Shown here: piece after piece, positions 1-35,879 of the stretch | How the letters are laid out: every line of letters starts with the position of its first letter | How positions within the stretch are numbered: the stretch's first letter is position 1 | DNA from: an uncultured Lachnospiraceae bacterium | Lineage (GTDB): Bacteria; Bacillota; Clostridia; Lachnospirales; Lachnospiraceae | Direction of reading: 5' to 3' | Assembly (NCBI GenBank): GCA_902797675.1 | Contig: CADBTR010000011.1 | Coordinates: forward strand, 1-35,879 | DNA: 35,879 bases | Program-made: the position numbers and the translations under genes | Notes under the pieces: model-generated | What the model saw: only the letters and a program-made list of their open reading frames with translations | Databases searched by the model: none | What the model was told of the DNA's origin: nothing

Positions 1-46
1 CCTAACGGTATACGACATAGAATGTCGTTCCAATGATAATTCAATC

Positions 47-83
47 TTGCCTGAAATGCAACACTTTTTATATTATGTTGCAT
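47..83 (+). promoter_or_regulatory. Candidate csrA promoter flanked by an inverted repeat
   Basis: A perfect 8-bp inverted repeat, ATGCAACA (56-63) and TGTTGCAT (76-83), encloses an AT-rich stretch with a possible -10, TATATT (69-74). A possible -35, TTGCCT (47-52), lies 16 bases upstream of it. The repeat could be an operator around the -10 or the stem of a transcript hairpin. There is no T-tract after it, so it is a poor terminator. A second small perfect hairpin, ACGACAT/ATGTCGT, sits at 12-28. Both readings are inferred from sequence pattern only. Confidence 0.3.
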
Positions 84-128
84 CAGAGTACAGGCAGGGA
101 GGTACACAAGATTCAAGGAGGTTGAGAT

Positions 129-338
129 ATGCTTAGATTAACAGTCAGTCCGGAGGAATATCTGGTGATCGGTGACAATGTAAAGGTTGTATTTCTCGGA
201 GGTACAAAGAATCATATGCGTATTATGATCGATGCGCCAAAGGATATCAATATTGTCCGAAGCACTGTTTTGGAGGCGAAGGAGACAGATCCTGTAAAAC
301 GTGCAAAGATGCCTAAATATTACAGGGTTGAGGAATGA
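129..338 (+). CDS. csrA: Carbon storage regulator CsrA (translational repressor)
   Basis: A 69-residue protein of CsrA/RsmA family length that starts MLRLTVSPEE and carries the family core (GDNVKVVFLG, then an IMIDAPKDINIVR segment). Members are small dimeric RNA-binding proteins. In Firmicutes they bind ANGGA motifs in the flagellin leader and block its translation, and the assembly factor FliW antagonises them. The start is supported by AAGGAGG (115-121), seven bases before the ATG. The csrA leader has two ANGGA sequences, AGGGA (96-100) and AAGGA (115-119), the second within the ribosome binding site, so autoregulation is possible. FliW is often encoded just upstream of csrA and may lie outside the window. 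Flagellin follows 112 bases downstream. Confidence 0.95.
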   Translation: MLRLTVSPEEYLVIGDNVKVVFLGGTKNHMRIMIDAPKDINIVRSTVLEAKETDPVKRAKMPKYYRVEE

Positions 339-367
339 TAATTACCGCTAAAGTCAGGGCCCGATGG
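339..367 (+). promoter_or_regulatory. Weak candidate SigD-type promoter for flagellin
   Basis: Flagellin genes usually have a sigma-28/SigD promoter (TAAA, about 15 bases, GCCGATAT). Just after the csrA stop there is TAAT (339-342) and, 17 bases on, CCCGATGG (360-367), which keeps the CGAT core. The match is partial and the spacing slightly long. If it is real, the flagellin leader is about 75 bases and contains the CsrA-type hairpin at 406-425. Confidence 0.22.
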
Positions 368-405
368 AAGCGGTTATTATAAAATAACAATTAATTTTTT
401 TCACC

Positions 406-442
406 GAGGCAAACGGATTTGCTTCCGGTACAGACATGGAGG
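406..442 (+). promoter_or_regulatory. Putative CsrA-binding leader of flagellin (hairpin with GGA loop plus SD site)
   Basis: An 8-bp stem (406-413 with 418-425, one G-U pair) presents the tetraloop CGGA. With the closing A413 this gives ACGGA, an ANGGA motif in a hairpin loop, which is the classic high-affinity CsrA site. A second ANGGA, ATGGA (436-440), overlaps the flagellin ribosome binding site GGAGG (438-442). A third, ATGGA (364-368), lies further up. One site in an upstream hairpin and one on the Shine-Dalgarno matches the arrangement known for Bacillus hag. CsrA bound at both sites would block ribosome access. The structure is visible; binding is inferred. Confidence 0.6.
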
Positions 443-450
443 TAATGATT

Positions 451-2016
451 ATGGTAGTACAACACAATTTAACGGCAATGAACTCAAACAGAATGCTTGG
501 GCTTACAACAACGGCTCAGGCAAAATCAACCGAGAAACTTTCTTCCGGTTACAGGATCAACCGTGCGGCGGATGATGCTTCCGGTCTTGCGATCTCTGAA
601 AAAATGCGTAAGCAGATCAGAGGACTGACACAGGCATCGCGCAATGCACAGGATGGTATCTCCGCAGTGCAGACAGCCGAGGGTGCATTAAATGAAGTGC
701 AGGATATGCTCCAGAGAATGAATGAGCTTGCAGTACAGTCCGCGAACAGCACGAATTCCGCTTCTGACCGTGATGCGATCCAGGCAGAGATCGACCAGCT
801 TACCACCGAGATCGACAGAGTTTCGGAGACCACAAAGTTCAATGAAACATATCTGTTGAAGGGTGATAAGAATGGAGAAAAGGATGTTAACTTTAAGTAT
901 AAGGATGTAGAGAGAACAAGTCAGGATCTTTACTATCTGGACAGTGCCGGTGCAGTACAGACATTGAAAAAGGGCACTTATGCGGCAAATGTTGACAGCA
1001 ATATATCGTATTACACCGACAGCAAGGGCGATGTTGCAGGAGAACAGATTGCAAGCGCTTTATCAAGTGCTTACATTGAGTCTGCAGAAGTAATTACAGG
1101 AACAGGCGTTTATGTAAAGAACGATAGTGTATTTACTAAGGTAAAATCCGGTACAAAATTTGATAACAGTAATACCTACTATAGTGTTGCGAGTGAAAAT
1201 AGTAATGCTTATGTGGAAAGTAATATGGCTTCGATGGCAAGCAGTGATGTGGCAAAGGCATCGCATTATCTTGTTAAATCGGGTGCTACTGTTTACGACA
1301 GTAAAGGTAATAAATTGGCGGCTGGAACGGACATCGGCGAAACGGCAACGGATATCTCCAAGTATTACAGTGCGATAGGAAACGTTAAACTTGGAAAGGA
1401 AAGTGTACAAACATCGGAATATATTGAAAAAGGTTCGGTTCAATTTACCGATAATGACGGCAATGAGATTGCCGCCAATGGCCTTGATAAATATATCGAT
1501 AAGGAAGGCAAGTTGATTCCAAATTCCGGACTGATGTTAAACGGCAACAATGCTACGCAGGATGATGTCGATAATTTGGTAGATTCCAGTAAAAAATTTG
1601 ATACCGGCAAACTTACCATGAAACTTCATGTAGGTGCAGATGCGACGACCGATAATCAGATCACACTGGAAATCAAGGCAATGAGTGCAGAATCTCTCGG
1701 CGTGAAAGGTATTAAAGTAGATGGAGAAGATGATACCAATGCATTAAATGCTGTGGAGACGATTAAAGCGGCATTAAATAAAGTATCTGATCAGAGAGCA
1801 TCTTTAGGCGCGATCCAGAACAGACTGGAGCATACCATCAATAACCTTGACAATGTTGTGGAGAATACGACGAGTGCAGAAAGCCAGATTCGCGATACAG
1901 ATATGGCTACCGAGATGGTAAAATATTCTAAGAATAACATCTTGGCACAGGCAGGTCAGTCTATGCTCGCACAGGCTAACCAGAGTAATCAGGGAGTGCT
2001 TTCACTGCTCGGTTAA
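451..2016 (+). CDS. hag: Flagellin, main filament protein
   Basis: A 521-residue flagellin. Its N-terminal D0/D1 helices (about 1-140) begin [16 protein letters not shown] and include [20 protein letters not shown]. The C-terminal D1/D0 (about 430-521) ends with the [14 protein letters not shown] helix. Three in-frame ATGs exist (436, 445, 451). I chose 451 because GGAGG at 438-442 sits eight bases upstream of it and because flagellins normally start MVVQHN. The Ser/Thr-rich central region (about 141-425) is variable and contains three or four imperfect repeats of a Y-[VLI]-x-K/D-S/G type unit ending in YY or YI (around 158-188, 219-244, 271-306, 322-349). The D1 segment [14 protein letters not shown] matches the TLR5-recognition stretch of other flagellins. 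The leader suggests control by CsrA, and a terminator follows. Glycosyltransferases downstream suggest glycosylation. Confidence 0.97.
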
Positions 2017-2049
2017 TGAGTGTGTCAAAAAACGTACAAACATAATTGC

Positions 2050-2078
2050 AGCGGTGCAGTTTACTGCACCGCTCTTTC
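2050..2078 (+). terminator. Rho-independent terminator after flagellin
   Basis: A perfect 10-bp stem, AGCGGTGCAG (2050-2059) and CTGCACCGCT (2064-2073), has a TTTA loop and is followed by CTTTC. The T-tract is short, so some read-through into the glycosyltransferase genes is likely. That would give abundant flagellin and scarce modification enzymes from one promoter. Confidence 0.75.
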
Positions 2079-2099
2079 AAAGTTAAGAGGACAAAATCG

Positions 2100-3290
2100 A
2101 TGAAAATATTAGTGTATGAGTGGAGCTTTATCACAAAACAAGATATTTATGAGACATTTATAAAAATGGGGATCGAATTTGACATTTTCACCACCGGTTT
2201 GAGTCCCAGAACAAAAGATGATAAAGAGGCTTTCCGCGAACAGTTGGAGAGTAGTATTTCGGATAAAAAATATGATGCTCTTTTTTCTGTAAATTTTCAG
2301 GATGCATTGTCGGAAGTAGCACATGAAAAAGAAATTCTGTATATCTGCTGGACCTATGACAGCCCTGCTATCGGAGGTGATCGACCATGTTTGCATTATG
2401 AGACAAACCGCATTTTTTTATTTGACAGCAATGAATATCAGATGTACAAAAAAAAGAAGGTTCCGAATTTATATTATATGCCGTTAGCGGCAAATGTTTC
2501 CAGATTAAGTAAGATCAGGATCAGACCCATGGATCGGGCAAAATATTTTTCGGATATTTCTTTTGTTGGTACGCTATATCAGTCGGATATGGATAAAATG
2601 TTTCCTTTGTTTGATGAATACAGTGCGGGATTTATGGCTGCGGTGATCAATACCCAGCTGAATCTTTACGGGGTGGATATTATTCAGGAATTGATTAATG
2701 ATACTGTGGTAGAGAGTATGTGTAATGAACAAGTGTCGGAGCAATTGTTAAAGAATATCAACAACAATTTTCTGCGTGATATAGAGGAATTAAAGGCATG
2801 GAATTTCAGGGCATTTTTATTAAAAGCAGTGACTAACAAGGAGCGGGTTTTGTTGCTCTCTCTTTTGGGAAAATATTATAGGGTGAAGTTATATACAAAT
2901 GGAACTCCGGATATTCCGAATGTATCAGTCAACGGTGTGATCGATTATATGGATGATATGCCGTTTGTTTTTAAATGCAGTCGCATCAATCTGAATATTA
3001 CCCTGCGAACCATAAAACATGGAATGCCACAGAGAATTATTGATATTTTGGGCTGTCATGCGCTGGCATTGACGAATTATCAGGAAGATCTGATGGAATA
3101 TTTTCGGGATGGAAGGGATCTGTTGATCTATAGCTCTCCGGAGGAAGCATTGGAAAAATGTAAATATTATTTGAAACATGAAAATGAGGCGGAGAAAATC
3201 CGCAATAATGGATATAAGATCGTAAAAGATCAATTCAGTTATGAGCACCAATTGAGAAAAATCTGGGAATTGTCCGGATTGAAAATATAG
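2100..3290 (+). CDS. CgeB/DUF3880-like glycosyltransferase, probable flagellin modification
   Basis: A 396-residue soluble protein without signal peptide. The N-terminal half resembles the DUF3880 type found before CgeB-like GT-B domains: DALFSVNF at 59-66, CWTYDSP at 83-89, YYMPLA at 125-130. The C-terminal part (about 270-396) fits the Glyco_trans_1_2 family: MPQRIIDILGCHALALTNY, then a YFRDG segment, SPEEALEKCKYYL and a closing helix with FSYEHQLRKIW. The start at 2100 is chosen because AAGAGG (2085-2090) precedes it and upstream codons run into the terminator. It lies immediately behind flagellin and next to a related gene, which suggests it transfers a sugar to flagellin Ser/Thr residues or extends that glycan. 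The sugar and acceptor cannot be read from sequence. It could instead act on a surface polymer. Confidence 0.75.
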   Translation: MKILVYEWSFITKQDIYETFIKMGIEFDIFTTGLSPRTKDDKEAFREQLESSISDKKYDALFSVNFQDALSEVAHEKEILYICWTYDSPAIGGDRPCLHYETNRIFLFDSNEYQMYKKKKVPNLYYMPLAANVSRLSKIRIRPMDRAKYFSDISFVGTLYQSDMDKMFPLFDEYSAGFMAAVINTQLNLYGVDIIQELINDTVVESMCNEQVSEQLLKNINNNFLRDIEELKAWNFRAFLLKAVTNKERVLLLSLLGKYYRVKLYTNGTPDIPNVSVNGVIDYMDDMPFVFKCSRINLNITLRTIKHGMPQRIIDILGCHALALTNYQEDLMEYFRDGRDLLIYSSPEEALEKCKYYLKHENEAEKIRNNGYKIVKDQFSYEHQLRKIWELSGLKI

Positions 3291-3301
3291 GGGGATCCGC
3301 T

Positions 3302-4438
3302 ATGGAATTAATTTATTTATTGTGGGGATATGTTCATGACGAACCGATCATCAAGGCATTCCGGCAGGCAGGCATCATCGTAAAAACAATCGATATCAGA
3401 AAAAATAAAAACGCAGATCAAAAACCGGTGTTATTGGAGGAACAGGAATTGCGTGACCGGATTTGCTCTGCCGGAGGGGATGTTGTATTTTCGGTCAATT
3501 TTTTTTGCATGATATCAGATCTTTGCATGAAAGAAGTGATACCTTATTGCTGTTGGGTATTGGAACTTCCGAATTTGGAATTATATCAGCCGCAGGTGAA
3601 TCATACCTGTAATTATATCGGAATCTGCGACAGCTATCTGGTGGAAAAACTCTGGAAAATAGGAATGAAGAGGGCTTTTTTTCTGCCGGATGCAGTCGGG
3701 ATAACAGGAGAGTATAAAGAAAATACAGAAGTGGAACGGGAAGCCTGTTTTATCGGGAAATATCCCGATGTACAGTGGAATGAGGAAGGGATGTCTTTAT
3801 ATGCAAAAGGATATCTGGAAGCCTTTCTTCATGCACAGCGTGTGGTAAAGGGAGCATTTATATTGGAGGAAGGTTTGCACTCTCGTGTGAGAAAAGAATT
3901 TGTCGAAAAAAATCCCGTACCGGAGCATATATTGCCGGAATTTGCACATATGTATATTGCCGACCGTTATTTTGCGCCCAGGTGTACAGCAATGCAGCAG
4001 GATATTGTGATACAGAATTATGAATCGATTTTGACTGTTTATTCAGATCGGAGTCTGGAAAATTGCAAGGCAATCCGGAAACCTTATGTGGAATCGGCAG
4101 AGAAAAGAGAAGAGATCTATGCATCGAAAGAATTTACATTTGTATTGGTCCCGCATACACAGCATTATGGAATTCCGAGACAGCTTTTGGAAGTGATTGC
4201 AGCAGGCGGTTTTCCTCTTGCGGAGTATCGAAAAGACTATACCTATTTTTTCAAAAATAACGAAAATCTGGCGTGGTTTGAGAATACGGAGGCAATTCAG
4301 AATCAGATCTTACGGTATGGAAACGATCCGTCAGAGAGAGAACGTGTCCGGAAAAATGCATGGGAGTATGTACGAAAAGAGCATACTTATCAGAAGCGGA
4401 TTTTGTTTATGATGGAGATGTGGGAGAAATTATCGTAG
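3302..4438 (+). CDS. Second CgeB/DUF3880-like glycosyltransferase
   Basis: A 378-residue protein related to its upstream neighbour. It has the same landmarks in the same order: VVFSVNFF near 61-68, CCWVLELP at 83-90, AFFLPDA, and a C-terminal GIPRQLLEVIAAGGFPLAEY segment matching the nucleotide-sugar side of GT-B enzymes, followed by a YFFKNNENL loop and a terminal RKEHTYQKRILFMME helix. The 11-base gap from the upstream gene and the shared terminator (4490-4520) indicate one transcription unit. The two probably act in sequence on one glycan, with flagellin the likely acceptor by position. No transmembrane segments are visible. Sequence similarity between the two is clear in motifs but modest overall, so the duplication is old. 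Confidence 0.72.
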   Translation: MELIYLLWGYVHDEPIIKAFRQAGIIVKTIDIRKNKNADQKPVLLEEQELRDRICSAGGDVVFSVNFFCMISDLCMKEVIPYCCWVLELPNLELYQPQVNHTCNYIGICDSYLVEKLWKIGMKRAFFLPDAVGITGEYKENTEVEREACFIGKYPDVQWNEEGMSLYAKGYLEAFLHAQRVVKGAFILEEGLHSRVRKEFVEKNPVPEHILPEFAHMYIADRYFAPRCTAMQQDIVIQNYESILTVYSDRSLENCKAIRKPYVESAEKREEIYASKEFTFVLVPHTQHYGIPRQLLEVIAAGGFPLAEYRKDYTYFFKNNENLAWFENTEAIQNQILRYGNDPSERERVRKNAWEYVRKEHTYQKRILFMMEMWEKLS

Positions 4439-4489
4439 GGGCATTGAAAAAAATAGGGAGTTGTGGTAAGATGAAAATGAATTTTCGTG

Positions 4490-4520
4490 GCACTCAGATT
4501 GTTTGATCTGGGTGCTTTTT
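4490..4520 (+). terminator. Rho-independent terminator of the flagellin/glycosyltransferase unit
   Basis: The stem is GCACTCAGAT (4490-4499) with ATCTGGGTGC (4506-4515), ten pairs including one G-U, with a six-base loop. Five Ts follow (4516-4520). It closes the motility block and separates it from the promoter at 4546. Confidence 0.85.
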
Positions 4521-4545
4521 AAGATACAACTCTGATACAATTCTA

Positions 4546-4554
4546 TGTTATAAT
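4546..4554 (+). promoter_or_regulatory. Extended -10 promoter of the DUF2264-GH88 genes
   Basis: TGTTATAAT (4546-4554) is a perfect TATAAT with an upstream TGn extension. No good -35 is found at the expected distance, which is typical of extended -10 promoters. It lies right after a terminator and 62 bases before the first start codon, leaving room for a regulated leader. Confidence 0.65.
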
Positions 4555-4616
4555 GACACCGGAGATGGCGGCAGGCGGTGGTGATCTTACAGGATCAATA
4601 AACGAAGGAGGATAAT

Positions 4617-6692
4617 ATGAAGTTTGAACCAAAAGATCCGGATTTTGTAAAAAGCCCTTATACAGGATTGACGAGAAGACATTGGATCGAGGCGGGAGAA
4701 TATTTATTAAACGGGATATTTAACAACATTAAGCATTTTGAGGATCCGGTGGTGATGCCGAGAGTGGAAACGGAGATCACCTATCCCCATAAGAATGTTC
4801 CGCCGGATATAAAAGAGGCAGAGCGCAGGGCAGAGATCTTTGAGGGCATTACCCGCTCGTTTTTCATTGCAGCGCCGTTAATTAAAGATAACCCCAAATT
4901 GCAGGCAGGGGGATATTCCATGCGGGAATATTATAAAAGCCAGTTATTGCGTTCCTGCACAAAGGGAGATCCGGTATATGTAGGGGATTATGATTTTTTG
5001 CAGGAGGAGACGAATCATTCCGATCCCTTCCGCTGTTTTCAGCAGACGGTGGAAACCTGCGCGCTGGTGTTAGGTCTGGAGGAGACGAGAGAAGTGATCT
5101 GGGATACCTATACGAAGGAAGAACAGGACACGATTGCCGCTTTTTTATCCAGCTTTGCGGGTCAGAATACGGTGCCTCAGAACTGGCGTTTTTTTAATCT
5201 TCTGGATTACGCTTTTCTGGCAAAACATGGCTATCCCGTAGAGGAAGAAGTAATTGTCGAACATGCCCAGGCGCTGTTGCATTTCTCCGTGGGCGAGGGC
5301 TGGTACAGAGACGGTCATTCCTTTGATTATTATTCCTGCTGGGCATTCAATGTATATGGACCGATCTGGTGCAACTGGTACGGTTATGAACATTTTCCGG
5401 AGATCGCGGCAAAATTCGAGGAACAATCCCATAAACTTATGAAAACCTACGCTGACTTTTTTGATGCGGAGGGATATACGAATATGTGGGGGCGGAGTAA
5501 TGTATACCGCAATGCCGCTACCAGCGCCTTTGCAGGAAATATGTATTTAAAACATCCTGCCGTGGATTACGGGCGCGCAAGAAGAATCTGTTCCGGTTCC
5601 CTGATGCAGTTTTTGGGAAGAGAAGATTTTCTGGTGAAGGGAATCCCGACTCTTGGATTTTACAGACAGTTTTCTCCGCTTGTTCAGCCTTATTCCTGCG
5701 CGGAATCTCCGCTCTGGTTCGGGAAAGCATTTTTGATCTTGAATTTTCCGGAGGAACATCCTTTCTGGTCCGCTACAGAGTGTAACGGAACCTGGGATAC
5801 ATTGAAAAAAGGAGAGGTGAAAGAGACCTGCCTTGACGGACCGGCTCTTTGCTTTACGAATCATAAGGATAACGGCGAGACAATCTTACGAACGGGAAAA
5901 GTGGTAAAACAGGCAGGAGACGACCATGGAATGTGGAATTATTCCAAAATAGAATTTAATACGAAATACCCGTGGGAGAGCACTCCGCAATTTGACGGCG
6001 AAGACTGTGGCAGAGTGGAGTCAAGACAATATGTTTTACAGGATGTAACGGATCAATGGATCCTGAAGGCAAACGCTACATTCTGGCATGGCATGGAAGA
6101 CAATGTCCTTTACAGAAGACAATTTTTTCATTATAATCTGAAAGACGAGACATTCTGGCTGCAGGCAATGAATCTTGCGGATTTCCCTGTGGAGAATGGA
6201 ATTTTCAGAGTGGATAAACATCGCCTGTTCCGCAGACCGACATTATTTACACTGGGTTCCTACGGATTCCCGGATAACCGGACAAGTGTTGAGAAGCTGG
6301 AAGAAAACGGGGCAAAGGCAATCGTATTAAAGGGATACGATGCGACAGGCAGAGAAAAACAATTGGCGATGACGATCTATGACGGCTGGAAGGAATTGTG
6401 TCTGGCACATTCCACGGGAACGAATCCGGATTCGGAACATTCCATTATCGTATATGCAAAGACGACCATTGATAAGCAATACGGCGGTGCTGAGCCTTAT
6501 GCGCTGATTTCCCAGGTGATCACAAAAGAAAGTCATAAGGATTTTACCAAAGAGGAAATCTTCCCTGTCAAAGAAATTCACTATGAGGATAAATTTCATT
6601 GCGGCGCTTACGGCAGCATAACGGTGGAAATGAAAAACGGAATGACCCGTAAGGTAAATTATGAGTCGATGGAAAGAAAGCTGATGCTGTAA
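4617..6692 (+). CDS. DUF2264 family protein, probable polysaccharide-degradation enzyme
   Basis: A 691-residue protein without signal peptide, so probably cytoplasmic. The N-terminal 370 residues look like the DUF2264 family: SPYTGLTRRHWIEAGEYLL near the start, RRAEIFEGITRSFFIAAPLI around 68-87, NWRFFNLLDYAF, and GWYRDGHSFDYYSCWAF. These Trp/Tyr-rich helices suggest an (alpha/alpha) barrel like those of many glycoside hydrolases and lyases. The C-terminal 300 residues are beta-rich, as in heparinase-like enzymes. DUF2264 genes often sit beside GH88/GH105 hydrolases in uronic-acid polysaccharide loci, as here. The substrate is unknown. AAGGAGG lies just upstream of the ATG. The next gene follows after 16 bases, probably in the same operon. 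Confidence 0.72.
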   Translation: MKFEPKDPDFVKSPYTGLTRRHWIEAGEYLLNGIFNNIKHFEDPVVMPRVETEITYPHKNVPPDIKEAERRAEIFEGITRSFFIAAPLIKDNPKLQAGGYSMREYYKSQLLRSCTKGDPVYVGDYDFLQEETNHSDPFRCFQQTVETCALVLGLEETREVIWDTYTKEEQDTIAAFLSSFAGQNTVPQNWRFFNLLDYAFLAKHGYPVEEEVIVEHAQALLHFSVGEGWYRDGHSFDYYSCWAFNVYGPIWCNWYGYEHFPEIAAKFEEQSHKLMKTYADFFDAEGYTNMWGRSNVYRNAATSAFAGNMYLKHPAVDYGRARRICSGSLMQFLGREDFLVKGIPTLGFYRQFSPLVQPYSCAESPLWFGKAFLILNFPEEHPFWSATECNGTWDTLKKGEVKETCLDGPALCFTNHKDNGETILRTGKVVKQAGDDHGMWNYSKIEFNTKYPWESTPQFDGEDCGRVESRQYVLQDVTDQWILKANATFWHGMEDNVLYRRQFFHYNLKDETFWLQAMNLADFPVENGIFRVDKHRLFRRPTLFTLGSYGFPDNRTSVEKLEENGAKAIVLKGYDATGREKQLAMTIYDGWKELCLAHSTGTNPDSEHSIIVYAKTTIDKQYGGAEPYALISQVITKESHKDFTKEEIFPVKEIHYEDKFHCGAYGSITVEMKNGMTRKVNYESMERKLML

Positions 6693-6708
6693 TTAGAGGA
6701 GGTATTGC

Positions 6709-7839
6709 ATGAGCGCGGAAACAGAATTGATCTGGGCGAGAGAAGTCCAGGAAAAAATGATACAAAAAGTTCGGGCGGCTGTTAAGAGAAATCGGGGGAA
6801 AATCCCGTATCTTAGCGTAAACGGAAGATTTGACGACTGGTCGGGAGAGCGGGTCGGCTGGTGGACCAACGGCTTTTGGGAAGCGGAATTGCTGCAATTA
6901 TATAAGGCTTCAAAAGATCCGTTATTCTTAACGGCAGCGGAGGAGACCGAAAATCTGTTAAAGGAAGTATTGATGCAGTATCTTCCGATGGATCATGACA
7001 GCGGATTCCGCTTTTTGATCTCCGCAGTGGCGCATTATCGTCTGACCGGTAATCTGGATTCGAGAAATTATGGAATCCTTGCGGCGGGAAATCTGGCGGG
7101 AAGATTTAATCTTGCGGCAAATCTGATTCGGGCGTGGAATGATCCGGGTGACGGAAAAACGGCAGATCTGGCTATTATTGACTGTATGATGAATCTTCCT
7201 CTGTTATATTGGGCAAGCGGGGAATTGAAAGATCCGAGATTCAAACAGATTGCCATGGCTCATGCCGATCAGGCGATCAAGGCATTTGTCAGAGAAAACG
7301 GATCGGTCAATCATATTGTAAAATTTGATCCGGAGACGGGAGAATTGAAAGGACCTCAGGACGGACAGGGAATGAGTCCGGAATCCGCATGGACAAGAGG
7401 TCAGTCATGGGCATTGTACGGATTTACCTTAAGTTATCTTCACACAAAAGAGGAACGTTATCTTAAGACGGCAAAAAAGGTTGCATCGTATTTGCTGTCG
7501 GTTATCCCGCAGGACGGATTGATACCGGTGGATTTCGATCAGCCGGAGAATGTGGATTATGAGGATGACACTGCGGCTGCAATCTTTGCCTGCGGATTTT
7601 TGGAACTGGAAAAGTGCGTGGAGGGCAGGGAAGCGTCAGATTATCATGAGATGGCGCTAAAATTGCTCCATGCCTTAGACGAAAAACGCAGCGACTGGGA
7701 TCATGAGACCGATCCGATCCTGACTCGCTGCACTGCCGCCTACCATGACCAAAATCACAATTTCTCCATGATGTACGCAGATTATTATTATATTGAGGCA
7801 ATCACGAAATTAACGGGGGACGGAGCCTTTTTCTGGTAA
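6709..7839 (+). CDS. GH88-family unsaturated uronyl hydrolase
   Basis: A 376-residue cytoplasmic (alpha/alpha)6-barrel enzyme. Characteristic segments are GWWTNGFWEAELLQLY (50-65), HDSGFRF (96-102), IIDCMMNLPLLYW (156-168) and SPESAWTRGQSWALYGF. The catalytic pair known from Bacillus UGL (Asp88 and Asp149) corresponds to Asp97 and Asp158 here, with the same 61-residue spacing. Such enzymes remove the 4,5-unsaturated uronic acid left at the end of oligosaccharides by polysaccharide lyases. Both the GH88 and the related GH105 families fit broadly; the WTRGQxWxLYG motif and the Asp spacing favour GH88. GAGGAGG precedes the ATG. No lyase or sugar transporter is in the window, so uptake genes must be elsewhere. 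Confidence 0.87.
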   Translation: MSAETELIWAREVQEKMIQKVRAAVKRNRGKIPYLSVNGRFDDWSGERVGWWTNGFWEAELLQLYKASKDPLFLTAAEETENLLKEVLMQYLPMDHDSGFRFLISAVAHYRLTGNLDSRNYGILAAGNLAGRFNLAANLIRAWNDPGDGKTADLAIIDCMMNLPLLYWASGELKDPRFKQIAMAHADQAIKAFVRENGSVNHIVKFDPETGELKGPQDGQGMSPESAWTRGQSWALYGFTLSYLHTKEERYLKTAKKVASYLLSVIPQDGLIPVDFDQPENVDYEDDTAAAIFACGFLELEKCVEGREASDYHEMALKLLHALDEKRSDWDHETDPILTRCTAAYHDQNHNFSMMYADYYYIEAITKLTGDGAFFW

Positions 7840-7962
7840 AAGAAAAGAAGATTTTAGAATTCGACATGGAATATTCAGAAAATCATCACTTACTACCCAT
7901 TTTTTTGACACGATGACCTTGTAGAATAAGCTCATAATCAAAAAAGGAAAGGGATGATTTTT

Positions 7963-9774
7963 ATGAAGCGGAAAGGAATTAAAGTAAAGGTGACGGCAGC
8001 AATGCTTTGTCTGATGGCATCCATGACATTGTTCGGCTGCGGAAAAACCACAAGCGAAACGAGTACAGCAAAATCCACATCAGCCTCTCAGACAGAAGAA
8101 ACGGAATCGGCAGAAGAGACGACCGCTTCTTCCGATACAGATGAAGAAAATGAGGACAACGACGGTGGAGATTCCGGCGATGCGGTCAATACGGCGGGAA
8201 CGGCAACGGTTTCCGATTTTGTGACGGTCAACGCGTCTGACACAGAGTACAGCACATCGGGAGCCACAACGATCACACTGACAGATCAGACTGTAACCGT
8301 AACCGGAGACGGATGTACGGTAAACGGATCCACGGTGATGATCTCGAAAGGCGGGACATATCTCATCAGCGGAAATTTAAGCGACGGTCAGATTGTTGTA
8401 GATGCAGACGGTGAAGAGGATGTGAACCTGATCTTAAACGGCGTTACAATCAATTGCTCCTACAGCTCGGCGATCTATATCGCAAATTGCGACAAAGCAA
8501 TTGTGACTTTGGCAGATGGTACGGTAAATACATTGACGGACGGAAAGTCTTACACATACGCGGATGCGGAGAAGGAAGAACCGAATGCCTGCCTGTATTG
8601 CGACGATGATCTGACGATCAACGGAAACGGCACATTGGTGGTAAACGGTAATTTTAACAACGGTATCCAGAGTAAGGATGATTTAAAGATCACCGGAGGA
8701 ACGATCACGGTCACGGCAGTCAATCATGGAATCAAGGGAAAAGATTCCGTAACGGTCTCTGACGGAACGATCACCGTGAATGCGGGAAGTGACGGAATAC
8801 AGGCGTCGAATACCACCGATGAGGGTCAGGGCTATATCCATATCACAGGGGGAAATATAAATATTACGGCAGGAGATGACGGAATACAGGCTTCCAACAG
8901 TATCGTTGCGGAAGCGGGAGTCATTGCAATCAATGCTTCATCGTCAGACTCCGATTCCAGCGTTCGCGGAATCAATGGCGGAACAGATGTGATCATCGCC
9001 GGCGGTACTGTTGATATTGTTACCGGCGACAAAACTTCTTCTGATGATGGTATCCACAGTCAGGGAAATATTACGATCAGCGGAGGAACTGTAAATGTAT
9101 CCTGTGGAGATGACGGTATTCATGCCGATGCGGATGTTACGATTTCCGGAGGAACTGTCAATGTAGAAAAATCAGCGGAAGCTGTTGAAGGCAACCGGAT
9201 CTATATTTCCGGAGGTACCACCGTTGTAAATGCTTCCGATGACGGAATCAACGGAACAAGCGGCGCCTGCACTCCGCTGGTATCGGTATCCGGAGGTTAT
9301 ACAGAGGTTCATGTGGGAGCAGGAGATACGGACGGAATCGACGTGAATGGCTCCTATGAACAGACAGGAGGATTCGTTCTTGTAACGTCATCGGCAAGCG
9401 GCGGTATGGCTGGAACCATGGATGTGGACGGAGGCGTTACGGTGTCCGGAGGAACACTGGTTGCGCTGGGGGGTGTGGCAAGTACGCCATCTTCGTCAAG
9501 CTGCAATACCGTAATCATGAGCGGAACTTCACTGGCGGCAGGCGCATATACCATATCGGGAACGGACATCAGTTTTAACGCGGACGGAAGTTACAGCAGC
9601 GGATTTATCTGCTCGGATGCGATCACTTTAAACGGCAGTTATACTTTAAACAGCGGATCTTCGCAGGTTTACAGCTGGACACAGAGTTCACAGACAATGG
9701 GCAACGCAGGAAATGCCATGGGCGGAATGAGCGCTGGTTCCGGCATGGGAGGAGGTGCTATGGGACGAAGATAA
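7963..9774 (+). CDS. Secreted beta-helix lipoprotein, Cthe_2159-like carbohydrate-binding domain
   Basis: A 603-residue lipoprotein. The signal peptide (1-25) has a basic N-end, a hydrophobic core and the lipobox LFGC with Cys26. A Ser/Thr/Glu-rich linker (about 28-90) follows. Then comes a long parallel beta-helix with ladder repeats of the type DDGI-H/Q-A/S...TISGGTVNV, seen about ten times. The tail is Gly/Met-rich (GNAMGGMSAGSGMGGG). This pattern matches the DUF4353 / Cthe_2159 family, whose founder in Clostridium thermocellum binds acidic sugars and cellulose and has a pectate-lyase-like fold. The start at 7963 is preferred over the ATG at 7954, which overlaps the AAAGGG ribosome binding site. 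Next to a GH88 hydrolase it probably captures pectin-like or other uronic-acid polymers at the cell surface. No catalytic activity can be claimed. Confidence 0.8.
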   Translation: MKRKGIKVKVTAAMLCLMASMTLFGCGKTTSETSTAKSTSASQTEETESAEETTASSDTDEENEDNDGGDSGDAVNTAGTATVSDFVTVNASDTEYSTSGATTITLTDQTVTVTGDGCTVNGSTVMISKGGTYLISGNLSDGQIVVDADGEEDVNLILNGVTINCSYSSAIYIANCDKAIVTLADGTVNTLTDGKSYTYADAEKEEPNACLYCDDDLTINGNGTLVVNGNFNNGIQSKDDLKITGGTITVTAVNHGIKGKDSVTVSDGTITVNAGSDGIQASNTTDEGQGYIHITGGNINITAGDDGIQASNSIVAEAGVIAINASSSDSDSSVRGINGGTDVIIAGGTVDIVTGDKTSSDDGIHSQGNITISGGTVNVSCGDDGIHADADVTISGGTVNVEKSAEAVEGNRIYISGGTTVVNASDDGINGTSGACTPLVSVSGGYTEVHVGAGDTDGIDVNGSYEQTGGFVLVTSSASGGMAGTMDVDGGVTVSGGTLVALGGVASTPSSSSCNTVIMSGTSLAAGAYTISGTDISFNADGSYSSGFICSDAITLNGSYTLNSGSSQVYSWTQSSQTMGNAGNAMGGMSAGSGMGGGAMGRR

Positions 9775-9788
9775 GAAAAAGAAAATGA

Positions 9789-9817
9789 TTGACTATCTTG
9801 CAGATTTATGGTAGATT
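9789..9817 (+). promoter_or_regulatory. Candidate promoter of the chemoreceptor gene
   Basis: TTGACT (9789-9794), a 17-base spacer and TAGATT (9812-9817) preceded by TGG, which makes an extended -10. It is 90 bases upstream of the receptor start. The distance leaves room for the hairpin at 9862-9889 in the leader. Confidence 0.55.
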
Positions 9818-9861
9818 ATAGATATCCAAATGATCGGAAAAATGAATAAAATTTTATCGTG

Positions 9862-9889
9862 CAAAACAGGCAGGAGAGTGCCTGTTTTG
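9862..9889 (+). terminator. Strong leader hairpin before the chemoreceptor (terminator or regulatory stem)
   Basis: A perfect 11-bp stem, CAAAACAGGCA (9862-9872) with TGCCTGTTTTG (9879-9889), and loop GGAGAG. It could terminate the lipoprotein transcript, but it has no T-tract beyond its own TTTT and lies between the candidate promoter and the ribosome binding site TAGGAGGG. It may instead act in the leader. The GGA in the loop resembles a CsrA target, although a full ANGGA is not present. Confidence 0.5.
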
Positions 9890-9906
9890 TGCAGTAGGAG
9901 GGTTTT

Positions 9907-11388
9907 ATGGATTTAGAACAGATGCAGAACATGAGAAAGAACAAAGTTGCATTGATCAGTACGGTTGTGGTTGTAATCTACCTGTTGTCCGTCTTTATTA
10001 TCGGACTGATCCGGGAAGGGGCAAAGCCCCAGTATATTCTGCCGGCGATATTGCTTGTTATCGCTACCGGAGTTTGTATCTCTTTTTATATGCGGAATAA
10101 ATCCGATATGGTTGTATTTTGCAGGATGGTGTTGCTTACGCTGGCGTTTGGTTATATTGCAGCGATTCTTGCCATCAAAGAAGTGTATGTGGTGGTTTTT
10201 ACGATCTATCCTATCATGGTGATCGTTTTTATGTATTTGAATACCCGATATCTGATCGCGGGAACAATCCTTGGCTGGATCATGAATTCACTCTGTTTTG
10301 TCCGCTGTATTACGATGTATGAAGGAGAGTGGAAGACAGCGCTGATGCAGATGATTGGCATGAATACGAATACTACTTTGATTTTTTGTTGTATATTGAT
10401 TGCGGTCACGCGCGTGATCAATAATACGAATCGTGAGAATCTGGAGGTTGCCAACAGAGAGGCGCAGGCAAGCAAAGAACTGGCGGATAAGACATTAAAT
10501 ATCGCATCGGAGTTACAGCAGGCGTTTAATGAGGCGAAAGATGTTTATGAGGAACTGACGGATAAAGTGCAGGAAAATCATCACGCAGTTTCCAATATTG
10601 TCGGGGCATCGGAGGCGACTGCTTCTGAGATCGAACGTCAGGGTCATATGACCGGAAATATTCAGGATACCATTGAGAAGGTAAAGAACGAAGTACAGGA
10701 GATGGAGACGGAATCCAAGGATACCATGAAGTATGTATCTGAGGGCGTATCCTCCATCGATAAATTGCAGGAACAAGCAGTGAGGGTTCATGAGGCAAGC
10801 CAGAGTACCAAAGCAAGCAATGCAAGGCTTGCGGACCGGATCGGTGAGGTGGAGCATATTATTGACAGTATCAATAATATTTCCTCTCAGACGAATCTTT
10901 TGGCGTTGAATGCATCCATCGAGGCGGCAAGAGCCGGAGAGGCCGGAAAAGGCTTTGCGGTGGTTGCGGATGAGATCCGGAAGCTTTCGGAGGAAACACA
11001 GGATTCAACCAATCAGATTGCGGACATCATTTCACAGCTGATCTCGGATGCGACAGATGCCACAAAGAGTCTGGATCAGTCAACGGAAGTGATCAATGAG
11101 CAGGGAGATATGATTCAGGAGATCGGCAGAAAATTCGGCAATATCCGGGAAATCATTACGAAGTTGAACGATCAGGTGGATCATGTTTACAGCGGAATCG
11201 GAACTATTGTGGATGCGAATACGACGATTGTTGATTCCGCGCAGCAATTGACCGCATCCAGTCAGGAAGTGGCTGCCAACGCGCAGCAAAGCCTGCAGGG
11301 AAGCGATAATACGCTGGAGGCATTGAGGGAGATGGATGAATTATTGCAGAAGATGTATAAATTAGCGGATTCTTTTACAGAGGCATAA
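9907..11388 (+). CDS. Methyl-accepting chemotaxis protein with six-helix membrane domain
   Basis: A 493-residue chemoreceptor. Six hydrophobic segments fill residues 14-170 (about 14-34, 43-61, 68-88, 92-110, 114-132, 150-168) with very short loops, so there is no periplasmic ligand domain. A long cytoplasmic coiled coil (about 175-490) follows. The signalling tip, [34 protein letters not shown] with its conserved Glu and Gly residues, is at about 327-360. No HAMP domain and no C-terminal CheR pentapeptide are visible. It should pass its signal to CheA/CheW, which are not in the window. Sensing must occur within the membrane, for example of membrane state, lipophilic compounds or another membrane partner. 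AGGAGGG precedes the ATG, and a terminator-like hairpin follows. Confidence 0.92.
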
Positions 11389-11399
11389 TATGAAGGGGA

Positions 11400-11430
11400 T
11401 GTCAGGGAAGCGAGAGCTTTCCTGACATTT
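11400..11430 (+). terminator. Terminator-like hairpin after the chemoreceptor
   Basis: A 12-bp stem (11400-11411 with 11416-11427, one G-U pair) carries a GAGA tetraloop of the stable GNRA type and is followed by TTTC. The next gene begins only 27 bases later and no separate promoter is obvious. Partial read-through from the receptor gene into the kinase cluster is likely. Confidence 0.7.
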
Positions 11431-11456
11431 CTGCCGAAAAACGGGAGCAGTTCATT

Positions 11457-13361
11457 ATGATTGAGTTTCTATACCGACATCCGGAGGGCTATATCGAAGC
11501 AAGTTCGCTTCTTTTTGATGTGTTACTGATTATTTTTACAGCGCTTCAGACGAGAAACGGGCAGGTAAAGATTTTCCGGAGACTTCTTTATTTATCTACT
11601 GTTCTTACTTTGTGTGAGGTGATCTCTACATCATGGATGAAAGACCTGCCTGCAACAAAGTTTTCTTTCTATGCGATCAATCTTGCGAATACGATGGTTT
11701 ATTTGTGCACCTGCCTGATCGGATACTGGCTGGCAAATTATTTTGCGGAGACTTTTCGGGTGCGGTGGCCTTTTTTTATTGAATATCTGAGAAATACGCT
11801 GTTGTTTTTTTACATGCTGGTTCTGCTGTTAAATATTCAGACCGGTTGTATTTCCCTTTATCGTTACGATACGGGGGAATATGTTCACGGCAGAATGTTT
11901 TTCCCGGTAGGAAATGGGATTCCTTTATTCTTCTTTGCCTGTGCGCTGATTGTTTTTTTTAAGACATTTCCGCAGATGAAAGGGAAAATGCGACTGTCCA
12001 TGTGCTGCGTGATGGGACTTACCGTGGCGGGGGCGATTGTACAGCCTTTGTTTAACGATAAGGTTTCCATTACCGGATTATTTGCTTCGCTTGCCATAGC
12101 ACTTCTCTACTTCTCCATTGAGACAAGAGATTATAACGAATTGCATGTTGCAACGGAAAAGTTGAAAAAAGCCAGAGAAAACGCACTGACCGCAAATGAG
12201 GCAAAAAGTACCTTTCTGGAGAATATGTCCCATGAAGTAAGGACTCCGCTGAATGCGATTCTCGGGTTGAATGAACTTGTCATAAAGGAAAGCAGGGATG
12301 AGAAAACAAGAGAATACGCAAAGGATATGCTTACGGCGGGACAGACATTGCTTTCGGTCATCAGTGACGTGCTGGATGTGTCACTGGTGGAATCGGGGAA
12401 GTTAGAGATTGAAGACCGGAAGTATCATTTTTCCAATGCATTGCGCGCCTGCAAGGTCATTATCGGCGCCAGAGCGGAAAAGAAAAATCTGGATTTCCGG
12501 GTAAATGTGGACGAAACGCTGCCGGATGTATTATCCGGTGACGAGGGCAGGATCCGGCAGGTCATGATAAATCTTCTTAATAACGCTGTGAAATATACGG
12601 AACACGGAAGAGTGGAGCTTGAAGTACAGGGGGATACGCAAGGCGACATGCTCCACCTTACAATCGCAGTGTCCGATACCGGAATCGGGATCAAAGAGGA
12701 GGATCGCCAGAAACTGTTTCAGAGTTATGAGCGTTTTGACCGCGCGAAAAACAGAAAGGTGGAGGGTACCGGTCTTGGATTGTCTATTGTGCACCAGATT
12801 ATAGAAAAGATGGGCGGAACGATTGACGTAAAAAGCGCTTACGGGGTAGGCAGTACTTTTACCGTGCGGATTGCGCAAAGAGTCTTGGATTCCGTTACCA
12901 TTGAGGAATACCGGCAGCAAAAGACCGGATATCAAAAACCGCCGTATATCATAAGAATCCCGTCGGCAAAGCTGTTGATCGTTGACGATAATGAGATGAA
13001 TCTGAAGGTGGCAAAGGGGTTGTTGAGAAATTCCGGCGCGGAGATTTTTCTGGCGAATGGCGGCGAAGAAGCGCTTCGGATTCTTGAGACAGAAAAGTTT
13101 GATTTGGTATTCATGGATTCTTTTATGCCGGTGGTGGATGGAACCGAAGTGCTTCATATCGTGCGGGAGGATCGGAATCACTTGAATTATCATACGCCGA
13201 TGGCGGTTGTGACTGCAGACGCCTTAAGTGATTCCAGGGAGAAATATATGAAAGTCGGATTTGACGGATATATCAGCAAACCGATGCGGGCGGAAAAACT
13301 ATATAAAATGATAGAAAAACTGATGTCGGAAGATAAATTGATAAAAGAAGAACTCCTATGA
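11457..13361 (+). CDS. Hybrid histidine kinase 1 (7TM-like sensor, HisKA, HATPase, REC)
   Basis: A 634-residue hybrid sensor kinase. About seven hydrophobic segments lie in residues 15-220. A coiled-coil linker follows, then HisKA with phospho-His259 in NMSHEVRTPLNAI. The HATPase domain is complete: N-box NLLNNAVKYT near 372-381, DTGIGI at 407-412, GTGLGLSIV near 437-445. The receiver (505-622) has Asp510/Asp511, phospho-Asp554 in FMDSFMP, and Lys608 in SKP. It should autophosphorylate on His259 and pass phosphate to Asp554 and on to an HPt protein. The neighbouring gene is a tandem duplicate with the same layout. The ligand is unknown. It is the first gene of a tightly packed cluster that leads to the HD-GYP output. 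Confidence 0.93.
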   Translation: MIEFLYRHPEGYIEASSLLFDVLLIIFTALQTRNGQVKIFRRLLYLSTVLTLCEVISTSWMKDLPATKFSFYAINLANTMVYLCTCLIGYWLANYFAETFRVRWPFFIEYLRNTLLFFYMLVLLLNIQTGCISLYRYDTGEYVHGRMFFPVGNGIPLFFFACALIVFFKTFPQMKGKMRLSMCCVMGLTVAGAIVQPLFNDKVSITGLFASLAIALLYFSIETRDYNELHVATEKLKKARENALTANEAKSTFLENMSHEVRTPLNAILGLNELVIKESRDEKTREYAKDMLTAGQTLLSVISDVLDVSLVESGKLEIEDRKYHFSNALRACKVIIGARAEKKNLDFRVNVDETLPDVLSGDEGRIRQVMINLLNNAVKYTEHGRVELEVQGDTQGDMLHLTIAVSDTGIGIKEEDRQKLFQSYERFDRAKNRKVEGTGLGLSIVHQIIEKMGGTIDVKSAYGVGSTFTVRIAQRVLDSVTIEEYRQQKTGYQKPPYIIRIPSAKLLIVDDNEMNLKVAKGLLRNSGAEIFLANGGEEALRILETEKFDLVFMDSFMPVVDGTEVLHIVREDRNHLNYHTPMAVVTADALSDSREKYMKVGFDGYISKPMRAEKLYKMIEKLMSEDKLIKEELL

Positions 13362-13410
13362 GAGGGAGCACGACCGGCAGGGCAGAAAAAATGGGAAAGG
13401 AGGCGGTTGT

Positions 13411-15273
13411 ATGCAGTATCTTTTTGATTATCCGAAGATTATGATGGAGTGGCTTGCGATTTTATATAATATTATATTGCTTTTGTTCGCGGCGAATCAG
13501 AAGAGTCAGAATGCAAAGAGCGGGAAAATTTTTGTTCTGATGGGCTGCACATTGACCTGTCTGACCTTATGTGAGGTGTATGCCCCATGGTTTTATGCAT
13601 TGCCTGCCGGTTATCATCTTCTTAAAATGATCGTGGATTCTTTGCAATTTTATTTTTCGCTGTCCAGTGAAGTTTTGTTTGCGAAATATGTGGAGAGTAT
13701 GTTTTCTTATCGACCGAAACAATGGGTGGTCAGATTAAACAGCGTGATCCTGATTTTTGCCATTTTAGTGATCGCAGGCAATCCATGGACCGGTCTTGTG
13801 GATATGTATAATGAGACAACAAGATCATTTGACAACGGAAGTCTTTATATTGCGGCAGGCTATCTTCCCAGCGGATATTTCAGTCTGTATACGCTGATGC
13901 TGTATTTTAAGCATTGGAAAGTGATGGATATCTGGGAGCGGTTTGCTCTGGGAGTCTCTTTGTTTCTGATCATTTGCGGAGCTGTTTTCCAGCCGCTGAT
14001 GCATGGACGTTTGAAGATTATCGGATTATTTGCAACTGCCTCTTATTTTGTGCTGTTTTTAGCGTTGGAATCCAGAAATTATCAGGAACTCAGCAAGACA
14101 AGGGAAAAGATGGAGGAAGCCCGGGCGGAGGCTCAGGCGGCAGAGAAGGCGAAGAATATCTTTTTGGCAAATATGTCACATGAACTCAGGACGCCGATGA
14201 ATGCAATTCTGGGAATGAATGATTTGGTCTTGCAGGAAAACAAAGAATCTGCTATTCTTACTTATGCAAGGGATATCAAAAGCGCCGGAGAAGGTCTTCT
14301 GACCATCATCAATGATGTGCTTGATATCTCAAGAATTGAAGCTGGTAAGATGGAACTGTATATCGTCGGTTATTCCAGAGACCGTCTGGTGGAGGACATG
14401 AGAAATTTGATGGCGGAGCGCGCCAGGGATTCCGGGCTGCAATGCACGGTGTCCGTGGGACGGGAAGTGCCGGAAATCCTCTATGGAGACGAACAGAGAG
14501 TGAGGGAGATACTTACAAGATTGCTGGATAATGCTTTTAAATTTACGGAAGAGGGCAGGGTGCAGCTTTCCATTTTGATCGCAAATAAAGAATTGATTTT
14601 TAAGGTGGAGGATTCCGGGAGGGGAATCCCGAAAGAGGATATGCCGGACATTTTTGAAAGTTTTAAACGGGCAGATATCGGAAATAACCGGAGCATTGAG
14701 GGAGCCGGACTGGGGCTTACCATCGTAAAAAGCATTACCGCGCTGATGGACGGGCAGGTGGAAGTGTCCTCCGAACAGGGAAAAGGTACCTGTTTTACCG
14801 TAAGACTTCCGCTTTTGGAGGAAAAGGATCAGAACGGATTAAATCGGGCGATCCCGGAGGGTACGGATAGGAAGGATCTTCCGGATTTGTCGGGAAAGCG
14901 TATCTTCATCGTGGATGATAACCGCATGAATCTGAAGGTTGCGGAAAAATTACTGGCGAAGACCGGGGGCTTGATTTTTACTGAGGAGAGCAGCATCAAA
15001 GCGGTGCAATATATGATGATGGAGCGGTATGATATGATATTCTTAGATCATATGATGCCGGAATTAAACGGTCTCGAAGTATTTCATAAGATCCGGAACG
15101 GAAACGGTCCGAATTGCAAGACCGGAATTATCATCATGACGGCGAATGACTCCCCGGAAGATGAGAGAAAATATCTGGAAATGGGCTTTGACGGTTATGT
15201 GGCAAAACCGGTAAAACCGGAGAAACTTGCGAGAGCGTTATGGGGACTGGAAACGGTACAACACAAAGGATAA
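13411..15273 (+). CDS. Hybrid histidine kinase 2, tandem paralogue of kinase 1
   Basis: A 620-residue hybrid kinase with the same architecture as its upstream neighbour. It has multiple membrane helices (about 12-222), HisKA with His257 in NMSHELRTPMNAI, HATPase motifs RLLDNAFKFT (370-379), DSGRGI (401-406) and GAGLGLTIV (431-439), and a receiver with Asp502/Asp503, phospho-Asp546 in FLDHMMP, and Lys599. The two sensors share recognisable blocks near the last helix (GA[IV][VF]QPL, then GLFA, then E[ST]R[DN]Y.EL), so this is a gene duplication with sensor divergence. GGAAAGGAGG precedes the ATG. A broken HPt gene follows directly and may once have been its partner. Confidence 0.93.
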   Translation: MQYLFDYPKIMMEWLAILYNIILLLFAANQKSQNAKSGKIFVLMGCTLTCLTLCEVYAPWFYALPAGYHLLKMIVDSLQFYFSLSSEVLFAKYVESMFSYRPKQWVVRLNSVILIFAILVIAGNPWTGLVDMYNETTRSFDNGSLYIAAGYLPSGYFSLYTLMLYFKHWKVMDIWERFALGVSLFLIICGAVFQPLMHGRLKIIGLFATASYFVLFLALESRNYQELSKTREKMEEARAEAQAAEKAKNIFLANMSHELRTPMNAILGMNDLVLQENKESAILTYARDIKSAGEGLLTIINDVLDISRIEAGKMELYIVGYSRDRLVEDMRNLMAERARDSGLQCTVSVGREVPEILYGDEQRVREILTRLLDNAFKFTEEGRVQLSILIANKELIFKVEDSGRGIPKEDMPDIFESFKRADIGNNRSIEGAGLGLTIVKSITALMDGQVEVSSEQGKGTCFTVRLPLLEEKDQNGLNRAIPEGTDRKDLPDLSGKRIFIVDDNRMNLKVAEKLLAKTGGLIFTEESSIKAVQYMMMERYDMIFLDHMMPELNGLEVFHKIRNGNGPNCKTGIIIMTANDSPEDERKYLEMGFDGYVAKPVKPEKLARALWGLETVQHKG

Positions 15274-15289
15274 GGAAGGATTTGACGAG

Positions 15290-15524
15290 ATGATGCTTCG
15301 GGAGGCGAAAGACGAGAGAATATTGGAATATGCTTCTAAGGTAAAGACAAGCGGGGAGATGTTACAGGCGTTTTTTTGATGGAAAATATGGAGAGAATCT
15401 GGAAGAACTTTTTGAAGGGGAAGATTGGGAGAATTACCGGATCAGGGTGCATGCATTGAAGTCCACGTCATTGAATGACAAGGTGGTAAAGCAGATTGCT
15501 GCATATATGGAACAGGCAGGTTGA
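15290..15524 (+). pseudogene. Broken HPt (histidine phosphotransfer) gene remnant
   Basis: Two reading frames here each hold part of an HPt domain. From ATG 15290 one frame reads MMLREAKDER to SGEMLQAFF and stops at 15377. Removing one T from the seven-T run (15371-15377) continues it as DGKYGENLEELFEG, then EDWENYRIRVHALKSTSLN with the phosphotransfer His, then DKVVKQIAAYMEQAG and a stop at 15522. The same motif occurs intact at 23010-23080 (EGEDWENYRITVHALKSGSLN). Compared with that copy, about 38-40 residues are missing between SLN and DKV. A frameshift plus an internal deletion means it is very probably inactive. A real slippage product would still lack the second half of the helical bundle. 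Confidence 0.75.
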
Positions 15525-15540
15525 GATTGGAGGAAAAGCA

Positions 15541-16929
15541 ATGGTAAAGATTTTGGTGACAGACGATGATAAAATGAGTCTGATGATGGCAAAGCGTGTT
15601 TTGGAAAAGAAAGGGTATCAGGTATTGACGGCGGAGAATGGAAAAGACTGCGTGATCACGCTGCGCCGCGAGAAGGTGGATCTGCTGTTGCTTGATGTGG
15701 AGATGCCCGGAATGTCGGGGCTTGAGACACTGGCGCAGATCCGGAAAGACGCTGCCACGGCAGATGTAAAGACTGTATTTTTGACGTCCTATGCTTTTCA
15801 GGAGAATATCGTAGAGGCTTTGCGGCTTGGCGCGCTGGATTTTGTAAAAAAACCGTTTATGGCGGATCAGTTGTACGACCATGTGGAGAAGGCACTTCGG
15901 ATGGGGAGAAAATCAGTGCTTCTGGCAGTGGATGACGAGCCGATGAATCTGATAATGACAAAGAGGATCTTCGGGATCCGCTATCAGGTGGAAACGGCGC
16001 AGTCCGGGTATGATGCGTTAATTGCCGTAAAAAAAATAAAGCCGGACGTGATCCTGCTGGATCTGCATATGCCGGGAATGAACGGACTTGAGGTGTTTGA
16101 GAAGTTACATAAGCTGGAGGAATGTGAAAATATTCCGGTGGTATTTTTGACGGCGGATGAAGATAAAGATACGGAGGCAAAATTATTTAAAGAAGGAGCT
16201 TCTGATTTTATCAAGAAACCGATGATCCCTGAGATTGCCATTCAGCGTATCAACCGTATAGTGGAGAACCGCTATATGCAGGAATCGTTGAAGGATGAAG
16301 TATACCGGAAGACGGAGGCTTTGCAGATCAGCAATGGAAAGGTCAAAAATCTGGTAAATCAGATCATGTTTGCGCTTTCCGGTGCTATCGATGCAAAAGA
16401 TCCTTATACGAACGGTCATTCCAGCCGCGTGGCGAAGTACGCAAAAGAAATCGCGTCGCGTATGGGATATGATGGGCAGGAATTGGAAGATGTCTACGCG
16501 GCAGGACTTTTGCATGATGTGGGAAAAATCGGTGTGAGAGATGTGATCATCAATAAACTGGGAAGACTGACGGAGGAGGAATTTCGGGAAATTAAGAGTC
16601 ATACGGTGATCGGGGCGCGGATCCTTGAGCGGATTTCCGAACTGCCGTTACTTTCCATTGGCGCCCACTGGCATCACGAAAGATATGACGGAAAAGGATA
16701 TCCGGACGGCTTAAGCGGTACGTCGATCCCGGAGATTGCAAGAATCGTCTGCGTGGCGGATTGTTATGACGCAATGACCTCCAACAGAAGCTATCGTGAT
16801 GCCCTTCCCCAGAAAGTGGTGCGGGGCGAGATCGAGAAGGGATTGGGATCGCAATTTGATCCCCGTATCGGAAAAATCATGCTGGATATGATCGATGAAG
16901 ATCCGGAATATGCGATGAAAGAGAATTGA
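15541..16929 (+). CDS. Tandem-receiver HD-GYP c-di-GMP phosphodiesterase
   Basis: A 462-residue soluble response regulator. REC1 (1-120) has Asp8-Asp10 and phospho-Asp52 in LLDVEMPG; REC2 (124-242) has Asp131/Asp132 and phospho-Asp174 in LLDLHMPG. Both keep the Lys of KKP. The HD-GYP domain (about 275-455) has His293 in GHSSRVA, His325-Asp326 in LLHDVGKIG, His354, His378-His379 in HWHHERYDGKGYPDG with GYP at 386-388, and VADCYDAMTSNRSYR, so the metal and GYP motifs are complete. It should hydrolyse c-di-GMP, which usually favours motility. GGAGG (15529-15533) decides the start at 15541; reading further upstream would run into the broken HPt gene. It is the only obvious output protein of the cluster and so the likely end of the phosphorelay. 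Confidence 0.93.
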   Translation: MVKILVTDDDKMSLMMAKRVLEKKGYQVLTAENGKDCVITLRREKVDLLLLDVEMPGMSGLETLAQIRKDAATADVKTVFLTSYAFQENIVEALRLGALDFVKKPFMADQLYDHVEKALRMGRKSVLLAVDDEPMNLIMTKRIFGIRYQVETAQSGYDALIAVKKIKPDVILLDLHMPGMNGLEVFEKLHKLEECENIPVVFLTADEDKDTEAKLFKEGASDFIKKPMIPEIAIQRINRIVENRYMQESLKDEVYRKTEALQISNGKVKNLVNQIMFALSGAIDAKDPYTNGHSSRVAKYAKEIASRMGYDGQELEDVYAAGLLHDVGKIGVRDVIINKLGRLTEEEFREIKSHTVIGARILERISELPLLSIGAHWHHERYDGKGYPDGLSGTSIPEIARIVCVADCYDAMTSNRSYRDALPQKVVRGEIEKGLGSQFDPRIGKIMLDMIDEDPEYAMKEN

Positions 16930-16943
16930 GACGAGGTATTTTT

Positions 16944-18614
16944 ATGAAAGAAGAATATGAGACGTCTTATCATTTGATGATTCTGGCAGTGTTTTCCATC
17001 CTTGGAATTTTGCTTATCACCGTGAATGTGATATCGGGCTGGAGTGTGGTTGCGGTTCCGGTGATTGTTTTGCTGCTGGGGAGTGTCTGGGGAATTCATT
17101 TTCTGAAATTTGGAAAGAGTAAGACGAGAGTATATATCTATATTATCCTGATCTTAGGAGTTTTGTTTTATTACGGCTATCACACGGAGACCGTTACGGA
17201 TATTCCGATGATCCTGGCGCTGCTGATCATTGTGCTGATCGGACAGCATGATATGCATCTGATTTATCTGGTGGCATTTTCTTATTTTCTGATGCTTGCG
17301 GAAAATATTTTTATCACCGGATTTCTGGGACCAGATATGAGTCAGTTGACGGCATCCAGAACCGCGCTCGGAATGATTATTATTATTTGTTCGATCATGG
17401 TGGCGCGCTTTTTTATCCGTATGGACTTACGCGATAAAGATTCCATTGAAATCCTGCAGGAACAGCTGTATCAGGCAAAAGGAGAAAATGAGCAATATCT
17501 TTCCAATATTTCACATGAACTTCGCACGCCCATCAATGCCGTAAACGGAATGAGCGAGATTTTGCTTCACCGGAATCTGGACGAGGAGATGGCGGCTCAG
17601 ATACAGGTCATTCAGGACGCGGGGAAGAGACTTTACCGTCAGGTCAGCGATATGATCGATTTTTCGGAATTACAGACCGGACATTTTGTTTTGCAATATG
17701 AGAATTATGAACCCTTATCGGTGATAAACGATGCCATATCCGCTGTATTCGGGCGGGAGATGACAAAAAAACTGGATTTTGCCATTGATGTGAATCCTTA
17801 TTTTAATTATGCGAAATATACAAGACCGGTGATCGGGGAATATTATTCCCGCATGCTCAATCATGTCCGCATTGGTTTAAAGATGGATATTCGTGAGACA
17901 ACCTCTTTGAAGGAATTGAAAAAAAATGTGGAAAAAGGCGGTTACAGCCACGTGTTTGTCGCGCGCTGGGAGTATGAAATGGAGCCGGATTTTTTTGCGC
18001 GCCTGAGCAGAAAATGTCATGTGGTGATATTTACGGATCACAGGCTTTCTATGCCGTCGGATAGCAGGATACGGCAGATGATAAAACCGATCTACCTTCT
18101 TACTGTGGTGAATTATCTGAAAGAAAGCATGACCGGTGAAAGGGAAGATGAGAATGAAGAGACGGAATGGAAGGGATATCGTCCGCCGCGGGCGTTGATC
18201 GTCGATGATGATGAGATGAATATTATCGTGGCAAACGGGATCTTGAAGAATCTGGGTGTGGAGACGGAAAGCTGTACCGGCGGTGAGGTGGCTATCGGAT
18301 TGTGCAAGGAGAGAGAATATGATATTATCTTTATGGATTATATGATGCCGGGAATGAACGGAACAGACGCTATGAAAAAAATTCGGGAATTGAAGGACGG
18401 TTACTATAAAAAGATTCCGATCATTGTGTTGACGGCCAATGCGGTGAGCAGCGCCAGAGCAGGTTTTTTGCTGGACGGTTTTGATGAATTTATCTCAAAA
18501 CCGATCGAGATACCGGTTATGAAAAAAGTACTCCGCACATTTTTGGAGGGATCGGCATCCGACCGGATTTATTCACATGATAAAGGATCGTTATCAGAGG
18601 AGGGACGGGAATAG
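16944..18614 (+). CDS. Hybrid kinase-like protein lacking the ATPase domain (TM, HisKA, degenerate receiver, REC)
   Basis: A 556-residue protein. Five or six membrane helices lie in residues 10-158. HisKA follows with His191 in NISHELRTPINAV. The usual HATPase domain should come next, but no N-box, DxGxG or GxGLGL motif exists anywhere. Instead residues about 296-395 look like a degraded receiver: hydrophobic strands at 334-339 (YSHVFV) and 358-364 (CHVVIFT) and a KPIYL near 381, with no phospho-Asp. A complete receiver follows (416-535: DDDE at 421-424, phospho-Asp465 in FMDYMMPG, Lys519). It cannot make its own phosphate but could be phosphorylated on His191 by another kinase of the cluster or act as a scaffold. 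The gene starts 14 bases after the HD-GYP gene; the ATG with ACGAGGT upstream was chosen over a TTG at 16926. Confidence 0.85.
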   Translation: MKEEYETSYHLMILAVFSILGILLITVNVISGWSVVAVPVIVLLLGSVWGIHFLKFGKSKTRVYIYIILILGVLFYYGYHTETVTDIPMILALLIIVLIGQHDMHLIYLVAFSYFLMLAENIFITGFLGPDMSQLTASRTALGMIIIICSIMVARFFIRMDLRDKDSIEILQEQLYQAKGENEQYLSNISHELRTPINAVNGMSEILLHRNLDEEMAAQIQVIQDAGKRLYRQVSDMIDFSELQTGHFVLQYENYEPLSVINDAISAVFGREMTKKLDFAIDVNPYFNYAKYTRPVIGEYYSRMLNHVRIGLKMDIRETTSLKELKKNVEKGGYSHVFVARWEYEMEPDFFARLSRKCHVVIFTDHRLSMPSDSRIRQMIKPIYLLTVVNYLKESMTGEREDENEETEWKGYRPPRALIVDDDEMNIIVANGILKNLGVETESCTGGEVAIGLCKEREYDIIFMDYMMPGMNGTDAMKKIRELKDGYYKKIPIIVLTANAVSSARAGFLLDGFDEFISKPIEIPVMKKVLRTFLEGSASDRIYSHDKGSLSEEGRE

Positions 18615-21600
18615 ATGGAAAAGACGGATATTTTAATTACGGCAGACAGCATCTGTGATCTGCCGGCAGAATTGACAACGTCTCTCCCCATTGTTTTTAT
18701 GCCGTTCTATATTCTTGCCGGTGAGGGAAGATTTGTAGATGGCAAGGAGGTCAATGCGGAGGCAATTCTAAGATATATGCAGGAAGGTCATAAAGTAGCG
18801 TCGGTTCCGCCCTCAAAGGAAGAATATCTTCAATTTTTCCAGGAACAGCTTGCAAGTGCCGGACAGATCTTACATATCACCATGGGAAAAAAATCTTCGG
18901 ACAGTTATTCCAACGCGCTGGCTGCGGCAAAAGACCTGAATAAGGTAACGGTCTTTGATTCCGGACAGATCTCCGGAGGCTATGGTCTGGTTGTTTTGCA
19001 TGCGGCAAAACTTGCGGCGGATCAGTTAAGTTTTGAGAGAGTATTATCGGAGACGAAACGGTTGGCAGCCGCAGTGTCTTCGGACTTTATCGTTAAAGAT
19101 ACCACCTATATGAAACAGGCGGGGAGGATATCCGGAAGCGCGAAGAACTTAAGCGACAGTCTGATGGCAAGACCGCTGCTCGGAATGAGGGATGACAGGA
19201 TTGCGGTGCGTGATATTTTTTTCGGACGGTGGGAACAGGTGATCCGGCAATATGTCAGAAAGAAATTTTACGGAAGACAGGATATTGATACCTCTGTTCT
19301 GTTCGTAACGTGTGTGGGATGTGAGAAAAAAACACAGGAACTGATCCGGGAGGAGGTCGGAAAATATATCCGTTTTGAAAAGATTTATTTTCAACCGGCG
19401 TCCGCTGCTGTGTCCGGTAACAGCGGAGCAGGCACTTTTGGTTTATTTTTTCAAAAAAAATTAAGACAGCGAAAGAGCAGTCAGAATGAAAAGAGAGAAG
19501 GATCTTTCGTGGAAAATGTGCGAAGGAGAATTCTTTCCACCATTGTCAGACCGGAATTGACGATCCAGCAGAGAGTAATGAATCTGATCCTTTATGCGGC
19601 GTTGATCGGCGGCAGCGTTTCACTGGCAATAAACCTTGTTTTGCAGGCATGGAAGGCATCGGGAGCTGTTGCGGTGATGCTGCTTGCAGTGTTTTTTTCA
19701 ATCTGGCTTTCAAAGCACAAGAGCCAGGAAGCAGGCGGGATTTTTATCTGCAGTGTGGCGAATTTTATTTTATTCCCGATCATGTTTTTTGTATCCGGAG
19801 GGATTCACAGCGGAATGCCGGTCTGGCTGGTACTGGGGCTGATCCTTGACTGGCTGATCCTGAAAGGCTGGACCAGCATCATATTGTTTGCGTTGCATTT
19901 TTCCTGTGTGGCAGCCTGCATCTGGGTGTCAGAGTCGAATAAGGAATTGCTTGCAGAAATGCCGGAAAATTATATGATGTATGATGTCATGCAGACGATT
20001 TTTATTGTGGCGTGTATTTTCGGCATTATTTTTAAATATCAGAGTTATGTATATGAAAAACAAAATCAGAAATTAAAAGAACATGAGCAGGAACTGGTGG
20101 CGGCAAGCAGTGCGAAAGATATTTTTCTGGCAAATATGTCCCATGAGATCAGAACTCCTATCAATGGAATTATCGGAATGGATACGATGCTTTTGAAGGA
20201 ACGGGGGAATGATCCGAAAGTTCAGGAGTATGCCGTGAATATCCGAAACGCCAGTCAGACACTGCTTTCCATTGTAAATGATATATTGGATATTTCAAAG
20301 ATCGAGTCCGGAAAGATGGAACTGGTTCCGGTGAGATACGAACTTTTTTCCGTTCTGTCAGAATGTTTTGTGATGACTACCGCAAGGATTCAGGATAAGC
20401 CGATTCAGTTTCATGTGCGTCTGAATCCGGCAATTCCGGAGGAATTATACGGGGATGAAGTGCGTTTGCGCCAGATCATGAATAATTTATTGTCCAACGG
20501 AGTGAAATATACGCCGGAAGGCAGAGTAACGCTGACAGTAGATATGGAACAGAAAAATGACGCGGTGATCCTGCTTTTGATCTCTGTTTCAGATACCGGA
20601 ATCGGGATCCGCAGGCAGGATATGGATAAGCTGTTTCATAATTTTACCAGACTGGATGAGGAAAAGAACCGGAATGTGGAGGGAACCGGTCTGGGCTTGA
20701 ATCTTACCAGAAGGCTGGTTGAGATGATGGGAGGCACCATCAGTGTAGACAGTATTTACGGGCAGGGTTCCACCTTTACCGTCAGGATTCCGCAGGCAAT
20801 CAAAAGCCGGAATCCTGTCGGGGATTTTGAAAAGAGGATGCAGGCGGAACTGACGGAGAATATCACCACGAAAGTCGGCGTTTACGCGCCGGAGGCATCA
20901 GCGCTGGTAGTGGATGATGTGCCGATGAATCTTATGGTGATCCGGGGATTGTTAAAATATACGGAAATGACGGTGGATACGGCGGATAGCGGAAAAAAAG
21001 CGCTGGAACTTGCTGGCCGGAAGAAATATGATATTATTTTTATGGATCATCTGATGCCGGGTATGGATGGCGTGGAATGTTTCAAATGTATGCAAAGTCT
21101 CGCACTCAATCAGGATACACCGGTGATCATATTGACGGCAAATGCTGTTCTGGGCGCAAGAAAGGAATATCTGAAAATCGGATTTACGGATTATCTGTCA
21201 AAACCGATTGAAGATGAGCAATTGTATGAACAGCTGCAAAAATATCTTCCAAAGGAGAAATTAAAGGAGCCTCCGCAGGAGGAAGCTGATATTCGGGAAG
21301 CGGGCGTTAAAGAAAAAAAACAAAGGGAAAAACAGCGACAGGCGCAGGAAGAACCGGAACATTTGTCATGGATGGACAGGCTCCGGCGGATCGACGGACT
21401 GGATGCGGATCTCGGTTTGCAATATTGCATGGAGGAGGAAGATCTTTACAGAGAGGCTCTGGGGATGTATATTTCCGGTGAAAAGAGTGAGGCTTTGGAT
21501 CAGTGTTTAAAACAAGAGGATTTTGAGAATTACCGGATCTATGTTCATGCTTTAAAGAGTACATCGATGAACATCGGAGCAACTGTGTTGTCTGAAGAAG

Positions 21601-21722
21601 CGAGGATCTCAGAATTTGCCTGTAAAGAGGAAAATTATGAGTTGGTAGAGATGAGGCATGAAGAACTCATGAGGCAGTATCGGGAATTGTTGCGCAGATT
21701 GAGACAGGAGACCGGAGGGTAA
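18615..21722 (+). CDS. DegV-domain hybrid histidine kinase with C-terminal HPt
   Basis: A 1035-residue six-part fusion. Residues 1-282 form a DegV (EDD-fold) domain: DSICDLP at 11-17, VPPS at 64-67, the FDSGQISGGYG region at 114-124, MKQAGRISG at 166-174, and a closing GNSGAGTFGLFF. DegV/FakB proteins bind a fatty acid. Residues 320-475 contain about six membrane helices. HisKA has His510 (NMSHEIRTPING); HATPase has NNLLSNGVKYT, DTGIGI (660-665) and GTGLGLNL; REC has Asp767/Asp768, phospho-Asp811 and Lys863; HPt (about 920-1030) has His978 in VHALKST. A charged linker at 880-912 joins REC and HPt. The His that precedes GPG in FakB-type proteins appears to be Asn269 here, so lipid binding is uncertain. 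The ATG directly follows the previous stop, with GAGGAGGG upstream. All steps of a relay from ATP to HPt are on one chain. Confidence 0.92.
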   Translation: MEKTDILITADSICDLPAELTTSLPIVFMPFYILAGEGRFVDGKEVNAEAILRYMQEGHKVASVPPSKEEYLQFFQEQLASAGQILHITMGKKSSDSYSNALAAAKDLNKVTVFDSGQISGGYGLVVLHAAKLAADQLSFERVLSETKRLAAAVSSDFIVKDTTYMKQAGRISGSAKNLSDSLMARPLLGMRDDRIAVRDIFFGRWEQVIRQYVRKKFYGRQDIDTSVLFVTCVGCEKKTQELIREEVGKYIRFEKIYFQPASAAVSGNSGAGTFGLFFQKKLRQRKSSQNEKREGSFVENVRRRILSTIVRPELTIQQRVMNLILYAALIGGSVSLAINLVLQAWKASGAVAVMLLAVFFSIWLSKHKSQEAGGIFICSVANFILFPIMFFVSGGIHSGMPVWLVLGLILDWLILKGWTSIILFALHFSCVAACIWVSESNKELLAEMPENYMMYDVMQTIFIVACIFGIIFKYQSYVYEKQNQKLKEHEQELVAASSAKDIFLANMSHEIRTPINGIIGMDTMLLKERGNDPKVQEYAVNIRNASQTLLSIVNDILDISKIESGKMELVPVRYELFSVLSECFVMTTARIQDKPIQFHVRLNPAIPEELYGDEVRLRQIMNNLLSNGVKYTPEGRVTLTVDMEQKNDAVILLLISVSDTGIGIRRQDMDKLFHNFTRLDEEKNRNVEGTGLGLNLTRRLVEMMGGTISVDSIYGQGSTFTVRIPQAIKSRNPVGDFEKRMQAELTENITTKVGVYAPEASALVVDDVPMNLMVIRGLLKYTEMTVDTADSGKKALELAGRKKYDIIFMDHLMPGMDGVECFKCMQSLALNQDTPVIILTANAVLGARKEYLKIGFTDYLSKPIEDEQLYEQLQKYLPKEKLKEPPQEEADIREAGVKEKKQREKQRQAQEEPEHLSWMDRLRRIDGLDADLGLQYCMEEEDLYREALGMYISGEKSEALDQCLKQEDFENYRIYVHALKSTSMNIGATVLSEEARISEFACKEENYELVEMRHEELMRQYRELLRRLRQETGG

Positions 21723-21727
21723 AAACC

Positions 21728-23239
21728 ATGTTTGATATTATTATAAATTGTGCATTGCTGGTCGTCGGGACATTTTGCCTTGTCATGGGAGTCAGTTTTT
21801 TTCTGCGTGAAAAAGAGGCGGTGGAGTTTCGGATCCCGATCCTTCTGATGGGCGTCTTTGTTGCCATGTGGTGCGGCGGTTACGGAGTGATGGGATTTTG
21901 CTTAGAGGTTAAAAATGCCCATGCATTCCGCACGCTGGGATTGCTCGGAATCGAGGGATATCTGACTACCGGTATTTATTTCATGGCGAAACTTGCGGGA
22001 TTCCATCAGTGGCATTTCAGAATTGTGGTGGGAGTTACCGTGTTTATCAGTTTTTTGGATTACCTGTTGTTCGGAGATGGCGGTAATCTGGAATACGTGA
22101 TGAGCGGAAGGAGAATGGCATTTTATGCAAAACATACATTTGCCCGAAACTTTCATGACGGTTATATTTTTTTTATGTTTGTTGCCCTGCTTTCCATTGC
22201 ATTATATTGCAGGAAAAAATCCAGATACAAGAGGGAAAAAAATTTCGTCTGGTATGCGACATTTATGAATATCGCAATTATTCTTGCCAGTATTCCGGAT
22301 ACCTTTATGCCATTATTTCAACTTCCGTCGATTCCCATATCAGGATTCGGGGCGGTCATCGGCTATACCTGTATCTGGGTGATGGCGTCAAATTTCAGCG
22401 CGATCAGTATTTCGCTCCGGACTTTGAGCACTCAGATCTTAGAGTCGGTACATGTGGGAGTGTTGCTTACGGATACCGGGGGAAAGGTCGTTCATGTGAA
22501 TGCATTTGCGAAACAGATGTTAAAGCTGGAAAATGTGTCGGATAAGAAACTTTCGGAGCTGTTTGAACTCAGCGATGAAGTGGCGGAGCATGTGATGGAG
22601 GAGGCAAAGCAAAGCGGAGAATTGCAGTTTCGCTGGTATGCGAGGCGAAGCGGTGCCCACTGTATGGTAGATCCTTCCGTGGTCAGAGATCATTACGGGG
22701 AGATTTATTGTTATATCTTTGCGCTCTATGATGTTACCAGAGAAGACAGTCTGACGGAAAAAGTGCTGGAGTCCAAAGCGATTCCGGTAGCGGTGCAGCC
22801 TGAGAGTATACAGAAGCCGGAGATTCCGCAGGAAGCAGAATCTTCGCAGGAATCAGAACCCCTGCAGAAAGCGGAAGTTTTGCAGAAAGCGGAACCGGAG
22901 AAATTGTTTGATCCTGAGATCGGAAGAAGTTATTGCATGGATGATGAGGAATTTTATCGGGAGATTTTACAATCTTATCTGGATTCGGAGCATGGGGTGA
23001 AACTTTCCGAATATTTTGAAGGGGAAGACTGGGAGAATTATCGCATTACCGTTCACGCTTTGAAATCCGGTTCATTAAATATCGGAGCAGAGAATTTGTC
23101 GGAGGAGGCAAAAGCCAGTGAAATGGCGCTTCGTGATGATAAACCGGAATATGTGAGAGAACATCACAGGGAACTGATCGCGCATTATGATAAGGTGACG
23201 GGTGCGATAAAGGGTTACCTTGGGAGGCCGGATACATGA
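21728..23239 (+). CDS. Membrane PAS-HPt protein without kinase domain
   Basis: A 503-residue membrane protein. Seven hydrophobic segments lie in residues 4-225, an N-terminal 7TM layout like that of some sensor kinases. A PAS-like domain (about 236-345) begins LESVHVGVLLTDTGGKVVHVN. A Gln/Glu/Pro-rich linker (355-392) has repeats such as LQKAE. The HPt domain (395-498) has His443 in VHALKSGSLNIGAENL. There is no HisKA, HATPase or receiver domain. It therefore cannot start phosphorylation and probably accepts phosphate from receivers of the neighbouring hybrid kinases and delivers it to the HD-GYP receivers, possibly under PAS or membrane control. It starts five bases after the DegV-kinase stop and overlaps the MATE gene by four bases (ATGA), so translation is probably coupled. 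Confidence 0.88.
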   Translation: MFDIIINCALLVVGTFCLVMGVSFFLREKEAVEFRIPILLMGVFVAMWCGGYGVMGFCLEVKNAHAFRTLGLLGIEGYLTTGIYFMAKLAGFHQWHFRIVVGVTVFISFLDYLLFGDGGNLEYVMSGRRMAFYAKHTFARNFHDGYIFFMFVALLSIALYCRKKSRYKREKNFVWYATFMNIAIILASIPDTFMPLFQLPSIPISGFGAVIGYTCIWVMASNFSAISISLRTLSTQILESVHVGVLLTDTGGKVVHVNAFAKQMLKLENVSDKKLSELFELSDEVAEHVMEEAKQSGELQFRWYARRSGAHCMVDPSVVRDHYGEIYCYIFALYDVTREDSLTEKVLESKAIPVAVQPESIQKPEIPQEAESSQESEPLQKAEVLQKAEPEKLFDPEIGRSYCMDDEEFYREILQSYLDSEHGVKLSEYFEGEDWENYRITVHALKSGSLNIGAENLSEEAKASEMALRDDKPEYVREHHRELIAHYDKVTGAIKGYLGRPDT

Positions 23240-24585
23240 GAGACATGACAAGAGGAAACATAAGCGGGCATTTGCTCGCTTATGCTGTTCCCATGATCTT
23301 AGGTAATTTTTTGCAATTGACATACAATGCCGCGGATTCCATGATTATCGGAAAATGTCTGGGAGAGACGGCACTTGCGGCGGTGAGTACCGCAAATCCC
23401 ATTGTCACCATGGTGGTATTGGGGGCATCCGGAATCGGCATCGGCGCATCGGTCTTAATCAGCAGATATTACGGGGCAAAGGATTTTGATAAATTAAAAA
23501 GGGAATTCTCAACGACTGTGATCGCGAGTACGATTTTTTCCATGATTGTATTTCTGACCGGATTTTTTCTGTCGGAGCACATCCTTTCATGGATTCATAC
23601 TCCGGGGGAGGCGATGTTTCAGGCAAAACAGTATTTGAGAATCATCTTTGTGAGCTTTTTATTTACTTTTCAATATAATATCTGGTCGTCTTCCATGCGA
23701 GCCATCGGAGATTCCAAAACGCCGGTACAGATCCTCGGCGTATCCTGCGGGGTGAATATCGCGCTGGATCTTCTGTTTGTATACGGACTGGGATTCGGAG
23801 TGCGGGGGGCGGGAGCAGCCACAGTGATTGCGGAGGCGACGTCTGCCTTTTTGTGTATTGTTCATGTCTATCGGAACATTCCGGAACTTCGTGTCGGAAA
23901 AGGTCAGTGGATCGTGGATCGGAAATTGCTGAAAAACACTGCAAAGCTGGGATCACTTACGGCTCTGCAGCAGGCTACGCAGCCCATCGGTAAAGTTTTA
24001 ATCCAAAGCGCGATCAATATGGAGGGCGTAGTGGCGGTAGGAGCATTTAACGCCGTAAGCAGAGTAGATGATTATGCCTGTATTCCAAGCCAGAGTATCG
24101 GTATGGGGATTATGACCTGTACGGCTCAGAATCTCGGAGCGGGGCAGGAGAAACGTGTAAGGGAGACGGCAGGACGGGGACTTCTTGTGGCTTGCTGTTA
24201 TTTTCCGATTATTTTTACGGTTATCATGCTTTTTCGGGAGGCTGCGGTGGCGTTGCTGTCTCCAAAGGGAAGTACACAGATGGTCAGCATGGGCGTGGCA
24301 TATCTGGGGCTCAAATCCTTTACCTATATTTTAGCCTGCGTGATCAATGCGATCCAGGGGTATTTCAGAGGGCTGGGATTGTTGAAGATCGTTTTAATGG
24401 CAACGCTTACCCAGATTTCAATCCGGACAGTCTGCGTTTATTTTTTTGTGCCCGTCATGGGGATCGCGGGAGAAGCATTTGCCTGCATGAGCGGTTGGCT
24501 CGTTCAGCTGTTACTTGAGAGTACATTTCTGATAATTGTAATAAACAGGCGGAAATCTATTGACAAAGAGGAACGGTCGATATAA
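23236..24585 (+). CDS. MATE family efflux transporter
   Basis: A 449-residue polytopic protein with about 12 membrane helices in two MatE halves. It opens with ISGHLLAYAVPMILGNFLQL and NAADSMIIGKCLGETALAAVS, typical of the DinF/MepA-like branch. Members export cationic drugs, dyes or metabolites in exchange for H+ or Na+. The start ATG overlaps the stop of the PAS-HPt gene (ATGA), so it belongs to the signalling operon. This placement suggests export of a compound linked to the sensed signal, or protection from it, but the substrate cannot be predicted. The 3' end contains the promoter of the next gene. Confidence 0.93.
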   Translation: MRDMTRGNISGHLLAYAVPMILGNFLQLTYNAADSMIIGKCLGETALAAVSTANPIVTMVVLGASGIGIGASVLISRYYGAKDFDKLKREFSTTVIASTIFSMIVFLTGFFLSEHILSWIHTPGEAMFQAKQYLRIIFVSFLFTFQYNIWSSSMRAIGDSKTPVQILGVSCGVNIALDLLFVYGLGFGVRGAGAATVIAEATSAFLCIVHVYRNIPELRVGKGQWIVDRKLLKNTAKLGSLTALQQATQPIGKVLIQSAINMEGVVAVGAFNAVSRVDDYACIPSQSIGMGIMTCTAQNLGAGQEKRVRETAGRGLLVACCYFPIIFTVIMLFREAAVALLSPKGSTQMVSMGVAYLGLKSFTYILACVINAIQGYFRGLGLLKIVLMATLTQISIRTVCVYFFVPVMGIAGEAFACMSGWLVQLLLESTFLIIVINRRKSIDKEERSI

Positions 24586-24588
24586 AAT
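24560..24588 (+). promoter_or_regulatory. Consensus promoter of the formate/nitrite channel gene
   Basis: TTGACA (24560-24565), a 17-base spacer and TAAAAT (24583-24588). It straddles the stop codon of the MATE gene (ends 24585). It gives the channel gene independent expression from the signalling operon. Confidence 0.75.
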
Positions 24589-24634
24589 CGAACAGGCGGT
24601 TTGTAACATGAGAAAGAATATGAAGAGGTATCAA

Positions 24635-25507
24635 ATGGAAAATACGAAGGAAGCGACAAAAAATCCTGTAGCCGGCACAATGGTCAGCGCGCCTTATCAG
24701 GTGCTGGAGGCAAATATAAAGACGGAAGTAGAACGGACGAAGATGCCGGTATCCCGATTGATTCTTTTGGGACTGCTGGCAGGCATGTTTATTGCCGGAG
24801 GCGCGGCAGCCAGCAGTTTGGCGATGCACAGCGTGGCAAATGTGGGACTTTCGAGGCTGGTGGGAGGCGCGATCTTTCCGGTGGGGCTTATGATCATCAT
24901 CTTCAGCGGATGTGAATTGTTTACCGGAGACTGCCTGCTGTTTTTAGGCTTTCTGGATAAAAAGGTATCACTTATGCAGATGTTGAAAGTACTTGTTGTG
25001 GTATTTGCAAGCAATCTTTTCGGATCTGTTATATGGGCGTTTATGGTTTCCGAAAGCGGACAATTTGATTACAGTGGCGGACTTTTGGGAGCTTATACGA
25101 TCAAGGTTGCATTGGGAAAAACAACCATGTCCTTTGGCACTGCATTTTTTTCCGGCATTTTGTGTAATATTTTTGTCTGTATGGCAGTGCTGCTTGCAGC
25201 AGCTGCAAAAGATGCGGCAGGAAAGATATTGGGAATCTTTTTCCCGATTATGGCGTTTGTCGTAAGCGGCTATGAGCACTGTGTTGCCAATATGTATTAT
25301 ATACCTGCGGGACTTATGGCGAAGGGAAACAGCGCCTATGTGCAGAAAGCCATAGAGGCGTATGGATATACAAAGGAACAGTTGGAACAGTTGAATGCAG
25401 CGAATTTTTTTACGGGAAATCTGCTTCCGGTCACATTGGGAAATATGGCAGGAGGGATGCTGTTTGTTGGGGCATTTCTTTATTTTGCCAATCGCCATCG
25501 CCTTTGA
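24635..25507 (+). CDS. Formate/nitrite transporter (FocA/NirC family channel)
   Basis: A 290-residue protein with six membrane helices. Family landmarks are LLAGMFIAGGAAASS (48-61), ELFTGDCL (94-101), ASNLFGSVIWAF, and the stretch FVVSGYEHCVANMYYIPAGL, where His215 matches the pore His of FocA (GFEHS motif). Members are pentameric channels for small monovalent anions such as formate, nitrite or hydrosulfide. In a fermenting Lachnospiraceae-like host, formate export or uptake is most likely. ATGs at 24608, 24620 and 24635 are all possible. AAGAGG (24623-24628) favours 24635, and the family usually has an N-terminal stretch of this length. The gene has its own promoter, and no terminator is visible before the next promoter. 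Confidence 0.92.
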   Translation: MENTKEATKNPVAGTMVSAPYQVLEANIKTEVERTKMPVSRLILLGLLAGMFIAGGAAASSLAMHSVANVGLSRLVGGAIFPVGLMIIIFSGCELFTGDCLLFLGFLDKKVSLMQMLKVLVVVFASNLFGSVIWAFMVSESGQFDYSGGLLGAYTIKVALGKTTMSFGTAFFSGILCNIFVCMAVLLAAAAKDAAGKILGIFFPIMAFVVSGYEHCVANMYYIPAGLMAKGNSAYVQKAIEAYGYTKEQLEQLNAANFFTGNLLPVTLGNMAGGMLFVGAFLYFANRHRL

Positions 25508-25509
25508 AG

Positions 25510-25544
25510 TTATACTTGACCTTTTGAACGATAAAAAGTATAAT
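25510..25544 (+). promoter_or_regulatory. Strong promoter of the cdaA-glmM-rfb operon, within an inverted repeat
   Basis: TTGACC (25516-25521), 17 bases, TATAAT (25539-25544): a near-perfect housekeeping promoter. An 8-bp perfect inverted repeat, TTATACTT (25510-25517) and AAGTATAA (25536-25543), encloses it, one arm touching the -35 and the other covering the -10. This may be an operator or chance. No other clear promoter or terminator is seen until 35750. Confidence 0.8.
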
Positions 25545-25613
25545 TACAGGATGGCAGACTTTTTGTGATTGCCCCGGGAAGTCGGATTGCCGGAATTTGA
25601 GGAGGAAGCATTT

Positions 25614-26033
25614 ATGCTGAATGAAGAGAAAATCGCATTAATGACAAAGATGACGATCTATGAGCAGAGTGAAGGGAAAAAAAGTTTTCCCATGAGCAAG
25701 TATTATCGCTCAGACTATATGAGTCTTCGGATTATCAATTCATTAATTTTGTCCACTGTTATTTATGTAATTGTGGTCTCTTTGGCGGTTCTCCTGAATG
25801 TAGAACAATTGTTGGAGGAACTGGTGGAAATTGATTTTCTGGCAATGGGAAAAAGATTGCTGGTAGTCTACGGAGTGATTGTGGGCGTGAATCTTGTGAT
25901 GACGTATATTATATATCGCGTGCGTTTTCAGAGATGCCGGAAAGGAATGAATGAATATAATGCAAATCTCAAGCGGCTGTATACGATTTCAAAACAGGAG
26001 GAAAAATGGGCTGCGAAAGCTCGGGAAGTGTAG
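25614..26033 (+). CDS. Small two-helix membrane protein of unknown function
   Basis: A 139-residue protein I do not recognise. It has a polar N-terminus with SFPMSKYYRSDY, then two membrane helices (about 40-60 and 82-102), and a basic C-terminus (QRCRKGMNEYNANLKRLY). GAGGAGG supports the ATG at 25614; upstream codons overlap the promoter leader. It is the first gene after a strong promoter and is followed within six bases by another membrane protein and then cdaA, so the pair may act in or near the c-di-AMP synthase complex. That is a positional inference only. Confidence 0.75.
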   Translation: MLNEEKIALMTKMTIYEQSEGKKSFPMSKYYRSDYMSLRIINSLILSTVIYVIVVSLAVLLNVEQLLEELVEIDFLAMGKRLLVVYGVIVGVNLVMTYIIYRVRFQRCRKGMNEYNANLKRLYTISKQEEKWAAKAREV

Positions 26034-26039
26034 AGAAGA

Positions 26040-27035
26040 ATGGAAAAACTGTTGGAATTTAGAGAATTAATGAAAAAAATATATCGCAGATACGGTGTTG
26101 CCATGGAGATCGCGCTGAAAGGAATTTTTGCATTTTTGTCTCTGGCTGTGATCAACCGGTATATCGGGGCAATGCCGATTTTACAAGGAAGTACCGTAAG
26201 GCTTGTCATGGCGGTGGTCTGCGCAGTGGTACCTGTGAATCTGATGCTTTTGATCCTGGCGTTGACGGCAGTGGCACATGTCTATGCCATTTCGATGGAA
26301 ATGGCTGTGTTACTAGGCATTATATTATTGATTATGTTTTTGTTTTACTTCCGTTTTGCTTCGGGAGATGGTTTTTTACTGCTCTTAGTGTCGATTCTGT
26401 TTTCATGGAAGTTGCCGTTAATCCTTGCAGTTCCGGCAGGACTTCTGGCATCTCCGTTTTCTATGGTGGCAGCAGGATTTGGTGCAGTGTTCTATTTTTT
26501 TATGACGGCAATACAAGCTCATCGCGGGGATCTGGAATTAAGCGGTGCTCTCATGGATAATATACAGAAAGCCGGCGGGATTGCAAAGGAAGTGCTGGAA
26601 GATCAGGGAATGTACCTGTATGTGATCACATTTGCGTTGACAATCACTGCAGTTTACATTATCAGAAGGTTATCTTTTTCGTATTCCTGGTATGCAGCGA
26701 TCGTAACCGGCACGATCCTTCAGATCGTTGTTATGGTGATGGGGAATAAAAGTCTGGAAGCGTCTATGTATACCACCGGAAGGATTGTGGGAACATCATT
26801 GCTGGGACTTGTGATCGCTGTTGTGATCGCATTTGCAAAGCATCATATGGATTATAAGCGGACAGAACGGGTGCAGTTCGAGGATGATGATTATTACTAT
26901 TATGTAAAGGCAGTGCCGAAAGTACGCCTGCCGGAGAAGAAAAAAAGAAAGAGAATAAAGCCGAAGAAAGAAGAATATACACAGGATGATTTGCTTGATG
27001 AAGATCTTGCCGATGTTGAGATGATCGATGAGTGA
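26040..27035 (+). CDS. Polytopic membrane protein of unknown function upstream of cdaA
   Basis: A 331-residue protein with about eight hydrophobic segments (near 23-40, 53-80, 86-104, 111-131, 134-157, 192-208, 216-234, 249-266). A cytoplasmic-type tail runs from 267 to 331: first acidic/aromatic (FEDDDYYYYVK), then Lys-rich (KKKRKRIKPKK), then acidic to the end (DDLLDEDLADVEMIDE). I recognise no family. It is co-directional with and close to cdaA (43-base gap). The alternating charge tail suggests protein-protein contact, perhaps with the strongly basic C-terminus of CdaA; this is speculative. The ribosome binding site is weak, so translational coupling to the upstream gene is likely. Confidence 0.75.
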   Translation: MEKLLEFRELMKKIYRRYGVAMEIALKGIFAFLSLAVINRYIGAMPILQGSTVRLVMAVVCAVVPVNLMLLILALTAVAHVYAISMEMAVLLGIILLIMFLFYFRFASGDGFLLLLVSILFSWKLPLILAVPAGLLASPFSMVAAGFGAVFYFFMTAIQAHRGDLELSGALMDNIQKAGGIAKEVLEDQGMYLYVITFALTITAVYIIRRLSFSYSWYAAIVTGTILQIVVMVMGNKSLEASMYTTGRIVGTSLLGLVIAVVIAFAKHHMDYKRTERVQFEDDDYYYYVKAVPKVRLPEKKKRKRIKPKKEEYTQDDLLDEDLADVEMIDE

Positions 27036-27078
27036 TCCTTATGTGAAGGATGTATCAGGAAAGGAGTGAGATAATAAT

Positions 27079-28038
27079 ATGGGCGAGGCAATCGCGGGAT
27101 TTGCAAAAACCTATCTGCCGTTAAAACTGGAATTTACGGATATTGTTGAGATTATTATTATCTCATTTATGATATATGAAGTGCTGCGCTGGGTTCGTTA
27201 TACAAGAGCGTGGCAGCTGATGAAAGGAATCATTGTGATTGCTGTCTTTATCGGCATTGCAGCATTTTTTAAATTAAGCACGATCTTGTGGATCGTAGGA
27301 AAAGCCATCAATATTCTGATGATCGGAGTAGTTGTGGTATTTCAGCCGGAATTGCGCAAGATATTGGAACAGTTGGGACGGAAGAATTTTCTGGCGCCGA
27401 TTTTTGTGGATTCGTCAGAGGGAAATGAGCGGTTTAGCGACAAAACGATAGATGAGCTGGTGCGGGCAACTTATGAGATGGCGAAGGTGAAAACCGGAGC
27501 CTTAATTGTGATTGAGCAGGATACCAACCTGTCAGAGTATGAGAGCACCGGAATTGCATTGGATTCTCTTGTCAGCAGTGAATTGCTGATCAATATTTTT
27601 GAACATAATACCCCTTTGCATGACGGAGCTGTGATCATGCGTGGAAACCGGTTGGTGGCCGCCACCTGTTATCTGCCTTTGTCCGATAATATGGAGTTGA
27701 GCAAAGAACTTGGCACAAGGCATCGGGCGGCAGTGGGAATCAGTGAAGTGACGGATTCCTTTACCATCGTGGTTTCAGAGGAAACCGGCTCTGTTTCTAT
27801 TGCTGTGGCGGGACGGATATTCCGGAATGTGGACGGCGATAAGCTGCAGGCGCATCTGGTGCGTTTGCAGAACAAGCAGATCGATGTGAAGCGCTTTCGG
27901 CTTTGGAAGATCAGGAATGATAAGACAAAAATTATCAAGGAAAAGGAAGAAAAGAAAAAACAGGATGAAAAATCCAATCAGAGAGGAAATAAGAAGGAAA
28001 AGCAGAGAAACAGGAAAAAGAAGCGCAATGACAAATAA
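27079..28038 (+). CDS. cdaA: Diadenylate cyclase CdaA (c-di-AMP synthase)
   Basis: A 319-residue membrane enzyme. Three N-terminal helices (about 20-38, 47-64, 68-88) are followed by the DAC catalytic domain (about 95-260) with the DGA motif (182-184) in HDGAVIMRGN and the RHR motif (214-216) in LGTRHRAAVGISE. It condenses two ATP to c-di-AMP, the messenger controlling potassium, osmotic and cell-wall balance in Firmicutes. The C-terminus (about 280-319) is very Lys/Glu-rich and longer than in typical CdaA. Its usual partners cdaR and glmM follow. GGAGTGAG upstream and the start MGEAI support the chosen ATG. Confidence 0.96.
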   Translation: MGEAIAGFAKTYLPLKLEFTDIVEIIIISFMIYEVLRWVRYTRAWQLMKGIIVIAVFIGIAAFFKLSTILWIVGKAINILMIGVVVVFQPELRKILEQLGRKNFLAPIFVDSSEGNERFSDKTIDELVRATYEMAKVKTGALIVIEQDTNLSEYESTGIALDSLVSSELLINIFEHNTPLHDGAVIMRGNRLVAATCYLPLSDNMELSKELGTRHRAAVGISEVTDSFTIVVSEETGSVSIAVAGRIFRNVDGDKLQAHLVRLQNKQIDVKRFRLWKIRNDKTKIIKEKEEKKKQDEKSNQRGNKKEKQRNRKKKRNDK

Positions 28039-28054
28039 GAACTGAGGGATTATC

Positions 28055-29428
28055 ATGAAAAAATTTTTTACAGAGAATTTAATATTGAAAATTCTATCGG
28101 TGTTTTTGGCGATCCTTACATGGATCGTTGTTATGAATGTGGAGGATCCGGTAAAAACCAGAACGATCGCGGGAATTAAGGTAGAAATACTGAATGAAGA
28201 CGTGATTACAGGTCAGAACCAGGTTTATACGGTAACGGAAGGACAACTGATCTCCGTAAAGGTTTCAGGACCGCGGACAATGGTGGATTCTTTAAAATCG
28301 ACGGATTTTACGGCAACTGCGGATTTTCAGGATATTTCTCAGGCGAATTCGGTTCCGATCAATGTGGAATTGACAGAGTATGCCAATCAGCAGAAGATCA
28401 CGATTTCCGAAAAATCCAATAATACCATGCGACTCAGTGTGGAAGCATTGGTAGACCAGGAATATCCGGTGAAGGTAAAATATCTGGGAGCCATGCCGGA
28501 GAATTATGTTATCGGACAATCCAATCCGCAGATCACATCGATTACAGTGAATGCTCCGGAATCTGTTCATAATGAGATCGAATCGGTATGCGCTGCGGTG
28601 GATGTAACGAATGCTACGGAGGATTTTGACTCCAGTTCGGAGATCCGCATTTATACGAGGAACGGAGTGGAACTTGCGCAGCCGGATAATAATGTGACGC
28701 CCAGTGTACAGACGATCCTGATCCAGAATATTGTCTATTATACGAAAAAAGTTCCGATTATCTGCGGATCGGTTGACAGTGATGGAAAAAATGTTTCCGT
28801 TTCGGGAATATCCTTAAGTCAGGACAGCGTTCAGATTATGGGAAAAAAGAATGTGCTCGATGCGGTGGAACACATTTATATCAATTCAGAAAATCTGAAA
28901 GTGGATGGACAGGAAAATCAGACTACAAAGGAATATACATGGGAGGAACTGCTGCCGGAGGGCGTATATATTAACGAGGATACCACCGGTCTTACGATCA
29001 CTATCGCAACAGAGGATATTATCCAGAAGAGCTTTGACATGGAAGTAAAGGATATCGGGATCAAAAATATTCCGGATGGAATGGATGCCTCCATAGAGAA
29101 TACCGGTTCCATCACCGTGACGGTCGAGGGAGCGGATGCCTTAGTCAGGGCGTTGGATATATCCCAGATCGCAGCTTCAGTCAGCATGCAGGGCAGCAGT
29201 CCGGGGATAACGCAGGCACGTGTAGAACTTCAACTGCCGGAGGGAGTCACTCAGGTAGAGACTACGTATGTGAATGTGAAACTCACATTAAAGGAAACAG
29301 AGACATTAGAACAAAGTACAAGTACAGTAACAACAGCGACGGTGACAGCGGAAACGACAACCGTGATGGAGAATGAGACTACACAGGAAGAAACGACACA
29401 GATTTCAGACAGTCGGGAGGAGCAGTAG
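28055..29428 (+). CDS. cdaR: YbbR-domain protein CdaR, regulator of CdaA
   Basis: A 457-residue protein with a single N-terminal membrane helix (about 10-27) preceded by MKKFFTENLILK, followed by extracytoplasmic YbbR repeats (four expected; blocks start near VEDPVKTRTIAGIKV, EYPVKVKYLGAMPE, KKVPIICGSV and FDMEVKDIGIKN). CdaR binds CdaA and modulates c-di-AMP production. The C-terminal tail (about 415-457) is unusually Thr/Glu-rich and probably disordered, suited to a wall-exposed tether. It lies 16 bases after cdaA and 14 before the HPr-like gene. Confidence 0.93.
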   Translation: MKKFFTENLILKILSVFLAILTWIVVMNVEDPVKTRTIAGIKVEILNEDVITGQNQVYTVTEGQLISVKVSGPRTMVDSLKSTDFTATADFQDISQANSVPINVELTEYANQQKITISEKSNNTMRLSVEALVDQEYPVKVKYLGAMPENYVIGQSNPQITSITVNAPESVHNEIESVCAAVDVTNATEDFDSSSEIRIYTRNGVELAQPDNNVTPSVQTILIQNIVYYTKKVPIICGSVDSDGKNVSVSGISLSQDSVQIMGKKNVLDAVEHIYINSENLKVDGQENQTTKEYTWEELLPEGVYINEDTTGLTITIATEDIIQKSFDMEVKDIGIKNIPDGMDASIENTGSITVTVEGADALVRALDISQIAASVSMQGSSPGITQARVELQLPEGVTQVETTYVNVKLTLKETETLEQSTSTVTTATVTAETTTVMENETTQEETTQISDSREEQ

Positions 29429-29442
29429 CAGGAGGTGTAAAA

Positions 29443-29727
29443 ATGGTCAGTAAAAGAGTTACGGTGATAGACCGTACGGGACTTCATATGAAACCGGCAG
29501 CGATCTTATGTAAGAGGGCAGCGCAATTTGCGTGCACAGTACAGATTAAAAACGAAACCGGCATTTATAACGCCAAGAGTGTGATCAGTGTGCTTGGTGC
29601 CTGCGTCAGAAATGGTGATGAGATCGAAGTCATCTGCGATGGTGAGGACGAGAGAGAAGCAGTGGATTCATTGGTGTATGACATCAGCCACAAATTATAT
29701 CATGAAGAAACAGAACAAGGAGAGTAG
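29443..29727 (+). CDS. HPr-like phosphocarrier with variant active site
   Basis: A 94-residue HPr-fold protein. The PTS phosphorylation His15 is present in RTGLHMKPAA, and the regulatory Ser46 in AKSVISVLG. In canonical HPr the site reads GLHARPA; here Ala16-Arg17 is Met16-Lys17. Arg17 normally stabilises phospho-His15 and contacts enzyme I and EIIA, so normal PTS transfer may be weakened, while Ser46-type control could remain. It is placed between cdaR and glmM and ends two bases before the glmM ATG, which points to a regulatory role in cell-wall precursor or c-di-AMP control rather than general sugar uptake. It might still be a functional, if divergent, HPr. Confidence 0.88.
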   Translation: MVSKRVTVIDRTGLHMKPAAILCKRAAQFACTVQIKNETGIYNAKSVISVLGACVRNGDEIEVICDGEDEREAVDSLVYDISHKLYHEETEQGE

Positions 29728-29729
29728 AG

Positions 29730-31067
29730 ATGGGTAAGTATTTTGGAACAGACGGCTTTCGGGGTGAAGCAAATGTAACATTGACAGTAGAGCATGCATT
29801 TAAGGTGGGAAGATATTTAGGATGGTATTTCGGACAGGAGCATAAGGCGAAGATCGTCATCGGAAAGGATACCAGAAGAAGCAGTTATATGTTTGAATAT
29901 GCATTGGTGGCAGGACTTACGGCTTCCGGAGCGGACGCGTATCTATTACATGTCACGACCACGCCGAGTGTTTCCTATGTAGTGCGTACCGAGGAGATGG
30001 ATTGCGGGATCATGATCTCGGCAAGCCACAATCCTTTTTACGATAACGGGATTAAAGTGATCAATGGAAAGGGAATGAAATTAGAGGCGGAAGTTGAGCA
30101 GAAGATCGAGGATTATATTGACGGCGTGACGGGAGAGCTGCCGTATGCAACGAAAGAGAACATTGGAAAAACGATTGATTTCTCAGCAGGCAGAAACCGT
30201 TATGTAGGGTATCTGATCTCCCTTGCAACCAGGTCTTTCAAAGATAAGACGGTTGCGTTGGATTGTTCAAACGGAAGTGCCTTTTCCATTGCAAAAAACG
30301 TGTTTGATGCTCTGGGGGCAAAGACACTGGTGATCAACAATGAGCCGGACGGTACCAACATTAATACGAATTGCGGTTCTACTCATATCGATGTGCTGTG
30401 TGAATTTGTAAAAAATCATCAGGTGGATGCAGGATTTGCTTATGACGGTGACGCGGATCGCTGTATTGCGGTAGATGAAAACGGAAATGTGATCGATGGT
30501 GACGGGATCATGTATATATGCGGGACTTATATGAAAGAGCAGGGACAGCTCAATCACGATACGGTGGTTACAACGGTTATGTCCAATATCGGTCTGTATC
30601 GTGCACTGGAAGAAAAGGGAATCCGCACGGAAAAGACTGCGGTAGGAGATAAATATGTGTGTGAAAATATGATGGCAAACGGATATTGTCTCGGAGGAGA
30701 ACAGTCCGGTCACATTATTTTCAGTAAACATGCGACCACAGGAGACGGCGTGCTTACCTCTTTAAAGATGATGGAAGCCATGATGGAGAAGAAACAGCCA
30801 TTCAGTAAACTGGTTCAGGAATTGCGGATTTTTCCGCAGGTGCTGATTAATGTAAAAGTATCCGATAAACAGGAAGCCATGAACGATGAGGAAGTGAAAA
30901 CGGAAGCGGATGCGGTTGCGAAGGCTCTGGAAGGAAACGGACGTTTGCTTTTAAGACCAAGCGGAACGGAGAATCTGGTAAGGGTGATGGTAGAAGCCGA
31001 GACTCAGGAGATCTGTCAGGAAATGGCAGAGCGGGTGGCAAAAAAACTGGAGAAATATAAAGCCTAG
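29730..31067 (+). CDS. glmM: Phosphoglucosamine mutase GlmM
   Basis: A 445-residue alpha-D-phosphohexomutase. Landmarks are GTDGFRGEAN at the N-terminus, catalytic phospho-Ser99 in ISASHNPFYDNGIK, the metal loop DGDADR (239-244), the sugar-binding GGEQSGHIIF, and the phosphate-binding RPSGTENLVRVMVEA near the C-terminus. It converts glucosamine-6-phosphate to glucosamine-1-phosphate for UDP-GlcNAc and peptidoglycan. In other Firmicutes GlmM binds and inhibits CdaA, which explains the conserved operon. Its start overlaps the tail region of the HPr-like gene, whose last codons carry the GGAGAG ribosome binding site. Confidence 0.97.
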   Translation: MGKYFGTDGFRGEANVTLTVEHAFKVGRYLGWYFGQEHKAKIVIGKDTRRSSYMFEYALVAGLTASGADAYLLHVTTTPSVSYVVRTEEMDCGIMISASHNPFYDNGIKVINGKGMKLEAEVEQKIEDYIDGVTGELPYATKENIGKTIDFSAGRNRYVGYLISLATRSFKDKTVALDCSNGSAFSIAKNVFDALGAKTLVINNEPDGTNINTNCGSTHIDVLCEFVKNHQVDAGFAYDGDADRCIAVDENGNVIDGDGIMYICGTYMKEQGQLNHDTVVTTVMSNIGLYRALEEKGIRTEKTAVGDKYVCENMMANGYCLGGEQSGHIIFSKHATTGDGVLTSLKMMEAMMEKKQPFSKLVQELRIFPQVLINVKVSDKQEAMNDEEVKTEADAVAKALEGNGRLLLRPSGTENLVRVMVEAETQEICQEMAERVAKKLEKYKA

Positions 31068-31103
31068 TCACGCCGAAGCGGAGATAGGGATAGGAGGAAG
31101 ATC

Positions 31104-32039
31104 ATGAAAAAGGTAGATGTAATCATCCCCGCATATTGTCCGGATCAAAAATTGAGCCTGATCGTTGATCGTCTGAATCAGCAGACCCACAAACCGAATA
31201 TGATTTATATTGTAAATACAAAATGTCCGCAGGCTGAAAGAAGGACAGGAGAAATCTTTTCCGGGATCGGACGTGAGCATGATAATGTAAAATTTCTGGA
31301 AGTGGAAGAAAGAGAATTTGATCATGGCGGCACCAGAGATATGGCGGTGCGGATCAGCAAAGCAGATTATGTTCTGATGATGACGATGGATGCGGTGCCG
31401 AAGAACCGGAAGTTGATCCGACAGCTTTTAAATGCCTTCGGAGAGGGAGTCGCAGTAGTCTACGGCAGACAGGAAGCGGATAAAAATTGCCGGATCATCG
31501 AGAGATATACCAGAACATTCAACTATCCGGATGAACCGTCCTCCGCCATTGAAAAAGCGGCAACTACAAATAATGGCATCAAATCTATCTTTTGTTCGGA
31601 TGTTTGCGCCATGTATGACAGAAAGATCTATGATGAGGTAGGCGGATTTCCGGGAAAAACGATTTTTAATGAAGATGAGATTTTCGCGGCGAAGGCATTG
31701 CGGGCAGGATTTGATGTATTGTATGAACCGTCGGCGATCGTGATTCATTCCCATAACTATACCGGAGTTCAATATTTTAAGCGCTATTTTGATCTGGGAG
31801 TGTCGCAGGCGGATTATGCCTATATTTTCCGTGAGTATCATGCGGAGGATGAGGGCGTGCGGCTTGTGTTCAATACGATGGAATATCTGATCCATCGGGG
31901 ACAATATCCGGAGATTCCGAGGCTCTTCTGGCAGAGCGGGATGAAATATCTGGGGATGAAATTGGGGAAAAATTATAAAAAGCTGCCTCAGTCTGTGATT
32001 GACAGATGTACTGCCAATCCGGGATACTGGAAGCGGTAA
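31104..32039 (+). CDS. Family 2 glycosyltransferase, possibly rhamnosyltransferase
   Basis: A 311-residue GT-A enzyme. The N-terminus KVDVIIPAYCPDQKL is the family 2 nucleotide-binding strand. MTMDAVPKNRKLI carries a DxD-like position (a single Asp followed by Ala), and FNEDEIFAAKAL fits the catalytic ED region. FDHGGTRDMAVR is characteristic of rhamnosyltransferase-like members. There are no membrane helices. dTDP-rhamnose synthesis genes (rfbD, rfbB) in the same operon make dTDP-rhamnose a plausible donor for a wall or surface polysaccharide. AGGAGG precedes the ATG, and leuA starts 11 bases after its stop. Confidence 0.82.
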   Translation: MKKVDVIIPAYCPDQKLSLIVDRLNQQTHKPNMIYIVNTKCPQAERRTGEIFSGIGREHDNVKFLEVEEREFDHGGTRDMAVRISKADYVLMMTMDAVPKNRKLIRQLLNAFGEGVAVVYGRQEADKNCRIIERYTRTFNYPDEPSSAIEKAATTNNGIKSIFCSDVCAMYDRKIYDEVGGFPGKTIFNEDEIFAAKALRAGFDVLYEPSAIVIHSHNYTGVQYFKRYFDLGVSQADYAYIFREYHAEDEGVRLVFNTMEYLIHRGQYPEIPRLFWQSGMKYLGMKLGKNYKKLPQSVIDRCTANPGYWKR

Positions 32040-32050
32040 GGAGGTTTTTT

Positions 32051-33742
32051 ATGTTAAATTATAAAAAATATAAAAGAGTTCCGGTAGTTGATCTGCCGGA
32101 CAGACAATGGCCGAATAAACAGATCGAGAAAGCTCCGGTATGGTGCAGCGTTGATCTGCGTGACGGAAATCAGGCTTTAATCGAGCCTATGGTGGTAGAG
32201 GAAAAAATTGAATTTTTCAATCTTCTGGTAAAGCTGGGATTTAAGGAAATTGAAGTGGGATTTCCGTCAGCGTCTCAGATTGAGTATGATTTCTTAAGAC
32301 AGTTAGTGGAACGCAATTTAATTCCAGAGGATGTGACGGTGCAGGTGCTGGTTCAATGCAGAGAGCATCTGATCGAGAGAACTTTTGAGTCTTTGCAGGG
32401 CATCGGTCGCGCTATCGTGCATATCTATAATTCTACCTCCACCTTGCAGCGGGAGGTAGTATTCCGCAAGGGAAAAGAAGAAATCAAGCAGCTTGCCATC
32501 GATGGAACAAAAATGGTAAAGGAATACGCCGGGAAATTTCCGGGTGAGATCATTCTTGAATATTCTCCGGAGAGTTTTACCGGTACAGAGCTTGATTATG
32601 CAGTGGAAGTCTGCGATGCGGTGGTAAAAGAATGGGGCGCCACAAAGGATAAAAAGGTGATCATCAATCTGCCGGCAACGGTGGAAATGACAACTCCGAA
32701 TGTATATGCAGACCGGATCGAGTGGATGAACCGCCACTTTGAAAATCGGGAAGGAATTATTTTAAGCGTACATCCTCACAATGACCGGGGAACTGGCGTT
32801 GCGGCGGCAGAGCTTTCCCTGCTTGCAGGCGCGGATCGTGTCGAGGGAACATTATTCGGCAACGGAGAGCGTACCGGAAATGTGGACGTCTTAAATATTG
32901 CCTATAATATGTTTTCCCAGGGAATCAATCCGGAATTAAATTTAGAGCATATTAATGAGATCATGGAAGTCTATGAGCGCTGCTGCAAGATGGACGTGGG
33001 AATGAGACACCCTTATGCAGGAAAACTGGTGTTTACGGCGTTTTCCGGATCTCATCAGGATGCGATCAATAAAGGTATGCAGGCGATGCATGAGCGGAAT
33101 GACGGGATCTGGGAAGTTCCGTATCTGCCGGTGGATCCTTCGGATCTGGGAAGAGAATATGAGCCGATTGTCCGGATCAACAGTCAGTCCGGAAAAGGCG
33201 GCGTAGCCTTTGTCATGGATACCTATTACGGATATAAACTTCCAAAGGGAATGCATAAAGAATTTGCAGACGTTATTCAGAAGATTGCGGAAGAACAGGG
33301 TGAGGTTTCTCCGGAGACGATCATGGAAAAATTCAAAGAAGAATATCTGACCTTTAAGACAGAACGGGAATATCCGTATACGTTCGCTTCCTGCAAGATG
33401 GAAGATGTGGATGATGATCCGGCGGGAGATACAAGAGCAACCATGGATTTTCAGTACAAAGGGGAAAGAAAGCAGCTTACGGTTACCGGAAACGGTCCTG
33501 TAGATGCGGTAAGAAATGCTCTGCATGAAGCAAGCGGCGTGAACTTTACAGTCAACGATTATTCGGAGCATGCTCTGGATGAGGGCTCTAAGGCAAGAGC
33601 GGCGGCTTATATCTGTGTTACCGATGAGGATACTAAGAAAAAGACTTACGGCGTCGGTGTCAGCACAAATATCACCAGAGCATCCATAAGAGCATTGTTC
33701 AGTGCATTGAACCGGCTGGCAGCCGATGGAAAGGAGAAATGA
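32051..33742 (+). CDS. leuA: 2-isopropylmalate synthase (type 2)
   Basis: A 563-residue enzyme making 2-isopropylmalate from acetyl-CoA and 2-ketoisovalerate, the first step of leucine synthesis. It has VDLRDGNQAL (34-43) and the metal-binding HPH at 241-243 in SVHPHNDRGTG. The opening PDRQWPNKQIEKAPVW and the length point to the actinobacterial/yeast-like LeuA type 2. The C-terminal LeuA dimer domain (about 440-560) is the leucine feedback site. TAAGGAGG, which merges with the stop of the preceding gene, supports the ATG at 32051. Its place between a glycosyltransferase and rhamnose genes is unusual; no leucine attenuator or T-box is visible and no leuBCD genes are in the window. Confidence 0.95.
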   Translation: MLNYKKYKRVPVVDLPDRQWPNKQIEKAPVWCSVDLRDGNQALIEPMVVEEKIEFFNLLVKLGFKEIEVGFPSASQIEYDFLRQLVERNLIPEDVTVQVLVQCREHLIERTFESLQGIGRAIVHIYNSTSTLQREVVFRKGKEEIKQLAIDGTKMVKEYAGKFPGEIILEYSPESFTGTELDYAVEVCDAVVKEWGATKDKKVIINLPATVEMTTPNVYADRIEWMNRHFENREGIILSVHPHNDRGTGVAAAELSLLAGADRVEGTLFGNGERTGNVDVLNIAYNMFSQGINPELNLEHINEIMEVYERCCKMDVGMRHPYAGKLVFTAFSGSHQDAINKGMQAMHERNDGIWEVPYLPVDPSDLGREYEPIVRINSQSGKGGVAFVMDTYYGYKLPKGMHKEFADVIQKIAEEQGEVSPETIMEKFKEEYLTFKTEREYPYTFASCKMEDVDDDPAGDTRATMDFQYKGERKQLTVTGNGPVDAVRNALHEASGVNFTVNDYSEHALDEGSKARAAAYICVTDEDTKKKTYGVGVSTNITRASIRALFSALNRLAADGKEK

Positions 33743-33749
33743 TCCCGCG

Positions 33750-34616
33750 ATGAAGAAGATATTAGTAACCGGAGCAAATGGTCAGTTAGGTCGGGCAATC
33801 CGACAGGTTTATGCATCAGATCAGGTGGAAATTCTCGGAACAGATGTGGTCGCGTCGGAAGGAGTAACCTGTACCTTGGATATCACCCGGATCGATGAGG
33901 TTATGAAACTGGTACGGGAGGCAAAACCGGATGTGATCATCAATTGCGCCGCGCATACCAACGTTGATAAATGCGAGCAGGAATGGGATCTGGCGTATAA
34001 GATCAATGCCATCGGTCCGAGAAACTTAAGCATTGCGGCAACAGAAACCGGCGGAAAGCTGATCCATGTATCGACGGATTATGTATTTCCGGGAAACGGC
34101 ACAAAACCGTATACGGAATTCGATCTGCCGGCGCCGTTAAGCGCTTATGGAAAGACGAAACTGGAGGGTGAGAATTTAGTAAAACAATTTGCAGACAGAT
34201 TTTTTATTCTCAGAACTGCATGGCTTTACGGAGACGGTAAGAATTTTGTAAAGACGATGCTGAGACTTTCCGAGACTCATGATGAAGTGAGTGTTGTCTG
34301 CGATCAGAAAGGAAGTCCTACAAGCGCCACAGAACTTGCAAAGATGATCCATTATCTGGAACCTACCGAGAATTACGGATTGTTCCATGCAACCTGCGAG
34401 GGAGATACCAACTGGGCGGATTTTACGGAAGAGATCTTCCGGCTTGCAGGCAAAAAGACGAAGGTCAATCATGTAACATCAAAACAGTATGCCGAAATGA
34501 ATCCGGCAGCGGCAAATCGTCCTGCCTATTCCATTTTGGAGAATTATATGTTAAAATTAACTACAGATTTCATGATGGCAGACTGGAAAGATGCCATTCG
34601 GGAATACATGCAATAA
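33750..34616 (+). CDS. rfbD: dTDP-4-dehydrorhamnose reductase
   Basis: A 288-residue extended short-chain dehydrogenase. It starts MKKILVTGANGQLGRAI (NAD(P) motif GxxGxxG) and has NCAAHTNVDKCE, VSTDYVFPG and the catalytic YGKTK. It reduces dTDP-4-keto-L-rhamnose to dTDP-L-rhamnose. The ATG at 33750 is chosen from the protein start; the AAAGGAG site lies 13 bases upstream, longer than ideal. A spurious ATG overlapping the leuA stop (33739) leads to a stop after four codons. The reductase start is probably reached by re-initiation after leuA. Confidence 0.94.
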   Translation: MKKILVTGANGQLGRAIRQVYASDQVEILGTDVVASEGVTCTLDITRIDEVMKLVREAKPDVIINCAAHTNVDKCEQEWDLAYKINAIGPRNLSIAATETGGKLIHVSTDYVFPGNGTKPYTEFDLPAPLSAYGKTKLEGENLVKQFADRFFILRTAWLYGDGKNFVKTMLRLSETHDEVSVVCDQKGSPTSATELAKMIHYLEPTENYGLFHATCEGDTNWADFTEEIFRLAGKKTKVNHVTSKQYAEMNPAAANRPAYSILENYMLKLTTDFMMADWKDAIREYMQ

Positions 34617-34638
34617 AGAATGAAAAAAGGAGAAAAAC

Positions 34639-35724
34639 ATGAGAACTTATTTAGTAACCGGAGGAGCAGGATTTATCGGCTCCAATTATATTCATTATAT
34701 GTTTAAGAAGTATGACAATGAGATCAGGATTATCAACGTGGATAAGCTGACTTACGCAGGAAATCTGGAGAATCTGAAAGACATTGAGGACAGAGAGAAT
34801 TATACATTCGTCAAGGCTGATATCTGTGACAAAGAAGCGATCGCAAAGATCTTTGAGGAGAATGACATCGACAGAGTCGTTCACTTCGCGGCAGAGAGCC
34901 ATGTAGACAGAAGTATCAAAAACCCTGAGGTTTTCGTAAATACGAATGTACTCGGAACCGCGGTAATGCTCAATTGCGCAAAGGCTGCATGGGAGCAGGA
35001 GGATGGAAGTTTCAAGGAGGGTAAGAAGTTCCTTCATGTATCTACCGATGAAGTATACGGTTCTCTTCCGGATGATGACAATGCTTTCTTCTATGAGACA
35101 TCGCCGATCGATCCGCACAGTCCGTATTCGGCAAGCAAAGCTTCTTCCGATATGCTGGTAAAGGCCTATGTTGACACCTATCATTTCCCGGCAAATATCA
35201 CGAATTGCAGCAATAATTACGGACCTTATCAGTTCCCGGAGAAATTGATCCCGCTTATTATCAACAATGCGCTTCAGGGCAAGAAACTTCCGGTTTACGG
35301 TGACGGTAAGAATGTCAGAGACTGGCTTTATGTGGAAGATCATGCAAAGGCAATCGATATGGTGCAGGAGCAGGGAAAACTCGGCGAGCGCTATAATATC
35401 GGCGGTCATAATGAGAAACAGAACATCGAGATTATTGAGATCATTCTGGATACGCTTCAGGAGATGCTTCCGGAGGGAGATCCGAGAAAGAAACTTGTCA
35501 GCAGAGATCTGATCACCTATGTGGAAGACAGAAAAGGTCATGACAGACGTTATGCCATCGCGCCGGATAAGATCAAAGCGGAAATCGGCTGGTATCCGGA
35601 GACAATGTTCAAAGACGGCATCAAACTTACAATCAAGTGGTTCTTTGAGCATGAAGACTGGATGAAGAATGTCACCAGCGGTGATTATCAGAAGTATTAT
35701 GAGGATATGTATAAGAACAGATAA
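34639..35724 (+). CDS. rfbB: dTDP-glucose 4,6-dehydratase
   Basis: A 361-residue extended SDR enzyme. It has GGAGFIGSN (8-16) for NAD binding, DKLTYAGN (35-42), ESHVDRSI, the Thr-Asp-Glu catalytic triad at 136-138 in HVSTDEVYGS, and the YSASK pair Tyr163/Lys167. It converts dTDP-glucose to dTDP-4-keto-6-deoxyglucose for rhamnose. The partner genes rfbA and rfbC are not in the window. GGAG precedes the ATG, and a strong terminator follows 25 bases after the stop, ending the operon. Confidence 0.97.
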   Translation: MRTYLVTGGAGFIGSNYIHYMFKKYDNEIRIINVDKLTYAGNLENLKDIEDRENYTFVKADICDKEAIAKIFEENDIDRVVHFAAESHVDRSIKNPEVFVNTNVLGTAVMLNCAKAAWEQEDGSFKEGKKFLHVSTDEVYGSLPDDDNAFFYETSPIDPHSPYSASKASSDMLVKAYVDTYHFPANITNCSNNYGPYQFPEKLIPLIINNALQGKKLPVYGDGKNVRDWLYVEDHAKAIDMVQEQGKLGERYNIGGHNEKQNIEIIEIILDTLQEMLPEGDPRKKLVSRDLITYVEDRKGHDRRYAIAPDKIKAEIGWYPETMFKDGIKLTIKWFFEHEDWMKNVTSGDYQKYYEDMYKNR

Positions 35725-35749
35725 AAGAAAGATACAGATATGTAATGGG

Positions 35750-35786
35750 ATCTCCCGGGACAGAAATTGTTTCGGGAGATTTTCTC
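35750..35786 (+). terminator. Rho-independent terminator of the cdaA-rfb operon
   Basis: A 13-bp stem (35750-35762 with 35768-35780, including two G-U pairs), a GAAAT loop, and TTTCTC after it. It is the strongest terminator in the window. Confidence 0.88.
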
Positions 35787-35801
35787 TTCCTTCTGTTGAA
35801 T

Positions 35802-35879
35802 GTCGCATGGCTTTAGCCCTGCGACCTGCTTGCTGGAGGCGGCAGCAATTCCCGTAGGTCGGAGATTCAAACTCCCACC
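35802..35879 (+). ncRNA. Unexplained structured element of three tandem hairpins, cut by window end
   Basis: Three stems follow in close order. Stem 1: GTCGCA (35802-35807) with TGCGAC (35820-35825), continued after one mismatch by GGC/GCC around a TTTA loop. Stem 2: TTGCTG (35830-35835) with CAGCAA (35843-35848). Stem 3: GGAG (35861-35864) with CTCC (35872-35875) and loop ATTCAAA. Such density is unlike ordinary intergenic DNA. It may be the 3' end of a TnpB-type guide RNA scaffold from an IS200/IS605-like element, a fragment of another structured RNA, or a regulatory leader. No transposase gene is visible on its left. I cannot decide between these from the truncated sequence. Confidence 0.35.

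Follow-up and report, generated by a model that had tools for sequence, protein, structure and literature searches.

What does a DegV domain do at the front of a sensor kinase? A gene in the window, the 35,879-nucleotide stretch of Lachnospiraceae DNA analyzed here, raises this question, and the answer extends beyond one locus. An earlier note on this DNA had taken DegV proteins to act usually on their own. Within this family DegV-kinase fusions are common, and we verified the module in at least 47 of 299 genomes.

A DegV domain fused to a complete hybrid kinase

The gene (18615–21722, forward strand, like all window features below) is an uninterrupted reading frame of 1035 amino acids that encodes, in order, a DegV domain, six transmembrane segments and HisKA, HATPase, receiver (REC) and HPt domains. 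The N-terminal DegV domain (residues 1–285; 18615–19469) was recognized by Pfam PF02645 (residues 6–281, E 3e-36, 125.6 bits) and by TIGR00762 (138.4 bits against a cut-off of 99.7). Its AF2 model adopts the predicted DegV fold with confidence (pLDDT 92.9) – each of its top 45 PDB matches is a DegV/FakB chain, with a Foldseek TM-score of ~0.8 to FakB structures.

Residues 324–473 (19584–20033) form a membrane region with short loops between about six predicted helices, a number that is a reading of overlapping hydropathy peaks. In an AF2 model of a full-length relative, the equivalent stretch folds into six helices, consistent with the six originally proposed; that model resolves the domains, with an unreliable arrangement (pTM 0.39). 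We found no extracellular sensor domain, and no Pfam match, within this region.

The HisKA (His510; Pfam residues 501–566) and HATPase_c (613–728) domains at 20115–20798, with N, G1 and G2 boxes intact in a motif alignment, and the receiver domain (Asp811; Response_reg 764–874, E 2.3e-26) at 20904–21236 all score well over their cut-offs. Of the domains listed in the earlier note, the HPt (His978; 21489–21707) alone is a sub-threshold match, residues 959–1031 scoring 20.8 bits against a Pfam cut-off of 24.6. It contains a HALKS motif, and the HPt of relatives exceeds the cut-off (34.2 bits in a paralogue from the same genome, 28.3 in L081 and 29.2 in L070). The features of a hybrid (phosphorelay) kinase – HisKA histidine, ATPase boxes, receiver aspartate and HPt histidine – are all present, and His510, Asp811, His978, Asn269 and a GAG in place of GPG lie where the note had placed them.

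A second genome, G280, encodes DegV, transmembrane, kinase and receiver domains in one frame and in the same order (44–46% identity between the DegV domains), on a contig that ends before any HPt position could be seen. G+C content crosses the window's fusion junction without a step (0.459 to 0.447). The G280 fusion and the flat G+C rule out an assembly artefact joining two genes; with the Pfam matches and the open frame, the independent fusion bears out the description of a DegV domain fused to a complete hybrid kinase with HPt. The gene matched nothing in a plasmid search.

Residues of the fatty acid carrier are lost across the clade

In FakB, Arg205 docks on FakA, Arg173 is needed for the kinase reaction, and His270, Thr62 and Ser95 form a network that holds the fatty acid carboxylate (PMC8892158). 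Relative to FakB1, the window domain keeps the catalytic arginine (Arg171 for Arg173) and has Phe203 in place of Arg205. The carboxylate network is replaced by Asn269 (His270), Ser63 (Thr62) and Gly91 (Ser95), and Ala169 stands for Ser171.

We collected 140 distinct DegV proteins of the relay type. Asparagine occupies the His270 position in 132 of 140 (histidine in 3), Arg205 is kept in 2 and Arg173, which is sometimes lost, in 105; Gly271 is invariant (140/140). A pocket that has lost His270, and often Ser95, possibly binds nothing. Among 35 stand-alone DegVs – with rows L102 and L103 (long or partial) and L144 dropped, and L145 a duplicate – histidine is present in 35, Arg205 in 34 and Arg173 in 35. 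Arg205 was found in 19 of 20 stand-alone proteins in a smaller alignment and in 16 of 20 in a window-numbered one, where the L101, L102, L103 and FakB2 rows show no arginine.

Since the clade lacks the FakB histidine and the FakA-docking arginine, these residues make it unlikely that it feeds fatty acid kinase. The earlier note had suggested a kinase that reads the free fatty acid or acyl-phosphate state, possibly with another ligand. The tie to a complete kinase and the altered ligand residues, which do suggest that the ligand or role has changed, agree with this; the acyl-phosphate part is not supported, given the loss of the docking arginine.

The DegV module is attached to more than one kinase lineage

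The relay DegVs form one clade (SH-aLRT 99) when compared with either 20 or 35 stand-alone DegVs. Within it the domain occurs alone, on an HPt, behind a receiver or, as in the window, before the kinase. The position behind the receiver is the commonest, with 117 of 140 proteins arranged as HK-REC-DegV and 10 as HK-REC-DegV-HPt, and we therefore rejected DegV as an N-terminal sensor in general. The N-terminal class consists of three proteins: those of the window and G280 and the window genome's own paralogue. The cytoplasmic sensor position first assigned to the domain thus stands as to topology, which places it on the cytoplasmic side, and as to the N-terminal placement only for this small subclade.

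The survey drew on 453 tblastn-confirmed stretches in genome contigs, of which the best 80 were kept; these 80 loci were found from a closer set of eight DegVs and are biased to the C-terminal type. Some of their records are labelled Treponema, Bacteroides, Oscillospiraceae, Clostridiaceae and others. The module is absent from the three other genomes of the window's genus and is therefore dispensable.

A kinase tree requires three label changes for the DegV kinases, at least two of which are forced by its starred branches; some of its rows are the same protein twice (e.g., L009 and L080), and the window's partner kinase was left out because it has no ATPase domain. In this tree the DegV clade is joined to at least two kinase lineages, and probably three. 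Because a carrier domain has been built in several ways into sensor kinases, DegV may serve here to sense lipids and not to carry them.

We considered similar unfused DegVs from other families (224–273 bits) as possible older members of the system and take them to be ordinary, as they keep the histidine and both arginines and have no kinase match beside them. Histidine kinase, HD-GYP and GGDEF domains were found near none of the similar stand-alone DegVs in 17 of 17 loci, and REC gave one weak match, in a search with window-derived query domains that covered up to four genes on each side, fewer where contigs were short.

Relay kinases are paired, usually with one HPt per pair

A complete HK-REC or HK-REC-HPt gene lies directly upstream on the same strand for 111 of the 140 DegV proteins (controls L101–L106 and L107–L122 excluded). 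The other 29 comprise 8 that are cut or have no upstream gene and 21 with another, a broken or an opposite-strand gene. An HPt is present in exactly one protein of the pair in 108 of 111 cases, in both in none and in neither in three; label shuffling, which did not correct for relatedness, gave a mean of 87 and a maximum of 98 such pairs. Beyond the last domain, no more than 20 residues remain in any DegV protein that lacks an HPt, and no more than 23 in 12 of the 15 HPt-lacking partners. These short tails imply that the HPt absences in the main classes are not missed matches. As for the three HPt-less pairs, L075 is a split set in which the next upstream kinase carries the HPt, L092 encodes its HPt as a gene of its own and L130 is unexplained; an HPt could lie undetected in the 122 unassigned residues of the L092 and L130 partners.

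Within four genes on each side and on the same strand, 75 of the 111 pairs have HD-GYP and/or GGDEF domains, 16 have REC alone and 20 have none of these; in the 36 that lack HD-GYP and GGDEF, some matches may have been missed because of contig ends or single-sequence queries. The partner kinase and the DegV module recur side by side, and it is the kinase fused to DegV that varies. From this gene content, the paired kinases probably steer c-di-GMP. We found no earlier description of this Lachnospiraceae cassette in the literature.

In the window, the partner (16926–18614; TM-HisKA-REC by Pfam, with His196 and Asp471) abuts the DegV-kinase gene. Its TTG start is a mechanical call, and translation is equally likely to begin six codons downstream, at an ATG. 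It has no HATPase domain, the sole case without ATPase boxes among the 111 partners, so the DegV-kinase is likely the phosphate source for both. The preceding gene (15496–16929) encodes a putative c-di-GMP phosphodiesterase with two Response_reg stretches and an HD-GYP domain (HD_5, E 2e-31; HDVGK and GKGYP motifs). The same gene type adjoins many relatives, and its protein is the likely output of the window relay. Five bp downstream of the DegV-kinase gene lies a gene for a TM-PAS-HPt protein (21728–23239; His443) with PAS matches, a HALKS motif and an HPt of 22.2 bits, also below 24.6; with this second HPt protein, the window does not strictly follow the pattern of a single HPt in each cassette. 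Two HisKA-HATPase-REC hybrid kinases further upstream (11457–13361 and 13411–15273, both by Pfam) are possible further inputs.

A proposed role in a relay to c-di-GMP

We favor, with a probability of roughly 55%, a reading in which the DegV-kinase is a relay member: a FakB-derived ligand-binding module within a two-kinase, one-HPt relay to c-di-GMP. A FakB-type domain would have left the fatty acid kinase pathway and become a relay module with a hydrophobic ligand that it draws from the membrane or shares with it. The ligand might be a fatty acid or, given the replacement of His by Asn and of Ser by Ala/Gly, a lipid-like molecule without charge. The ligand-bound, as opposed to the empty, domain would bias the kinases, and phosphate would move from His510 via Asp811 and His978 to the receiver domains of the HD-GYP protein (15496–16929), changing c-di-GMP. 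We advance more tentatively, as possible rather than probable, a lipid-sensing c-di-GMP relay convergent with RpfC/RpfG, in which a FakB-derived cytoplasmic receptor moves between relay proteins and biases two HPt-sharing kinases.

The main rival, which we consider unlikely, is that DegV is a ligand-free docking or scaffold domain that keeps the two kinases (or the HPt) in contact, its pocket a relic. Its occurrence as a free neighbor, on an HPt and both before and behind kinases would suit a movable adaptor, as would the partly dismantled carboxylate network and the flexible linker behind the receiver in one representative model. Yet the DegV fold is retained, and a relic would hardly keep the constrained Asn269-Gly271 motif. 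A low-confidence linker behind the receiver is an unusual place for a sensor, so an output role would fit as well as a scaffold. In one output reading, receiver phosphorylation would switch a FakB-like carrier, which in turn would supply FakA with acyl chains. Most members carry DegV in this usual output place, and the window's genome has a Dak2/FakA-type gene; the loss of Arg205 and His270 and the retention of Arg173 in only three-quarters of the clade argue against it, as do the three stand-alone DegVs already in the genome and the distance of the window's N-terminal DegV from its receiver, and we regard it as improbable. A fusion that arose by chance or in assembly and means nothing for the system, to which the module's absence elsewhere in the genus might point, is refuted by independent genomes – the same order in G280, 140 distinct relatives, a conserved partner and HPt arrangement and one DegV clade on more than one kinase lineage.

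Comparison with known systems

The favored reading, a ligand-binding module in a relay, can be set against three known systems. The window's DegV shares its fold and family profile with FakB/DegV carriers and differs in belonging to a separate, kinase-tied clade that has lost Arg205 and His270. We know of no earlier FakB/DegV carrier turned signaling receptor, and if the reading is correct this would be the first. Lipids of the membrane or the environment could then act on c-di-GMP in Lachnospiraceae, a messenger that sets motility and attachment in many bacteria. The repeated re-wiring (alone, on an HPt, behind a receiver, before a kinase) would amount to a natural experiment on part exchange in multikinase relays, in which the DegV module and partner kinase persist, the other kinase is exchanged and nearly every pair retains a single HPt.

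The second system is RpfC/RpfG, in which DSF binds and activates RpfC (PMC5391125). The window system resembles it in a possible fatty-acid-type input. Like RpfC/RpfG, it also has a membrane HK-REC-HPt protein near a REC-HD-GYP gene, here with one gene between. Unlike RpfC/RpfG, it has two kinases, about six transmembrane helices and a DegV domain, which RpfC is not known to have. The DSF synthase RpfF is encoded beside RpfC/RpfG; a Pfam scan of 24 window ORFs gave no match to a crotonase-type, RpfF-like synthase.

In the LadS/GacS system of Pseudomonas, one hybrid kinase makes use of an HPt carried by a second one (PMC4866733). The one-HPt pairs of Lachnospiraceae suggest a similar use of HPt across kinases, and they differ in their adjacent genes, their DegV module and the c-di-GMP-type regulators nearby rather than GacA. 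By analogy, the cassette is best read as working like both RpfC/RpfG and LadS/GacS while being a member of neither.

The DegV–kinase fusion is genuine and recurs within Lachnospiraceae

The earlier note read the gene at 18615–21722 (+) as a DegV domain joined to a complete hybrid kinase with an HPt. Its unbroken frame encodes 1035 residues, and Pfam bore out this architecture with DegV (residues 6–281, E 3e-36), HisKA (501–566), HATPase_c (613–728) and Response_reg (764–874) domains, all on the plus strand, and with a sub-threshold Hpt match (959–1031; 20.8 bits vs a cut-off of 24.6). On re-reading the protein, the positions assigned to His510, Asp811, His978 and Asn269 agreed, and hydropathy gave approximately six membrane segments between residues 324 and 473. 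The DegV fold also held up in structure prediction – an AF2 model of the domain reached a pLDDT of 92.9, and its 45 best PDB matches were all DegV/FakB chains. In a full-length AF2 model of a relative, the membrane region is built of six helices; the model's REC–DegV linker is of low confidence and, at a pTM of 0.39, its domain arrangement is not firm.

We found that the fusion is genuine and not unique to the window. Searching 299 family genomes with the DegV part identified a fusion of the same domain order in an independent Lachnospiraceae genome (G280), along with many other long frames. From fetched and scanned loci, a DegV of this system is present in at least 47 of the 299 genomes – a minimum drawn from the best matches listed, a few of which were left unfetched. 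A scan of a wider contig collection (genome_contigs) gave 453 confirmed stretches, the best 80 of which were taken further. Across a phylum-wide set of 398 genomes, frames longer than 600 aa were, among the matches listed, confined to Lachnospiraceae (the window's own genome, G000, twice; G301; G221). Three other genomes of the genus encode only short, stand-alone DegVs. A 580-aa frame in G407 turned out to be an ORF of 469 aa lacking a kinase match. Separately, locus L218 holds a copy on a 3799-base contig labelled Treponema, which may reflect either binning contamination or transfer.

Among the matches listed in the open-access PMC literature (DegV with histidine kinase, sensor kinase or Lachnospiraceae), the DegV–kinase fusion is apparently undescribed. 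Open-access PMC articles likewise yielded no paper that mentions DegV alongside c-di-GMP, or alongside both response regulators and domain architecture. Where PMC12688256 treats DegV, it is a separate gene. Automatic annotation probably already labels DegV-kinases, because curated models such as the NCBIfam DegV model TIGR00762 match the window protein, which scores over its cut-off.

DegV proteins pair with an upstream kinase, and nearly all pairs carry one HPt

We pooled 144 DegV proteins from the window, family loci and named loci, 140 of them distinct (the window protein, 61 from family genomes and 78 from named records). Directly upstream of 111 of the 140, on the same strand, lies a complete HK-REC or HK-REC-HPt kinase, here termed the partner kinase; 8 others are cut or lack an upstream neighbour, and 21 follow some other, broken or opposite-strand gene. 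Cassette counts were made by phmmer with single query domains, and 20 proteins (partners, DegV proteins and neighbours) were checked in Pfam; at L081, one chosen neighbour turned out to be ketol-acid reductoisomerase, which is a metabolic enzyme.

Most pairs (94/111) combine HK-REC-HPt with HK-REC-DegV. The rest join HK-REC to HK-REC-DegV-HPt (9), DegV-HK-REC-HPt (2), HK-REC-DegV (2), DegV-HPt (1) or free DegV (1), or HK-REC-HPt to free DegV (2). By this tally, the HPt therefore sits on exactly one member in 108 of the 111 pairs, and on both in none. Shuffling produced 87 one-HPt pairs on average and never more than 98, vs the observed 108, though related loci are not independent. No HPt was detected in either member in L075 (a split gene set, with the HPt in the next kinase upstream), L092 (HPt encoded by a separate gene) and L130, which has no explanation; in the L092 and L130 partners, an HPt could lie concealed in a stretch of 122 unassigned residues. 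Outside these three, the tails are too short to conceal an HPt: the stretch past the final domain measures 20 residues or fewer in HPt-less DegV proteins, and 23 or fewer in 12 of the 15 partners that lack one.

The DegV-HK-REC-HPt type comprises the window pair and a paralogue from the same genome (L061:2783–7501, minus strand; contig C196 of G000), a 1572-aa DegV-dCache-HisKA-HATPase-REC-HPt protein with its own HK-REC partner upstream. A minimal form at L070:7595–11803 (minus strand) encodes, in a row, HK-REC, a kinase-free DegV-HPt protein of 414 aa, and REC-GGDEF. At L161 and L169, two DegV-kinases stand in tandem in one locus, with a REC-HK-REC-HPt protein after them. Divergent HATPase-DegV proteins of 862 and 870 aa, with no HisKA or REC match in Pfam, occur at L139:7790–13436 (+) and L143:7451–13124 (+); genes of 459 and 553/554 aa follow, which in L139 encode sensor-GGDEF proteins.

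HD-GYP and/or GGDEF proteins lie within four same-strand genes on either side of 75 of the 111 pairs (HD-GYP only, 46; GGDEF only, 13; both, 16); by the same measure, 16 pairs have a stand-alone REC and 20 have none of these. The window's same-strand run encodes two hybrid kinases, REC-REC-HD-GYP, HisKA-REC, the DegV-kinase and PAS-HPt. No gap separates the HisKA-REC partner gene (16926–18614, +) from that of the DegV-kinase, and 5 bp past the end of the latter starts the gene for PAS-HPt, a separate HPt protein. A CdaA-type diadenylate cyclase (27079–28038) and a YbbR-like protein (28055–29428) are also encoded near this c-di-GMP-type locus.

The window's partner retains HisKA His196 and REC Asp471, lacks a HATPase between HisKA and the receiver part, and is alone among the 111 partners in wholly lacking ATPase boxes. 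The H, N, G1 and G2 boxes are intact in the DegV-kinases (107 rows; G1 Asp in 106). Given the partner's missing boxes, the DegV-kinase is likely the phosphate source for both members in the window genome.

DegV and partner persist while the attached kinase is replaced

In quick trees, system DegVs fall on one side of a branch (SH-aLRT 99) vs 20 stand-alone DegVs (62 rows), and again vs 35 (61 rows; SH-aLRT 99). In the kinase-core tree, also a quick tree (89 rows, some duplicated), the sampled partner kinases, the window's left out, lie on one side of a branch (support 98). The DegV kinases of C-terminal type share a single clade (99). Those of the window and G280 instead group with free kinases from other genomes (L003, L063; 99), and that of the own-genome paralogue is of yet another lineage, grouping with a different free kinase (90). 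The DegV kinases take three label changes on this tree, and its well-supported branches require at least two. The single DegV clade, single partner branch and at least two DegV-kinase lineages indicate that DegV plus partner kinase is the constant pair and that the DegV-attached kinase has been replaced.

System DegVs have lost the FakA-docking residue

In FakB1, as described in PMC8892158, the fatty-acid carboxylate is hydrogen-bonded by a network of Thr62, Ser95, Ser171 and His270; Arg173 is required in the kinase reaction, and Arg205 is key for FakA binding. Of the 140 system DegVs, 132 carry Asn and 3 His at the position of His270, and at that of Ser95, 91 carry Ala and 27 Ser; Arg173 is retained in 105, and Arg205 in 2, most of the others having Met, Ile, Phe, Val or Leu there. 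Stand-alone DegVs retain His270 and Arg173 in 35/35 and Arg205 in 34/35. The window's DegV has Ser63, Gly91, Arg171, Phe203 and Asn269. The ordinary fatty-acid pathway appears to be present alongside the system in the window genome, which also encodes three stand-alone DegVs and one Dak2/FakA-type gene.

A putative lipid-responsive phosphorelay

Sequence analysis establishes a DegV module that is paired with a kinase, is frequently accompanied by c-di-GMP-type regulators and has lost FakA docking, with one HPt per pair almost throughout. In the favoured, ligand-sensing reading, DegV would bind a hydrophobic ligand, possibly other than a free carboxylate; binding would bias kinase activity, and phosphate would pass via the HPt to an HD-GYP or GGDEF regulator. 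A scaffold role for DegV is a serious rival to this reading.

Parts of such a sensing relay have precedents. RpfC, a histidine kinase, works with the HD-GYP protein RpfG. Lipid input has a precedent in the activation of RpfC by the fatty acid DSF, as presented in PMC5391125, and one-HPt pairs have a precedent in LadS/GacS, where, as presented in PMC4866733, one hybrid kinase uses the HPt of the other kinase.
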